Positions 1 to 64,000 of a stretch of 64,000 bases of DNA are shown here, piece after piece. The position numbers and the translations under genes were made by a program. The notes below the pieces were generated by a model, which saw only the letters and a list, made by a program, of their open reading frames with translations, did not search any database and was not told the DNA's origin. The stretch spans positions 17,192-81,191 of the forward strand of contig CAMKLO010000006.1 of NCBI GenBank assembly GCA_946413655.1, read 5' to 3'. Numbering within the stretch: position 1 is the stretch's first letter; the number at the start of each line of letters is the position of its first letter. This stretch comes from an uncultured Fibrobacter sp. (GTDB lineage Bacteria > Fibrobacterota > Fibrobacteria > Fibrobacterales > Fibrobacteraceae).

Positions 1-1
1 A

Positions 2-166
2 GAAATCGACGATGTTTTTCCGTTGAAAAAATACAAATTCGAGGATACGGAATTTTTAGGTCCGAACAATTATGATCCATTGCTCGCTTCTGAATATCGC
101 GACTATATGTCGCTCCCGCCCGAAGAAGATCGAAAGCCACATTATACATCCATTAAATATTTTTAA
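2..166 (+). CDS. LicD family protein, C-terminal fragment (runs off the left edge)
   Basis: Frame 2 reads EIDDVFPLKKYKFEDTEFLGPNNYDPLLASEYRDYMSLPPEEDRKPHYTSIKYF*, resembling LicD C-termini (FPL..Y.FE.......YL...YGDYM.LPP...R..H). Confidence 0.72.
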   Translation, partial: EIDDVFPLKKYKFEDTEFLGPNNYDPLLASEYRDYMSLPPEEDRKPHYTSIKYF

Positions 167-179
167 GGAGGGCATATAA

Positions 180-1178
180 ATGAAAAAACTTAAATCGTTT
201 ATCATAAAGTGCATGGGTCCTCTCTATGGAATTCTTTTCAAGACGAGAATCGAAAACCGTCGCCTTGTTAAAGAAAAAAAAGATCTGGAAAGTCAAATCA
301 ACGAGCTAACTTATCAAGTCAACTACCTAAAGCATCACTTTGATATCGGGCAGATGAAGCCCGCATCCGGGTATCTCCGCGAATTCCAGCTTGCCGAAGT
401 CGAATACGCAAGACACATCCTTGATTTGCTCAAGCCCTACGATATCCAGATGTACCTTGAAGGGGGCGCACTGCTCGGAGCTAAGCGCCACAAGGGATTC
501 ATCCCCTGGGACGACGACATCGATATTGCCATGGCCCGAGCAGATTTCAACAAGCTTCTTCACGTTCTGCAAACCGATCCCAATTTCGTGTGGATAGACA
601 CAACGCAGAAATCCGGTTACTACGCCGAATATTACGACAAGAACATTCGCGCGAACGCAAACAAGAACGTTGTTCTCATGACTCCGACTTGTGTACACAT
701 ATTCAATGGAACCTGTTTGAGAGATGCGAAGAACCTTGAATTTTTCCCGAACGATTTCTTGAAAGAAGATGTGACCGAAGAACAATATCTTGCTTTCCGT
801 GACAAAGTAATTGCATTCATACGTGTACCGCACGCATGGAAAGAACTCTTCGACTTCTACGAAGAAAATTGGAAAGCGAGCGGTATCTATTCCATGGAGC
901 CGACCTCTCGAATCGTCCCAGGGCTTGGCAACTGGGATTTGACGGAATACGGCTATCACGGATTTAGACACCACGATGACGTTTATCCCACAACGACCAT
1001 TGTATTCGAAGGCAAGGAACTCCCCTGCCCGAACAAGGCCGAAGTAATTCTGGACAGGGAATACAGTAAAAGTTGGCGTGACTATCCTAAAGACATCGGA
1101 TTCCCGCAAACACTACTTGACCGGAACAATTATTTTAAATTAATTGGCGAACCCTTGATTGACTACAAAGAATTTTAA
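180..1178 (+). CDS. LicD family protein (nucleotidyltransferase-fold phosphotransferase)
   Basis: YLEGGALLGAKRHKGFIPWDDDIDIAMARADF is the LicD signature; strong AAGGAGGG ribosome-binding site upstream. Confidence 0.9.
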   Translation: MKKLKSFIIKCMGPLYGILFKTRIENRRLVKEKKDLESQINELTYQVNYLKHHFDIGQMKPASGYLREFQLAEVEYARHILDLLKPYDIQMYLEGGALLGAKRHKGFIPWDDDIDIAMARADFNKLLHVLQTDPNFVWIDTTQKSGYYAEYYDKNIRANANKNVVLMTPTCVHIFNGTCLRDAKNLEFFPNDFLKEDVTEEQYLAFRDKVIAFIRVPHAWKELFDFYEENWKASGIYSMEPTSRIVPGLGNWDLTEYGYHGFRHHDDVYPTTTIVFEGKELPCPNKAEVILDREYSKSWRDYPKDIGFPQTLLDRNNYFKLIGEPLIDYKEF

Positions 1179-1181
1179 AAT

Positions 1182-2093
1182 ATGACCGAACCGGAAAGAA
1201 TTGTCGCGAAAGGAATCGTTCCCTCCTCGTTTTTGCAAGAAGAAACGATATGCGATTTTTTTGTGGATTCCACCCGCAAAAAGGTATGGGCCATTGAACT
1301 CGACATCTTGATCGAATTCGACCGTATATGCAAAAAACACGGCCTGAAATATTTCTTGATGTGCGGCACGCTTCTCGGCGCCATTCGCCACAAGGGATTC
1401 ATCCCGTGGGACGACGATATTGACGTCGCCATGCCGCGCGACGATTTTAACAAGTTGAACACGTTGCAAGAGGAATTCAAGCACCCGTTTTTCTTGCAGA
1501 CGCCGCTCACCGACAAAGAATTCGCAGGTTCGCACACCTGTATCCGCAACACGAATACGAGCGCCATCAGCCCCATCATCCGGTTCCAGAAGATGAATCA
1601 CGGGCTTTTCATCGACGTTTTTGCGCTGGACCATTTTGTACCGGAAGGCGCCGAAGAGCGCTATGCCGAAATAAACCAGCTGAACATCGAGAACGGAACG
1701 TTCATGCGGTTGACCAACCCGGAACTGAACGAGAAAAACCGCGAGCGCGTAAAAAATTACCACAGGGACCATATTGCCGATTACTTGAAAATCCATGAAA
1801 TTGCGAGCAAGTTCAACAATAAAAAAACAGACAAACTTGCAATCCTCACATGGACGGCAGAACCGCTAGAACAAAACGTGTGGGACGCAAAGGACTTTGA
1901 CGAATCGGTGGATGTTGAATTCGAAGGATACCGTTTCCCGGCACCCGCAGGATATCGCAACATTCTCACGCAGCTGTTCGGGAACTACATGGAATTCCCG
2001 CCTGTAGAAAAAAGAGGAGCCCAGCACAGTCAATACGTGCTGGACCCCGATACGCCTTATGCGGAATTCCTGCGCACGTTCAAGCCGTGCTAA
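1182..2093 (+). CDS. LicD family protein
   Basis: LMCGTLLGAIRHKGFIPWDDDIDVAMPRDDF signature. Confidence 0.92.
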   Translation: MTEPERIVAKGIVPSSFLQEETICDFFVDSTRKKVWAIELDILIEFDRICKKHGLKYFLMCGTLLGAIRHKGFIPWDDDIDVAMPRDDFNKLNTLQEEFKHPFFLQTPLTDKEFAGSHTCIRNTNTSAISPIIRFQKMNHGLFIDVFALDHFVPEGAEERYAEINQLNIENGTFMRLTNPELNEKNRERVKNYHRDHIADYLKIHEIASKFNNKKTDKLAILTWTAEPLEQNVWDAKDFDESVDVEFEGYRFPAPAGYRNILTQLFGNYMEFPPVEKRGAQHSQYVLDPDTPYAEFLRTFKPC

Positions 2094-2111
2094 CAGGATT
2101 CTCCACAGCAA

Positions 2112-3293
2112 TTACTTTTTCGGTGCAAACGGCTCGATGATGTTCTTGATGATAAAGTCGGCAGTTTCGTCGATTTTCTCGAAGGGAACGCGTTTCGGCA
2201 AGTCGACATTGAAAGCCTTCTTCACCTTCGCGACGAGTTCGTCGGTATAGACGAGCGTGCCGTTTTCCACGTTCTCGATGCCGTCGCAGTAAATAGACTT
2301 CCGGTTGGCTGCACGCATGTCGTCCATGCTAAACAGGGTCGTGTCAAACGAGGCTTCCGCCTTGGCCCCATCAATTAATACCGGATAACCGCCGATTTCG
2401 CCATCGACACCGGGCGCATGCACCTTGGTCACCGTCTTTTCGCGGAGAGCGGTCAAGATGGAATCGATGATGTTGAAGTTGCTCGAAGCGTTCATCATGT
2501 TGCGCTTCTGGTCCACCGGCATCGGGATAGAGCAGGCGGCCAGCACTTCGGCCTGGTCAAACGGCAAATCCTTGCCGTCCTTCTTGAAGTTCAAGAGCAG
2601 CGTCTGGCCTTCGGCGTGACCTTCCTTGGAAATCACCACGTCATGGAAATGGCTTACCGCGAGTGTCACGTCGATATCGTTCAGGTTGTCGATGTTGTAC
2701 TTTTCGGCCATGAAGAACTTCATACGCGGAATGAGGTGGTTCAGGTTGCCGCTACCGAAATCGAAGTACGTCTTGCCGGCGGACTTGAGCCAAGGAATCA
2801 CCGCGTCGGAATACGAAGTATTGATGGTGACGGCGTTCGAGCCGGCCTTCTCGTAAGCGGCCATGATGTTCTTCGCGTAACGGATAGAAAGCGGGGACCA
2901 GATGCCGTAAGCGCGCAGGTTGCTCCACGAGATGCTCCCGTACTTGAGGCCCGAATACACGCGGCTGCTGTTCACGATAAAGTCGGGGTTCGCCTTCTGG
3001 ATGGTCGCGGCGATGCTATCGACATCGTTCAAGTCGCAGTCACCGAGAATTTCAATCTGGCTGCGCAGTTCGCGACGGATTGTCGCTGCCGTGCGGACGA
3101 TGTTCACGTCCATCTGCATCTTGGCGGCATTGCGGCCCGCGACCACGATTTTCAGCTGCGGATCACGGAGACTCACCAAAAAGTCAAGCAGGAACGTACC
3201 GACGCTCCCGAGCCCGATAATCATAATCGTAATCGTTTCGTTCTTTTCGACCTTGGACTTGAGCAAGGCAATTTTCTTGTTCAGGATTTCCAT
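2112..3293 (-). CDS. Saccharopine-dehydrogenase-like NAD(P)-binding oxidoreductase
   Basis: Rossmann motif IMIIGLGSVGTFLLDFL; overall resemblance to saccharopine dehydrogenase-like proteins; last gene of the minus-strand operon. Confidence 0.6.
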   Translation of the reverse strand: MEILNKKIALLKSKVEKNETITIMIIGLGSVGTFLLDFLVSLRDPQLKIVVAGRNAAKMQMDVNIVRTAATIRRELRSQIEILGDCDLNDVDSIAATIQKANPDFIVNSSRVYSGLKYGSISWSNLRAYGIWSPLSIRYAKNIMAAYEKAGSNAVTINTSYSDAVIPWLKSAGKTYFDFGSGNLNHLIPRMKFFMAEKYNIDNLNDIDVTLAVSHFHDVVISKEGHAEGQTLLLNFKKDGKDLPFDQAEVLAACSIPMPVDQKRNMMNASSNFNIIDSILTALREKTVTKVHAPGVDGEIGGYPVLIDGAKAEASFDTTLFSMDDMRAANRKSIYCDGIENVENGTLVYTDELVAKVKKAFNVDLPKRVPFEKIDETADFIIKNIIEPFAPKK

Positions 3294-3296
3294 ATC

Positions 3297-4040
3297 TTAC
3301 TCCATAAGTTCGCGGACAATGTTGTAGTCCGCAACGGTGTTGCAGTTATACCAGGCATCGAACGTGACCACGTCATATTCTTCACGGGTAAGTTTGTTGA
3401 AATACGCCTGGATAATTTCGAGGTTCGTACCCTGGAGCTGCTTCTCGGTCAGGGATGCGACGGCCTCGTGCAGTTTTTCTGCCGACTGGAACTTCCACAT
3501 CTGCGCAGAATTGAATACCGCGAGGAACGGTTCCGGAATCGTGAGCGAAGAATGGTTCGTGTCGTACAGGTAATGCGGACGGCCATCCGTCGATACATAG
3601 AGCGCCACGGCCTTGTTCGAATAGATAGGTTCGCGATTGATCGTGAGCACGCTCTTTTCGCTATCGTAAACCTTCTTGAAATTTTCCTTCAAGAAGAACA
3701 GGTCGCCTTCTACGAAGGTGACATCACCCGATTCCTTCACGGCCTCGATGCCCTTGTACAGGCTGTAGCCCGAACCATAGTCCTTGAAGTGCTCGTTGTA
3801 GACAAGTTCAATCTTGTCGCCGTAAGCCTGGAGATTTTCCTTCACGTATTCTTCGAGAGCGGAATAGAGGTAGCCGCCCACGATGATGTACTTGTCGTAT
3901 TCACCGCAGTTTTTGATAAGCTGGTTGAGCAGCGCAAACTTCGGGGAATCCTTATAGTAAAGGCACTTCAGGGTTTCCTTTTCGGTATCCCTGTTAAAGC
4001 GGGTCGCCGTCCCGGCAACAGTAATAATCAGGTACTTCAT
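3297..4040 (-). CDS. NTP transferase domain protein (LicC-like sugar/choline-phosphate nucleotidyltransferase)
   Basis: N-terminal MKYLIITVAGTATRFNRDTEKETLKCLYY resembles G.G.R..P...PK of nucleotidyltransferases; FVEGDLFFL metal-site-like motif. Confidence 0.7.
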   Translation of the reverse strand: MKYLIITVAGTATRFNRDTEKETLKCLYYKDSPKFALLNQLIKNCGEYDKYIIVGGYLYSALEEYVKENLQAYGDKIELVYNEHFKDYGSGYSLYKGIEAVKESGDVTFVEGDLFFLKENFKKVYDSEKSVLTINREPIYSNKAVALYVSTDGRPHYLYDTNHSSLTIPEPFLAVFNSAQMWKFQSAEKLHEAVASLTEKQLQGTNLEIIQAYFNKLTREEYDVVTFDAWYNCNTVADYNIVRELME

Positions 4041-5035
4041 CTTTCAATACTCTTCACGCACATTTCAAGGCCTTCGTCGAGCGTAACGATCGGTTTCCAG
4101 CGCGTACGCGTACGAATCTTGTCGGTATTGAGTAAGCGACGTTCCGGGTCGGACTTGCGGAAACCTTCAAACCTGATTTTCACGTCATCCATGCCCATCT
4201 TCTTCGCGATAAGCTTGGTCAAATCCACAATGGATATTTCCTCATTGGTCGCGACGTTATAGACGGTACCGTCGAGTGCTTCGGGCGATTCCATGAGTTC
4301 CATCACGGCGCGGCAGCTGTCGATATTGTGGAGGAACGTGCGCTTGTTGACCTTCGAGTTTTCGAGCAAAGTGACTTCGGGCTTTTCGAGAAGGTTGTTG
4401 ATGATGTGCGGGATAATGTGGTCAGCAAAGCGTTCGTGCTTGCTGTACACGTTCGCAAAGCGGATAGAGCAGCCCTTGATTTTGCCCTTGTCCACGGCAT
4501 CCTTCATGAAGAATTCCGTAAGGAGCTTGCCCACTGCATAACTCGTGCGCTGGCTGTGTTCTGCTGTAGCCATAACCAGGAAGTCCGATTCGCGGACACC
4601 GCCGTTCGCGTTCCACGACTGCATGGAATACACTTCGGAGGTAGAGCAGTTGATGTAGGTGTCGGCACCAAGGGAAATCGCCATTTCGAGGAAAGTCTTC
4701 ATCGAGATGACGTTCGTCTGGAAGGTATGTTCCACTTCGTAGAAATGCTTCGTGTGGACTACTGCAGCGCAGTTGATAAATATCAGGCGGCCAGAGTACG
4801 AACCCTTGAGGTTCTTCACCTTGTCGGCGACAGCGGCCATGTGTTCGGCATTGTTGATGTCGTATTCAAAAAAGATAAAGTCATCGCGACCAACCAAGTC
4901 CTTCACCGTATCGATGGAACTGGCAAAGAAGTTGTCAAAACCGACAACGATGTTTTCTTCTTTCAGCAGCTGGTGCGAAAGTTCACTGCCGGTCATGCCG
5001 GTAGCACCACTTATGACATACAGATTTTTCTTCAT
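4037..5035 (-). CDS. NAD-dependent epimerase/dehydratase (SDR)
   Basis: YVISGATGMTGSELSHQLL Rossmann motif, YAVGK catalytic motif, FANVYS. Confidence 0.88.
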   Translation of the reverse strand: MKKNLYVISGATGMTGSELSHQLLKEENIVVGFDNFFASSIDTVKDLVGRDDFIFFEYDINNAEHMAAVADKVKNLKGSYSGRLIFINCAAVVHTKHFYEVEHTFQTNVISMKTFLEMAISLGADTYINCSTSEVYSMQSWNANGGVRESDFLVMATAEHSQRTSYAVGKLLTEFFMKDAVDKGKIKGCSIRFANVYSKHERFADHIIPHIINNLLEKPEVTLLENSKVNKRTFLHNIDSCRAVMELMESPEALDGTVYNVATNEEISIVDLTKLIAKKMGMDDVKIRFEGFRKSDPERRLLNTDKIRTRTRWKPIVTLDEGLEMCVKSIER

Positions 5036-5048
5036 GTTAAGCCTCTGT

Positions 5049-5777
5049 TTAAATTCCTAAAGTCAGACGATCCTTGTAGAACACATCTACCTCGTCCGTA
5101 TAAAGTTCCTGTTCCGCCCCGATGTCGTACGGGACGCAAACATGTTCGTACCCCGTCGTCTCGGTATTGAGAATCCCGAACTGTGCACAGGGATTGATGT
5201 TGCGCGGCTGCCCTACGGAACCCGGGTTGATAAAAACCGTTTTTTTCTTGTTCCTCGTGCTCGGGGAATCCGCCTTGAAAAGAACCTCGAAGTAGTGGCA
5301 CACATGGGAATGCGCCGTCAACACGTAATCGAACTCCGCATATTCCTCGCGGGAAAGTTCTGCCGGCGTAAACTTGCCCCAATACGGGTCGCCCAGGATT
5401 CCGTGCACCAGCAAAAATTTCTTGCCGTCGATTTCCAGGGTGCAGGCACCGTCGCGGTTCATCTTGTTATTGATAAAGTCGATGGATTCCTGCGACAGGC
5501 GCTTTTGTGTGTAATGGAGGATAGCGCGTCCGCGGTCTGTCGCAAAACGGGTCGTGTCGTTGTCCATGACCGCCTTCTCGTGGTTTCCCCAAATCTTCGC
5601 AACAAACTTGTCGTCCATATCGCGGACCATGTCCACAATCTCGTTCGGGCGCATGCCGTAATTGACAAGGTCACCCAGCAGCACGAACTTATCGACATGG
5701 CGGCGGGCGAGTTCTTCGAGAACGGCCTTCAATGCCGTCACGTTCGCATGGATGTCCGACAGCAGGGCAAGTCGCAT
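5049..5777 (-). CDS. Metallophosphoesterase (calcineurin-like)
   Basis: SDIHAN, LGDLVNYG, GNHEKAV, AHSHV and NPGSVGQPR motifs. Confidence 0.92.
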   Translation of the reverse strand: MRLALLSDIHANVTALKAVLEELARRHVDKFVLLGDLVNYGMRPNEIVDMVRDMDDKFVAKIWGNHEKAVMDNDTTRFATDRGRAILHYTQKRLSQESIDFINNKMNRDGACTLEIDGKKFLLVHGILGDPYWGKFTPAELSREEYAEFDYVLTAHSHVCHYFEVLFKADSPSTRNKKKTVFINPGSVGQPRNINPCAQFGILNTETTGYEHVCVPYDIGAEQELYTDEVDVFYKDRLTLGI

Positions 5778-5779
5778 TT

Positions 5780-6907
5780 TTATTTCCTCAGGAACTCCAT
5801 CAAGGCGTTCTTGTTCTCGATAGGAGTCGTGGTCGGGCGGCCCAAATCCTTGCGGTTGCCCTTCTTCACCTTGACTTCGAGGAGCACGGGGCCTTCCATG
5901 CCCTTGAGCTTTTCGAGCACAGCAGCAAGCGATTCCTTGCTGTCGGCTGTCAGAGCATCGCGGTAGCCCACCGCCTTCGCGATGGCCGGCAGGTCAATCT
6001 TGAGGCCCACCGTCGGCTGGCCGCCCACGGAGTCGTGAGCGCCGTTGTTGAACACCACGTGAACGTAATTTGCAGGAGACTTGCTCGCGACAATCGCCAT
6101 GGAACCCATGTGCATGATGGTCGCGCCGTCGCCGTCAAAGCACCATACCTTGCGGTCTTCCTTTTCCATCGCGATGCCAAGCGCAATCTGCGAGGCGTGT
6201 CCCATGGAGCCCACCGTCAAAAAGTCGCGCTCGTGACCTTCACCCTTCTGGGCGCGGTATTCAAAAAGTTCGCGGCTAATCATGCCAGTGGTAGAGACAA
6301 TCACGTCCTTTTCGCCAAGCGCAGCAGCCACAGTCTGGATAGCTTCTTCGCGGCTCATCGTGAGGTCGTTTTTCTCGACGCTCTGGAGCTTGTAATCCTC
6401 GAAGGTGTCCTTCTCGATGACGAGCGCATAGACCTCGCCCGTTTCCTTCATCGTCTTGACGGCCTTCGCAATCTGCTTTGCCGCCTTGTCATCTTCCTTG
6501 CAGAGCACATCGTAATTCACGCCCATCGTGTTGAGGATGCCGGTCGTCACCTTGCCCTGCTTCACGTGCTGCGGCTCGTCGTGAACGCCCGGGCGTCCGC
6601 GCCAGCCAATGAGGAGCAGTACGGGAATGTTGTAGACTTCCTTGTCCGTAAGCGATGCAAGCGGATTGATGATGTTGCCTTCGCCGGAATTCTGCATATA
6701 GACAACGCCAATCTTTCCTGTAGCGAGGTGATAGCCTGCGGCAAGGCCCACGGCGGCACCTTCGTTCGCGGCAATCACGTTATGCTTGGCATCCTTGTTG
6801 TCGGCGATGTAGGCGCAGATGTTCTTGAGCAAAGAATCGGGGACTCCGGCAAAAAAGTCAATGCCGTAGGAGCCGAGCGTGTCAATAAAAAACTTCGGAC
6901 TGATCAT
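5780..6907 (-). CDS. aepY: Phosphonopyruvate decarboxylase
   Basis: ThDP-enzyme family: FFAGVPDSLLKNICAYI, ANEGAAVGLAAGYHLATGK, WCFDGDGATIMHMGSMA; adjacent to PEP mutase. Confidence 0.92.
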   Translation of the reverse strand: MISPKFFIDTLGSYGIDFFAGVPDSLLKNICAYIADNKDAKHNVIAANEGAAVGLAAGYHLATGKIGVVYMQNSGEGNIINPLASLTDKEVYNIPVLLLIGWRGRPGVHDEPQHVKQGKVTTGILNTMGVNYDVLCKEDDKAAKQIAKAVKTMKETGEVYALVIEKDTFEDYKLQSVEKNDLTMSREEAIQTVAAALGEKDVIVSTTGMISRELFEYRAQKGEGHERDFLTVGSMGHASQIALGIAMEKEDRKVWCFDGDGATIMHMGSMAIVASKSPANYVHVVFNNGAHDSVGGQPTVGLKIDLPAIAKAVGYRDALTADSKESLAAVLEKLKGMEGPVLLEVKVKKGNRKDLGRPTTTPIENKNALMEFLRK

Positions 6908-6920
6908 AGGTAAAATACCG

Positions 6921-8231
6921 TTACTTCTTCATCGTTCCGGGAATGAGGTTCAGAATCTGCTTGATGGGCATGCAGTAGTCGTTGGAGGCTTCCAGGCTAC
7001 GGCTATGCGTTAAGATAGATTCAGCGCACTTCACCATAGCAGGGTATGCAGACCTCAGCATGTGGTTTGCATAGATGACGATGTTGATGCCCCACGTCGC
7101 CAGCTCCTCTTCGGTGAACTGGTTGTAGGTCGTAGGCACGGCGACAATCGGAGTGTGCGCATCCTTCTCGCGGAAGCGCCTGCAAAATTCCTTGATATCC
7201 TCGCCGCTCTTGTCCTTGGAATGGATCATGATGCCGTCGGTACCGGCAGCCACATAGGCGTGGCAGCGTTCCAGCGCGTCGTCCACGGACTTGCCCGCAA
7301 TCAGGGATTCGCAACGGGAAATAACCATGAAGTCGTTCGTTATCTGGGCGTCCTTGCCCGCGCGGATCTTGGTGCAGAAGCCTTCGATGGTGTCCTGCGT
7401 CTGGATAGCGTCCGTCCCGAACAGGGAGTTCTGCTTGAGGCCCACCTTGTCCTCGATGATGACTGCCGAAATGCCCAAGCGTTCGAGCGTGCGGACCGTG
7501 AAACCGAAATGTTCCACCTTTCCGCCCGTATCACCATCAAAAATCACCGGTTTAGTCGTCACTTCAAGCGTATCGTTCAAGTCGTGCAAGCGGGTCGTAA
7601 GGTCCACCGCCTCGATATCCGGCTTGCCCTTACTGGTGGAATCCGTCAAGGACGAAGACCACATGCCGTCAAACTCGCGGACGCAACCATTGACTTCGAC
7701 ACTCGTGTGTTCCGCGATAAGGCCCGTAAGGCCGTTGTGCGATTCCAGAATACGGACGATCGGTTTGGCCGCAATCAGGCGACGCAGCGAAGAAAGCCTC
7801 GCCTGCGGGGTCGTGCCCAACGATTCCATTTCCTTCTTGAGTCCGGTTGAGGTAATGCCCTGCGTATAGGGGATTTCAATCACCTTGCCGCCCAGGGATT
7901 CCATGACCTTGAAAACTTCGTCGCGAATGTACTTGTCCGGGCCGTAAAGCCAGTCATCACCGTGGATGATGAAGTCCGGTTTGTACTTCTTCAGATTTTC
8001 TACGTAACTCCATTCATCTTGCGGAACAATCTTTGACACGCCCTTGATATTCTCGATGACATTCTTGCGCTGCTCGTAATTCAAATACGGGAGACGCTTA
8101 TGCGTCGCAATCGCCTTGTCCGTAAAAAGCCCAATCATCACGTCACCGTACTTGGCGCCCTCATTGATTATATTGATGAGGCCCGGGTGCATGATATCAC
8201 CAATCATTCCTAGATAAACAGTCTTTGCCAT
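6921..8231 (-). CDS. aepX: Phosphoenolpyruvate phosphomutase with N-terminal cytidylyltransferase-like domain
   Basis: PepM signature EDKVGLKQNS and FDGDTGG; N-terminal GMIGDIMHPGLINII cytidylyltransferase fold. Confidence 0.93.
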   Translation of the reverse strand: MAKTVYLGMIGDIMHPGLINIINEGAKYGDVMIGLFTDKAIATHKRLPYLNYEQRKNVIENIKGVSKIVPQDEWSYVENLKKYKPDFIIHGDDWLYGPDKYIRDEVFKVMESLGGKVIEIPYTQGITSTGLKKEMESLGTTPQARLSSLRRLIAAKPIVRILESHNGLTGLIAEHTSVEVNGCVREFDGMWSSSLTDSTSKGKPDIEAVDLTTRLHDLNDTLEVTTKPVIFDGDTGGKVEHFGFTVRTLERLGISAVIIEDKVGLKQNSLFGTDAIQTQDTIEGFCTKIRAGKDAQITNDFMVISRCESLIAGKSVDDALERCHAYVAAGTDGIMIHSKDKSGEDIKEFCRRFREKDAHTPIVAVPTTYNQFTEEELATWGINIVIYANHMLRSAYPAMVKCAESILTHSRSLEASNDYCMPIKQILNLIPGTMKK

Positions 8232-8337
8232 GCTAAACCTTATACGAATCTATCTTCACGTCAAATCTAGAAAAATAACGGACACACCGCCCATAGCCCA
8301 TGATGTACATTGACCATTTCTACTCATATAAATATAT

Positions 8338-9309
8338 TTGGCAATTCAGATATCCGGAAAAAAAATGCTGTTAAGAACTCAAGATGAAATCATGGCCAAA
8401 TGGCCGACAAATGCCGAACCGCTCGTCTGCATCCGTTGCACGGCGTTCAATCAAGAAAAGTTCATCGCCCAATGTCTCGAAGGATTCTTGATTCAAGAAA
8501 CCGATTTTCCTTTTGAAGTCATCGCCCATGATGACGCCTCCCACGACAGAACTGGCGATATCATTCGCGATTATGCAGCCAAATATCCCAAGATTATCAA
8601 GCCCTACATAGAAACCGAAAATCAATGGTCCAAAAACGATGGCTCGTTTACCAAAGTAATGGACTCGCTCACTACACGAAAATATGTAGGCATGTGCGAA
8701 GGGGACGACTACTGGATCGATCCGCATAAACTGCAAACGCAAATTGATTTTCTCGAAAGCCATCCCGATTACACCATGACGTTCCACGACGCCGAAATCA
8801 AGAACGAGCCCGGTGTAGAGGCGGTCGATTCTGTTTATCCCCCCATGGAAGACCGCGAATATACGGCTACGGAACTCTTCGAAAAATGGACCGTTCCGAC
8901 CGCCTCCATGGTCTATCTGCGCAAAGTAAGAGATTATCCCATCAAAAATCCCCTCAACATCATGAACGGCGACATTTTCCTTGTTGAAAAATGCGCCCAC
9001 ACGGGCAAGATCCGTTGTTTCAACAAAAAGATGTCCGTCTATCGCAGGCAACCGGGTGGAGTCACGTGGGATCAGTCCAAGAAAATCCAGCGTTTAAAAG
9101 AATACCCGGCGCACCTCATGGAGCTCAAGCGCAATTTTCCCAAAATAGACCATAGACTCATCAGCCGAGCCATTAGCCAAACATTCATCAACGCCTGGGA
9201 CTATGTCAACCTGAGAACAAAAATCTATTATTTTTTCAAAGGCATGACTCTCGCCCCAAGAACATTCCTAAAGAAACTTTATCGTAAAAAATTTTCGGAC
9301 AAGGCGTAA
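8338..9309 (+). CDS. Glycosyltransferase family 2
   Basis: ALA-type GT2: VIAHDDASHDRTGDIIRDYAAKYP, GMCEGDDYWIDPHKLQ. The ORF begins with TTG; an ATG start at 8365 is possible. Confidence 0.88.
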   Translation: MAIQISGKKMLLRTQDEIMAKWPTNAEPLVCIRCTAFNQEKFIAQCLEGFLIQETDFPFEVIAHDDASHDRTGDIIRDYAAKYPKIIKPYIETENQWSKNDGSFTKVMDSLTTRKYVGMCEGDDYWIDPHKLQTQIDFLESHPDYTMTFHDAEIKNEPGVEAVDSVYPPMEDREYTATELFEKWTVPTASMVYLRKVRDYPIKNPLNIMNGDIFLVEKCAHTGKIRCFNKKMSVYRRQPGGVTWDQSKKIQRLKEYPAHLMELKRNFPKIDHRLISRAISQTFINAWDYVNLRTKIYYFFKGMTLAPRTFLKKLYRKKFSDKA

Positions 9310-9313
9310 TCGC

Positions 9314-10438
9314 ATGGTTCATTTCGACTACCTCATCGTAGGCTCCGGCCTTTTCGGGGCAACTTTTGCATACCGCGCCCACAAAGCGGGCAAAAAGTGC
9401 CTGGTCATCGACAAGCGCGCACAACTGGGCGGAAACGTCTATTGCGAAAATGTCGAGGGCATCAACGTCCACAAATACGGCGCACACATTTTCCATACGA
9501 GCAACAAGCAGGTATGGGATTTCGTGAATTCCATCGTCGAATTCAACCGCTACACGAACAGCCCTGTCGCAAATTACAAGGGCAAACTTTACAACCTGCC
9601 GTTCAACATGAACACGTTCTACCAGATGTGGGGCGTTACGACCCCGGCAGAGGCTCACGCGAAAATCGAAGAGCAAAAGGCGGAAGCTATCGCGGCATTG
9701 AACGGCCGCGAGCCTGTAAACCTCGAAGAACAGGCGCTCACGCTCGTGGGCAAGGACATCTTCAACACACTCATCAAGGAATACACCGAAAAACAATGGG
9801 GCCGAGATTGCCGGGACCTTCCTGCGTTCATCATCAAGCGCCTCCCAGTACGGCTCGTATTCGACAACAACTACTTCAACGACAAGTACCAAGGCATCCC
9901 CATCGGCGGCTACAACAAACTCATCGACGGACTGCTGGAAGGAATCGAAACGCGCACTGGCGTCGATTTCTTTGCGGAATACAAGGGCAACTGGCAAGAG
10001 ATTGCGAACAAGCTCGTCTACACGGGAGCCCTCGACGAATATTTCGGTTACAGCCTCGGCAAACTCGATTGGCGTACAGTCAGCTTCAAGACGCGTATCG
10101 AAGACACGCCGAACTTTCAAGGGAACGCCGTCGTCAACTACACATCGCACGAACAGCCTTACACGCGCATCATCGAACACAAACATTTCGAAATGTTCGG
10201 CGCCGACGTCTATAATGTTCCCAAGACCGTCATTTCGGAAGAATACTCCACCGAGTACAAAGAAGGCATGGAGCCCTACTACCCCGTCAACGACGAGCGC
10301 AACAACAAACTGGCCGAAGATTACCGCAAGCTCGCCGCCCAAGAGACAAACGTCATCTTCGGCGGACGCTTGGCGCAGTACAAGTATTACGACATGGCCC
10401 CCGTCATTGAACAAGTGCTGAATATCGAAAAATTCTAA
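9314..10438 (+). CDS. glf: UDP-galactopyranose mutase
   Basis: FDYLIVGSGLFGATFAYRAHKAGKKCLVIDKRAQLGGNVY...KYGAHIFHTS. Confidence 0.95.
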   Translation: MVHFDYLIVGSGLFGATFAYRAHKAGKKCLVIDKRAQLGGNVYCENVEGINVHKYGAHIFHTSNKQVWDFVNSIVEFNRYTNSPVANYKGKLYNLPFNMNTFYQMWGVTTPAEAHAKIEEQKAEAIAALNGREPVNLEEQALTLVGKDIFNTLIKEYTEKQWGRDCRDLPAFIIKRLPVRLVFDNNYFNDKYQGIPIGGYNKLIDGLLEGIETRTGVDFFAEYKGNWQEIANKLVYTGALDEYFGYSLGKLDWRTVSFKTRIEDTPNFQGNAVVNYTSHEQPYTRIIEHKHFEMFGADVYNVPKTVISEEYSTEYKEGMEPYYPVNDERNNKLAEDYRKLAAQETNVIFGGRLAQYKYYDMAPVIEQVLNIEKF

Positions 10439-10447
10439 GTTATTTCT

Positions 10448-11353
10448 ATGCTTGACGATTCCAAAATAAAGATTCTAGTCTGTTGCCACAAGCCCTGCGA
10501 ATTGCCTCAGGACAACATTTTTTTACCGATTCATGTCGGTGCGGCACTCTCTGACATGAGTCTCGGAATCCAGCGCGATGACCAACTGAACGGAGAGCCT
10601 TGCGACAACATCAGTAGCAAAAACCGCAGTTTTTGCGAGTTGACCGCAATTTACTGGGCTTGGAAAAACATCAAGAAAATTTATCCTGAATTGCAGTATA
10701 TCGGGCTAAACCACTATCGCCGTTTTTTTTCGTTTAACGAGACTCGACTCACCGCAAGCGGCATTCCCAAAGATGTAAAGAATATCTCTGGATACAAACT
10801 CGACACGCCCCAAATCGAATTCTGTCTTTTTGCAAACAAAGTCATCACAACTCCCAAGGCGCACCTCAAAACGTCCGTCGCTAGTGGCTACGAACACGCC
10901 CACTACAGTTCCGACTTGCGAATCGTTCACGACATCGTGCGTGAAGAGTTTCCTGAATCCCTCCAAGCCTTCAACGACGTTTTACTCGGCTGCAATTACT
11001 TCTACGATTGCAACATGTTCATCATGCCATGGAACGAATTCGACAAATATTGCGAATGGCTTTTCGCGATTCTCTTTGAAGCCGAAAAGCGTATTGACAT
11101 CAGCCATTACGACACCTACCAAAAGAGAATCTTTGGATTCATGGCAGAACGCCTCTGGACCGTATGGGTCAAGCATAGGCGCTATTCGCTCCAAAACTTG
11201 AACTACCTCGTTTATACTGAAGCCCCCAAAAAAGTAAATGACGGCATCATAGCCCGGCTAAAGCACCACAGAATGCTTTTCAAGGACAATTTTGCCTTTT
11301 TCCTCTCAAAAACTCGTAAAGACAAGCAAGAACGTTACTGGACCGTTCCATAA
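10448..11353 (+). CDS. DUF4422 domain protein (putative glycosyltransferase)
   Basis: NRSFCELTAIYWAWKNIK...YIGLNHYRRFF. Confidence 0.85.
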   Translation: MLDDSKIKILVCCHKPCELPQDNIFLPIHVGAALSDMSLGIQRDDQLNGEPCDNISSKNRSFCELTAIYWAWKNIKKIYPELQYIGLNHYRRFFSFNETRLTASGIPKDVKNISGYKLDTPQIEFCLFANKVITTPKAHLKTSVASGYEHAHYSSDLRIVHDIVREEFPESLQAFNDVLLGCNYFYDCNMFIMPWNEFDKYCEWLFAILFEAEKRIDISHYDTYQKRIFGFMAERLWTVWVKHRRYSLQNLNYLVYTEAPKKVNDGIIARLKHHRMLFKDNFAFFLSKTRKDKQERYWTVP

Positions 11354-11371
11354 GTTTTTTATTTTTGAACC

Positions 11372-11791
11372 ATGAGCGAAAAAAAATACAAGCGAGCGAT
11401 TACCTACGGGACATACGATCTTTTCCATATCGGTCACTTGCGTCTTCTCAAAAGAATCGCTAATTTAGCAGAAGAAGTATATGTAGCGGTTTCCTCCGAC
11501 GAATTCAACGCATTGAAAGGGAAAAAATGCATCGTCCCATTTGAAAACCGCAAAGAAATTGTCGAAGCCCTCCGCATGGTCACAAAAGTTATCCGTGAAG
11601 ACAACTGGGAACAAAAAATAAGCGATGTTCAAAAATACGGTTGCGACTTGTTCGTCATGGGCAGCGATTGGACAGGGAAATTCGATTTCCTTAAAGATTA
11701 CTGCGACGTCATCTATCTTCCCAGAACTGAAGGAGTCAGTACAACAGAAATCAAGCAGGATATAAAATCTCCTAAAGGTTCTTCATGCTAG
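11372..11791 (+). CDS. Cytidylyltransferase family protein (TagD/glycerol-3-phosphate cytidylyltransferase-like)
   Basis: ITYGTYDLFHIGHLRLLKRIA (HxGH), MGSDWTGKFD, YLPRTEGVSTTEIK. Confidence 0.9.
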   Translation: MSEKKYKRAITYGTYDLFHIGHLRLLKRIANLAEEVYVAVSSDEFNALKGKKCIVPFENRKEIVEALRMVTKVIREDNWEQKISDVQKYGCDLFVMGSDWTGKFDFLKDYCDVIYLPRTEGVSTTEIKQDIKSPKGSSC

Positions 11792-12780
11792 AAATTGTTC
11801 TTTGCACAGATGAAAATTATGTCATGCCGACATCCGTCCTCATGACATCCATCGGGCTTACCAATCCAGACCTGAGCATTCATTACAATATCATTTCCAC
11901 AAAATTAGGCCAGGAATTTAAAGATAAGCTATCTAGGCATCTCGGGAACAAGCATTCCAGCATTTCCTTTTACTGTCTTAACGAATCGTATTTGAAAGAC
12001 TGTCCCGTCCGTCCCGGAGAACACGTTTCTCTCGCAACATACAACCGACTATTTCTCCCTTCAATCCTTCCGCAGGACACAGACAAAGTTCTCTACATTG
12101 ACGGAGACGTTATTTGCACCGACTCCATCCAGGAACTTTGGGAAACTCCTCTTGCAGGATTCGCTTCGGCTGCGGTTCCAGACATGCGCTGCAACGACAT
12201 CCGCATTTTGAACCGGCTTTCGCTTCCCAAAGACAGCGATTATTTCAATGCCGGAATCATGCTAATCAATCTCAAATGGTGGCGCGAAAATGACATCCAG
12301 AAAAAAACGCTCCAATACATAGCCGAGAATCAGGATGTATGCCAATATCACGATCAGGACGCCTTAAACGTCATACTCCACGGGCATATTGCAGAACTAC
12401 CTATCCGCTACAATTTACAAGAACATTTTTTTGAACCGCTAAAGGACCAGTTCATCAGCCAAAGCCACTTCGAAGAATTACGTGAGGCATTATCTAATCC
12501 AAGCCTCATCCATTACACCGGCTTCAGGAAGCCCTGGCACAGAGAATGCGTCAACCCGCTAAAATCCATTTGGGAATTCTTCTACAAAAAAACAGAATGG
12601 CAGAACACCAAACTAGGATTCCGCCACAAAGGATTTAGGCTTTTCAAATATAGGCTTCGTGAAAAAATCGCCAACTACGGCCTGATGACATCAAAAAACA
12701 TATACAAAGGTATGAATTTTTCAGAAATTCAGCAGGCCGTCACAAATAAAGTCGAACAAAAAGTCAAAACCATCGGCTGA
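11785..12780 (+). CDS. Glycosyltransferase family 8
   Basis: MLEIVLCTDENYVMPTSVLMTSI, KVLYIDGDVICTDSIQELW, NAGIMLINLKWWRE. Confidence 0.92.
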   Translation: MLEIVLCTDENYVMPTSVLMTSIGLTNPDLSIHYNIISTKLGQEFKDKLSRHLGNKHSSISFYCLNESYLKDCPVRPGEHVSLATYNRLFLPSILPQDTDKVLYIDGDVICTDSIQELWETPLAGFASAAVPDMRCNDIRILNRLSLPKDSDYFNAGIMLINLKWWRENDIQKKTLQYIAENQDVCQYHDQDALNVILHGHIAELPIRYNLQEHFFEPLKDQFISQSHFEELREALSNPSLIHYTGFRKPWHRECVNPLKSIWEFFYKKTEWQNTKLGFRHKGFRLFKYRLREKIANYGLMTSKNIYKGMNFSEIQQAVTNKVEQKVKTIG

Positions 12781-12801
12781 CAGCGAATTCAGCAGATTCG
12801 T

Positions 12802-13638
12802 TTATTTATACTCAAGATCGACCATGATGGGCAAATGGTCCGAATGGTAACGCCACTTTTTTCCGTCGTAATAGCGTTCGTTCAACACTCCGTACCTCAA
12901 GACACTAAATGTCGGGCTCACGAAGACGTGGTCAATTTGCCAATTGCCGTAAGTATTAGGATCAAAGTTGTTGAAAGAATTATTCGGGGCGTAAGCGATC
13001 TTTGCTGCCTTCTTGGAATCCATAAGGATGGACGATCTCTGCATCGTATTGTAAGGTTCCTTGTCCGGTTCAACATTGGTATCGCCGGAGAAAATCGCAA
13101 GACCGCTCCCCGCGATTTCCTTAATTTTTCTTACCGTCAACTTTGCCGATTCCTTTCGTGCATCCCAGCTTTTATGGTCCCAATGACCATTAAATATAAA
13201 CAAAGGCTTCTTTCCCTTTTTCGGCATCAATTTTGCCCACGAACAATAACGAATCTGGCTTGCATTCCACCCAATTGAGCCTCGCTCTCCAGATTCCGAA
13301 TACCAGAACATTCCCGATTGTTGCTTTTTAAAAAGAGACTTCTTGAAAAAAATGGGATGGAAATAAATGGAATCGGCCTGTACATAATCGTATTCCGGCA
13401 ACAAAGCCACCAAATCGGCCACCTGATTCTTATCCGGTTCCTGCATAGAGATTATGTCAAAATCATAGAACTTGATTACCTCGGCAATCCTCGGAGCGCG
13501 CTTGCCCCAGCCATCACCATTGGCAGAATCCTTCGCATTGGCATAACGAATATTCCACGTCGCATACGTAATTTTTTCAGCAAGCGCAGGAGAGCAAAGG
13601 AGTCCAGCAATTACAAAAAAAACGGTTGATAGTTTCAT
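12802..13638 (-). CDS. Endonuclease/exonuclease/phosphatase family protein, secreted
   Basis: Signal peptide; ATWNIRYAN, DIISMQEPDKNQ, FNGHWDHKS, SGDTNVEPD, SDHLPIMVDLEY. Confidence 0.93.
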   Translation of the reverse strand: MKLSTVFFVIAGLLCSPALAEKITYATWNIRYANAKDSANGDGWGKRAPRIAEVIKFYDFDIISMQEPDKNQVADLVALLPEYDYVQADSIYFHPIFFKKSLFKKQQSGMFWYSESGERGSIGWNASQIRYCSWAKLMPKKGKKPLFIFNGHWDHKSWDARKESAKLTVRKIKEIAGSGLAIFSGDTNVEPDKEPYNTMQRSSILMDSKKAAKIAYAPNNSFNNFDPNTYGNWQIDHVFVSPTFSVLRYGVLNERYYDGKKWRYHSDHLPIMVDLEYK

Positions 13639-13730
13639 TTTACACCTTCCTTTTTAGATAGATAAAAAATAATAGTTTTCCGAAGACTTGTTTTGCGCAA
13701 ATAGAAACTTTTTTATATTTTCATCACGCT

Positions 13731-15089
13731 ATGATTGATTTTCTAGTCTATGCCATTTTCGCCTCCTGTTTTTTTATACTGCTGTACAAGGATACTGAAG
13801 CGCGTTTTTGTGCATTGTTTATCGGAACGCTTCTTTTTCCTTCTTGTATCTGGATTATCAATTCCCCGAAACTTTCGCCACAACACATTCTTCTCTACAC
13901 ATTCTTTTTAATCGAAATCACAAAAGACTACAATTTTTTCATCGAGTCTATAAAAAAATTTCCCTTCAAAATTCCGATACTACTAGTAATTATCTCATTT
14001 ATTTGTACCGTCTACACAAACAACAAATTTGACGTTAAAGAATATTATGTTCTAGCCCGTTATGTCATTGAACTATACGGCTATTTATTTGCATCGTTTA
14101 TCATCGGTCGTAAAATAGATATCATAAAGACTTTGCGGCAACTATTTCCAATCATGTTCATATTGGGTGTTCTCGGCGTACTTGAAGGACTGTTCAACGC
14201 CAACTATCCGTTCAAGTTCATCTGTTCCGCATTTCCATATTACGACGGCTTTTACGATCTTTCATCAAACATCAATGCTAGCGACGCATGGCGTACAAGG
14301 ACATTGCTGACAACGACGTATCCAACAGCCTATGGAACCCTCCTTTGCGGAATAATCCTCGTTTTCTTCCCGATGCTGAAAAAAATCGACATCAGCCTTC
14401 CATGGAAAATCGCATTTGTCATCATATACTTGACCAATCTGCTGCTCAGCGGAAGTAGAACCGGAATGCTTTGCTCCGCCATCGCACTGACGTTTTGGTT
14501 TACGAGAAAATGGCACTTTCTTATAAAGGCATTCATGATTTTTGCACTTGTCGTGACCGCTTATTTCAGCATTCAGCAAGTAATCGAAAACTTCTCGCAA
14601 GAAACTAGAGGAAGTTCTTTACAATTGCGAGAACAGCAATTGATTTTCTCAGTCATCCAAATTGCAGAAAAGCCCTTATTCGGAAACGGCGTCGGATACC
14701 TGACCAAATATATTTTTGAAACCGATGCCTATGGGGACAGAATCAAGAACGAAGACATTCTAGGAATGGAATCCATCCTTTTCCCCAAGCTTATCAATTA
14801 CGGGTTCGTAGGCCTGTTTTTGTACTTCCTTCTTTCTGTTTGGATTTTCATATACTTTTTCAAGCGAAGAAACGAAAGCGAAATGGCTATTTCTGGCGCA
14901 TTGGAAATATTCGCCATGACTCTATTTTTTGTGTTATCCGGAAACATGGGAAACGCATCTGCATACACCTATCTTATCATCGGACTACTCACAGGCGGGA
15001 TACTTTCTTCAGAAGAATCGAAACAAGAGGTAAATATATCCAAAGAACCCCAAATGGAATCTCTGGAGCAAGACGTAAGGGACGAATGA
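13731..15089 (+). CDS. O-antigen polymerase/ligase (Wzy/WaaL-like) membrane protein
   Basis: Multiple TM segments; LLSGSRTGMLCSAIAL and EKPLFGNGVGY are typical of the O-antigen ligase family. Confidence 0.82.
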   Translation: MIDFLVYAIFASCFFILLYKDTEARFCALFIGTLLFPSCIWIINSPKLSPQHILLYTFFLIEITKDYNFFIESIKKFPFKIPILLVIISFICTVYTNNKFDVKEYYVLARYVIELYGYLFASFIIGRKIDIIKTLRQLFPIMFILGVLGVLEGLFNANYPFKFICSAFPYYDGFYDLSSNINASDAWRTRTLLTTTYPTAYGTLLCGIILVFFPMLKKIDISLPWKIAFVIIYLTNLLLSGSRTGMLCSAIALTFWFTRKWHFLIKAFMIFALVVTAYFSIQQVIENFSQETRGSSLQLREQQLIFSVIQIAEKPLFGNGVGYLTKYIFETDAYGDRIKNEDILGMESILFPKLINYGFVGLFLYFLLSVWIFIYFFKRRNESEMAISGALEIFAMTLFFVLSGNMGNASAYTYLIIGLLTGGILSSEESKQEVNISKEPQMESLEQDVRDE

Positions 15090-15998
15090 TTTTCCCAAAA
15101 ACGAAGCTTTCCATTGGCATATTTCCGATTTAGGAATCTCGCGATGGATGCTCCACAAAGCTTTTATCCGTTCAAAGCCACGATTATTGATTGCCGCCAA
15201 TGCAAATTTCCTTGCATAAATCGGGCAACGCCTCCGCATCAATGCGAATTCAAAATCGACATCATTTAAATCGGCCCATTCTTTTATTTTACGCCATCCA
15301 GCAATGCGATTTTCTAAAGAATACGTTCCTTTATTTGAAGACAGTTGTTCTAAATTCACTCGGTAATAGTAATAAGCATTGTTAACAACAGCAACTTTCG
15401 AAGCTTTATAAAGCGTTTCGATGCAAAAAAGAACATCTTCATTGTATTTCAAGGATACATCAAATTTTATGTCGGCAAGCAGATCCTTAGAAAAAAAGCA
15501 ACGCCATACGTATCCATTCAAGTCAATACCCGCCCCAAGCCTCCGTTTAAGGATATAATCCTTCTCCTCTAGCGAAAGAATCCTATCCGCACCTAACGCT
15601 AAAGGATTTTCCTTGATCTTTCCGGATTCCGAACTATAGAAAGGAACAATGCCTAATTCGACATCGAATTGAACAAACGACTGAAACGTTTTCACAAAGG
15701 CAGAAGCATCAATCCAATCATCGGCATCGATAAACGTGACGACTTCATTTCGAGCATTCTGCAATCCCAAATTGCGAGCTCGGCTCACACCTCCGTTTTC
15801 CACATGTAGCACATGAACTCGGGAATCAGCCTCAGCATACCGATTGCAAATTGACAAACTGGAATCTACCGAGCCATCGTCAATGATGACAAGTTCCCAT
15901 TCAACCATTTTTTTAAGATTCAGCACCGAATCAATGCACTGAGCCAAATGCTTTTCAGCGTTATAAACAGGAAGAATGAAGGATACAGATTTACTCAT
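15009..15998 (-). CDS. Glycosyltransferase family 2
   Basis: VSFILPVYNAEKHLAQCIDSVL...VIIDDGSVDSS...TFIDADDWID. Confidence 0.93.
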   Translation of the reverse strand: MSKSVSFILPVYNAEKHLAQCIDSVLNLKKMVEWELVIIDDGSVDSSLSICNRYAEADSRVHVLHVENGGVSRARNLGLQNARNEVVTFIDADDWIDASAFVKTFQSFVQFDVELGIVPFYSSESGKIKENPLALGADRILSLEEKDYILKRRLGAGIDLNGYVWRCFFSKDLLADIKFDVSLKYNEDVLFCIETLYKASKVAVVNNAYYYYRVNLEQLSSNKGTYSLENRIAGWRKIKEWADLNDVDFEFALMRRRCPIYARKFALAAINNRGFERIKALWSIHREIPKSEICQWKASFLGKSFVPYVLLQRFHLGFFGYIYLLFRFF

Positions 15999-17110
15999 AC
16001 TCGATCAAGAATCCATTGACAAGCTTGTTCAGAAGCATTTCCATTTTCGCAAACATGCCCATAAAAGTCCAGAATTTTTTTGCAGTTTTCAACGGCTTCC
16101 GATTCTTTAAAATCAAGTATAATCTGGAACAGGTCCTTGGCATTCTGCGCATACTTGAAAGGACTTTTTTCAAGATCAAAATTCAAACCGCGACTAGACT
16201 TGTAATCATCAAGATCAGGAACATACAATACTACAGGCCGATTCATCAAAACAAAATCGCCCACCAAGGAAGAATAATCCGAAATAACCATATCGGAAAT
16301 AAGCAGCAAGTCCTGCATTTCTGGATATTTAGAGGCATCAACAATCCGAGAATCGTTCTTCCATTCCGGTTGCATTTTCACTTTATGATGCTGACGGATT
16401 AAAACAGCCCATTTTTTCCCATCTCTTTTTTCAAGTTCATCTGCCAAATATGAAAAATCCAACAAATCCGCTGCCAGCCCATTGCCTCGAAAAGTCGGAG
16501 CGTACGTGAGAATCTTGTCAAAGCGTTCTAAATTCAAAGTTTTGCGAATCGATTCCACCTTAAATGCATTATCCTGAAACAATATATCATTGCGAGGAGA
16601 ACCGCAGTGCAAGATTTCTGCATTCGGATTTAATGAACGGCGAATAATTTCATCACCGTAATCCGAACCAGACAAAATAACATCCACATGTTTATACGCT
16701 TCAGAAAGCAGGGAGCTTCCATCCGATGTCTTATCCACATTTTTAAATGCACGGTCGCCATGCCACGTATCCATGTACAGTTGTCCTTTCCGTTTGCAAG
16801 GAACAATAAGGCCCGCATTTAGCACCCAAAATTTTGACGTAAACAATTCCCTATATTCTGCAAACGATTTCTTTTTCACGATTCGGACATAGTCTGGAAT
16901 ATCCGCAACATCGTTTACATCATTCATACTCCAGACAATTTCCATTGCAGGATCCATTTCATGCATTTTCTCCGAAATTGCCCTAGGATTGCATGCGTAA
17001 CGCAAACCATTGTAGGCTCTAAAAAAAATTTTTTTTCGGTTTAATCGATAGAATACCGAAATAAAAATGCACAAAACGCGAAGAATTGTATTCTTGATAA
17101 AACGGGTCAT
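15995..17110 (-). CDS. CDP-glycerol glycerophosphotransferase family protein (TagB/TagF-like)
   Basis: YMDTWHGDRAFKNVD, CGSPRNDILF, TYAPTFRGN, LLISDMVISDYSSLVGDFVLMNRPVVLY. Confidence 0.93.
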   Translation of the reverse strand: MTRFIKNTILRVLCIFISVFYRLNRKKIFFRAYNGLRYACNPRAISEKMHEMDPAMEIVWSMNDVNDVADIPDYVRIVKKKSFAEYRELFTSKFWVLNAGLIVPCKRKGQLYMDTWHGDRAFKNVDKTSDGSSLLSEAYKHVDVILSGSDYGDEIIRRSLNPNAEILHCGSPRNDILFQDNAFKVESIRKTLNLERFDKILTYAPTFRGNGLAADLLDFSYLADELEKRDGKKWAVLIRQHHKVKMQPEWKNDSRIVDASKYPEMQDLLLISDMVISDYSSLVGDFVLMNRPVVLYVPDLDDYKSSRGLNFDLEKSPFKYAQNAKDLFQIILDFKESEAVENCKKILDFYGHVCENGNASEQACQWILDRV

Positions 17111-18162
17111 TCACTAAGTTCCTTATAACATTTTTCTAATTTACCCAAAACAACTTTAGGCGAGAAAGCCTCCTGAGCATGTTTCCATCCGTATAAGCCC
17201 ATCTGTAAGCGGCTTTCTTTTTCATTGACCAATTTTTCAAGAGCCTGCGTCAACGCTGGAATATCGCCCGGTTTACAAAGAATACCACATTTTCCATCTT
17301 CAACAACTTCGGCAGTACCTCCGACAAACGTTGAAATCACAGGCAGACCCATGCCCAAAGCCTCTACTAAACTCATGCTAAAACGCTCCGCATACGATGG
17401 AAGAACTAGTAGATCAAATTTAGGGAGCATTTTCACATATTCAGAATGCACAACCCATGAAGAAACCTCAATATTGTTTCGTTTAGGAGATTCCTTAACG
17501 ACTGCACGCACTTGATTGACTTCGCCATCACCAAAAAGGAATAACTTTGTCTGTACCAAAAAATTCGCTTGCGAGAACGCATCAATAAGGTCATAAACAC
17601 CTTTACGTTTCCCAAAGCGTCCAGAAAAAATGATTTTGACAGGAGGTTCATGCGTTTCAAGATTTGCTGGTTTATCAGAAATATCAGCACCGGGATTTGG
17701 AACAATCATAAAATTGTCAATGGAAGGATCCAATTTTTGAACTATATCCTTCATTTCCGACGAAAGAATCAAGATCTTTTCAGCATGGTGAAAATAATCT
17801 CTCAGCATCCATTGGACTAAAGCGGATGCGTTCTCGGAAAATTTATCGAATACGCTTCCATGAATATGGACGGTATATTTCTTCCCCCGAAAACGTAAGC
17901 AACGGCTTACCAGATACTTCCTAAAAAAGCTTCCATAACTAGATGTATGAATCTGGTAAAATTCAAATTTTTTTGATGGAGCGAATAAAATTTTAACACA
18001 AAGCTTAATTAAAACAGGAATGGATCGAACAAAGGATCCGTTATACGATTCTATGAAATTTTCGTCCGGTAAATCGTACAATTTTTTGTAACTGACAAGC
18101 ACAGAACTGATACCGCCCTGCACAGCAAGCCCCGGACCAACATGACAAACCTTTTCGAGCAT
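17107..18162 (-). CDS. Glycosyltransferase family 4
   Basis: HIHGSVFDKF, FSGRFGKRKGVYDLI, LPSYAERFSMSLVEALGMGLPVISTFVGGTAEVV. Confidence 0.93.
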   Translation of the reverse strand: MLEKVCHVGPGLAVQGGISSVLVSYKKLYDLPDENFIESYNGSFVRSIPVLIKLCVKILFAPSKKFEFYQIHTSSYGSFFRKYLVSRCLRFRGKKYTVHIHGSVFDKFSENASALVQWMLRDYFHHAEKILILSSEMKDIVQKLDPSIDNFMIVPNPGADISDKPANLETHEPPVKIIFSGRFGKRKGVYDLIDAFSQANFLVQTKLFLFGDGEVNQVRAVVKESPKRNNIEVSSWVVHSEYVKMLPKFDLLVLPSYAERFSMSLVEALGMGLPVISTFVGGTAEVVEDGKCGILCKPGDIPALTQALEKLVNEKESRLQMGLYGWKHAQEAFSPKVVLGKLEKCYKELSE

Positions 18163-18182
18163 AGGGACAATCTAGAAAAAAA

Positions 18183-20081
18183 TTAAAGCACACGCAACTT
18201 CGTCACAAATTCGACGTTGCCCTTGCATTCCATCTTGGCATACAGATACTTCGTTGGAACTTTCTCGCCAAAGTGTTCCGAATACCAACCGTTATCACGA
18301 ACCGTATAAGAAAGTTTTTCATCCAAGGCCATAACCACACGGCGAGCGCCCGGAACCTCAATCGTAACCGAAGAACCGTCCAAAAGAGCAGTAACATTCG
18401 GGTGCAAATGGAACGGAATTTCAACAGTCGCCGCCTTATTACAGCGCAACGTATCAACAATCACGAATTCGTTCTTGTCGCGGTTGAACTGAATTTTTCG
18501 CGTATGGGAAACGCCTTCAGATTTATAACCGTCATGCGTCGCTTCGACAAAGTTTTCTCCGGCATTCAGCATTTTGCAATGGTAGTGGGCAAGCCACATA
18601 GTGGGACCCGCCTGATTCGCCTGATTTTTTCCATTTACGCATACTGTATTATGTGCAATCGTACTGACAAAATAAGCGCGCAAATCTTTATGCGTATGAT
18701 ACGTGAACGTTCCAGGATCAACGAGAACCGGCTTACCATCGACATGCAAAATAAAGCTTAGCGCATCCGCATGGGCGTGAGCCGCAATACTCAAGAAGCC
18801 TAGCGGAGCCGCATCGAAATGCAAATACGTTTCGCAAAAACCAGAACCTGCAATACCTTCTGCTCGTCTAAAGATAAAATGTCCACTCTCGGCAAAAAAA
18901 CGATTTCCGTCCATCACGAAGCCGGCAGCGACTGCAGGCATCATCACGAACTTTTCGCGACCAGCCACTCCGAATAAAAGTTCATTTTTTTCATCCCAGA
19001 GGGCATACGGACGCTTGAAGCTGGGTTCATCAAAATAGACCGCAAACGACGTCAACAATGATTTGAAATTATTGAAATGTCCGCCCGAATCCGGTCGCAG
19101 CACAAAGCCATCATCGCCATCGCCGTACATCGGGTAATTGCAATTGCAATCCAGCATGGCGTTCATGTAATCCGCCATAGAGTGCAAACGCTTGTTATAC
19201 GCCTCCGAAAACTCGACACCCGCACGACGCCCCACAACAGCCGCAATCAAGAAAAAGTCATCGATGAACTGGATGTATTCTGCCGCCTCTTCGCGATTGA
19301 CGCCCTCAGCGGTATTCTGTGTAAGGATTTCGCGTTCAAGCCCAGCCTTGGCATACTCCAGTCGTGCTTTGCGATTCGGAATATCCCAACCGCAGGCCGC
19401 CACAAACAGCCCCGCATATTCCGAAATCAAATGGTTGTTTGCCGAAGAACAAAGCGACGGATGGTTGTAGGAATATTCCGCATGCTCCAAAATCATCGGG
19501 AACCAAACATCACAAATAAACTTTTCTATTCCCGGCTCCGTGCTTCGCATGCTGTCAATATCCAGCACCCGCCAACAGAAGTACCAGCAAATCAAGCGCA
19601 AGTTCACCTCGATATTGCTGTACCAGTTGACACCCATCATGTACGGGTTTTCATTTTTCCAACTCGTCAAATGGTAACGAAACAAATCCAAATACTTTCT
19701 GTTCCCGCTATTTTTATAAAGCATCGCAATATGCAGCATAAACTGCATGCGATTCACTTCCCACACATGCTTGGCACTGCCATACTTGTCACTGCGAATA
19801 TCGATTTTATGAGCAAAGGACTTCGGGAATTTCCTTTCTGTCGATAAATCCAAATGCCAACGGACGGGTTTGAAAATGTCAAGCGTTTTATCAAAAATCG
19901 GATAATCCAAATGTGCCGAGCCATCCTCAATTATCGAAGATTCCGGCAATTCCACCGAAGCGGTAGATTTTTTCATCAGCCGCTTGTCGAACACGTGCGT
20001 ACGCACCCGCTGGCGGATACGATAAAAAAATTCACCTAGAGAAAAAGTTTTTAAGCGTTTAATGTACCAAGAAAAAGACAT
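18183..20081 (-). CDS. Heparinase II/III family (alginate-lyase-like) protein
   Basis: RYHLTSWKNENPYMMGVNWYSNIEVNLRLICW, AHADALSFILHVDGKPVLVDPGTFTYH. Confidence 0.9.
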   Translation of the reverse strand: MSFSWYIKRLKTFSLGEFFYRIRQRVRTHVFDKRLMKKSTASVELPESSIIEDGSAHLDYPIFDKTLDIFKPVRWHLDLSTERKFPKSFAHKIDIRSDKYGSAKHVWEVNRMQFMLHIAMLYKNSGNRKYLDLFRYHLTSWKNENPYMMGVNWYSNIEVNLRLICWYFCWRVLDIDSMRSTEPGIEKFICDVWFPMILEHAEYSYNHPSLCSSANNHLISEYAGLFVAACGWDIPNRKARLEYAKAGLEREILTQNTAEGVNREEAAEYIQFIDDFFLIAAVVGRRAGVEFSEAYNKRLHSMADYMNAMLDCNCNYPMYGDGDDGFVLRPDSGGHFNNFKSLLTSFAVYFDEPSFKRPYALWDEKNELLFGVAGREKFVMMPAVAAGFVMDGNRFFAESGHFIFRRAEGIAGSGFCETYLHFDAAPLGFLSIAAHAHADALSFILHVDGKPVLVDPGTFTYHTHKDLRAYFVSTIAHNTVCVNGKNQANQAGPTMWLAHYHCKMLNAGENFVEATHDGYKSEGVSHTRKIQFNRDKNEFVIVDTLRCNKAATVEIPFHLHPNVTALLDGSSVTIEVPGARRVVMALDEKLSYTVRDNGWYSEHFGEKVPTKYLYAKMECKGNVEFVTKLRVL

Positions 20082-20344
20082 TGGATAGAAATCTAGTAAA
20101 ATAAAGCGCTTTTTTTCTAGGATTATTTTGAAAAATCAATATTCAGAGTCTTTATAAGCGAAATCAACAGCCATTTCATCAGTGTAATCATGGTCTCCCA
20201 TTTTAACAAGTCAAAATTTTTATGATATCCGAACCGAAGCCAAGGATGCCGAAGGCATCAATCTAGATGGCAGATCATGAAAATAATTTACCATGTAATT
20301 TCCTCAAAATATTTTCATAAAACGAATATATATTTAAATAGAAT

Positions 20345-21766
20345 ATGACGTTCTTTAATCACCATCCATCCTTTTTTGCGATTGTGGCAACAATTGTTCT
20401 AGCTCTATTCTCAAATGGATGCGATGATATTCATTCCGCTAGCACGCAAGAAAAGTCTATCATCCCAGAACATCCGCTAAACAGGCCAACTCCAGAACGC
20501 ATCCCGGAACTTTTCATTTACACAAATTCCAAGATAACCAGCAACTACACCAAAGCCTATTTCTACTTTTTTGATTCAAAAAAACATTTTTCTTACTTTT
20601 CCCCCACAGAAAATTTTGAAGATTTTGGCTATATAAAAAATCGCGGGAATTCAACAGCAATGAGTTCCAAAAAACCTTACAACATCAAATTTGAAAAAAA
20701 ACAAAATTTTTTCGGCATGGGTAAAGCAAAAAAATGGGTTCTCCTATCCAATCCCTTTGATCCCACGCTTATTCGGAATAAGTTAATCTACGATCTTGCC
20801 AGCAATCTTTCCTTTGTATTTTCACCCAAATCATATTTCATGGACGTATGGTTAAACGACATTTTCATGGGGAACTACCAAATTTCAGAAAAAATCGAAT
20901 TTCAAGGCAGTCGAATTCCCTACGATATCGATAAAGGCGACTTTCTATTTGAACTTATCGAAAGCGAAGTTCGCAACGATACAAATGATATTTATTTTTG
21001 TACACCTATTGATTCTTTCCGTATAACGTTAAAAGAGCCAGAAAACCCAACTTCCGAACAAACCAACGATTTCTTGAAAAATCTCAAGAGCATCGAAAAA
21101 TCCATCGCAACAAAAAAATTCACGGAATACGTTAGATATGTTGACTTGAAATCTATTATCGACTATTACTGGATAGAAGAATTCGTCAACGATCCCGATT
21201 TACACACGGGTTCCATTTTCTTTTCCATACACAACGGAATTTTGATAAGTGGACCAGTATGGGATTTTGACCTATCCCTCGGAAACACAGTATCAGCCAC
21301 AAAAGCATCTACAAACAATTTCAATGCAAAAAAAATATGGTGGAAAAAACTTTTCCAAGATTCAATCTTTCAAAAAATTGCATATGAACGATATCTTCAA
21401 ATCGAGCCCTATTTCGACAATTTGGTCAATGATAACAAACTAGGTAAGAATAAAATCGATTCCATCCTAGACTATTTTCATGATTCTTTCCATCGAAATT
21501 TTTCCGATTCTGGATGGGCATACTGTGACACTCTAGGAATAACCGACAACCAAGAAAGAAGGCAACTTTCCTGCCCCTACAACCCAATTCCCTTACCAAC
21601 ATTCGATGAAAATATTCATTTTCTAAAAGAATGGATTATAGGAAGAAATCAGTACCTAAAACAAACAGTCTCTCGCAAACTAGATGAACTGAACCACATA
21701 GATATCACACTTGAGCGGGCGCTTGTCATCCAAGATTCAATATTTAGGAACAAATCAATTTTTTAA
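20345..21766 (+). CDS. CotH kinase family protein, putative lipoprotein
   Basis: N-terminal hydrophobic stretch with LFSNGCDD lipobox-like site; GNSTAMSSKKPYNIKFEKKQNFFGMGKAKKWVLLSNPFDPTLIRNKLIYDLA; WDFDLSLGN. Confidence 0.83.
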   Translation: MTFFNHHPSFFAIVATIVLALFSNGCDDIHSASTQEKSIIPEHPLNRPTPERIPELFIYTNSKITSNYTKAYFYFFDSKKHFSYFSPTENFEDFGYIKNRGNSTAMSSKKPYNIKFEKKQNFFGMGKAKKWVLLSNPFDPTLIRNKLIYDLASNLSFVFSPKSYFMDVWLNDIFMGNYQISEKIEFQGSRIPYDIDKGDFLFELIESEVRNDTNDIYFCTPIDSFRITLKEPENPTSEQTNDFLKNLKSIEKSIATKKFTEYVRYVDLKSIIDYYWIEEFVNDPDLHTGSIFFSIHNGILISGPVWDFDLSLGNTVSATKASTNNFNAKKIWWKKLFQDSIFQKIAYERYLQIEPYFDNLVNDNKLGKNKIDSILDYFHDSFHRNFSDSGWAYCDTLGITDNQERRQLSCPYNPIPLPTFDENIHFLKEWIIGRNQYLKQTVSRKLDELNHIDITLERALVIQDSIFRNKSIF

Positions 21767-21858
21767 ATTCACCAAAAGAGATTGTTTTTAAACGTCTAGT
21801 GTACCAAGATAATTTCACGTACCAAATATAATTTTATCTTTCCATAACAGAGGTCGTT

Positions 21859-24657
21859 ATGAAACAAGGATTATTAATCTCAATTTGGGCAATGTTGTTA
21901 TACGCATGCAGTATGTCGTCCGATTCCTCGACCGACACCCCATTGGATGAAATCGAAGGCATGATTGCCGTTCGTGGCGGAACCGTGACACTCGGGACAA
22001 AAGACAGCAAATTCAAACCTTCGGAACGCCCAGCCATGAAGGTTTCGCTCGATTACGACTATTATCTGGCCATCCACGAGTTCACTTGCGGCGAATACAA
22101 GGCCCTAGCCAAAGAATACAAACTGAAAGATTTTGGCAAGTGCAAAAAAGATAGTCTCCCCCTTGCAAACGTCACCTACTACGATGCCGTACTCATCGCA
22201 AATGCCAAAAGCAAATCCGAAAAACGAGATTCAGCATATACATACACCAAGGCGACATTCGATAGCGAAGGCCATTGCACAAACCTGGACGCACTCGTTT
22301 TTCACCCCGAAGTAAATGCCTACCGGCTCCCCACAGAAGCCGAATGGGTCCATGCCGCATCCAAAGGCTGGGATCCCAAAAACAATAGCTGGAATGCCGA
22401 CAACTCCGACTTCAAATCGCATGTTGTCTGCAGTGCCGGAAAAGATTCACGAGATTTCTGCGACCTTGCCGGCAACGTGAAGGAATGGGTCAACGACTGG
22501 GCTGGTCAATTCCGCGACACGACCATCACAAATTACGTAGGTTCCCTCGACGGAGGCGATCTCGGAGAACGAGTTCTAAAAGGGGGCTACTTCTCTGACA
22601 GGCCATCTGAAATGAACGTCATCGCACGAGGCGACGAATACACCGTAGAGGGTTCAACACATGCCGACCGTATAGGCTTTCGACTCGCATTCGGCAACAT
22701 CCCGAGCCCCGTTTGGCTAGACGCCAGCGGAAAAGTACAGACAAGCGCAGTATCAGCCCTTGCCAATGCCAGCTCCATAAAAAATTTGACCGGCACCCAT
22801 AACGCCATTCTCGCGTTCCGCAACGACATCAGCGGAAACCTCGCATTTATCGACTACAGTGAAGGAACCTTATCCGTAAAAGAGATTCATGATTCCATCG
22901 AAGTCTATCACCCTGATATTTCGCCCGACGGAAAACTTATTGCATTCTGTACCAAGCCCGAAGGCATCAGCGGCACATCCAAACTTTACGTCCGCGACTT
23001 GAACGCAAAAGGGACAAACCGCGTAAAACTGGATGTCAAGAGTGCCGCCATCCCCCGCTGGAGAGTCCTCGACAATGGCGATACGGTAATCGTCTATGTA
23101 ACCGACGCCGGCAACAACAAGGATGAATCCGCTTTCAAGGGGAGCGCCACCTGGCAGGTAAAATTCTCCAAAGGCAAATTCGGAACTCCACAAAAACTCT
23201 TTGACGGAGCCTACCACGGCGGCATCAGCGAAAACAACTCGTTGGCCGTTTCGGGAGCAAGGCTCCTCCGTGCACGCATTGCAAAATCCGGCTCTACAAT
23301 TACAGAAAAAGCACGCGACACCATTTGGTACGACAAAGAACAAGCGTGCAATGTTTCGCTTGCTCAAGATAAAAGCAAACGCACTTTATTCCTTGACTTC
23401 GCAGGGAAAACGGGAAAGAAATTCGTCGGCAAATCGTACGCCACGCACGAACGCATTTTCATCGCCGACAGCAACGGGAAGTTAATACAAAGTATTTCAT
23501 CACCATCAGGCTACACGTTCGACCATACCGAATGGGCGACCGATGGTAACACATCCAACATCGTGGCAACGCTCACCAACGCAAACGGGGCCCATACAAA
23601 AATCGTCCTTGCTAGTCCCAAAGACAGCTCCATTGTCGAACTTGTCGAAGGCGAAGAACTTTGGCACCCGAATCTGTGGGTAGAACGCAAAGCAAGAAAT
23701 ACACAAATAGACGAAACGGGAATAGACTTTGAACTCGACCCGGATAGCGCAGGTATGTATTACAACAATTCGGGAGCATGCAACCAAGCTAGTGTTTATC
23801 GTTACAAAATGGAACTTATATGGCAATATAAGGATTCGACAAATGCGGTCATCATGGGAGCATCAAGAGCTTACTATGGAATTGACCCTACATTATTTAC
23901 AAATTCAATCTTTGCCATAAATCTTGCAACCCCAGCAGCATCACTTTGGGGAACTACGGAACTTTTTTACAACTATGTCATCCCACACTTAAAGAAGTTA
24001 AAAATGCTTATTATGTCTTTAGATTTGGACAGATCGTATAACAATGGGCAAAACGCAAACAACATGTTTTACAAGGCATACGAATCTTATCCAGGATATG
24101 TATATGACAAGAACCACAATTATTGGAAAGATGGTTATCCTAAAGGATTATTCAAAGCGACCTACGACAGTCCAGGCGTATCCACCGAAGCTCAATACAA
24201 CCGCCCAACTCGCGGTCACCTGATAACATCAGCTAATGGTTGGGGAGACCCTACAATAACCGAAGATTCCTGCTGGATGGATTACAAAGCCGACAGGTAT
24301 AACCGAAATTTGCAACTTTTGACAGAACTCATGGACTCTTGCAGCGCCCATAAAATAACCGTAATTGGCGTAATTCCACCAATCAATCCCAAATATGCAG
24401 AAACAGGAGCTTACGGATATGCCGGACTGCGCCGCAGCGAAGTTCCGGACGTTTTACAAGATTTGTCAAGCATCGCGAAGAAATACCCGAATTTCATCAT
24501 AATGGACGAAAACAAAATGGGCAAGCACGACTACACCGATAAAGAAGCCCACGACTACAGTCATCTATCCCAAGCAGGCACCGAAAAGCTCACCCACCGC
24601 CTCGATTCGCTTATCAAAACATTAGATATAAAGTTCGAAAACAAAAAAGAGAAGTGA
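21859..24657 (+). CDS. TIGR02171-like Fibrobacter paralogous-family lipoprotein (FGE-sulfatase-like N-terminus)
   Basis: MLLYACSM lipobox; SUMF1-like AVRGGTVTLGTKD...YYLAIHEFTCGEYKAL...YRLPTEAEWVHAA...CDLAGNVKEWVNDW; TolB-like middle (YHPDISPDGKLIAFCT); C-terminus VIMGASRAYYGIDP. Confidence 0.8.
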   Translation: MKQGLLISIWAMLLYACSMSSDSSTDTPLDEIEGMIAVRGGTVTLGTKDSKFKPSERPAMKVSLDYDYYLAIHEFTCGEYKALAKEYKLKDFGKCKKDSLPLANVTYYDAVLIANAKSKSEKRDSAYTYTKATFDSEGHCTNLDALVFHPEVNAYRLPTEAEWVHAASKGWDPKNNSWNADNSDFKSHVVCSAGKDSRDFCDLAGNVKEWVNDWAGQFRDTTITNYVGSLDGGDLGERVLKGGYFSDRPSEMNVIARGDEYTVEGSTHADRIGFRLAFGNIPSPVWLDASGKVQTSAVSALANASSIKNLTGTHNAILAFRNDISGNLAFIDYSEGTLSVKEIHDSIEVYHPDISPDGKLIAFCTKPEGISGTSKLYVRDLNAKGTNRVKLDVKSAAIPRWRVLDNGDTVIVYVTDAGNNKDESAFKGSATWQVKFSKGKFGTPQKLFDGAYHGGISENNSLAVSGARLLRARIAKSGSTITEKARDTIWYDKEQACNVSLAQDKSKRTLFLDFAGKTGKKFVGKSYATHERIFIADSNGKLIQSISSPSGYTFDHTEWATDGNTSNIVATLTNANGAHTKIVLASPKDSSIVELVEGEELWHPNLWVERKARNTQIDETGIDFELDPDSAGMYYNNSGACNQASVYRYKMELIWQYKDSTNAVIMGASRAYYGIDPTLFTNSIFAINLATPAASLWGTTELFYNYVIPHLKKLKMLIMSLDLDRSYNNGQNANNMFYKAYESYPGYVYDKNHNYWKDGYPKGLFKATYDSPGVSTEAQYNRPTRGHLITSANGWGDPTITEDSCWMDYKADRYNRNLQLLTELMDSCSAHKITVIGVIPPINPKYAETGAYGYAGLRRSEVPDVLQDLSSIAKKYPNFIIMDENKMGKHDYTDKEAHDYSHLSQAGTEKLTHRLDSLIKTLDIKFENKKEK

Positions 24658-24677
24658 ATCACACTTCCCTTTTTTCT
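24651..24677 (+). terminator. Rho-independent terminator
   Basis: GAAGTG-AATCA-CACTTC stem followed by CCTTTTTTCTT, overlapping the stop codon of the 21859 gene. Confidence 0.6.
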
Positions 24678-24691
24678 TATACAAAATAAAT

Positions 24692-25903
24692 TTACAATCC
24701 CAGAATTTTCTTGTAGGCGCCGATAAGCTTTGGCTTTTCGTATTCCCAGCAGAGTTCATTTTCAACGCGTTTGCGGCCAAAGCGGCCCATTTCAGCGGCC
24801 TTTTCAGGGTTGTCCAAAAGCCACAGAATCTTGTCTCCGAAATCTTCGATATCGGTGTTCTTCGCATAAAGCGAAGCCTCTTGCGCCGAGAACATTCCTT
24901 CCTTGAGCGTAAACTGCACAATTGGCTTTCCGAACGCCATGTATTCCATGATTTTGTTCATCGTCGATTTGTCGTTCATTTCAGAAGGCAAATCCGGATT
25001 CACGCACACGTCCGCCGTATTCAGCACATCGGCCAGATATTCATCCGAAACGCGCCCTGGGAATTCAACGTAATCCGTAAGATTCATCGTCTCGTTCAAT
25101 GCCCGCAATTCATCTAAAGACGGGCCACCACCCATGATGCAGAAATGGATATCCTTGCGGTTTTTCTTGTTCACGATGTAATCGATAGAACTCAGCAAAA
25201 GGTCAATCCCTTCCTGTTTGCCCATGACTCCAATATAACCGACAAGGTAATTGAACCCTTCCTTGACTTCAGGCTTTGTAGGACCAACCTTCAATTTGGA
25301 GAGATTCGGGCCACTGCGGACAATCGTCACATCCTCTTCGCGCTTTTTGCCGCGACGCATGGCGATTTCCTTGTACGATTCGTTCGTCACAATCGCATGC
25401 TTTGCAAAGAAATACGTAAGGCGTTCCACCAAAATCATGGCACGGTAGCCAAGACCTTTCTTGCCGAATTTCGCAATCCAAAGTTCCGGATTGATATCGT
25501 GATGGTCAAAAAGGAACTTGCAGCGCGTAAAAAAGAAAAACGGTGCCGCGGCAATAAAAATCAAGTCCGGTGGATTACATGCATGGATGACATCCTGCAC
25601 GCCCTGCTTGCGGAATACCTTGAACAAAAGACGAAATTCATGATAAAGCGCACACAAGTATTCCTTGAAGTAGTCCAAGGTTCCTTTCGCTTCCGGCAAT
25701 GGATGGCGATAAATCTTGATTCCTTCCAATTCCTCGTATTCCAAAGGGTACTTTTTGGTCTTTGGACAAATTACGGTCACTTCGGCGCCCGTTTCATGGA
25801 GCGATGTCGCCTCTTGCCAAACTCGGCGGTCAAAAGGAACCGGGAGGTTTTCAACAACGATACAGACTTTTTTGCCTGATAATTCCTTCGATGACAGATC
25901 CAT
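24692..25903 (-). CDS. Glycosyltransferase family 4
   Basis: KVCIVVENLPVPFDRRVWQEATSL, HACNPPDLIFIAA, NPDLPSEMNDKSTMNKIMEYMAFGKPIVQF. Confidence 0.92.
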   Translation of the reverse strand: MDLSSKELSGKKVCIVVENLPVPFDRRVWQEATSLHETGAEVTVICPKTKKYPLEYEELEGIKIYRHPLPEAKGTLDYFKEYLCALYHEFRLLFKVFRKQGVQDVIHACNPPDLIFIAAAPFFFFTRCKFLFDHHDINPELWIAKFGKKGLGYRAMILVERLTYFFAKHAIVTNESYKEIAMRRGKKREEDVTIVRSGPNLSKLKVGPTKPEVKEGFNYLVGYIGVMGKQEGIDLLLSSIDYIVNKKNRKDIHFCIMGGGPSLDELRALNETMNLTDYVEFPGRVSDEYLADVLNTADVCVNPDLPSEMNDKSTMNKIMEYMAFGKPIVQFTLKEGMFSAQEASLYAKNTDIEDFGDKILWLLDNPEKAAEMGRFGRKRVENELCWEYEKPKLIGAYKKILGL

Positions 25904-25909
25904 ACTCGT

Positions 25910-27223
25910 TTACCAGCAAAAGCCTTCGTAGTTCGGCAATGTTTCTACAGACGGATCTTTCATTCGCACCAAGTCCAAGAAATGAATTTCGGGATATTTA
26001 CGGACTAGCTCAGGAATCTCGGGATTACGAACAGTGATAATGACAAGCGAAGTCGATTCCACGACATCTTCGACATCCTTCACGAGAAGCGGCAGCAAGT
26101 GCGGAATACGCTTGTTGAGTTCACGCAAATTCGTTTCCGTTTCACGGGCGATATTCAGGTAGCGGTCATAAATGCTCAAGGAGCAACCCTTCCCGAGCAC
26201 GCCTTCTGCAAGACGGATTGCCGCTGAATTGCGCAAGTCATCCGTCCCGGCCTTGAACGTCAAGCCGATAATGCCCACAGAGCGCACGCCAATTTCTTGC
26301 ACGCGATTCAGCACGCGTTTGATATGCTCGTTGTTACTATTTTCAATCGACGAAAGCACCGGAACATCCACCTGATTGGATTCCGCCAAGAAATTGAGCC
26401 CGCGCAAATCCTTCGGCAGGCAGGAACCGCCATAAGCAAATCCCGGCTTGAAATAGTACGGCGAAATATTCAGCTGCGTATCCTTGCAGAACAAGTTCAT
26501 CACGCTGTGGCTATCAATATCCAGTTTCTTGCAAATAGCGCCAATTTCGTTTCCGAACGTCACCTTCAACGCGTGGTACGAATTATTGACAAACTTGATA
26601 ATTTCGGCAACCTTAGGCTCGACTTCGACAATTTCACTGCCAAGCGTCGAATAGAGGTTCCTTAGGGTGTCAAGGGCGCGGCGGCTTTCGCAACCAATAA
26701 CCGTCAACGGCGGGTTCAGGTAGTCCGCAACAGCCATGCCTTCACGGAGAAATTCCGGATTCGAGGCCACAGCAAAGTTGACGCCTTCGCGCTTGCCCGA
26801 GATTTTTTCAATCAACTCAATCGCGGCGGCGTTCGTTCCCGGCGGAACAGTACTGCGAATCACCACAATGTGGAAAGTCGATTTGGAGCGAATTGCTTCG
26901 GCAATGGACTTGACCGCAGACATCAAATATGTTGTATCTAGACGTCCATCCGGAGCATTCGGCGTTCCCACACACAGAAACGAGATATTGGTCTTGGACA
27001 CAGCTTCCATCGGAGACGTTGTCGCCGAAATAAGCCCAGCCTTAAAGCCTTCCAGCATGACCTCATCAACATCACGCTCGACAATTGTCGGGAGGCCCTT
27101 TGCAATTCGTCTTACTTTGCTTTCATCGACGTCACATCCAACAACCTTGTGACCGAGTTTAGCCAAACAAGCAATACCAACACAACCCACATATCCCAGA
27201 CCGAAAACGCTAATAGACGCCAT
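25910..27223 (-). CDS. Nucleotide-sugar dehydrogenase (UDP-glucose/GDP-mannose dehydrogenase family)
   Basis: ISVFGLGYVGCVGIACLAKLGHKVVGCDVDESKV; FAYGGSCLPKDLRGL; GLTFKAGTDDLRNS. Confidence 0.94.
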   Translation of the reverse strand: MASISVFGLGYVGCVGIACLAKLGHKVVGCDVDESKVRRIAKGLPTIVERDVDEVMLEGFKAGLISATTSPMEAVSKTNISFLCVGTPNAPDGRLDTTYLMSAVKSIAEAIRSKSTFHIVVIRSTVPPGTNAAAIELIEKISGKREGVNFAVASNPEFLREGMAVADYLNPPLTVIGCESRRALDTLRNLYSTLGSEIVEVEPKVAEIIKFVNNSYHALKVTFGNEIGAICKKLDIDSHSVMNLFCKDTQLNISPYYFKPGFAYGGSCLPKDLRGLNFLAESNQVDVPVLSSIENSNNEHIKRVLNRVQEIGVRSVGIIGLTFKAGTDDLRNSAAIRLAEGVLGKGCSLSIYDRYLNIARETETNLRELNKRIPHLLPLLVKDVEDVVESTSLVIITVRNPEIPELVRKYPEIHFLDLVRMKDPSVETLPNYEGFCW

Positions 27224-27245
27224 AGTCCATATTCTCTCTTCGAAA

Positions 27246-28616
27246 TTACTCCGCCTTACCTTTACCGATACTCGTCACTTCAAACCCAATCTTGCGAAGA
27301 GCATCGGCATCCAAAATATTACGACCGTCAAAGACAAACGCTGGCTTGGCCATCGATTTGTATATGCGGTTCCAATCCAATTCTGCAAAGCACTTCCATT
27401 CTGTGCATACGACTACCGCATGAGCACCTTCGGCGGCCTTGTACGGATCTTCTTCGAACTCAACCTGATCGATGACATCCTTCAAGTCGCGCTTGGCGTC
27501 AGGAATAGCCTTCGGGTCCGTCACGACAGGCTGTGCATGTTCGGCAAGCAAGTCACGCACGACAAGGTTTGCCGGACTCTCACGGGTATCGCCCGTATTC
27601 GCCTTGAACGCAAAACCGAACACAGCAATCTTTTTACCGGCGATGGTATTGAACATCGTTTCGAGCATGCGATCGACAACACGGTGCGTCTGCCACTCGT
27701 TAATTTTCACGACGCTTTCCCAATAGGCAGCCACTTCAGGCAGTCCATAGTAACCGCACAGATAAACGAGATTCAAGATATCCTTCTTGAAACAGCTGCC
27801 ACCGAAACCGATGGACGCCTTGAGGAACTTCGAACCGATTCGCTTGTCCTTCCCCATCACAAAAGCCACTTCATCGACATCGGCGCCAGTACGTTCGCAA
27901 AGAGCGCTGATGGAGTTGATGGAACTGATACGCTGAGCAAGGAAAGCATTCGCTGTAAGCTTCGTAAGTTCGGAACTCCAAAGGTTCGTCGTCAAGATGC
28001 GGTCACGCGGCACCCAGTGGGCATACACATCCACAAGCTTCTGGCAAGCGGCAAGGCCGGACTCCGTCTGGTGACTACCTATAAGTACGCGGTCCGGTTC
28101 GAACAAGTCATTGATAGCCGTACCTTCCGCCAAGAATTCTGGGTTCGAAAGCACTTCAAAATGCAAACCCTTGTCATTCGAATTCAAGATGCGTTCCATG
28201 GCCGCAGCCGTGCGTACCGGGAGCGTCGATTTTTCGACGATGATTTTCCCTTCGTCAGCGATTTCCAAAATGTTGCGGGCCGTCTTTTCCCAATACTGAA
28301 GGTCAGACGCCTTGCCTGCGCCATGCCCAAAAGTTTTCGTCGGCGTATTTACAGAAACAAAAATAATATCGGCTTCTTTAATTGCAGACGGAATGTCCGT
28401 GCTAAAGAACAAGTTACGCCCACGGGCACGTTTTACGACGTCGTCCAGGCCGGGCTCAAAAATCGGAAGGTTTTCGCTATTCCAGGCATCGATGCGGGAC
28501 TGGTTAATATCGACAACAGTCACCTTGACATCGGGGCACTTGTCGGCGATAACAGTCATAGTGGGGCCACCGACGTAACCCGCGCCAATACAAACAATTT
28601 TGGTATTAAAACTCAT
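27246..28616 (-). CDS. UDP-glucose 6-dehydrogenase
   Basis: [66 protein letters not shown]. Start taken at the internal ATG (MSFNTK). Confidence 0.93.
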
Positions 28617-28721
28617 GATATTATAAGATAGCAATTACAGGATTTGTAAGCACATAGAATGGTCAAAAAAATCCTTTTTAAAAGCTTTCTTTTCTTTGTG
28701 TAGCCGCGGAGCGGCACAGCC

Positions 28722-29561
28722 CTAAACTTTAGGCTTTCTTCTCGGACGACGGACAATGAACAAGCATGCGCCAATCAACACAAGCGACACGGAAACAGCC
28801 TTCCCTATCGGGAACGCCTCCGAGAATACGAGCGCTCCCGCCAACGTCGGCACTGCCGCGCCGACAGCTGCACTGAACGGAATAATAAACAGCGCGCGCC
28901 CACGAGAGAATGAAATTTGCGAATAAAGGAACGCAATCCCGTACGTCACCACATAACCAAGAGTCCTAAAATCCAAAAGCAAGTTCGCCACCGACGAGGC
29001 ATCAATATGGTCGAGGTCAAAATCCATCGCAAGGCTCTTGTAAAACGCCGCCGAAAGTCCAAAACCCACACCCATGATGAGCGAATCCACCATTTCGCGG
29101 TCCTTCACCCAAATGTGGGCAATCAACGTCGCAAAGCAAAGGCCACCCGCATACACCCAGAGCGTCCCGATATTCTGCACAGCCGTCGATTCGCCTAAAT
29201 TTTCTACGGAATACAAAAGCCCTGCCACCACAAAGCAAATCGCGACAACGATGCGCTTCGTCAAGGCTTCCTTCAAAATGCAAAAACCCATAAGCGCCGT
29301 CAGCACCGGATTCAGAACCATCATCGGCTGCACCTGCGAAAGGTCATATTGCGCCATCGCAATGTAGTAACCCACCGTCGCTAGCCCGGAACACCCGATT
29401 CCAAGCCACCAATACTTATTTGTGATGACGCCCTTGAAAAACTCCCAAGGCCTAGAAGTTCCGCCCGTGCGCTTGCCCACAGTCGAAACCCCGGACTTTT
29501 CCAAGATATTTCCACAAGCAAATAAAAACGCAGGACCAATAGTTAGAAGTAAGAATAACAT
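28722..29561 (-). CDS. EamA/DMT-family transporter
   Basis: About ten hydrophobic segments, PMMVLNPVLTALMGFCILKEALTKR, GALVFSEAFPIGKAVSVSLVLIG. Confidence 0.85.
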   Translation of the reverse strand: MLFLLLTIGPAFLFACGNILEKSGVSTVGKRTGGTSRPWEFFKGVITNKYWWLGIGCSGLATVGYYIAMAQYDLSQVQPMMVLNPVLTALMGFCILKEALTKRIVVAICFVVAGLLYSVENLGESTAVQNIGTLWVYAGGLCFATLIAHIWVKDREMVDSLIMGVGFGLSAAFYKSLAMDFDLDHIDASSVANLLLDFRTLGYVVTYGIAFLYSQISFSRGRALFIIPFSAAVGAAVPTLAGALVFSEAFPIGKAVSVSLVLIGACLFIVRRPRRKPKV

Positions 29562-29563
29562 AC

Positions 29564-29602
29564 GAGTTACTAGTTACTAGTTACTAGTTTATAGTTACTA
29601 GG
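29564..29602. repeat. GTTACTAG-family intergenic repeat, left part
   Basis: GAGTTACTAGTTACTAGTTACTAGTTTATAGTTACTAG; same units as at 41661, 43031 and 44311. Confidence 0.8.
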
Positions 29603-29608
29603 ATAGAA

Positions 29609-29962
29609 TCATTTCCATTGCATCAAAGAACGAATCATTCTACTGATTTCATCCAACATAGCCAAAGGTGCTTTTATTTTCATTTCATCGACAAAACCGA
29701 TTTCTTTGCATAATAAAAGCTGCGTTTCTAATTCTGCAGCGGAGCCTTTGGCTATTCGCAAAAAATTTGTCATTTGTGTTTTAGATTCTCGTCCACAGCC
29801 TTCAGCAATATTAGAAGGAATCGACACCACAGATCTTCTCATTTGATCAGACAACGCATATAGTTCTTCTTTTGGAAGCAATTTTGCAATTGCATAAACT
29901 TCTTTAGCCAAATTCATCGCTTTACGCCAAACTATTAAATTCTGATAATTTGAAACAGTCAT
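29609..29962 (-). CDS. Four helix bundle protein (23S rRNA intervening-sequence protein family)
   Basis: NYQNLIVWRKAMNLAKEVYAIAKLLPKEELYALSDQMRRSVVSIPSNIAEGCGRES is the family signature. Confidence 0.95.
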   Translation of the reverse strand: MTVSNYQNLIVWRKAMNLAKEVYAIAKLLPKEELYALSDQMRRSVVSIPSNIAEGCGRESKTQMTNFLRIAKGSAAELETQLLLCKEIGFVDEMKIKAPLAMLDEISRMIRSLMQWK

Positions 29963-30003
29963 AATTACATTTCTAGTAACTAGTAACTCAGAACTAGTAA
30001 CTA
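29963..30003. repeat. GTTACTAG-family intergenic repeat, right part (inverted arm)
   Basis: ATTACATTTCTAGTAACTAGTAACTCAGAACTAGTAACT resembles right arms at 41751, 43091 and 44391. Confidence 0.78.
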
Positions 30004-32295
30004 AATCCCGTCATATATTTCCTTATAAATCCAATAGTTCCCCATGACGCGCTTCACGTATTCGCGGGTTTCCCAGTAGCTGATTTCCTCGACGCGCAAA
30101 TCCCACGGGAGACCTTCGCTTTGGGATTGCCAGCGTTTCGTCGGCTTCGGCCCCGCATTGTAATTGCAAAGCACGTACATGTAGTCGTTCTTGTAATCGT
30201 CCTTGAGGTCCACCAAATAGCGGATACCCAGGCGGATATTCAAGTAGGCGTTGTACAAGCGTTTCGGATCGAAATTAGAAATATCTTCTTTTTCGGCAAG
30301 CATCTTGCCCGTCGCAGGCATAATCTGCAAAAGCCCGCAAGCTCCCGCAGGAGATGTTATCTGGAAATCGAATATGGATTCCTGGCGCATCACACTATAG
30401 ACAAAGAACGGGTCGATGTTGTTGCCTGAATAATAGACCACCGGATCGGCATACGGTACAGGGTACAGGTAATGCAACACGTCTATCGGCGGAGCCATGA
30501 GCAGGCGCCTGTCTATTTTTGCCTGGAACTGTCTTGCAAGCCTATAACCGGCAGCTATTTCGCCCATATCATAGAACAATTTGCCGTACTCATAAAGGAA
30601 ATCCAGACGCTTGTAGTTTTTCTTTCTCAATTCGTCATAAAGTCTAAAGGCATCATCTTCGAAACCATAAATAAACAACTTCTTGATGCGTTCGTAACGT
30701 TCCTTGTTGTACGAAGGATCCGGCTTGCCTAGTTTGTTCACAGAACGAATCCAATCCAACGTCGTCGCCGGGGACATTTGCACCCCATGTGCATATGGAA
30801 TCTGATCTGCCGGCAGCAAGTTGTTTTCCGAGAGTTTCATACGGCTGCGGTGAGCGTAATACGAAAGCGGGAAATCCTTGATACAGTCCAAATAGGCTTC
30901 ACGCGCAAGCGAATCTTCGTGCATTTTCATGTACGTATCGCCAAGGAACATCCTCGAAGCGCTTCCGCTCCACATGAACGGTTCCTTCGTCGCCTCCCGG
31001 AAATTGGCAGCGGCCTCCACCCACATGCCACGCTTGAAATACACATAGCCGATGCGGAACCTCGCCCACTGACGCTTCTGATTGTTCTTGAAACGCTTGT
31101 GGACCAGCTTCATGTAGCAATCGACCGCTTTATCGTACATCAGCTTCTGTTCAAACTCGAAACCGCGCAACCAAAGGTTGTTCGCATTTTCGGTGCTGTA
31201 CTGGCTTACGTCTTGCAAAAGCGAATCATAATTACGGATTTCTTCACCGAATAGTTCCGCAGATTCCTTGCGGTAAAGTTTCAAGATATTCTGAATCCAC
31301 GACGGACGCGGTTCCACGTTTTCTATCAAATAACGGTACTGTTCAATGGCATCTTCGTTGCGGTTCAGTGCGCGCAAGGCGCCGGCACGTTTTTCCCACA
31401 AATTGATACGGGTATTCAAATCCAGCGTGCTCTTTTTGAGGTTGGCGTAAGCCGGGTCGTCGAGCTGTACCACCAAAGACGGATTCTTCTGCGCCTGCTG
31501 TGCATCCATAATCTGAATGGAGTCGAGCAAATCAATGCAGTTTTTCATTTCGTCCTTCGTGCAGGCCATTTTCGCATAAGCGACCTTTTCAGCAAGCGAT
31601 TCGGGAGTACCGAGCACTTCTCTCAGACGACGGATAGACGCAAAAGCAGAATCCTTGTACGATGATTTGCTTGTCAAGAGTTTCATGTAAAGGCGTTTTG
31701 CCTGCTTCAACTGGTAGGAATCCTCCAAATACCGCGCATAGCGGTACTTCAGCGGCACAACATCTTCACCGTCCGGGTTATTTTCGAGGAAAATCATCAG
31801 TGAATCCGCACGGGCGGCATCGTTAATCGAGAAATCCGCCATCGTCGCCTCGATTCTCAAGCGGTCTGCCACCTCGCGAAATCCCTTGTCATTTTCCAAA
31901 TTCTTTTCCAGGCGCAGCGTCTCGCGCATCTTGGCGAACTTTTCCTGTTTGAACTCGGCCTGAGCCATGCGCAAAATGACGCTTCCCGTCAAACCGGGTT
32001 CGCGGTCGCGCAAGGAATTATAGGCCGCATAGGCGCTATCCCACTGTCCACTGTAATAAAAATAAGCAGCACGTGCAAAGTCGCGGTGGTTCTGCGAAAC
32101 AGAGATATCGTTCATCATCTTCTTCGCGCGGGCAGCCCGGATGACCGCATCCTGGAACTGGTCCGGTGCGACGGACTCCTGATCCGTAAAAGGAGACTTA
32201 TAAAGAGAATATACCGAACCGTCCATCTGCGCATACAAGACGGTCGTACAAGCAATCAATAAAGAATACAATAGTTTCATCAATATTCCACGCAA
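30001..32295 (-). CDS. Lytic transglycosylase (Slt family) with TPR-like N-terminal region
   Basis: FVYSVMRQESIFDFQITSPAGACGLLQIMPATGKM...YNAYLNIRLGIRYL. Confidence 0.93.
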   Translation of the reverse strand: MRGILMKLLYSLLIACTTVLYAQMDGSVYSLYKSPFTDQESVAPDQFQDAVIRAARAKKMMNDISVSQNHRDFARAAYFYYSGQWDSAYAAYNSLRDREPGLTGSVILRMAQAEFKQEKFAKMRETLRLEKNLENDKGFREVADRLRIEATMADFSINDAARADSLMIFLENNPDGEDVVPLKYRYARYLEDSYQLKQAKRLYMKLLTSKSSYKDSAFASIRRLREVLGTPESLAEKVAYAKMACTKDEMKNCIDLLDSIQIMDAQQAQKNPSLVVQLDDPAYANLKKSTLDLNTRINLWEKRAGALRALNRNEDAIEQYRYLIENVEPRPSWIQNILKLYRKESAELFGEEIRNYDSLLQDVSQYSTENANNLWLRGFEFEQKLMYDKAVDCYMKLVHKRFKNNQKRQWARFRIGYVYFKRGMWVEAAANFREATKEPFMWSGSASRMFLGDTYMKMHEDSLAREAYLDCIKDFPLSYYAHRSRMKLSENNLLPADQIPYAHGVQMSPATTLDWIRSVNKLGKPDPSYNKERYERIKKLFIYGFEDDAFRLYDELRKKNYKRLDFLYEYGKLFYDMGEIAAGYRLARQFQAKIDRRLLMAPPIDVLHYLYPVPYADPVVYYSGNNIDPFFVYSVMRQESIFDFQITSPAGACGLLQIMPATGKMLAEKEDISNFDPKRLYNAYLNIRLGIRYLVDLKDDYKNDYMYVLCNYNAGPKPTKRWQSQSEGLPWDLRVEEISYWETREYVKRVMGNYWIYKEIYDGI

Positions 32296-32297
32296 TT

Positions 32298-34136
32298 TTA
32301 TTTTTCGACTTGCCCCACAAAACTAGATATACCTAATTCCGTGATGGTTTGCGCATATTTTTTATATAAAAATGCATTTACAGCTTCGGCATCATCCATT
32401 TGCAACACCGTCAAGGCCGTATCACGGACATCTTCAAAGTTAATAGAACGTATAATCTTCTTCGTGGTCATCACGCTCCACGGCGTCATGGACAGTTCAT
32501 CGACACCGAGCCCCACCAACAAAAGTACGCTCATCGGGTCCGCACTCATTTCACCGCAAACCGCCACAGGGATTCCTTCGCGGTGCGCAGCAACTACGGT
32601 CTGGTAAATCATACTGAGCACTGACGGGTGGTGCGGCTGGAACATATCCGTAATCAATTCGTTCGTACGATCTACTGCAAGCGTAAATTGGATCAAGTCG
32701 TTCGTTCCAAGGCTAAAGAAATCCACTTCCTTTGCTAGTTTATCTACAATCATCACCGCCGCAGGCACTTCGATCATCGCGCCCACCTTCACCACGGCAG
32801 GCTTGTGGTCCTCGTCTTCGAGCTGCTTGCGGGCCTTCTCGATACACGCCTTAGCACGGCGCAGTTCGCTCATGCTCGATATCATCGGAAGCAAGATACG
32901 CAAGTTGCCCTGCGTATTCGCGAGCAAGAGCGCGCGAAGCTGCGTAATGAACACGTCCTCGCGGTCCAGGCACACGCGGATAGAACGCCACCCCATGAAC
33001 GGGTTGGATTCGTTCACCGCCGATATACCGCTGACAAGCTTGTCTCCGCCCGCATCGAGCGTACGGATGACCACCGGATAAGGCGCCATCGTTTCAAGGA
33101 TATGCTTATAGGCGCTTTCTTGTTCCGACTGTGTCGGTGCGTCTTTCTTGAGGAACAGGAATTCCGAACGGTAAAGGCCAATCCCTGTTGCGCCAAAATC
33201 CTTCACCTTGTCCGCCTCGGTCGGGAGTTCGATGTTCGCGTGCAGCACAATGTACTTGCCGTCGCGCGTCATCGGCTCCAGCTGGCGCATCGTAAAAAGC
33301 TCACGGCGCTGGCGTTCGAAAATTTCCTGGCGTTCACGGAACTTGCGGACATCGTCGTCATTCGGATTGATGATGACCTTGCCGTGAGAACCATCGACGA
33401 TAATCGTATCGCCGTTCTTCACGAGCGCAGCGACATTGCGAAGACCGCCCACCGCAGGAATCTGCAGCGCCCTCGCCAAAATGGCCACGTGGCTTGTACG
33501 GCCACCCGTATCCATTACGATGGCGTTCACCTGTCCAGGCTTGAGCGTCATCAAAAAACTAGGAACAAATTCATGCGCAACAAGGACAATGCCCTTTTCG
33601 TCAGCCACGTCCTCCAATACCGGTCCGGAGTCGTCCATGGCAGACATCAGGCGGTTGTACAAGTCCCTCAGGTCTGCCGCTTTGTCACGCATGGCAGGGG
33701 AATTAATCTTTTCGAACTTCTCGATGTAGGCGCCAAAGACCACATGCACCGCCCACTTCGCGTTCTTGCGCTTTTTCTTGATTTTGTCGAGAACCCCGTT
33801 CACCAGTCCCGGGTCTTGCAAAATCATCAAGTGGGTTGCAAAAATCAAACTGTCCTTGACACCGGCCCTGCTCTCGGAAATTTCTTTTATCTGGGCAATT
33901 TCTTTTGCCGTCTTGGTGACGGCCTTCAAGAACATTTGTTCTTCCGCAGGAATCCGGCTCTCAGGGAGAGTCTCCTCGACTACGGAAAATTCACGGTTCG
34001 CAATAGGGAACACAGTCCCCATGGCAAAACCGGGAGATGACGGGACACCGACAAGTACCGTCCTCGGAGATTTCCGAGACGCCCCGTCACTAGACTTCTT
34101 CACATATTCAGCAGGGTTCTTCGTTGAAGTGGTCAT
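32298..34136 (-). CDS. ptsI: Phosphoenolpyruvate-protein phosphotransferase (PTS enzyme I)
   Basis: GGRTSHVAILARALQIPAVGG, IGLYRSEFLFL, FFSLGTNDLIQFTLAVDR. ORF extends to 34175; MTTSTKNPAEY taken as start. Confidence 0.95.
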   Translation of the reverse strand: MTTSTKNPAEYVKKSSDGASRKSPRTVLVGVPSSPGFAMGTVFPIANREFSVVEETLPESRIPAEEQMFLKAVTKTAKEIAQIKEISESRAGVKDSLIFATHLMILQDPGLVNGVLDKIKKKRKNAKWAVHVVFGAYIEKFEKINSPAMRDKAADLRDLYNRLMSAMDDSGPVLEDVADEKGIVLVAHEFVPSFLMTLKPGQVNAIVMDTGGRTSHVAILARALQIPAVGGLRNVAALVKNGDTIIVDGSHGKVIINPNDDDVRKFRERQEIFERQRRELFTMRQLEPMTRDGKYIVLHANIELPTEADKVKDFGATGIGLYRSEFLFLKKDAPTQSEQESAYKHILETMAPYPVVIRTLDAGGDKLVSGISAVNESNPFMGWRSIRVCLDREDVFITQLRALLLANTQGNLRILLPMISSMSELRRAKACIEKARKQLEDEDHKPAVVKVGAMIEVPAAVMIVDKLAKEVDFFSLGTNDLIQFTLAVDRTNELITDMFQPHHPSVLSMIYQTVVAAHREGIPVAVCGEMSADPMSVLLLVGLGVDELSMTPWSVMTTKKIIRSINFEDVRDTALTVLQMDDAEAVNAFLYKKYAQTITELGISSFVGQVEK

Positions 34137-34383
34137 CAAAAAGCTTTTCCAACTGCTGGACGACAATCTCTTCATCCTCGCCGTCGATTTCGAACTTCAC
34201 TTCGGAACCCGCCGGGATAGCAAGCATCATCACATTTAGGATGCTCTTCGCATTGGCCTTCGAACCATCAAACACAATGGACACATCGCTCCTCGCCTGA
34301 CCCGTGATATCTACAATCATACCGGCCGGACGGGCGTGAATGCCCAGTTTGTTGGAAACAGTAAATATCTTAGTAATCATCAA
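34108..34383 (-). CDS. HPr family phosphocarrier protein
   Basis: KLGIHARPAGMIV (His site) and KANAKSILNVMML (Ser site). Confidence 0.94.
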   Translation of the reverse strand: MMITKIFTVSNKLGIHARPAGMIVDITGQARSDVSIVFDGSKANAKSILNVMMLAIPAGSEVKFEIDGEDEEIVVQQLEKLFDDHFNEEPC

Positions 34384-34392
34384 TCCAATCCC

Positions 34393-35313
34393 TTAGAAGA
34401 AATCTACGTTAATATCAAGGCCATCCTGTAGGATGATTCTGAACAGGCTGTCAGCCGAATGCACCGTTTTGACAAGATCGTCATGCAACTTTCTGTCGTT
34501 CAGCAAGATGCCCACGGTGTTGTCCTTGGAGTCCATCTTGGCTTGCACCTTGGCTATCAGCCCATCCAAATGCTTGGTCACGCCTTCCAGTTCCGAAATC
34601 AACTGGTTTGCGTTCCCCATAACTTTATCGGTCCCGGCAAAGAGACCGTTGATCGGTTCCTTGACACCATCGACAAGCTCGTTCACCTTGACCGTCACCT
34701 TGTTCAGGTTCGCAAGGCTCTTCTTGAGTTGAGGATCTGTCGTTACCACAAGATTCGTCAAACGGTCTTCAAGGTTCTCGGCTTTCACGAGAAGCGTCCT
34801 GAAGCGGTCCTGAAATTCCGGATTGGCAATAGTCCCGTTCAAAGCCGTCTTGACCGCTTCAAGCAGGACCTTCGTAGAATCGCAAACTTCGCCTGCAAGC
34901 CCGAGCGCTTCGGCAATACCCGCATCGAACTGACCCGTAATCGTGTCGCCCGGCACAAAATATTCATTCGCGTCGCCGAGAATCATACCAATCTGGCGTT
35001 CGCCCATGATACCGATATTCTGCACGCGGATTTCGGAATCCTTCGGAATTTTCACATCCGACTTGAGTCTAATCGTCACCACCACGCGGTGACCCGAAAG
35101 TTCGATGGACTCCACGCGGCCAAGCTTTACGCCATTGATTTTGACCGGGTCATCCAGAACAAGCGTACTCACCTGCGTAAAACGCAAATGATAAACGTCA
35201 AAGGTTTCACGCAAGTCCTTTTCGTTCAAAAAGAACATGCCAAATATCAGGATGACAATGGCGAGAAGAACGACAAGGCCTACAGAAAAGTATAGAACAG
35301 TATTCTTTTTCAT
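34393..35313 (-). CDS. MlaD/MCE-domain protein
   Basis: FDVYHLRFTQVSTLVLDDPVKINGVKLGRVESIEL, single N-terminal TM. Confidence 0.93.
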   Translation of the reverse strand: MKKNTVLYFSVGLVVLLAIVILIFGMFFLNEKDLRETFDVYHLRFTQVSTLVLDDPVKINGVKLGRVESIELSGHRVVVTIRLKSDVKIPKDSEIRVQNIGIMGERQIGMILGDANEYFVPGDTITGQFDAGIAEALGLAGEVCDSTKVLLEAVKTALNGTIANPEFQDRFRTLLVKAENLEDRLTNLVVTTDPQLKKSLANLNKVTVKVNELVDGVKEPINGLFAGTDKVMGNANQLISELEGVTKHLDGLIAKVQAKMDSKDNTVGILLNDRKLHDDLVKTVHSADSLFRIILQDGLDINVDFF

Positions 35314-35400
35314 TGCAAAACTAATCTAGCATATTTTGCGCTTAACATTTGATTGCAACAACAAAAATGTGGCATGAAATGAGTCGGATGTTCTTAGTGC

Positions 35401-36060
35401 CTACGGCGCTTCCACCCTCACGATGGGGCTGTTGGTCTCGATGCCGTTCACGTGGCGGTCGAGCCAGTCAAGCAAAAGCGCGTCGCGTTCCGCCTGCGGG
35501 AGCGCAAACTTCTCACGCCCTTCTTTCTGCATGAACACGTCAAGATAGGTCATCAAGACGCCCCCGGCGACAGACACGTTCATGGATTCAGTAATGCCGT
35601 ACTGCGGCAGCTTGAACTCGTAATCGGCATGCGCGAGCGTATCCGGGTGATTCCCGTGGAACTCGCTACCTAGGTAAAACGCCATCGGCTGGTTCAAATC
35701 GAGGTCCAGCACGGAGTTCGTGGTGTTCGTGCTCGCCACGGCAATCTTGTAGCCCTTGGCACGCAGTTTTTCCATACAAAGCATGCGCTTCTTGTACAGA
35801 TAAATACTCATCCACTTGTACGAGCCCTTCAAAATGGACTTGTTCACACTATAGGCGTTGTCTTCTTCAATCACATGCACATCCTGGAGCCCAAAAACTT
35901 CCGCCGTGCGGATGACCGCAGAAATGTTGTGCGGGTCAAACAAGTCCTCAAGTACCATACAAAAATGACGCGTGCGACGGTTGACTACAGAAGTAAGCAA
36001 CTCGCGACGTCTGTCTGTAACGCGAGCAAGCAGTGATTCCAAATCCCTCGGTTCACTCAT
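35401..36060 (-). CDS. TrmH/SpoU family RNA methyltransferase
   Basis: LEDLFDPHNISAVIRTAEVFGLQDVHVIE, YLGSEFHGNHP, SMNVSVAGGVLMTYL. Confidence 0.92.
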   Translation of the reverse strand: MSEPRDLESLLARVTDRRRELLTSVVNRRTRHFCMVLEDLFDPHNISAVIRTAEVFGLQDVHVIEEDNAYSVNKSILKGSYKWMSIYLYKKRMLCMEKLRAKGYKIAVASTNTTNSVLDLDLNQPMAFYLGSEFHGNHPDTLAHADYEFKLPQYGITESMNVSVAGGVLMTYLDVFMQKEGREKFALPQAERDALLLDWLDRHVNGIETNSPIVRVEAP

Positions 36061-37276
36061 TATTTGAATCCTTTTTTATAGTAATATTCGCCTTGAAATC
36101 GGACGGGTCAACGGACTTCGCCGGCACGGTGGAATCCATCGTTTGAGCCGAATCTGCAACAGGTTCAGGAACAGCTTCTACGACCGCATCCACAAACCCC
36201 GCAGAATCCGTTGTCGCCGTAGAATCGACGATGACGACATGCTGCTTGGGTTCAGCGGGTCTCAGGCGCGTAGGAGGCCTGTTCAGTTCTAGCATTTTGC
36301 GTTCAATATTTATGGCATCCCCGAGTTTCCACGGGCCACCAGCAACCACACTATTAAACTCCGCCAAGTGACGTTCATTTTCCGGAGTGTGCAACCTCTT
36401 GTCCTTCGTGATAGGCTTCTTGTTTCCGCCAAAGTACATTTTCGACGCTTTCTTGATATCGCCCACGATGCCGTCAATCTTCGAATTGACCACGCTCTTG
36501 AACACGCGCAACTGCATAATGGAATTCAGCACGGAATTAGCAGGGAACACGATTGCTTTTAGTTTGTACTTAAGCGTCCGCGGGGCGACCAAGTCCATGT
36601 CCAGATAGGCAATCGCAGTCCCCTTCAACGACCACTTCAGAATCTGCGCATAGCCATAGCCAAAGAACATGTTGCGCAGCGCAGGCTTTGCACCGGCACT
36701 ATCCTGCAGCGCCCAGTAAAAATCGCCCGAAAGCCCATGGCCGTTGCCACCAGAAAAATAGCGGCGGTCACGACTAGTGTATTGCAACGTATATTCCGTT
36801 TCCAGGTAGGCGTTGACGAGGTCCGCCGTAAAAGGCATGTTGTCGAACAAGTACGTGATTTCGTTCACCTCAAGAGGAATCGTCCCCTCGTTTTCGTAAA
36901 TCGCCCTGTACTGGCGACCGAGGCGCAGAAACACGTCCACCATCATGGGAGCCTTGAAATCGGTCGAAAAACCGCGATTCACGAGTTCCTTGTACGGAGC
37001 GCAGAATTCCTCGTTATATTCGACCTTCGGCCACAGCTTGAGTTCTTCCCCCGTGCAAGCCTCGTACTTGATATCGAGGCACTTGTTCATACCCGAACAG
37101 AATGCGCGCATGTCGTCAGCCTTATTTTTTACTTTCATCAAGAGTTGCTTGCGAGTCACCTCCGACGCAGGGACGTTCGTGGTGGCAAAAGACAGGGAAT
37201 AACCCAGTGCGAGCACAACGGCAAGGCACACGCTCACAAAAGAAGAACGGGAAAACACGCATCGCATAAGGCACAC
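36053..37276 (-). CDS. Hypothetical secreted/membrane protein
   Basis: Long ORF with N-terminal signal-like segment; no family recognised. Confidence 0.75.
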   Translation of the reverse strand: MCLMRCVFSRSSFVSVCLAVVLALGYSLSFATTNVPASEVTRKQLLMKVKNKADDMRAFCSGMNKCLDIKYEACTGEELKLWPKVEYNEEFCAPYKELVNRGFSTDFKAPMMVDVFLRLGRQYRAIYENEGTIPLEVNEITYLFDNMPFTADLVNAYLETEYTLQYTSRDRRYFSGGNGHGLSGDFYWALQDSAGAKPALRNMFFGYGYAQILKWSLKGTAIAYLDMDLVAPRTLKYKLKAIVFPANSVLNSIMQLRVFKSVVNSKIDGIVGDIKKASKMYFGGNKKPITKDKRLHTPENERHLAEFNSVVAGGPWKLGDAINIERKMLELNRPPTRLRPAEPKQHVVIVDSTATTDSAGFVDAVVEAVPEPVADSAQTMDSTVPAKSVDPSDFKANITIKKDSNNE

Positions 37277-37294
37277 CTCCTTTTTAGCTTAGGG

Positions 37295-38812
37295 TTACCT
37301 GAACTCCAGGCTATCTAAGGGAATCACGGTGAACGGCTTCAATGAATCGAACATGGATACAGGGCCGACTATCGAAATCGTCATCTTGTCCTTATCAAAA
37401 TACTTAGCTATCATCGCCTTGACCTGCTCCGCCGTCACTGCGTTGATTTCCGTCACATAATCGATGTAATGGTTATCCGATTTTCCCAAAAGTTCACCCT
37501 TCGCAAAAATGGACGCAGTCGATGCCGGGGAATCGAACAAACTCGGCAGACTTTCGACCAGGGACTTCTTCGCCTGCGACAGTTCCTCCGCCGTAGGCCC
37601 GTCCTTCGCGAGCTTTTCCACTTCCTCGAAAATGAGCTTCATGGCAAAGCCGACCGTCTCGACCTTCGTCTGCAGAGCAATCGTCGTCATCGCCGTATCG
37701 CGGTAATCGTTACCGACCGTGCTATACACGCTATACGCAAGGCCCTCGTCGCTACGGACGCGGTTCATGAGTCTGGAGCTGAAGCTACCGCCACCTAAGA
37801 TGAAACTTGCAACCGCGGTCGGATAGTAATCCGGATGCGGACGCTTCACGAACGGCTGATTCATAGTGATGTTCGCCTGCGTGATGTCCTTATCGACCAC
37901 ATATACGCCGGGCTTGCGGGCAAACGAAAGCGGCGTAGGCATCGACTTTTCTTCCGTCGAAACATCGACCTTCCAACCCTCAAAGAACGACTTGAGCATC
38001 GTCACCGCGGAATCCCTGTTGACATTTCCGGCGAGGGCGAAAACAATGCGCTTCGACGAGAACACACCCTTCGCGAGACGCTTCACGTCGGCGGCAGTGA
38101 CCGCCTTATACTCTGTCGCGTTCGCATTCCAAAGCCTCGGGTTCGACACATAGTTCACCTTCGACTTGAGAGCCGAAAGCACCTTGGCAGGCGTCTCGTA
38201 GCGGCGTTCATAAGAAGTCACGAAGTTCGCTTTCACAATTTCAAGCTGATCTTTGTCGAACGACGGGTCCGTAAGCACCTTTCGCGCCAGTTCGAGCATC
38301 GACGGGAAGTGCATAGAAAGGCAGTTAATATCGAATGCCGAAAGGTACGTGCCCACGCTCGTCGAAATCGACGAACTCACGAATTCCAGCGAATCTTCAA
38401 GCGCATGCGCCGTAATCCCACCGCCACCGCCACGACGAATCATGGAACCGACCATTTCAAAGGCCGCCTCGTCCTTCAGCACCAGAGGCAAGTTGCTCTC
38501 TTCAAAATAAACGGAAAAATCCACAAGCGGGAGCGTCGTGTCGCTCACGATATAGCCCGTAATGCCGTCAGCAATCTGCACGCGGTAATCCTTCGGGTAG
38601 GGCGCCACGTACTTGTATTCCGGAAATTCGATCTTGCTGTAATGTTCCGGCAACGAACTAGGCTGAACGAAGGAATCAGGCTCCTCCGCCGCAGCCGAAA
38701 AAAAGTCAGGCGTATGCTTGACATGGGACGACTTTTTCGGCATCATCGAACACGATGTCAAAACCACCAGGGCCGCACAGAAGGCGGCAGAAATCACATA
38801 TTTCGTTTTCAT
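37295..38812 (-). CDS. M16-family peptidase-like lipoprotein (zinc motif apparently absent)
   Basis: VVLTSCSM lipobox; MNQPFVKRPHPDYYPTAVASFILGGGSFSSRLMNRVRSDEGLAYSVYS is typical of M16 C-terminal domains. Confidence 0.88.
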   Translation of the reverse strand: MKTKYVISAAFCAALVVLTSCSMMPKKSSHVKHTPDFFSAAAEEPDSFVQPSSLPEHYSKIEFPEYKYVAPYPKDYRVQIADGITGYIVSDTTLPLVDFSVYFEESNLPLVLKDEAAFEMVGSMIRRGGGGGITAHALEDSLEFVSSSISTSVGTYLSAFDINCLSMHFPSMLELARKVLTDPSFDKDQLEIVKANFVTSYERRYETPAKVLSALKSKVNYVSNPRLWNANATEYKAVTAADVKRLAKGVFSSKRIVFALAGNVNRDSAVTMLKSFFEGWKVDVSTEEKSMPTPLSFARKPGVYVVDKDITQANITMNQPFVKRPHPDYYPTAVASFILGGGSFSSRLMNRVRSDEGLAYSVYSTVGNDYRDTAMTTIALQTKVETVGFAMKLIFEEVEKLAKDGPTAEELSQAKKSLVESLPSLFDSPASTASIFAKGELLGKSDNHYIDYVTEINAVTAEQVKAMIAKYFDKDKMTISIVGPVSMFDSLKPFTVIPLDSLEFR

Positions 38813-38911
38813 CCATTAGAAAATAGTAAACTAAAATGAAACATTCCAACCTAGACCAATGATTTTAAGGTTTATCGTTCCACATTCCAAATTATGACGT
38901 ATATTAATACT

Positions 38912-39053
38912 TGAGCCTTCCTAGTGGTCACAACACGCGAAGTAAGTCACCTCCGGCTTCCGCACAGATCTCCAGTCGAGACACAGAACCACCAGGAAGG
39001 CTTCTTCAATCCCTCCTATGAAAAAGGCCCGGTGCGGACGCACCGGGTCTTTT
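38912..39053 (+). ncRNA. Candidate structured ncRNA of unknown class
   Basis: Upstream TATATT -10-like box (GACGTATATTAATAC); long-range stem GCCTTCCTAGTGGT (38915-38928) with ACCACCAGGAAGGC (38988-39001), 13 of 14 paired; strong terminator at 39028-39053; no convincing ORF. Confidence 0.55.
39028..39053 (+). terminator. Rho-independent terminator, probably bidirectional
   Basis: CCCGGTGCG-GA-CGCACCGGG followed by TCTTTT; on the minus strand the same stem is followed by CCTTTTT. Confidence 0.8.
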
Positions 39054-39083
39054 ATTTAAACTTGTATGACGGAAGGTGTCAGG

Positions 39084-39224
39084 TTAGCCTAATTCACGAT
39101 TATCTTCCTTATCGCTAAGCGGTGTAGTATACTCCGGACTGCCATCCAGCAAATTCATATGGTAACCCATTTCAACGACTTCCATTTCCGGAGCCATATA
39201 TTCTTTTTTCTGTTTAAGATTCAT
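39084..39224 (-). CDS. Small peptide (46 aa), paralogue of the 39244-39396 peptide
   Basis: MNLKQKKEYMAPEMEVVEMGYHMNLLDGSPEYTTPLSDKEDNRELG*; AGAGGG ribosome-binding site; shares its N-terminal region with its neighbour. Confidence 0.78.
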   Translation of the reverse strand: MNLKQKKEYMAPEMEVVEMGYHMNLLDGSPEYTTPLSDKEDNRELG

Positions 39225-39243
39225 TTTTCCCTCTGTATGAAAA

Positions 39244-39396
39244 TTAACCCAATCCACAGCCTTCACCGCATTCTGCACCTTCAAGAGTTTGCGAATCCTC
39301 ATCGGATTCGCTAACTCCCATCAAACGATTCTGGTAGCGCACTTGGACGACGTTCATGGTTGGAGCCATGTATTCTTTTTTCTGTTCAGGATTCAT
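39244..39396 (-). CDS. Small peptide (50 aa) with leader-like N-terminus and Gly/Cys-containing C-terminus
   Basis: MNPEQKKEYMAPTMNVVQVRYQNRLMGVSESDEDSQTLEGAECGEGCGLG*; AAAGGGA ribosome-binding site; not in the ORF track. Confidence 0.78.
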   Translation of the reverse strand: MNPEQKKEYMAPTMNVVQVRYQNRLMGVSESDEDSQTLEGAECGEGCGLG

Positions 39397-39413
39397 TGGT
39401 GTGTCCCTTTTTG

Positions 39414-39584
39414 TTAAAAAATCTTGTTGGTAGAATTAATCCCTATCGCATCACCTTCTTGCCGTAGTAGGCTCCGCGGGCATTGTTCACGCCATTCACG
39501 CGGCGACCCCGCAGCGGCCCATGCCGATGTCGCAGCAAAAGCCGCCATCATCGCACTAACAGAAACCACACGAAAATTTTTCAT
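39414..39584 (-). pseudogene. Remnant secreted protein: signal peptide followed by a frameshifted C-terminal tail
   Basis: MKNFRVVSVSAMMAAFAATSAWA signal; downstream +1 frame reads PLRGRRVNGVNNARGAYYGKKVMR*, resembling Fibrobacter C-terminal tails. Confidence 0.5.
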
Positions 39585-39813
39585 CAAGATTTTCCAATCC
39601 TTATTTTGATGTTTTTTCAAACATAACAAAAACTTACATCATTTGCAACAAAATACGCACAATTTCCATTTTTTTTGGTACAAAATTATCCAAAACCCCA
39701 TTTTTGAGCCAAGACCGCCACCCTTTTTCGCCCCCTAAAAAATTATTTTACAAAGATTTTTCACAAAAATTCCGGACAAACGGGTGAAAAAAGCGTGCAA
39801 AATGAGCGTCGCA

Positions 39814-39981
39814 GAAAAATGCTTGCATTTTTCTATGACCGAATGCAGCTCTGTGTGGCTCGGAACTTTAGTTCCGTTCACGGTTTATATTGATGAAATA
39901 GTCACCGATGTAACTTGCACATTCATAGAAATTTTAATTTCGTTATGAATGTAGCTGGGTACTGCGGACGCCGTAGGCGTC
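39814..39981. repeat. Cluster of four short perfect hairpins
   Basis: GAAAAATGC-TT-GCATTTTTC (39814-39833), CGGAAC-TTTA-GTTCCG (39861-39876), CATTCATA GAAATT-TT-AATTTC gt TATGAATG (39920-39951), GACGCC-GTA-GGCGTC (39967-39981). Confidence 0.7.
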
Positions 39982-40087
39982 AAAAGCGTGTTAATATATC
40001 GGTAGGGGAAATTCCTTTGCTCGAAATGAATTTTCAGAATCCATCGTCCGTGATATCGCAAAAGAATTTAACGTCATCGTCGATTCC

Positions 40088-40559
40088 GTGAAAAACGACA
40101 AGAGCGACTTCGTCCATGACCGCTACTTCCGTTTCGCCTTTGCTGAACCGAAGCGTATGGCGGAACTCCTGACGCTTTTTTCGCGGCACAACGCCACGCT
40201 CAAGGCTTTTCTTGATACAATTGATCTTGCGAGCCTTCGCGGGGCGAAAGAAAACTTTTCCAGCGACAAGCATGTCGGTTCCGCGGACCTCGTTTTCGAG
40301 GTGGACCTCAAGGCGGGTGGCTTTACAGGACTCTACGTGGGCATCATCGCGGAGCACAAGTCAACGAACAAGGACGACGTGCTCTACCAGATTTCGGAAT
40401 ACTACCACAATCTGTTCATGGAATGCAAGAAGGGGTACCGAGCAGGAACGCAAGAAGAACGAAATCGAAAGTGCTGCCCGCGACAAGAAAATCGCGGAAT
40501 ATTTGCATTCAATAGGAGTTCCTGCGGAAAGTATCACCGCAGCACTCGCTATCAAGTAG
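40088..40559 (+). pseudogene. Rpn/PD-(D/E)XK nuclease-family remnant (frameshifted, internally deleted)
   Basis: Frame 1: DFVHDRYFRFAFAEPKRMAELLTLF...DLVFEVDLKAGGFTGLYVGIIAEHKSTNKDDVLYQISEYYHNL; after the shift, frame 2: ERKKNEIESAARDKKIAEYLHSIGVPAESITAALAIK*, a typical family C-terminus. Confidence 0.75.
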
Positions 40560-40572
40560 CGCAATTTCTAAA

Positions 40573-41601
40573 CTAGCTGAATCTTCCGTTCAGCTGCTTG
40601 CGGCGGCGGCCGCGTTCCGAGACAACGGCTTCAATTAAGAACAGCAAGGCAGCCAGTCCAAGGAAAATCTGGTAACGGTCCTGGTAATTTTCCATGCGGT
40701 CGCTGCTCTGGTCCTTCTTTTCGAGCGTCGCGATTTCGGTCAGCACCTTCTGCAGCTGGAACTCGCCCGGGCTTGCGTAAAAGTAGAGTGCCCCCGTCAC
40801 GTTCGCGATTTCCTGCAATGTGCCTTCTTCAAGGCGGGTCGTCACGATGTTGCCTTGCATGTCCTTCTTATAGACGCTCCCGCCGTTCTTGTCCTTGAGC
40901 GGTATGGGCACGCCTTCGCGGGAACCTATACCGATAGTATATATCTTGATGCCCATTTCGGCAGCTTCTTTCGCGGCGTTCACGGCGGCAGCCTCAAGCT
41001 CTTCGCCATCGCTCATAAGCACCATGATGGAATGCTGGCTTGGTCCACCGGAGTTTTTGAACAAAGTCATTCCCTTGCGGATGGCTTTTTCCAGGTTCGT
41101 GCCCGGCATGAGCCATCCCGGATTCAGTTCGCGCAGCACCATCTGCACCGTGCCGTAATCGAGCGTCAAGGGGACCATTACCTGCGCCTCGCCACTGAAC
41201 GCCACCAAGCCCACGCGGTCGCCTGTCAGCGATTCGAGGAACGAGGAAATCTCGTGGCGGCTACGGACCAGGCGGTTCGGCTTCACGTCCTCGGCAAGCA
41301 TCGAAAGCGAGATGTCCTGCAAGAGCACAAGGTCCTGCCCGCGGCGTTCCACGTGCTCCATTTTACGGCCCCACTGCGGGCGCGCAAGCGCAACGAACAA
41401 AAACGCAATCGCGAGGAGCAACAGCAAGACCTTCGTGAGGCGCCTCCACGGCGAAACGCTTGTCGAAAGTTTCGTCAGCATGGGCAGCGAAACAAAACGG
41501 GCCGCCAACTTTTTACGACGATGATACGCATACACAAACAAGAGCGCAAAGAGAGGCAGGGTAAAAAGCCCCCACAAAAAATTCGGTTCAGCAAATCTCA
41601 T
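40573..41601 (-). CDS. VWA domain protein (BatA/BatB-like)
   Basis: VLLQDISLSMLAEDVKPNRL (MIDAS DxSxS), LMSDGEE, membrane segments at both ends. Start taken at MRFAEP. Confidence 0.92.
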   Translation of the reverse strand: MRFAEPNFLWGLFTLPLFALLFVYAYHRRKKLAARFVSLPMLTKLSTSVSPWRRLTKVLLLLLAIAFLFVALARPQWGRKMEHVERRGQDLVLLQDISLSMLAEDVKPNRLVRSRHEISSFLESLTGDRVGLVAFSGEAQVMVPLTLDYGTVQMVLRELNPGWLMPGTNLEKAIRKGMTLFKNSGGPSQHSIMVLMSDGEELEAAAVNAAKEAAEMGIKIYTIGIGSREGVPIPLKDKNGGSVYKKDMQGNIVTTRLEEGTLQEIANVTGALYFYASPGEFQLQKVLTEIATLEKKDQSSDRMENYQDRYQIFLGLAALLFLIEAVVSERGRRRKQLNGRFS

Positions 41602-41660
41602 TATAGACTCCAGTAAACTCGCCCTCAATCTTTGGGCAACAAGAATATACAAAATTCGAA

Positions 41661-41776
41661 GTTACTAGAGTTGAGTTACTAGAGTTGAGTTACTAGAGTT
41701 GAGTTACTAGTTACTAGTTAATAGTTAATAGTTACTAGAAACAGCGATAAGAACATCTCTAGTAACTCAAAACTAT
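41661..41776. repeat. GTTACTAG-family intergenic repeat
   Basis: Repeated GTTACTAG(AGTTGA) units, core GCGATAAGAACATCT, inverted arm CTAGTAACTC. Confidence 0.85.
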
Positions 41777-41846
41777 ATTACCAATTCTTTTCGTACAAAA
41801 AGTTTGCAATTATTTTATATTTTCCCATAAGGTTTAGGTTGCGAGA

Positions 41847-43016
41847 ATGTCTTACACAGGTCTTATAGAAATCAACATCATCTGCATAGCAGTGTTGCTC
41901 ATTACGCTGCTACAGTTCAAAGAAAGTGTCCTTAGGCACCTAGAAGAGCGCATTCTCGGCTTTACCATCATCGATACCATCATCTACATTGTGCTGAGCA
42001 CAGTGACCAAGATGCTGTACATGATCCACGTGCAAAACGACCTTTACGGGCACAACCAGAAAATCTGCGTCGTTTATGCAATCATGTACTCGTTGAGCCT
42101 CATCTCCTCGCTCCTTCTCGGGCAGCTCTGGTTTTCCTTCATATTCCTCCGAATCCGCAAGAGCGTCTATTCCTACAAGCACTTGTTCCCGCTTTTTTCG
42201 ACGCCAAGCATCATCGGCATCTTCATCTGCATCGGAATCAGCATCTACGGGTTCACCAACGACTGCCACGCGACAACGCTACAGTTCAGAAGGCTTTTGC
42301 CCTTCCTCATCGGGCTCAACCTGCTCTACATCATCGCGACGATGGTCATCGGCATCCAGAACGCCATTGCGCAAAAGAACTCCACGAACCGCAAAGAAGC
42401 GATTTATCTCTCCTTCATCGCCTTCATCCCCAGTTTTTCGTGCATTCTCCAGTACTTCATCCCAGACATTCCGCTCACGGACCCCATCTTCGCGCTTACG
42501 CTCCTGCATGTCTATGTCACCCTCCTGAAGTACAGGATTACGTCGGACCCGCTGACCAACGTGAACAACAAGATACGACTCATCGACTACCTGCAATACA
42601 TCACCCAGCATCAGGACCCGAGCAAGCGTCTGTTCATTCTGGTAATGGAAGTGGACTATTTCAAGGCGATTATCCACAAGTTCGGCTACGAAATGGCAGA
42701 CAGCGTCATCGCAGACCTCGCTGCATTCTTCAAGCGCCAGTGCCGCGAACAAAAGGGATTTTTAGCAAGAACCGGAGAGAACCAGTTCTCGATTATCATG
42801 GAAAGCAACGAACTCTCCGAAATCGAATCGTTCTGTCAAAAGCTCATCCGCGAATGCGAACGCGACGGCATGCAGGCGAACATGAACACATGGAAGGTTT
42901 CGTTCAGTATCCATTATGCCGACATCTCGAACATTTCTTCTAGCAACATTTCCAAGATTTTCAACGAAGCCCAGAAGAACTGCTACAAGCCCGAAACCCC
43001 GGCACCAAAGGAGTAG
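41847..43016 (+). CDS. Multi-pass membrane protein with degenerate GGDEF-like domain
   Basis: DPLTNVNNKIRLIDYL...VMEVDYFKAIIHKFGYEMADSVIADLAAFFK...ARTGENQFSIIM in place of GGDEF. Confidence 0.8.
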   Translation: MSYTGLIEINIICIAVLLITLLQFKESVLRHLEERILGFTIIDTIIYIVLSTVTKMLYMIHVQNDLYGHNQKICVVYAIMYSLSLISSLLLGQLWFSFIFLRIRKSVYSYKHLFPLFSTPSIIGIFICIGISIYGFTNDCHATTLQFRRLLPFLIGLNLLYIIATMVIGIQNAIAQKNSTNRKEAIYLSFIAFIPSFSCILQYFIPDIPLTDPIFALTLLHVYVTLLKYRITSDPLTNVNNKIRLIDYLQYITQHQDPSKRLFILVMEVDYFKAIIHKFGYEMADSVIADLAAFFKRQCREQKGFLARTGENQFSIIMESNELSEIESFCQKLIRECERDGMQANMNTWKVSFSIHYADISNISSSNISKIFNEAQKNCYKPETPAPKE

Positions 43017-43030
43017 CGCGGAGGAATGCG

Positions 43031-43154
43031 GAGTAACTAGTTACTAGTTACTAGTTACTAGTTATTAGTAATTGCGATAAGAACGTCTCTAGTTACTAGT
43101 AACTCTGAACTAGTAACTGCGCCGGCACCCTAGTAACTTAGAACTCGAAACTCA
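43031..43154. repeat. GTTACTAG-family intergenic repeat
   Basis: AACTAGTTACTAGTTACTAGTTACTAG...GCGATAAGAACGTCTCTAGTTACTAGTAACTCTGAACTAGTAACT. Confidence 0.85.
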
Positions 43155-43155
43155 C

Positions 43156-44259
43156 CTACGGTATTCTCACGAATCTTGTATTGGCAAGAACCAACTCCAG
43201 CAGAATGAGGAGCGCGCCTACCAAAAGCCACGGGTAGAATTTTTCCGCATAGCGGGCGTAAGCGATTGTTTCGATTTCCGTCTTTTCAAGTTCGTCGATT
43301 TCAGAATAAATCTTTTCGAGTTCAGCCTTGTTCTCGGCACGGTAGAAGCGACCGCCAGTCTTTGCGGCAACGTCCTTGAGTACGCTTTCGTCAATGCCCT
43401 CTTCGGGAGTAATGTCGCGTTCGCCCCAAGAGATTTCGCCAGTCCACGGGTTCTGCTGGAACGCCAGAATCTTGCCGTCCTTCTTGCCGACGCCGACCGT
43501 ATAGACCTTTACGCCCAGGGACTTTGCCACTTCGGCAGCTCGCATCGGCGGAACGACGCTGGCGTTGTCGCGGCCATCGGTCAAAAGAATCACCACGCGG
43601 GACTTCGCATCCGACATCTTGAGGCGGGCAAGCGCATTCATGAGGCCATCGCCAATGGCGGTCCTGTTGTTGATAAGCGTATCGCGGGCAAGGTCGTCAC
43701 TCGCCTTCAAAATTTCGAGCAACGAGCCATAATCGAGCGTGAGCGGGCACTGCGTAAACGAACGAGCGCCAAACGCCGAAAGCCCTATGCGGTCGCTATG
43801 TCGTTTTTGAATGAATTCCGCAATCACGTCCTGTGCATAACCAAGGCGGCTGTACTTCCAGTATTCGCCGCGCTTCAAAATCTTCTCGGCGTTCATCACG
43901 CCAAGCTTTGCCTGTTCCGTGCGCGTCAGCATGTCCAGCGTCCCCATGGAAGCGGAAACGTCAAGGGCAAGCATGATATCTACGCCGTCCGTTGATGTAT
44001 ATTCGACTTCCATGGCGTTCTGCGGGCGAGCAAGCGCCACCACAAAGCAAATGAGCGCCGCCAATCGAAGCGCAGGAACAATATGCCTAAACTTCACGCG
44101 ACGGCTCGGGACCGCCTTTTTCGCAAGCGCGAGCGCCGGGAACTTGATTGTACTCTTGCGACGCTGCTGACGGTAAACATAAAGCGCAATCAACAGCGGT
44201 ACAAACAACAACAGCCAAAAGGCTTCGGGATTTTGAAAATGAAGGGCTCCAATATCCAT
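43156..44259 (-). CDS. VWA domain protein (BatA-like)
   Basis: MLALDVSASMGTLD (MIDAS), LLTDGRDNASV, TM segments at both ends. Confidence 0.93.
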   Translation of the reverse strand: MDIGALHFQNPEAFWLLLFVPLLIALYVYRQQRRKSTIKFPALALAKKAVPSRRVKFRHIVPALRLAALICFVVALARPQNAMEVEYTSTDGVDIMLALDVSASMGTLDMLTRTEQAKLGVMNAEKILKRGEYWKYSRLGYAQDVIAEFIQKRHSDRIGLSAFGARSFTQCPLTLDYGSLLEILKASDDLARDTLINNRTAIGDGLMNALARLKMSDAKSRVVILLTDGRDNASVVPPMRAAEVAKSLGVKVYTVGVGKKDGKILAFQQNPWTGEISWGERDITPEEGIDESVLKDVAAKTGGRFYRAENKAELEKIYSEIDELEKTEIETIAYARYAEKFYPWLLVGALLILLELVLANTRFVRIP

Positions 44260-44310
44260 TTCAGCTCCAAAATAACAGAAAACAAATTCTACAAGCGAGA
44301 ATATACAAAA

Positions 44311-44424
44311 TTTGAGTTACTAGATACTAGTTAGTAGTTAGTAGTTACTAGTTACTAGTTAATAGTTAATAGAGATTGCAATAAGAACATTTCTAGCAAC
44401 TAGTAACTTAGAACTCGGAACTAA
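44311..44424. repeat. GTTACTAG-family intergenic repeat
   Basis: GAGTTACTAGATACTAGTTAGTAG...GCAATAAGAACATTTCTAGCAACTAGTAACTTAGAACTCGGAACT. Confidence 0.85.
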
Positions 44425-44430
44425 AAGTTC

Positions 44431-44757
44431 TTACAGCGTTAAAAGCATCAACCCATCAACGCCGAGCACGGCAAGGCAAGAAACCGCGGCAACAGTCACG
44501 AGGCCACCACCCAAAAGCGAGGCGACCACCGCCGCCAAAAGCGCACAGGCGCCCGTAATGCGGCTATCCGTCGCAAAGAATATCGCAGGCACGGTCATCG
44601 CGCTGAGTACCGTATAAGGCACATACGCGAGGAACGAACTCCAGAACACGCTCTTCAGCTTTTTCCGCAACAGAATAAACGGCACCGCGCGCAAAAACAG
44701 CGTCACTCCCGCCATGACGAACAAATAAATCACGTAGGTCTGCATATCGATATTCAT
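44431..44757 (-). CDS. azlD: AzlD family branched-chain amino acid transport protein
   Basis: Short 4-TM protein (LFLRAVPFILL, LAYVPYTVLSAMTVPAIF) next to AzlC. Confidence 0.88.
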   Translation of the reverse strand: MNIDMQTYVIYLFVMAGVTLFLRAVPFILLRKKLKSVFWSSFLAYVPYTVLSAMTVPAIFFATDSRITGACALLAAVVASLLGGGLVTVAAVSCLAVLGVDGLMLLTL

Positions 44758-45467
44758 TCCGCAGCTCCTTCGTCATCCGCATTGACATTTTTCATGGGGA
44801 ACAGCGCCGCTGCCAGCAAAGAAGCGACAAGCGCACAAATGATTATCGCAAATCCGACAGAAACACAACTCAACGCAGGAATAAACTTGAACGCACAACT
44901 GAGCGCCACGGCCACAGCAACAGCAAAGACCGTCGGCATGTGCACCTTCATCTGCGGGACGACAATCGCCACAAACATGCCGTACAGCGCCACGCCAAGA
45001 GCATTCGTCACAAGCGCCGGGAGAATTTCGCCACAAATCGCCCCGACCATCGTCCCCAGCGACCAGCCAAAGTAAGGGAGTGTCATGAGTCCAAGGAAAT
45101 AAATCGGCGTCACCTTCTTTTGCGACATCGCCACCGCAAAAATTTCGTCGGTAATGCCCGTCGCCAACAGCAAACGCTTCACCGTCCCGAAATCCGGCGA
45201 AACCTTCTGCGAAAGTGAAATCGCCATCAGCGAATAGCGGAGGTTGATAAAGAACGTCGCGAGAGCCATCTCGATGAACGTGCCGGCAGCATCGGCCATA
45301 ATCTGGAGGCCCGCAAACTGCCCCGCCGACGTAAGGTTCGTCATGGAAATAAGTGTCACAAGCGGCCACGAAAAAATTTTGGAACCCGCAATGCCGAACG
45401 AAAACGAAACGGCAAAATAGCCAAGCCCAATCGGGGAACCATCTTTCAAGCCACTCAAGTAATTCAT
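44754..45467 (-). CDS. azlC: AzlC family branched-chain amino acid transport protein
   Basis: GYFAVSFSFGIAG, NLTSAGQFAGLQIM, FINLRYSLMAISLSQ. Confidence 0.92.
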   Translation of the reverse strand: MNYLSGLKDGSPIGLGYFAVSFSFGIAGSKIFSWPLVTLISMTNLTSAGQFAGLQIMADAAGTFIEMALATFFINLRYSLMAISLSQKVSPDFGTVKRLLLATGITDEIFAVAMSQKKVTPIYFLGLMTLPYFGWSLGTMVGAICGEILPALVTNALGVALYGMFVAIVVPQMKVHMPTVFAVAVAVALSCAFKFIPALSCVSVGFAIIICALVASLLAAALFPMKNVNADDEGAAE

Positions 45468-45593
45468 GGGCGCAAAGATAGTAAATAAAGCGACTTCGGC
45501 AACGGTAATTTATGCAAATATTTAGATATATGCAATTTAGTAGGAAGTAGACAGTAGACGGTAGGCAGTGGTTAGTGGTTAGTAGGAAGAAAG

Positions 45594-45715
45594 CGTCATC
45601 CTGAGCAGTGTGGTTAGACGAGAGACGAGAGAACGGACCTGCGGTCCTACAGACGAGAGAGATTTAGCACAGTCATCCTGGAGGGAGCGTCGCGACCGAT
45701 AGGATCCAGTGAAGT
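45594..45715. repeat. GTCATCCTGAG...GGATCCAGTGAA repeat interrupted by a GACGAGAGAAC hairpin repeat
   Basis: GCGTCATCCTGAGCAGTG, then AGACGAGAGAAC-GGACC-TGC-GGTCC-TACAGACGAGAGA, then AGTCATCCTGGAGGGAGCGTCGCGACCGATAGGATCCAGTGAA. Confidence 0.7.
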
Positions 45716-45736
45716 TTTATTCGGAGAATTTAGAGT

Positions 45737-45768
45737 ACAAAAAGAACCCGTAGCGTTTAGCCACGGGT
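45737..45768 (-). terminator. Rho-independent terminator of the 45805 gene
   Basis: Minus strand: ACCCGTGGC-taaac-GCTACGGGT followed by TCTTTTT. Confidence 0.8.
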
Positions 45769-45804
45769 CAAACGTTCATGAATGCTTAGCAACTAAAACT
45801 AGGA

Positions 45805-46248
45805 TTAGTTTTCGTTGTTGTGCATTTCGATCTGTTCGCGGTCCATCGTGTGCTGCAAGTATTCCTTGAAGTCACGGTCGATGTTCACACCGTCGAAGTC
45901 GATGTCGTCGTTTTCCAACACGAACACGGCGCTCGGGTTATCGAGCCAGCCCACAATGTCCACGTCTTCCAACTTCATGGACTTGTCACCGGGTTTCTGA
46001 GCAACGTATTCGACCTTAGCCTTCGGAACCCAACCCTGACCGCAAGCACCCTTCACGAGGACTTCGGTATCGCCTTCTTTCAAGACGGTCATTTCGTCGT
46101 TAAAGCCTGCCGTGCAGACAACAGAGCCACCATCTTTATCTTTGGTGAGTTCCACGTCGCCCAGCTTGGACTTGACCTTCTTGGCTGCAAAGGAGGAAGC
46201 AACCAGCAAAGCGAAGGCGACAAACATAACTTTTTTCATCATTTTCAT
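45805..46248 (-). CDS. Small secreted protein, possible SH3-like domain
   Basis: Signal peptide MKMMKKVMFVAFALLVASSFA; LVKGACGQGWVPKAKVEYV resembles bacterial SH3 segments. Confidence 0.7.
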   Translation of the reverse strand: MKMMKKVMFVAFALLVASSFAAKKVKSKLGDVELTKDKDGGSVVCTAGFNDEMTVLKEGDTEVLVKGACGQGWVPKAKVEYVAQKPGDKSMKLEDVDIVGWLDNPSAVFVLENDDIDFDGVNIDRDFKEYLQHTMDREQIEMHNNEN

Positions 46249-46345
46249 AGCGAATCCTCAAAACAAGGGAAAATATTCAACAATGCTATACGAATATACT
46301 TTTTATTTTGCCAATCCGTTGCAATTTCTTTTAAATTTTTACGCA

Positions 46346-47359
46346 ATGAAGAAGATTTTTTCAATTACCGCCGTTATCCTCGTTTTTCTCGCGATTTTTG
46401 CGTTTTTTAACGTAAATCAGCGATTAAACGCCGTTTCACACAACGAAAAAACCGTCATTTTGGAGATTCCGAAGGGCAGTTCACCCACAAAAGTTTTACA
46501 AATTTTACAAGAAAAAAACATTTGGACCGACGAATTGGCCTTCACTTTGTGGTGCAAAATGAAAAAACCAGCACTCAAGGCCGGCTGGTACGAGGTTCCC
46601 GCCCACCAGACACTCGAACAGATTTCCTCGTTGTTTGAGAGCGGCAAAAGCGCCGTCCGCAAGGTGACCATCCCCGAAGGTCGGGCCTCCTGGGAAATCC
46701 CAGCGTATCTGCAAAAAAGTTTTCCGAACATCGACACGGCCCGTTGGAACAAGTTAGTCCAGGACCCGCAGTTCGCCCATTCGCTCGGCATCGAAGGCAA
46801 CTCGCTGGAAGGTTACCTGCTTCCGGACACGTACCCGTTCGCCATCAACTCCGATGAAGAATCCATACTGCGACAGATGGTCGCCGCCAACTTCAAGGTT
46901 CGCGACGAAATGAAGGACCGCAAAGGTTCCATGTGGGAAACGCTGGGCAACTGGCACCGCGTGTTGACGCTGGCGAGCGTCGTCGAAGAAGAAACAGGAA
47001 TCCCGGATGAACGCCCGTTGATTGCCGGTGTGTTCCACAACCGCCTCCGCATTGGCATGCCGCTCGGGGCAGACCCGACGGTGCGGTTCATCTTCAAAAA
47101 CTTGACGGGACCGATCTACAAGAGCCAGTTGAACAGCAACAACCCGTACAACACCCGCAAGTTCGCAGGACTCATGCCTGGGCCAATCTCGAACCCAGGC
47201 CGCAAAGCAATTGAAGCAACACTCTTCCCCGAAAAAACCGAAGCACTTTACTTTGTTGCAAAAGACGATGGTTCGCACACGCACTTCTTCAGCACGAACC
47301 TCGCCGACCACAACAAGTACAAGGATGTCGCCGCCAAGAACCGCGGGGAGAAGAAGTAG
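46346..47359 (+). CDS. mltG: Endolytic murein transglycosylase
   Basis: EGYLLPDTYPF, LASVVEEETGIPDERPLIAGVFHNRLRIGMPLGADPTV, YNTRKFAGLMPGPISNPGRKAIEA. Start at ATG 46346 rather than the track start at 46112. Confidence 0.95.
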   Translation: MKKIFSITAVILVFLAIFAFFNVNQRLNAVSHNEKTVILEIPKGSSPTKVLQILQEKNIWTDELAFTLWCKMKKPALKAGWYEVPAHQTLEQISSLFESGKSAVRKVTIPEGRASWEIPAYLQKSFPNIDTARWNKLVQDPQFAHSLGIEGNSLEGYLLPDTYPFAINSDEESILRQMVAANFKVRDEMKDRKGSMWETLGNWHRVLTLASVVEEETGIPDERPLIAGVFHNRLRIGMPLGADPTVRFIFKNLTGPIYKSQLNSNNPYNTRKFAGLMPGPISNPGRKAIEATLFPEKTEALYFVAKDDGSHTHFFSTNLADHNKYKDVAAKNRGEKK

Positions 47360-47370
47360 CGGTAGGCAGT

Positions 47371-47412
47371 AGGAAGTTTAGTTACTAGTTAATAGTTACT
47401 AGTTAATAGTGA
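47371..47412. repeat. GTTACTAG-family intergenic repeat, truncated copy
   Basis: AGTAGGAAGTTTAGTTACTAGTTAATAGTTACTAGTTAATAG. Confidence 0.7.
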
Positions 47413-47586
47413 TTCTTAAAGCAAAAAACATCAACGATAGTCAGGTGGCTTCGCCGCGATGAGCCATGAGGTCGCAGCCTTCGGCTACTTTGAGGTGTGG
47501 GGTTGTTGTAATTGGAAAAGCCTCAAAGCGAAGCGTGCTCAAAGCGAGTTTACGAGCGCCCCCATAGCCCATACCCATACACACCT

Positions 47587-47633
47587 CTCTAGTCTTTCGT
47601 CTGTAGCCCACGCAGTGGGCGTTCTTTCGTCTA
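47587..47633 (-). repeat. GACGAAAGAAC hairpin repeat
   Basis: Minus strand: TAGACGAAAGAAC-GCCCAC-TGC-GTGGGC-TACAGACGAAAGACTAGAG. Confidence 0.8.
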
Positions 47634-49913
47634 GAATAGATTGTAGTTGCCGATACGGATAAAGTATCTATAGTTTTTTAAATCCTTTATATCGCCAAAA
47701 GTTTCCGTATCGACAATGCGGTTCAGGCCCGCATAGACCGTAAACGAGCGGTATTTATAGCGAAGCGCCGGTTCAAAAACAAACTTGTTCGAATTGAGAG
47801 CCGCAGTCGCTTTATCTTCGAAGTCATGGAAATACGCCAGTGAAAGCCACAACCCAAAGCCATGGCGTTCCACACCGCCGTTCATACGCAATAGCGCATA
47901 GCCATGCGTCGAAAGTTCCGGATCCAGCCAGTCTTCCGACCACGGTGTTGCCGCCACATGCAGACGGTAACGGTCTTCCATCGCCACATTTTCGAAGTTC
48001 TTGGGGAACTTGAAAGAGCCGCCGTCGCGATAAGCGTCAAAGCCCATCGCCGCCCCAAAAGTCAACGAAGTACTGCGTGACGGAGACAAGGAATAACGGC
48101 CGTCTAAAGCGTATATGCCGTAAATCGGGCCTCTCTGGTGGAATCCGTAACCGATGATGTTGATGCCCACGGAAGCATTCGCCTCAAAGCCCTTCGACGC
48201 AAACCAGTCATCGTCAACGCCGTTCAAGAGAGAATAGCGGACGCTCTGCGTCACGGGATTCGTCTCGTAATTGCTACTCAGGCTCATAAATTCATCATCG
48301 TCAAAAAAATCAACTTCGGGAACGGCACTCGGAGCTAGTTCAAATTCGCGATTGCCAAACAAGAACTTGACTTCGATGGATTGCATTTTATCAAATGCGT
48401 ATCTCGCTGACAAGAACAAATCATTCCGCTTTTCAAACTTAAAATGATTTTGTTTGGAGATATTGTCTTTCTCGAAAGAATTCAAATAGCGTAGTTTCAT
48501 CAAATCATAGCCAAAACTGAATTTCCAGCGATGACTAATCAAGTTCGACAATTCCAAACGCGGACGGAATCCATAAGACGAAGTACCGTAAAATCCGGCG
48601 AGTTTCAAATAAATTTCCATCTGGTTCACGTAATTTAGCGAGACTTCGCCATAGGCGTTGGCGCCAATCACATTGGAACCGAATCCACCAACAGCCACAT
48701 CTACCGTCGGGTGAACTCCCACATCAATCAGAAGGTCGCCATCGGGCTGCATGTTGAACAAGACGGTATCATAAGGCGTTTTGGACGCTATCGCATAAGC
48801 AAAGTTCGCCGGAGCGGCAAAACCCGTATCGTTGGGATTCCAATAAGAGGCCGCCACCGAATGGAGCTCGGACGAAAGGCTATCAAACGACGGATGGAAA
48901 CTGAACCACGGTTCCGATTTTTGCTTTTTGGAATAGTCAAATGGACGTTCCAACAACAGTGCAATTTCGCGCAAGCTCTGTTCCATCGACGAGAACCCGG
49001 CCTGAATCAAGGCTTTGCGGGATGTATCACGAACAAAATGCGACCTCACAAAAACGCCTTGCGAATGGTCCAATTTCGACAAGACATTGTCCTTAAGGGT
49101 CCTTGTTTCGGCATTTCCTTCCAGTTCATAGCGGACAGGATCCGCCACAACAATTATCGGGATTTCCTGCAAGCTGCTGGATAGTGGAAGCGCCAAGTAC
49201 GGACAAAGTTCTCCAGAATTTTCGTTACCGGCCAATGGAAGCGACGAGACGATATCGGCATACGTCGGATTCTCTATAACGCTATCGCAAGTCTGAAGCG
49301 TAAACGGGATGCGGAAATCTCCACGTTGGCGATAAAGCGATTCCTCAAAGCGGAGGCGAGCAAGCGAGCGTTCAATGGACGCCGTATCGGCAACAAGCGC
49401 ATGCATGCTGCGATGGACTTTGCCAGTAGAATCCGCATAAAAAGAGAACCTTTCTCGAAGCGCCGGGACTCCCGTAATCGAAACCGGAATGTCAAACGGG
49501 TCGTGTTCCGTCTTAGCATTAATCGAATTGACACCGACAAATTCATCGACATACGGATCCAGCATCAACCGCTGAATATCGTCCAACGACACGCCAAGCG
49601 ACCAGAGCGCACCCATCCAGGCGCCCCACGATGTCGTCACAATGGAATCCACCGGAATTTTGTAGCTTTCTATTGCATACAACACGCCAAGCTGGAACCA
49701 TGGTGAGCGTTCGCCACCACCCAAGTAAAGCACCGACTTCGCCTTTTTCGCAAAAAGCGAATCCGGCTCCATCTTCATGGCGCCCAATAGCGACTCATCG
49801 ACGGAGTGAGCCGCCTGCACAGGCGACACAAGTACAGAAGCGGAAACCGCGACCGTTAAAAGAAACGCTTTTTTAAGCCAGCCGAGCGGGATTGGAAACA
49901 TACCTACCTGCAT
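47631..49913 (-). CDS. Patatin-like protein with C-terminal outer-membrane beta-barrel (PlpD-like), degenerate catalytic motifs
   Basis: VLYLGGGERSPWFQLGVLYAI...VTTSWGAWMGALWSLG; C-terminal half of alternating beta strands ending RYFIRIGNYNLF. Confidence 0.8.
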   Translation of the reverse strand: MQVGMFPIPLGWLKKAFLLTVAVSASVLVSPVQAAHSVDESLLGAMKMEPDSLFAKKAKSVLYLGGGERSPWFQLGVLYAIESYKIPVDSIVTTSWGAWMGALWSLGVSLDDIQRLMLDPYVDEFVGVNSINAKTEHDPFDIPVSITGVPALRERFSFYADSTGKVHRSMHALVADTASIERSLARLRFEESLYRQRGDFRIPFTLQTCDSVIENPTYADIVSSLPLAGNENSGELCPYLALPLSSSLQEIPIIVVADPVRYELEGNAETRTLKDNVLSKLDHSQGVFVRSHFVRDTSRKALIQAGFSSMEQSLREIALLLERPFDYSKKQKSEPWFSFHPSFDSLSSELHSVAASYWNPNDTGFAAPANFAYAIASKTPYDTVLFNMQPDGDLLIDVGVHPTVDVAVGGFGSNVIGANAYGEVSLNYVNQMEIYLKLAGFYGTSSYGFRPRLELSNLISHRWKFSFGYDLMKLRYLNSFEKDNISKQNHFKFEKRNDLFLSARYAFDKMQSIEVKFLFGNREFELAPSAVPEVDFFDDDEFMSLSSNYETNPVTQSVRYSLLNGVDDDWFASKGFEANASVGINIIGYGFHQRGPIYGIYALDGRYSLSPSRSTSLTFGAAMGFDAYRDGGSFKFPKNFENVAMEDRYRLHVAATPWSEDWLDPELSTHGYALLRMNGGVERHGFGLWLSLAYFHDFEDKATAALNSNKFVFEPALRYKYRSFTVYAGLNRIVDTETFGDIKDLKNYRYFIRIGNYNLF

Positions 49914-50880
49914 CTTCGGCAGTCACATAACCAGAGCTAACAAGTTCAGCTAGGCAATCGTCCATGAGGAGCATGCCTTCCGATGAGGATGCTGCCATAA
50001 TGGACGGGAGCTTGAAATGGTCGCCACTGCGGATATGAGCCGCCACGTTTTGCGTGTTATAAAGAATTTCCCATGCTGGAATGGCTCCAGCGCCTTCCGC
50101 TGCCGCAGGCAAGAGCCTCTGAACGACAACTGCCTTGAGCGCCGCAGCAAGCATAGTGCGTACAAGATCGCGATTTTCTGAAGACGAGGCCGAAAGGAGA
50201 GCATCGACAACGCCAACCACATTGCCCGCAGTCACGTTTATCACCACCAATGCGCCGGCTTCGGCTGCCCGCAAAACAGAAATCAACATCGATTCGTCAA
50301 AATCGCCCAGCCAGAACAAGTCCGTACCACTGCGGAGCCCCTGTTCCAACTTTTCGGACGTCGTTCCCATCGTATTGGCGAGCATAAGGCTCTCTCCAAT
50401 CTTCACGGGAAGTTCCCGCCCTGCATCCAAATTGCAGAACCGCAGAATGCTGGAAGAGCACATCGCCGAAACATACGACGTCGCCGAAACTGTTTTGCCC
50501 GAACAGGCGGGTCCCGCAAACACGACAAGTCCGGAACTGAGTCCGAGCAAATTATCCAGCGAAGCCGGAGCGCCAATCTCCGAAAAATTCGGGCACTCCG
50601 CCATCAACGGGCGGAAAATCGCCGCATTGCCCAAAGCTTCGCGGAAATATTTCACGCGCCATTTAGTATTGAGCCAAGGTCCACCGATAAACGTTCCGGA
50701 TTCGCCTTCAAGCGAACCGAGAAATTCCAGCAACGAGCCAAAAGGGAGAACCGGCGCATTGGGAATCGCGCAAACGCGGCCCGCAACGCGAACCGCCGAA
50801 GGGGCGTCTTCCGTCACAATCAAGTCGCTTGCCCCGACATTCAGGGCGTAATCCAAAAGAGATTCAATTTCTGATGCCAT
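49873..50880 (-). CDS. PilT/GspE-like ATPase paralogue
   Basis: FAGPACSGKTVSATSYVSAM Walker A; GLRSGTDLFWLGDFDESMLISVLRAAEAGALVVINVTAGN at the position of the PilT Walker B/HIS region. Confidence 0.8.
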   Translation of the reverse strand: MASEIESLLDYALNVGASDLIVTEDAPSAVRVAGRVCAIPNAPVLPFGSLLEFLGSLEGESGTFIGGPWLNTKWRVKYFREALGNAAIFRPLMAECPNFSEIGAPASLDNLLGLSSGLVVFAGPACSGKTVSATSYVSAMCSSSILRFCNLDAGRELPVKIGESLMLANTMGTTSEKLEQGLRSGTDLFWLGDFDESMLISVLRAAEAGALVVINVTAGNVVGVVDALLSASSSENRDLVRTMLAAALKAVVVQRLLPAAAEGAGAIPAWEILYNTQNVAAHIRSGDHFKLPSIMAASSSEGMLLMDDCLAELVSSGYVTAEDAGRYVSNPARLA

Positions 50881-50892
50881 GACAACCTCCCG

Positions 50893-52524
50893 CTATTTGG
50901 CCTTGCGGTAAGAAGCAAAACGCCGACTGTCGTTGGCCCGTTTCCAAGCTTCAACGCCTTCGATATAGCCTGAATCCACGCACATCTGCAAAGATTCATC
51001 CAAAGTAACACCCTGATCTTTCTGACCGGTGATTGCAGAAACTATCTGCGAAACATCGCCCTTGCGGATCATTCCCGCGATTGCGGAGGTGACCTTCATC
51101 GATTCGGTCGCAAGGACAAGCCCTTGGTTCTGCACCACAGGTATCAAGTGCTGCACGATTACGCCCTTCAACTGGTCGGCAAGCGAACAGGCAAACGCAT
51201 TGCGGTTTTTGCTCGATACCGACATAAGGAGCCTAGAAAGAAGCGCGTGGATGTTATTGCCGCTGGCGACAGCAAACACGAGCGCCCCCGCATTCGATGC
51301 CTGCATCAAAAGCGAAAGCTCATCCATTGTTTCCAAATGGTCAAAGAGGATGACATCGGCACCCGTGCGGATGGCAAGTTCAATCCCCGCCACACCGGAG
51401 CGGACATGCAGCCCGACTTCACGTTGGACAATGGAACCACGGGCATTCTGGAGCAAACGTTCTATCGGTTTTTCGACCGTTTGGATAAACACGTCGCGGT
51501 TTGCAGCAATGGTTTCAGCAAATGTGGTCATCGTCGTAGAGCGGCCACTGGACGAAGGACCGGCAATCAGCACAAGACCGCTGTTCAGTTCCACAAAGTG
51601 ATTGCAAAATTCCGGCAAATACAGATTTTCGAGCGGAATAGAATCCATCGGAATAACGCGAATGGCAATGCTCGGAATAACATCGTTCCAGGCAACCGAA
51701 ATGCGGGCACGACCAACGCCTGGGAGTGCAAATGTCTTGCTGAAATTGCGACCGACAACGATTTTGTAACCGTCCGAGAAGCCTTGCGCAACTTCGCTCA
51801 GGCGGTCCATCAAGTGCGTCTTTTCAAGACGCTTCTCAGAAGCGGCAAACATCTCACCCGACTGGCGCATGGTAATTTGGCGGTCGGCGTACAGATAAAT
51901 GTCCGTCACGTTAAACTTGCGAGCATAAGCAATGATTTTGGCAAGCGAAGTAATCGGGTGCAGCACATCGGGTGCTTCAACGGCATCGCCTTCGCCGGTA
52001 GCCACAGCAAATAGCGCAGGGAGTTCCTCGTCTGCGGATTCCTCAGTCGCAATTTCGCTTTCGATTGGGACTTGCACGTTTGCCAAGCTCGTCATTTCAA
52101 GCCCTTCGACCTTTTCGACGACAACAGACGAAGAAGACGATTCGCCATAGAGGCTGCTGTTCCCTTCAATTTGTATGGCAGGTTCCTCGTCCGGCTGAGG
52201 TGCGGGCGTCGCAGAAACGGGAGAAGGTTTCACCGCCGGTGCAGAAGGAGCACTGGCTGCAGGTGCCGCGGGTTTTGCCACGGGAGCAGGTGCTGCGGAG
52301 GACGCAGGAGTTGCAGATGCCGAAGATGACTTCGCGTTTTTCGCTTCGAGGTTTTGCACAAAGGCAAGAACCTTCTCGTACATAGACTGTTTCAGAATCC
52401 CCGCTTTAACGAGAACCTGACCAATATCCATCGAATCGGTAATTTTACCCCAATGCGCCTTAACTTGTTCCTCGGACAAAACCTTGTTATGAACGAGAAC
52501 TTTTGCAATATACTGGTTCCTCAT
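50893..52524 (-). CDS. PilT/GspE-like ATPase paralogue with GspE-N-like domain and Ala/Pro-rich linker
   Basis: N-terminal VLVHNKVLSEEQVKAHWGKI...IGQVLVKAGILKQSMYEKVLAFV; LIAGPSSSGRSTTMTTFAETIA (K to R in Walker A). Confidence 0.82.
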   Translation of the reverse strand: MRNQYIAKVLVHNKVLSEEQVKAHWGKITDSMDIGQVLVKAGILKQSMYEKVLAFVQNLEAKNAKSSSASATPASSAAPAPVAKPAAPAASAPSAPAVKPSPVSATPAPQPDEEPAIQIEGNSSLYGESSSSSVVVEKVEGLEMTSLANVQVPIESEIATEESADEELPALFAVATGEGDAVEAPDVLHPITSLAKIIAYARKFNVTDIYLYADRQITMRQSGEMFAASEKRLEKTHLMDRLSEVAQGFSDGYKIVVGRNFSKTFALPGVGRARISVAWNDVIPSIAIRVIPMDSIPLENLYLPEFCNHFVELNSGLVLIAGPSSSGRSTTMTTFAETIAANRDVFIQTVEKPIERLLQNARGSIVQREVGLHVRSGVAGIELAIRTGADVILFDHLETMDELSLLMQASNAGALVFAVASGNNIHALLSRLLMSVSSKNRNAFACSLADQLKGVIVQHLIPVVQNQGLVLATESMKVTSAIAGMIRKGDVSQIVSAITGQKDQGVTLDESLQMCVDSGYIEGVEAWKRANDSRRFASYRKAK

Positions 52525-53324
52525 AAGAAGTCCCTCCGGCTAAACCACCAGCTCGCCACAGCAAGGAACACGCCAATGTAGCCCAGTGCATAAACGGAAT
52601 TCCAGAACAGATACATGTCCGGAAGTTGAACGCCATGCACCACGTAGTTCGTCACGTTGAAACGGTAGAGGCCAGGGAACACGGCATGAATCACGACCGC
52701 CGCCTTTTCGAGAATAGCAGACGATGCGCCATGAAGTTCGCCCATGCGGCTTGCAAAGCGGACCTGTTCCAAAAGCTGGTCGCTCAGGTGCCCGGCAAAA
52801 TAGACGCCAAGCGTAAAGAGCGCCGAAAGGATGGTGCTGCTGAAACTGCTGAACAAGAGCGCAACTGCAATGACCACCGCCATTTCGCAAAATATCAAGT
52901 AAATAGCCGTCAAGAGGCTTACCGTCGGGCCAGAATTCGTCACCCACAAGATGCAATAGTAAATGCACGTGAGTAGGCTCAAGTGAACGATAACCACCGC
53001 CAAAAGCCCAAAGTACTTGCCCACGATGAACGCCACGCGGCTAATGGGTTTCGAAAGGAGCGTAAGCACCGTACGCCGCTGGATTTCTTTTTGCACAAGG
53101 CTAATGCCCACGAAAATCGAAATCAAAAGCCCCGAAAGACTCATCACCGAAAGCGTCGTCGATTTGATAACGTAGGAACGGTCGAACACCGACCATTCCC
53201 CAAGCACAATGCTAAAGAGCGTAAGCGCAATCGCCAAAAAGCCGATGTTATAAAGAATCTTGTCGCGAATGGATTCGCGGAACGTATTGAGGGCGATAAT
53301 GCCTATATGATTAAGCGTCTGCAC
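52521..53324 (-). CDS. ABC transporter permease (ABC-2 type)
   Basis: Multiple TM segments; NTFRESIRDKILYNIGFLAIAL; adjacent to ATPase. Confidence 0.88.
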   Translation of the reverse strand: MQTLNHIGIIALNTFRESIRDKILYNIGFLAIALTLFSIVLGEWSVFDRSYVIKSTTLSVMSLSGLLISIFVGISLVQKEIQRRTVLTLLSKPISRVAFIVGKYFGLLAVVIVHLSLLTCIYYCILWVTNSGPTVSLLTAIYLIFCEMAVVIAVALLFSSFSSTILSALFTLGVYFAGHLSDQLLEQVRFASRMGELHGASSAILEKAAVVIHAVFPGLYRFNVTNYVVHGVQLPDMYLFWNSVYALGYIGVFLAVASWWFSRRDFL

Positions 53325-54243
53325 GGGCGATTTCCTCCGTCAAAATATCTTCGAGACTCGGGCGCTTGTGGTCCATCTTTTCTACAGCGATTCCGTTCGA
53401 GAGGCAATAACCGAGCAGGCGGTCGCGCGCTACATCGTCTGAGCAGATAAATTCTTGCGGATGCCCCGTCAAAGAAACACCTCGAGGCAAGTCCGCTTCC
53501 AGAATCGCCTGGCGCGTACGCACGTGGTATTCGACACCGCAGGATTCCGTGATTTCATCGACAGTCCCTTCGCGTACGATTTTTCCATCGACAATCATTG
53601 CGACCTTGTGACTGATGCTTTCCACATCACTAAGCAAATGGCTCGAGTAGAAAATCGTCACGCCATCGCGGTTCAACTGCTGAATCGCTTCACGCACGTC
53701 GCGACGGCCCATCGGATCGAGGCCGCTCATCGGTTCATCGAGAATCAAAAGCTTCGGTTTTGAAAGAATCGCCTGCGCAATGCCCACGCGCTGCATCATG
53801 CCCTTGGAGTACGAACGCAAACGACGGTCAATCCAGTCCTTGTTCGCATGCAAAAGCTCCAGCGCCCAGCCAATGCGGGATTCCAGTTCAGCCCCCTTGA
53901 GGCCAACAAGCTTGCCGTAAAAGCGCAAAAGTTCGCGGCCCGAAAGGTAATCGTAAAAATATGGTTGTTCCGGCGAATAACCGATATACTCACGGCTCTT
54001 CACATTTCGCGGGCTAATCCCGTTCACGAGCACTTTGCCCGAATCAAAATTCAAAAGCCCCGTCAAGACCTTGATCGTAGTCGATTTGCCCGCCCCGTTA
54101 GGCCCGATAAAGCCATACACCTGCCCAGCCTCGACATTGAAGCTTACATCCTTGAGCGCAAGCTTCGGTTTCATCGTAAAGCCGCTGCGGTATGTTTTGT
54201 GCAAATGCTCGATTTCAATCATTAAATCACTCATACACATCAC
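53311..54243 (-). CDS. ABC transporter ATP-binding protein
   Basis: GFIGPNGAGKSTTIKVLTGLL, YSKGMMQRVGIAQAIL, LLILDEPMSGLDPMGR. Confidence 0.96.
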   Translation of the reverse strand: MMCMSDLMIEIEHLHKTYRSGFTMKPKLALKDVSFNVEAGQVYGFIGPNGAGKSTTIKVLTGLLNFDSGKVLVNGISPRNVKSREYIGYSPEQPYFYDYLSGRELLRFYGKLVGLKGAELESRIGWALELLHANKDWIDRRLRSYSKGMMQRVGIAQAILSKPKLLILDEPMSGLDPMGRRDVREAIQQLNRDGVTIFYSSHLLSDVESISHKVAMIVDGKIVREGTVDEITESCGVEYHVRTRQAILEADLPRGVSLTGHPQEFICSDDVARDRLLGYCLSNGIAVEKMDHKRPSLEDILTEEIARADA

Positions 54244-54623
54244 TTTTCGTTTGAATTTTCACCTGCGGATTCTACACCGTGACCCTCTTTATTTTCAACA
54301 GCGGTTTCGCTTTCCGTTCCTTCCGTCGCAGAGTCGTCGGAATCGTCATCACTCTCGTCGCTAGAATCGCCAAACCCTGCCGCCTTGTACGATTCTTCTA
54401 TCTCGCGACGGCGACGTTCAGCCCGTTCTTTCTTGTTGACGAAAAAGTAAATGACCGCGCCAGCAGCGTAAAGCAAGATGCCCAAATAGAAAAACGGATT
54501 GATGGACATCCCTTCAAGTCCGGGAAACAAGTTCAAGACGATTTCGTGTCCGAAAAGCATCAAAAGCACAAGCACAATGCCTAACGCCTTGAGCACCCAA
54601 GAAACAATCACCAATTTTTGCAT
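54240..54623 (-). CDS. Small membrane protein with acidic/Ser-rich C-terminus
   Basis: Two TM segments followed by DSSDESDDDSDDSATEGTESE; overlaps the ABC ATPase start by a few nt. Confidence 0.7.
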   Translation of the reverse strand: MQKLVIVSWVLKALGIVLVLLMLFGHEIVLNLFPGLEGMSINPFFYLGILLYAAGAVIYFFVNKKERAERRRREIEESYKAAGFGDSSDESDDDSDDSATEGTESETAVENKEGHGVESAGENSNEK

Positions 54624-54774
54624 CGTAAAACCTCTAAACGATGCCGTACAACTCGCACGGCATTCACATTTTGAATATATCTATTTATAAGAAAAAAAGA
54701 CGGGCGACTTATAGAATATCGCCCTTTTTCGTGCCTAAACGCCTTTTTTCGGGAAAAAGTGTCTGCGTTTTTGA

Positions 54775-55539
54775 TTATTCCATGCGCTCCAGCACAACAA
54801 GGGCGCGGTCCTGCGTGCTGTTCGGGATGGTGTAGAATTGCTTATCCAGAATCTTGTAGCCGAAATCTTCGGGATGGAACACGGCAAGTTCATCGGCGAC
54901 GCCGGGGCCCTTCATGAAATAGACGCGACCGCCGACTTTCAGCGAGTTTTGCAGACGCGGCAACGTCTTTTCCATCCATTCGAAGGCACGGCTGATGACC
55001 CCATCGACAGGGATGGTCATGCTGCGGCTCGTAACCTTGTGGCCAAACACGTCAATCCCCTTGAGGCCCATCTTTTCGATAACCATGTTGAGGAAGTTGA
55101 TGCGGTTGGGGCGCGGTTCGCACAAAGTAAGACGGATAGAAGGGTTGACCAGCTTGAGCGGGATTCCGGGGAACCCGGCACCGCTGCCGACGTCGATCAT
55201 GCGGGAGGGCCATTTGGGCACGTAGGCGTTGATAAGCGTGCAGTCGGCATAATGGCGTTCCACCATCGTCTCGAACGCATTGAGGCGCGTCAAATCCTGG
55301 TCGTCGTTGTTCGCACGGAGCAGCTGGTGGAATTCCCAAAACTGCTTGAGCGTTTCGGGCTGGAGTTCCACACCGTAATAGTGCAACAACTTGTCGAGTC
55401 CCGCCAGCGAAGGCGTCACGCGCTTCCCGTTAAAGAGCGGGAATTCCGTCCGCGGAGCTTTCATGTGCGGGATAAAGTCCTTACCAAGCGCACTAGCGCC
55501 ACGGGGTTTGGAATTTTTTGACCAGGAAGAATTTGCCAT
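54775..55539 (-). CDS. rsmG: 16S rRNA (guanine527-N7)-methyltransferase
   Basis: FWEFHQLLRANNDDQDLTRLNAFETMVERHYADCTLI, MIDVGSGAGFPGIPLKLVNP, VISRAFEWMEKTL. Confidence 0.94.
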   Translation of the reverse strand: MANSSWSKNSKPRGASALGKDFIPHMKAPRTEFPLFNGKRVTPSLAGLDKLLHYYGVELQPETLKQFWEFHQLLRANNDDQDLTRLNAFETMVERHYADCTLINAYVPKWPSRMIDVGSGAGFPGIPLKLVNPSIRLTLCEPRPNRINFLNMVIEKMGLKGIDVFGHKVTSRSMTIPVDGVISRAFEWMEKTLPRLQNSLKVGGRVYFMKGPGVADELAVFHPEDFGYKILDKQFYTIPNSTQDRALVVLERME

Positions 55540-55652
55540 GCGTAAAATTTAGAAAGTTTTATCTACCGCAAATCAAAACGAAAAAAATTTTTTTCCAATA
55601 TTCTCCGGACAAAAGCATCCTCTCGTGCGTGTATATATAGTGGAGGATACCT

Positions 55653-57068
55653 TTGAGAAAATATCTTTTATTAACCGCACTCCTATTTTTTGCCGCAATC
55701 GCACTCCCGCAATCACATGCGCAGGAATCCGAGCAAGCCGCCTTAGACGAAGCACAAGTTTTCGAATGGTGGGACGACGGCATCATCACGCCCGAAGAGG
55801 CCGACGAAATATTTTCGCGACTCGAAGAAGAGAATTACGAAGAAGCCTGCCTGCTCGCCGAAGTTTATGCCCAGGAACCTTGCGCATTGAAGAAGACAAA
55901 GCCGAAAAAGTCAAAAACACCGAAAGCACCGCGCACAGAACGATCGCGCCAAAAGCGCAAAACAGCAAAGAAAGAACAAGCAGCCCCAGGCGCACCATCC
56001 ATCGTCCCACACGGGCGCATTTCGTGGAAAGGGCAATACGATTCCGACGGACACCTGAAAAAACTCCGCAAAGAACTGCTAATCCAGTTCTACTATTTCC
56101 GTTTACATCTCGGTTCACAAGAGCTTTTGTCGTACCGTCGCGACGGATTCGAAGCACATTTCGGACAAATTTCTACGCTAGAATTCCATAGTCATTTGCC
56201 GCTCGATACACTATGGGGAGCCGCGTTTTCTTTTCCGGTAGGCAAGTTCCGGCTCGGAGCGTTTCTCGACACGTCCAAGGCGTTCCACACGCATCTCGGT
56301 TTCCAAATAGACCGTTCAAACGAACTCAGCGCCACCTTATGGAAATTCCCAGGCACAAGTGCCCTCGCCATACAGGCACACACATCGCTCGGTCAAATTT
56401 CGGCCTGGTACCAGTTCGGGCAAGATTTCCCGCTCGTCAAAATCCAAATGCAAAGCGAAAAAGCGTACCTTTCGTGGAAAACGACCGCTTACATCCACGG
56501 CGATTCCATCCCGCAAGGGCTCAACTTGAGCAAAGGCATCGCCGAAAACTGGCTATGGGCATCGCAGACGGTGACCGCCCACTGGCCCGAAGCGCTGAAC
56601 ACATCGTTCTCCGCCAAAGCGAGAATCTTAAGCCCCGTCAGCTCGGACTCCGTGAGCGCCCGTTTCAAGATGACTTTTTCTTCGGGGCCAGAACATTTGC
56701 GCCCAAGCATCAGCTTGACCTGCCTCGAAGCGAGCGAAAACTGTAACGACACCGAATGGAAAGGCGGTATCGAATCCGCATGGGAGCATGTTTCGTTCAA
56801 GTCAAGCGCCCGTTTCCGCCACAACAAGGGCCACACCAAGCCGCCCAGAATCGAAATCGGCGCCAGCTACCGCAAATCCAGCCGCACGTTCGTAAAGCTG
56901 ACACTGGCATTCCCCGAAGCGAACCCCGCCAAGTCCATTTCCATACAAAACGAGTTCCGAATTGACAACGATTTTCTCGGCTGCGACTTCATATTCGCCT
57001 TCAAAAAGACGCAAAAAACAGATTTTCATCCCAATTACGCCCATCTTGAAGCAACTCTAAAATTTTGA
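55653..57068 (+). CDS. Hypothetical secreted protein, TTG start
   Basis: Signal peptide MRKYLLLTALLFFAAIALPQSHA; GGAGG ribosome-binding site upstream; C-terminus YAHLEATLKF consistent with an OM protein. Confidence 0.78.
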   Translation: MRKYLLLTALLFFAAIALPQSHAQESEQAALDEAQVFEWWDDGIITPEEADEIFSRLEEENYEEACLLAEVYAQEPCALKKTKPKKSKTPKAPRTERSRQKRKTAKKEQAAPGAPSIVPHGRISWKGQYDSDGHLKKLRKELLIQFYYFRLHLGSQELLSYRRDGFEAHFGQISTLEFHSHLPLDTLWGAAFSFPVGKFRLGAFLDTSKAFHTHLGFQIDRSNELSATLWKFPGTSALAIQAHTSLGQISAWYQFGQDFPLVKIQMQSEKAYLSWKTTAYIHGDSIPQGLNLSKGIAENWLWASQTVTAHWPEALNTSFSAKARILSPVSSDSVSARFKMTFSSGPEHLRPSISLTCLEASENCNDTEWKGGIESAWEHVSFKSSARFRHNKGHTKPPRIEIGASYRKSSRTFVKLTLAFPEANPAKSISIQNEFRIDNDFLGCDFIFAFKKTQKTDFHPNYAHLEATLKF

Positions 57069-57191
57069 GACATTTTTTCCCAAAAAACTTTTTTTCGGTA
57101 AAATTGGATACTATTGTAACCAATATTTTCCATATTATTTGCATCTGACACCTTGTAGAAATCTATTATTAATAATACCCAAACACTCTCA

Positions 57192-57235
57192 GACTCCTTT
57201 AGGTTCCCTCCTTTGCCTGAAGGAGTCCTTTTTTA
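57192..57235 (+). terminator. Rho-independent terminator
   Basis: GACTCCTT...AAGGAGTC followed by CTTTTTTATT. Confidence 0.7.
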
Positions 57236-57649
57236 TTGCGCCCAATTTTTTATCTTAGGGGTATGTTTTATATTACAGCAATTGTCGGGGCCATCGTCTT
57301 TTTGCCCTCCATCGCACTCAACATCGCACTTGCGTGCGGAGCACCGCTTGGCATGTACGCCATGAACGGGCGTCACAGAATCGTTCCCAAAGAAGTGCGA
57401 CGGGCATTCGTGCTACCGATAATCACGCAATTCGTGGCGCTTTTCACGATTTTGAGCGCAGGGCGTGTTCTCCCGGAGACAATCCCGTTCGGAATCATAC
57501 GCATTCTCGCCTTCTTTTTTGCGGTTTACTTGACGTTTTACACGGCGACGGTTTTTTTCAGCTTGAGTTATAAAGAAAGGCATGTGATGGGACCGCTCGC
57601 AGCGGCATCGACCATCTGCTTTTGGATTGTTGCGGTAGGGACGATTTAG
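57236..57649 (+). CDS. Hypothetical membrane protein
   Basis: Four hydrophobic segments. The real start is probably the ATG at MFYITAIVG. Confidence 0.65.
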   Translation: MRPIFYLRGMFYITAIVGAIVFLPSIALNIALACGAPLGMYAMNGRHRIVPKEVRRAFVLPIITQFVALFTILSAGRVLPETIPFGIIRILAFFFAVYLTFYTATVFFSLSYKERHVMGPLAAASTICFWIVAVGTI

Positions 57650-57733
57650 ACGAAAGAACGCCGCTTAGGTTGGTTGGTTCGACAAGCTCACCAACCTTAT
57701 GCCGAACCACGCGGCTACAGACGAAAGACGAGA
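57648..57733 (+). repeat. GACGAAAGAAC hairpin repeat with a nested GTTCGACAAGCTCACCAAC element
   Basis: TAGACGAAAGAAC-GCCGC-(46 nt, containing GGTTGGTTCGACAAGCTCACCAACC)-GCGGC-TACAGACGAAAGACGAGAG. Confidence 0.8.
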
Positions 57734-57774
57734 GGTGAGAGACGACAACTGCGTAAAGCGAAAGGCAATAGAAA

Positions 57775-58449
57775 ATGGAAAAGGCAGCACCGAAACACAA
57801 TTACCAAGTGGATTTGGATAGGATTATTCGCAGGCTCGAAAAGACTGGCGAAGTGCCGACGCTTTTGTTGCACGCCTGTTGCGCTCCGTGCAGTAGCTAC
57901 ACCATCGAATACCTCTCGCAATATTTCAAAATTACGCTTTTCTATTACAACCCGAACATTGCGCCCGCCGAAGAATACCAACACCGAGTAAGCGAAATCA
58001 AGCGGTTTGTCGCGGAGTTTAAGACAAAGTATCCAGTTACGTTAATCGAGGGCAATTACGACCCGAAAAAATTTTACGATGTTGCCCGTGGACTTGAACA
58101 GGAGCCCGAAGGCGGCAAGCGCTGCCGCAAGTGTTTCGAGCTCCGTCTTGCCGAATCCGCACGACTCGCAAAAGAGCTGAACTGCGACTACTTCACCACG
58201 ACACTGACCATCAGCCCGATGAAAGATGCGCAAGTGCTCAACGAGGTCGTCCAAGAACAGTGCGATATTTACGGCATCAGACGGCTCCCCAGCGATTTCA
58301 AGAAAAAGGGCGGATACAAACGTTCTATTCAGCTATCGCACGATTACAATCTTTACCGGCAAAATTTTTGCGGTTGCGTCTATTCCATGCGCGAAGCTCA
58401 GGAACGCGAAGCAAAGAAAACAGAAGGAAACGCAAGCGAAACTGTTTAA
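57775..58449 (+). CDS. queH: Epoxyqueuosine reductase QueH
   Basis: LLLHACCAPCSSYTIEYLSQYFKITLFYYNPNIAPAEEYQHR; CRKCFELRL; YRQNFCGCVYS. Confidence 0.95.
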   Translation: MEKAAPKHNYQVDLDRIIRRLEKTGEVPTLLLHACCAPCSSYTIEYLSQYFKITLFYYNPNIAPAEEYQHRVSEIKRFVAEFKTKYPVTLIEGNYDPKKFYDVARGLEQEPEGGKRCRKCFELRLAESARLAKELNCDYFTTTLTISPMKDAQVLNEVVQEQCDIYGIRRLPSDFKKKGGYKRSIQLSHDYNLYRQNFCGCVYSMREAQEREAKKTEGNASETV

Positions 58450-58554
58450 AGGATTCCTGGCACGATTCAGCATTGCATAGTGCATCACTAGGCAGGATGG
58501 CAATGCAGAAAAAAAGGATGACATAAAGAGTGTTATTTTATATACTTTTATAAA

Positions 58555-59565
58555 ATGGTTAGGACTTGGATTTACATATTCGCCGCAATCTTGGGAATCG
58601 TCGTAGCAGCCTGCAACGACGACAGTCCAAATGCACCCGACACAAAAGATCCACTAGGATCCATAGAAATCATCGATGACAATAAAAGTTCCTCATCGGA
58701 CAATGATTCGCTGGAAATATTTTTCCGTTCGACAAAGACTAAAATCTTTTTTTCGAACCACGTAGAAATTAGGTCTTCTTCTAGTGTTAAGCCAACGTCT
58801 TCTAGCAAGGCTGTCAAATCAAGCAGTTCCAAGACAGTAAAAAGTTCTTCGTCCGTTTCTTCGTCAAGTAAAGAATCATCCAGTTCCGTTTCCAGTTCAA
58901 GTTCAACACCCAAATCCAGTGCGGCACTCCGCTTTTACGACTGCAAACAATACGACTGTGTGACCATGGAATTTTTGAACCCCGAGGTCTCTTACGGAGA
59001 ACTTTTAGACAAACGAGACGATAAAGTTTACCGTACTATCGTCATCAGCAACCATGTATGGACAGCTCAAAACATGAACTTCGAAACAGATTCCGACTCG
59101 ACATCTAAAAGCTGGTGCCACGGGAATGATCCAAAAAATTGCGAGAGATACGGAAGATTCTATTCATGGAGTGCGGCACAGAAAGTTTGTCCAGAAGGTT
59201 GGCACTTGCCCACATCCGAAGAATGGAAAGAACTTTTAGGAGACCACGCCTGTGATTCGGAACTAATGGACGATGGCACATGGGCCTACGATTGTTCTGG
59301 ATACAAATTAAAATCGACCGATACTTGGGACGAAAACACAGAAAGGCAAAACGCCTTAGGTTTTTCCGTCATTGCCGCAGGCATGAGCTTCGAAAACGCC
59401 CCGATAGCCCTTGGTGAAACCGCATTCTTCTGGTCTGCAACGGACACGCTCTCGTTTTACGCTTTTGCAGCGTTGTTTATGAACAATGAAAGTTCTGTTC
59501 TTTACGGAGCAATAGACAAAAAGAACGGGCTCTCCGTCCGCTGCATCAAAGGGTTTGCAGAGTAA
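58555..59565 (+). CDS. FISUMP-domain lipoprotein with poly-Ser linker
   Basis: VVAACNDD lipobox; Ser-rich linker; VWTAQNMNFETDSD...YGRFYSWSAAQKVCPEGWHLPTSEEWKEL. Confidence 0.92.
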   Translation: MVRTWIYIFAAILGIVVAACNDDSPNAPDTKDPLGSIEIIDDNKSSSSDNDSLEIFFRSTKTKIFFSNHVEIRSSSSVKPTSSSKAVKSSSSKTVKSSSSVSSSSKESSSSVSSSSSTPKSSAALRFYDCKQYDCVTMEFLNPEVSYGELLDKRDDKVYRTIVISNHVWTAQNMNFETDSDSTSKSWCHGNDPKNCERYGRFYSWSAAQKVCPEGWHLPTSEEWKELLGDHACDSELMDDGTWAYDCSGYKLKSTDTWDENTERQNALGFSVIAAGMSFENAPIALGETAFFWSATDTLSFYAFAALFMNNESSVLYGAIDKKNGLSVRCIKGFAE

Positions 59566-59571
59566 ATAGGT

Positions 59572-61908
59572 TTGGTTATGTACGATCCTCGATTTTTACC
59601 CATTTGCAAAGAAGACCTGGACGAACTCGGTTGGGATTACGTTGACGTGATCATCATCAGCGCCGACGCCTACGTAGATCACCCTTGCTTTGGGCATGCG
59701 GTTGTCGGGCGACTTTTGGAACATGAAGGCTTGCGCGTGGCGATACTCCCGCAGCCGAACTGGCGCGACGACTTGCGCGATTTCAAGAAGCTCGGGAAAC
59801 CGCGACTTTTCTTTGCGATTTCGAGCGGCATGGATTCCATGGTGAACCACTACACCGCCGCGAAACGCCTCCGCAGCGACGACGCCTTTACGCCGGGGAA
59901 CAAAGCCGGATTCCGCCCCGATTATGCGACTTACACTTACGCAAAAATTTTAAAGAAGCTCTACCCCGACGTGCCGCTGCTCATTGGCGGTCTCGAATCG
60001 AGCCTTCGCCGCGTAACGCATTACGACTACTGGAGCAACAGACTCAAGCCCAGTATTTTATTCGATACGCAAGCCGATATTCTCGTCTATGGTATGGGCG
60101 AAAAGCCGCTGAAAGAAATTGTTCGTTTGCTCAAAAAAGGCGTTCCGTTTTCGAGTTTAAATTCCGTTCCGCAAACCGCTTATTTGGCGCCCAAAGGGAA
60201 CATTCCGAAGAACAGCAATTGGGAAGACATGCGGTTGTACAGCTACGAGGAATGCCTAGAAAGCAAGCGGAATCAAATCGAGAACTGCCGCCGGGTGGAT
60301 ATCGAATGCAACAAGTGGTTCCAGCGCCGCATTCTGCAGGATGTCGCCGAGCAGACCGTGGTGATTAACCCCGCGTACCCGCCGATGGAATATGGCGAAC
60401 TCGACGAAAGTTTCGAATACCCGTACGCCCGCGAACCGCACCCGCGTTACAAGAAGCGCGGAAACGTGCCTGCGTTTGACATGATCAAGTTCAGCATCAA
60501 CACGCACCGTGGCTGTTTCGGCGGTTGCAGTTTCTGCGCCATCAACGCGCACCAAGGCAAGTTCATCGCGAGCCGCAGCCGCGAAAGCATTCTGCGCGAA
60601 GTCGAAATTGTCACCAACATGGAAGGCTTTGCCGGAACGATTACAGACCTCGGCGGCCCCAGCGCGAACATGTACAACATGCGTGGCCGCGATCCGAGCC
60701 GTTGCCAAAAGTGCGCCCGTGCAAGCTGCCTTACGCCCAAGATTTGCGACAACATGGACACGCATCACGCCGAAATTTTGAGCCTTTATCGCGAAGTGCG
60801 CAACCACCCGAAAGTGAAGCACCTGTTCATCGGAAGTGGCGTCCGTTACGACATGCTATTGCAGGAGACGGATGACGAAGAACTCCGCAAGGACCACGAA
60901 GAATACGCCCGCGAACTCATCGACTACCACGTGAGCGGTCGCTTGAAAGTAGCACCCGAGCACACCAGCGACGCCGTGCTGAAATTGATGCGCAAGCCGA
61001 GCTTTACGTTGTTCCACAAATTCAAGGAATTCTTTGATGACGAATGCAAACGCATCGGCAAAAAGCAACAGCTGATTCCATACTTTATCAGTAGCCATCC
61101 GGGATGCACCGAAGCCGACATGGCTGAACTTGCGCTCGAAACGAAGCAATTAGGTTTCCAGTTGGAACAAGTTCAAGACTTTACGCCAACGCCGATGACC
61201 ATCGCGACCGAGATGTTCTACGCCGAAATGACGCCGGACGGAAAACCGCTCTTTGTCGCCAAAACGCCCGAAGAAAAAGCGAACCAAAAGCAGTTCTTCT
61301 TCTGGTACATTCCGGCAAACCGCCCACACCTGCGAGAAGTTCTGGAACGCCTCAAGATGGGTAAGGTCAGCCGCTTGCTGCTGAGCCGCACTGCAATGGC
61401 GGAGGGCAAGGAATACTTCCCGAGCAAGGAACGCGAACAGAACGAAGACTTCCGCAATCGCGAAATGCAAAAGCGCGAAGAACGCACGAATGCGTTACGC
61501 CCGAAAAAAGAGAAAGTCAAGAATCGCTGGCGCGACGATGGGTACGAAAGCCGCGGGGACCGCTGGGATGATAACCGAGAAATGCGCTCAGGAATGCGCG
61601 GGGACCGCTACGAAGACCGCGAACGCTTTGGCGAGAATCGCCAAGGTCGCCGAGAACAACGTTTTGAAACGCGATATGAACCGCGCGAGAATCGCTTTGG
61701 CGAGAATCGCCGCGATGGCGAACGCCGCGGGGACAATCGTTACGAAGACCGCCGCGACTTTGATCGTCGCGGGAATCAGCAGAATGCGCCGTTCCGCGAG
61801 CACCGCAATATCGAAGACAAGAACCGCTTCAACAGCGGCGAAATAAACCTCGCCAGCCGCCGCTCACACGGAAAAGGCTTCAAGAAGCCGACGTTTAAAA
61901 ATAAGTAA
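59572..61908 (+). CDS. YgiQ family radical SAM protein with Arg-rich C-terminal tail
   Basis: VDVIIISADAYVDHPCFGHAVVGRLLE; radical SAM CFGGCSFCAI; VAPEHTSDAVLKLM; VQDFTPTPMT. Confidence 0.95.
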   Translation: MVMYDPRFLPICKEDLDELGWDYVDVIIISADAYVDHPCFGHAVVGRLLEHEGLRVAILPQPNWRDDLRDFKKLGKPRLFFAISSGMDSMVNHYTAAKRLRSDDAFTPGNKAGFRPDYATYTYAKILKKLYPDVPLLIGGLESSLRRVTHYDYWSNRLKPSILFDTQADILVYGMGEKPLKEIVRLLKKGVPFSSLNSVPQTAYLAPKGNIPKNSNWEDMRLYSYEECLESKRNQIENCRRVDIECNKWFQRRILQDVAEQTVVINPAYPPMEYGELDESFEYPYAREPHPRYKKRGNVPAFDMIKFSINTHRGCFGGCSFCAINAHQGKFIASRSRESILREVEIVTNMEGFAGTITDLGGPSANMYNMRGRDPSRCQKCARASCLTPKICDNMDTHHAEILSLYREVRNHPKVKHLFIGSGVRYDMLLQETDDEELRKDHEEYARELIDYHVSGRLKVAPEHTSDAVLKLMRKPSFTLFHKFKEFFDDECKRIGKKQQLIPYFISSHPGCTEADMAELALETKQLGFQLEQVQDFTPTPMTIATEMFYAEMTPDGKPLFVAKTPEEKANQKQFFFWYIPANRPHLREVLERLKMGKVSRLLLSRTAMAEGKEYFPSKEREQNEDFRNREMQKREERTNALRPKKEKVKNRWRDDGYESRGDRWDDNREMRSGMRGDRYEDRERFGENRQGRREQRFETRYEPRENRFGENRRDGERRGDNRYEDRRDFDRRGNQQNAPFREHRNIEDKNRFNSGEINLASRRSHGKGFKKPTFKNK

Positions 61909-61951
61909 ACAGTGGTTAGTGGCTAGTGGTTAGGAAATCCATTAGCGAAAG

Positions 61952-61995
61952 AGCGTCATCCTGAGGAGTGGAACGACGAAGGATCCAGTGAAATT
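61952..61995 (+). repeat. GTCATCCTGAG...GGATCCAGTGAAATTT intergenic repeat
   Basis: GCGTCATCCTGAGGAGTGGAACGACGAAGGATCCAGTGAAATTT; matches the ends of the interrupted copy at 45594-45715. Confidence 0.7.
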
Positions 61996-62005
61996 TCCTT
62001 TACAT

Positions 62006-62034
62006 GTCATGCCCGCCTCCGAGCGGGCATCTCC
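62006..62034 (+). repeat. GTCATGCCCG hairpin repeat
   Basis: GTCATGCCCGC-CTCCGA-GCGGGCATCTCC; reverse-oriented relative at 63812-63839. Confidence 0.75.
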
Positions 62035-62204
62035 TTTCTCGTTTTACATAAAAATAGAGATTCCCTCCTGGAACGGAGTCCGGGACAAAGGTGGCGGGAA
62101 TAATAACGCTAATTGCAGGCTCTGCATAACGAAAAAATGCCCGACAAAAATCGAACATTTTCAAAAACTTTACGAGGCTCGGTCATGTCATGTCCATGCA
62201 AGCA

Positions 62205-62278
62205 TGGTCGCGACTCTCGCCTTTTGCGTTTGTCGCCTTAAAAAGGCTCGCTTAGGAGTGTGCAAGCACACTCCACCA
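62205..62278. repeat. 74-bp direct repeat, copy 1 (intergenic)
   Basis: TGGTCGCGACTCTCGCCTTTTGCGTTTGTCGCCTTAAAAAGGCTCGCTTAGGAGTGTGCAAGCACACTCCACCA; same sequence at 62415-62488. Confidence 0.9.
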
Positions 62279-62361
62279 TTGCAATCTCACTTCGTGTGAT
62301 TGCCAAACGCCGAGGCTCGGTCATGCCCAAGCAAGGTTGACGCTTCGCGTCCGTGGCTTCA

Positions 62362-62402
62362 TTTATCAAATATAAAACCATAAATGGTTTATGCTTGATA
62401 AA
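62362..62402. repeat. Imperfect AT-rich hairpin
   Basis: TTTATCAA-atata-AAACCAT-AA-ATGGTTT-atgc-TTGATAAA. Confidence 0.6.
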
Positions 62403-62414
62403 TTTGCTCACTCT

Positions 62415-62488
62415 TGGTCGCGACTCTCGCCTTTTGCGTTTGTCGCCTTAAAAAGGCTCGCTTAGGAGTGTGCAAGCACACTCCACCA
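62415..62488. repeat. 74-bp direct repeat, copy 2 (overlaps prmA 3' end)
   Basis: Identical by eye to 62205-62278; contains the prmA codons WWSVLAHS* on the minus strand. Confidence 0.9.
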
Positions 62489-63304
62489 CTCGCCTTTTTC
62501 GCGTTCAACGGAGACTTTGAAGCCGGCTTCTTCGAACCACTTGAGGATGTAATCTTTTTCGGTGACTAGCTGTCCGCTGATGATGAGTTCGCCACCTTCG
62601 GCGAGTAAGTCTTCAATGTCATCGCGGAGTGGCCAAAGTTCGCTGCGGATCATGTTGCAGAGAATCACGTCGAACTTCGTTCCGTCCTTGAACGCATCCA
62701 GGAATCCAAGCACACAGTCGCTTTCGCCAAAGCCATTGCGTTCAAAGTTTTCCGCAATGCAGGGAATCGTGAGCGGGTCGATTTCCGTACCCACAGCAAG
62801 GCTTGCGCCCTTGCGACGCGCAAACATCGCGAGAATGCCCGTGCCCGTACCAATATCGAGAACAGTCTTGCCATTAAAATCAATATTTTCCATGAGCGCG
62901 GCACAGCTACTCGTCGTCTCGTGCTCGCCCGTTCCAAATGCAGTCTTTGCCTCAAGTTCCAAGACAACCGCTTCAGGATCTTCCGGCGTGAACTCCACCC
63001 AAGGCGGACGCACCCAAAGGTGCTCGCTCACAGCCACCGGCTGTGCGCGGTCACGCCACCACTTGTCCCAATCCTTCGCAGGCTCCTCCGTCACCGTGAA
63101 GTTGTACTGCGGGAATTCCGCCACAATGCGGTCGCGTTCCGCCTTATCGCCCGTGTAAAAACAGAACTCCGTGCGGCCAGCCGTCACCGGGTCCAGTTCT
63201 TCGAGCGTTGCAACACCGGCCTCAAAAAGCAGGTAGCTTGCAATTTCATATTCTTCATCGGGACAGTTGCCCTGAGCCTTGTACCAAGTATCGATTTTTT
63301 GCAT
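62462..63304 (-). CDS. prmA: Ribosomal protein L11 methyltransferase
   Basis: KTAFGTGEHETTSSCAALMENIDFNGKTVLDIGTGTGILAMFARRKGA. Confidence 0.94.
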   Translation of the reverse strand: MQKIDTWYKAQGNCPDEEYEIASYLLFEAGVATLEELDPVTAGRTEFCFYTGDKAERDRIVAEFPQYNFTVTEEPAKDWDKWWRDRAQPVAVSEHLWVRPPWVEFTPEDPEAVVLELEAKTAFGTGEHETTSSCAALMENIDFNGKTVLDIGTGTGILAMFARRKGASLAVGTEIDPLTIPCIAENFERNGFGESDCVLGFLDAFKDGTKFDVILCNMIRSELWPLRDDIEDLLAEGGELIISGQLVTEKDYILKWFEEAGFKVSVEREKGEWWSVLAHS

Positions 63305-63415
63305 GGGTAAAATTTATCAAATTCAACGACCGACAGGTCAAGAATCAATGAAATTGCTCTCATTATGCAGTTTTCACGCTTTTTTCGGCTTGTTCATACA
63401 CGAAACTTTGACACA

Positions 63416-63455
63416 TTACATACTAAATCAAAAAAATCGAGGTCTTAGTATGTAA
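63416..63455. repeat. TTACATACTAAA inverted repeat 1
   Basis: TTACATACTAA atcaaaaaaatcgaggtc TTAGTATGTAA. Confidence 0.9.
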
Positions 63456-63553
63456 AATGGGAAGGAAAAAGCCCCTTTCAAAGCCAGCAAACAGACTTTT
63501 AAGCCTATTTCAGGCCTTATCCCCACAAAAAATTGACTTTTGCGCACTAAAAT

Positions 63554-63590
63554 TACATACTAAATGCAATAAATTGCGATTTAGTATGTA
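63554..63590. repeat. TTACATACTAAA inverted repeat 2
   Basis: TACATACTAAAT gcaataaattgcg ATTTAGTATGTA, with extra inner GCAAT/ATTGC pairing. Confidence 0.9.
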
Positions 63591-63615
63591 CGCAGACAAA
63601 GTAACAACATTCCAA

Positions 63616-63655
63616 TTACATACTAAAACGCCCCTAAGACCATTTTAGTATGTAA
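63616..63655. repeat. TTACATACTAAA inverted repeat 3
   Basis: TTACATACTAAAA cgcccctaagacca TTTTAGTATGTAA. Confidence 0.9.
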
Positions 63656-63811
63656 ACGAGGTGCAATTTTTTCCCATTTCCCTCATTTTTCATCCTTCCG
63701 GCACAGAACACGACTTTACGCCCCCTATTCAACAGTACGCCCCCAAGCCGTTCAAATAAACAGCGGCAAAAAGAAATATATTTACAATAATTCAAGCAAT
63801 ATCATTTTCAA

Positions 63812-63839
63812 GGAGATGCCCGATCAAGTCGGGCATGAC
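63812..63839 (-). repeat. GTCATGCCCG hairpin repeat
   Basis: GGAGATGCCCGA-TCAAG-TCGGGCATGAC; reverse complement of the 62006 family with a compensatory base-pair change. Confidence 0.75.
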
Positions 63840-63875
63840 AACGCTTCACAAGAATGACGATTGAGCCGAATAACC

Positions 63876-64000
63876 ATGCTTTACATCCACCAATTCCCAG
63901 ACTGGACGCGGTTCCGCTTCGATTCTCCCAAGGTGCTCAACGCGCTTGGGCAGACACGCCTTGAAGAAGGCAAACTCATCGGAATCATGCAAATCTGCGG
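63876..64000 (+). CDS. Fic family protein with DUF4172-like N-terminus (truncated by window end)
   Basis: MLYIHQFPDWTRFRFDSPKVLNALGQTRLEEGKLIGIMQICG resembles the Fic DUF4172 N-terminus (W/F..F..D...L...L...R...G.L.G). Confidence 0.7.
   Translation, partial: MLYIHQFPDWTRFRFDSPKVLNALGQTRLEEGKLIGIMQIC

Follow-up and report, generated by a model that had tools for sequence, protein, structure and literature searches.

Two small adjacent genes on the minus strand of a 64,000-nucleotide stretch of DNA from an uncultured Fibrobacter genome (the whole stretch is called the window here) belong to a peptide family that is abundant in Fibrobacter, so far unnamed, and also scattered through rumen Prevotella genomes. 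Both genes are real, as their similarity to other family members lies far above chance. We consider it likely that they encode RiPP-type precursors, the leader of which is bound by a stand-alone PqqD-like RRE, and that a cassette of modification and export genes matures them in trans. By analogy with known clusters, this maturation probably consists of Ser phosphorylation or glycosylation.

As described in the initial annotation of this DNA, the window holds two minus-strand ORFs of 50 and 46 codons with a gap of 19 nt and a purine-rich stretch before each (Table 1). The N-termini of their products are alike (54-55% identity over the first 28-29 residues), after which the two peptides diverge. 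The same annotation had placed the listed ORF 39084-39302 in a different frame. This was a misreading, since the ORF shares the frame of peptide 2 and starts at an upstream in-frame ATG; it is therefore an N-terminal over-extension. Neither window peptide has a match in Pfam or NCBIfam at E ≤ 1. When either is used singly as a query, weak paralogues (E ~1e-3) are found in the window's own genome (G000), an assembly that is 88% complete and divided over 184 contigs. A phage origin of the peptides was rejected, as PHROGs contains no match for three peptides, including both from the window.

Table 1. Coordinates of the peptide genes and adjoining elements (positions refer to the window).
Feature	Position	Strand	Basis
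Precursor-like peptide 1, 50 aa, MNPEQKKEYMAPTMNVVQVRYQNRLMGVSESDEDSQTLEGAECGEGCGLG	39244..39396	minus	50 codons + stop; family member
Precursor-like peptide 2, 46 aa, MNLKQKKEYMAPEMEVVEMGYHMNLLDGSPEYTTPLSDKEDNRELG	39084..39224	minus	46 codons + stop; family member
Purine-rich RBS-like AAAGGGA before peptide 1	39404..39410 (read 39410-39404)	minus	sequence
RBS-like GAGGG before peptide 2	39229..39233 (read 39233-39229)	minus	sequence
Terminator-like hairpin CCCGGTGCGTCCGCACCGGGCC then T5, closing the peptide unit	39021..39051	minus	sequence
Companion-gene remnant: signal-peptide start MKNFRVVSVSAMMAAFAATSAWA.. joined out of frame to family tail ..GRRVNGVNNARGAYYGKKVMR stop; body missing	39443..39584	minus	sequence; comparison with G023

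A search for homologues across Fibrobacterota genomes had been proposed beforehand. With a broad family profile, 74 of the 80 genomes of the genus yield matches (E ≤ 0.01; best E 1e-20), with 1 to 13 copies each, and nothing is found at this threshold in the other six (G001, G024, G025, G029, G031 and G071). An earlier profile, derived from nine peptides of the window's own genome, gives matches in 76 of the 80 genomes at E ≤ 1. Besides having homologues, the peptide genes are not broken in their orthologues; the broken gene at the window locus is the upstream companion gene discussed below. Alignment of 96 peptides from the invariant Tyr reveals the leader KKxYxAPxMxVVxLxxQxxLLxxS, free of gaps, and behind it an acidic tail that varies. 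With this Tyr as position 0, the frequencies are 94-95% for KK at -3/-2, 84% for Met +5, 58% for Gln +13, 92/88% for Leu-Leu at +16/+17 and 88% for Ser +20. Tyr 0 and Pro +3 reach 100%, Y..P being the alignment anchor, and both are also invariant in a separate alignment. The information content is still 3.5 bits at +20 and then stays below 1 bit at each position from +21. The fixed leader spacing and the sharp drop in conservation after Ser +20 strongly support the layout of a leader plus a variable core, which had previously been read from the two window peptides. Tails have a length of 9-27 residues (median of 16), with 25% Asp+Glu and 12% Gly, and are too variable for a core motif or a modified residue to be defined. 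A comparison of selection on both parts, also put forward earlier, yields a dN/dS of 0.13 for the leader and 0.24 for the tail in 45 close pairs, which share sequences and are not independent. These values reflect purifying selection and thus indicate that both parts are translated and constrained.

The initial annotation further stated that no dedicated maturase lies nearby. This holds locally but is misleading, as a single RRE/kinase/peptidase/exporter cassette with other peptide copies at its head is located elsewhere in the genome. On contig C31 of the window's own genome, one operon encodes two peptides and two NTP_transf_5 proteins, together with an HprK-like kinase, an S24/S26 peptidase-like protein, the RRE (24719-24934) and an ABC exporter. 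The conserved operon as a whole features one or two NTP_transf_5 genes. The PqqD/RRE family (PF05402) is represented by a single stand-alone copy in most genomes of the genus. Pfam supports the assignments of PqqD (3e-13) and NTP_transf_5 (6e-41 and 1e-45), and in NCBIfam the RRE scores best against a lasso PqqD chaperone (1.6e-5). In 19 of 24 Fibrobacter loci, matches for HprK, S26, RRE and ABC are all present in this order, while the remaining five are cut by contig ends or are one match short. Peptide genes occur at the head of the operon, together with NTP, HprK, S26, RRE and ABC, in 11 of the 24 loci, where a companion gene is commonly found in front of the head peptides. NTP_transf_5 genes also occur directly behind peptides at sites outside the cassette. 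Among 40 near-complete genomes, 37 contain peptides, NTP, HprK and RRE and three contain none of them (Fisher p 1e-4, kinship ignored), a co-occurrence that depends on only three negative genomes, possibly of shared ancestry. One further genome (G031, 88% complete) carries the four-gene core HprK-S26-RRE-ABC (contig C15, L126, 4976-8228), but neither peptides nor the nucleotidyltransferase nor the companion domain could be detected anywhere in it. This core may either be a relic, act on other substrates or reflect missing sequence.

Two of the cassette proteins retain features that bear on their function. The structural model of the kinase (pLDDT 88.5) matches the PEPCK and HprK folds. Its His153, P-loop Lys174 and Asp193-Asp194 are invariant in 12 sequences, and the catalytic residues align with those of S. 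xylosus HprK/P (1ko7), albeit in a weak alignment (E 0.27). The His-Lys-Asp-Asp residue set is reported to be indispensable in lasso kinases (PMC9266682). In the S26-like protein, GRSMxPFI, HR and GDGN motifs are retained, consistent with a Ser-His-type signal peptidase, and the best models for this protein are those of signal peptidase I (8.5e-5), under the curated cut-offs.

We propose that these proteins act in succession on the precursors. Given its PqqD domain and the resemblance of the leader to that of known precursors, the RRE from contig C31 would bind the conserved leader and present the precursor. The HprK-like kinase would then phosphorylate a Ser, perhaps the conserved Ser of LLxxS, and the NTP_transf_5 nucleotidyltransferase would extend the phosphate with a sugar or a nucleotide, analogous to PsmN on pseudomycoidin. 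Subsequently, the S26-like peptidase would take off the leader and the ABC protein would export the acidic product. A single cassette would in this manner serve around ten precursor genes at dispersed sites in the genome.

The set of peptides and cassette resembles a phosphorylated lasso cluster minus the lasso-forming enzymes. The paeninodin precursor of Paenibacillus (PadeA/K/B1; PMC8498205, PMC9266682) has a leader of the K-K-x-Y-x-x-P-x-M/L-x-V type as found here, and its cluster likewise includes a stand-alone PqqD RRE, an HprK-like kinase with the His-Lys-Asp-Asp residues and an ABC exporter. In contrast, the Fibrobacter system lacks the B2 transglutaminase-fold peptidase and the Asn-synthase cyclase and has an S26-like peptidase instead, while its precursors are multiple and scattered. 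These precursors are also devoid of the C-terminal Ser acceptor that is modified in paeninodin, which counts against the RiPP reading. A kinase and nucleotidyltransferase pair as in the Fibrobacter cassette is present in the pseudomycoidin cluster of Bacillus pseudomycoides, in which PsmK/PsmN have been shown to act on a Ser that is phosphorylated and then glycosylated (PMC8498205, PMC9266682). Unlike pseudomycoidin, however, the Fibrobacter system has no lasso scaffold, and NTP_transf_5 is also encoded behind peptides away from the cassette. Haft's HprK-related A/B and SynChlorMet (ScmC/ScmD) cassettes (TIGR04352, TIGR04355, TIGR04249, TIGR04248) also combine an HprK-like kinase with a PqqD-like protein, but the scores here are far under the curated cut-offs and Fibrobacter adds the S26-like peptidase, the exporter and the nucleotidyltransferases. 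For the Hungate1000 rumen collection, antiSMASH 'RRE-containing' clusters were predicted (PMC13289728); this is a category only, and the text searched mentions neither Fibrobacter nor PqqD. Likewise, the cassette is not described in the searched passages of open-access rumen/Bacteroidales RiPP mining papers and lasso-kinase reviews. If the proposal is true, a lasso-type tailoring set works without lasso formation on many precursors scattered in the genome. With probable genes for modification and export, the peptide family of these key rumen plant-fibre degraders becomes open to direct biochemical testing.

Directly upstream of around 84% of the peptide ORFs (74 of 88) lies a gene for a large protein with a shared C-terminal domain. 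These companion proteins usually have a signal-peptide-like start and are apparently secreted, and InlB-type repeats occur in the bodies of both companion proteins examined. Their C-terminal conserved region spans about 260 residues and includes the tail TGE...DLKGRxLNxKP..KGxYY.xKKVIxK; the model of the domain (pLDDT 77) has no fold match in the PDB. The GR..KGxYY..KKV pattern is reminiscent of T9SS sorting tails, but NCBIfam lends no support to the T9SS label, as TIGR04183 (type A sorting domain) is unmatched in the three proteins scanned. In G043, a peptide is found directly behind nine out of ten genes with the companion C-terminal domain. Three companion-type genes of the window's own genome (L220-L222) have no detectable peptide behind them. 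The peptide-less genomes G001, G029, G031 and G071 have tail fragments only and lack the full domain. Because most precursor genes are located directly behind a gene for a large secreted protein, joint production of the peptide and the surface protein is probable, and the peptide product may have its role at the cell surface. Such a link between large cell-surface proteins and small modified peptides is undescribed in the open-access literature searched.

The system extends beyond Fibrobacter. A scan with the kinase alignment returned at least 595 matches; of the best 80, 13 come from Fibrobacter and 67 from Bacteroidota, for the most part rumen Prevotella. Among the matches listed, the closest kinase originates from a yak reticulum MAG (93% identity). 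The operon recurs in Prevotella, and the whole order companion-peptide-NTP-HprK-S26-RRE-ABC occurs in four of the best-matching records (L162, L164, L165 and L184), with Pfam confirming the gene order of L165, and the RRE is 62-76% identical between the Fibrobacter and Bacteroidota phyla. Nearly all Fibrobacterota outside the genus lack HprK. In the kinase tree, Prevotella and Fibrobacter group apart, separated by one weakly supported branch (61/87). Hence, no recent transfer between both groups is seen, and the tree gives no direction. Tentatively, and with slightly less than even confidence, we regard the system as a new RiPP class of Fibrobacter and rumen Bacteroidota, in which one cassette acts in trans on up to a dozen scattered precursors, each co-transcribed with a large surface protein, and the phosphorylated or glycosylated linear acidic peptides serve as decorations, anchors or signals that are tied to these proteins.

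The close association with companion genes could also mean that the peptides, rather than being natural-product precursors, are partners that the upstream secreted protein strictly requires, be it as chaperone, sorting adaptor, anchor or regulator. The cassette would then modify the peptide, or by way of the peptide the surface protein, for display of the latter. The position of the peptide genes behind the shared domain, their pairing in G043 and the missing full domain in peptide-less genomes are all in line with this. Yet, the leader matches those of RRE-type precursors, the cassette genes are for peptide tailoring rather than sorting, the peptides of the window have been kept although their partner gene is no longer intact, and the shared tail escapes the sorting-domain model in the proteins scanned; we hold such a partnership to be improbable. 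It is very doubtful that the precursors are cyclised to lasso peptides by a paeninodin-like cluster. A stand-alone RRE (B1) is present, one leader weakly matches the paeninodin precursor model (E 0.033), and RRE, kinase, nucleotidyltransferase and ABC match the accessory set of such lasso clusters (PMC8498205, PMC9266682). Lasso cores have Gly/Ala at position 1 and Asp/Glu at positions 7-9, and the tails here are acidic and variable. However, the B2 peptidase PF13471 occurs in none of the 80 genomes, although a control search found it in Bacteroides ihuae, and ten genomes contain no full-length Asn_synthase (PF00733) cyclase but only weak partial matches that cover about 70 of 354 positions and lie at a distance from the RRE locus. 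With both B2 peptidase and cyclase lacking, a lasso identity was rejected for the known lasso enzymes. The chance that the peptides are bacteriocins of the double-glycine type, with a C39 transporter for export and cleavage, is practically negligible. This route had been suggested for the window pair, and some leaders do end in LLxGS, which is superficially GG/GS-like, but at position +19 from the Tyr, Gly occurs in just 26%. A C39 peptidase is found in only one of ten genomes and not in the window's own (88% complete), by which the C39 bacteriocin was rejected.

A last alternative to precursors matured in trans concerns the window pair only, which might be a decaying leftover of a surface-protein/peptide module that has been non-functional since the large gene was lost. 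The upstream gene is indeed down to an out-of-frame signal peptide and tail. At the same site in the nearest relative (G023), where the flank is 98% identical, the companion frame is open and ends in ..YDLKGRRVNGTNNARGAYYGKKVLMK. The peptide module is unmatched in the four loci examined from other species despite a flank conservation of 81-88%, so the module is accessory at the window site. On the other hand, both peptide frames, the RBS-like sites and the terminator are intact, and the window carries two peptides where G023 has one (MKKEYKAPEMDVIEMEYKPDCLLCESGCDDVPVNNSDPFNPNLPSTTGPLG, with the same hairpin 3' of it). Moreover, the truncation of the companion could be a MAG assembly artefact. 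Loss of function is, all in all, rather unlikely, but the pair may be less active behind its truncated companion.

The surroundings of the peptide genes show some further features. Between the peptide terminator and an M16 peptidase gene, the segment 38895-39015 (minus strand) shows 81-98% conservation across no fewer than 15 genomes of the genus, including sites without a match to the adjacent peptide module. It has a stable predicted fold (z -2.9) and no Rfam match above the gathering score, and shows little covariation because the sequence hardly varies; we consider it a candidate structured RNA. A dispersed intergenic repeat with the palindromic core AAAAATGCAAGCATTTTT is located at 39757-39900, parts of which match many sites in the window's own genome and dozens across the genus (80-97%). 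Farther along, in a region not linked to the peptides (40573-44259), two genes for BatA/BatB-like VWA proteins lie on the minus strand (40573-41652 and 43156-44259), with a GGDEF protein gene (41847-43016) between them on the opposite strand.
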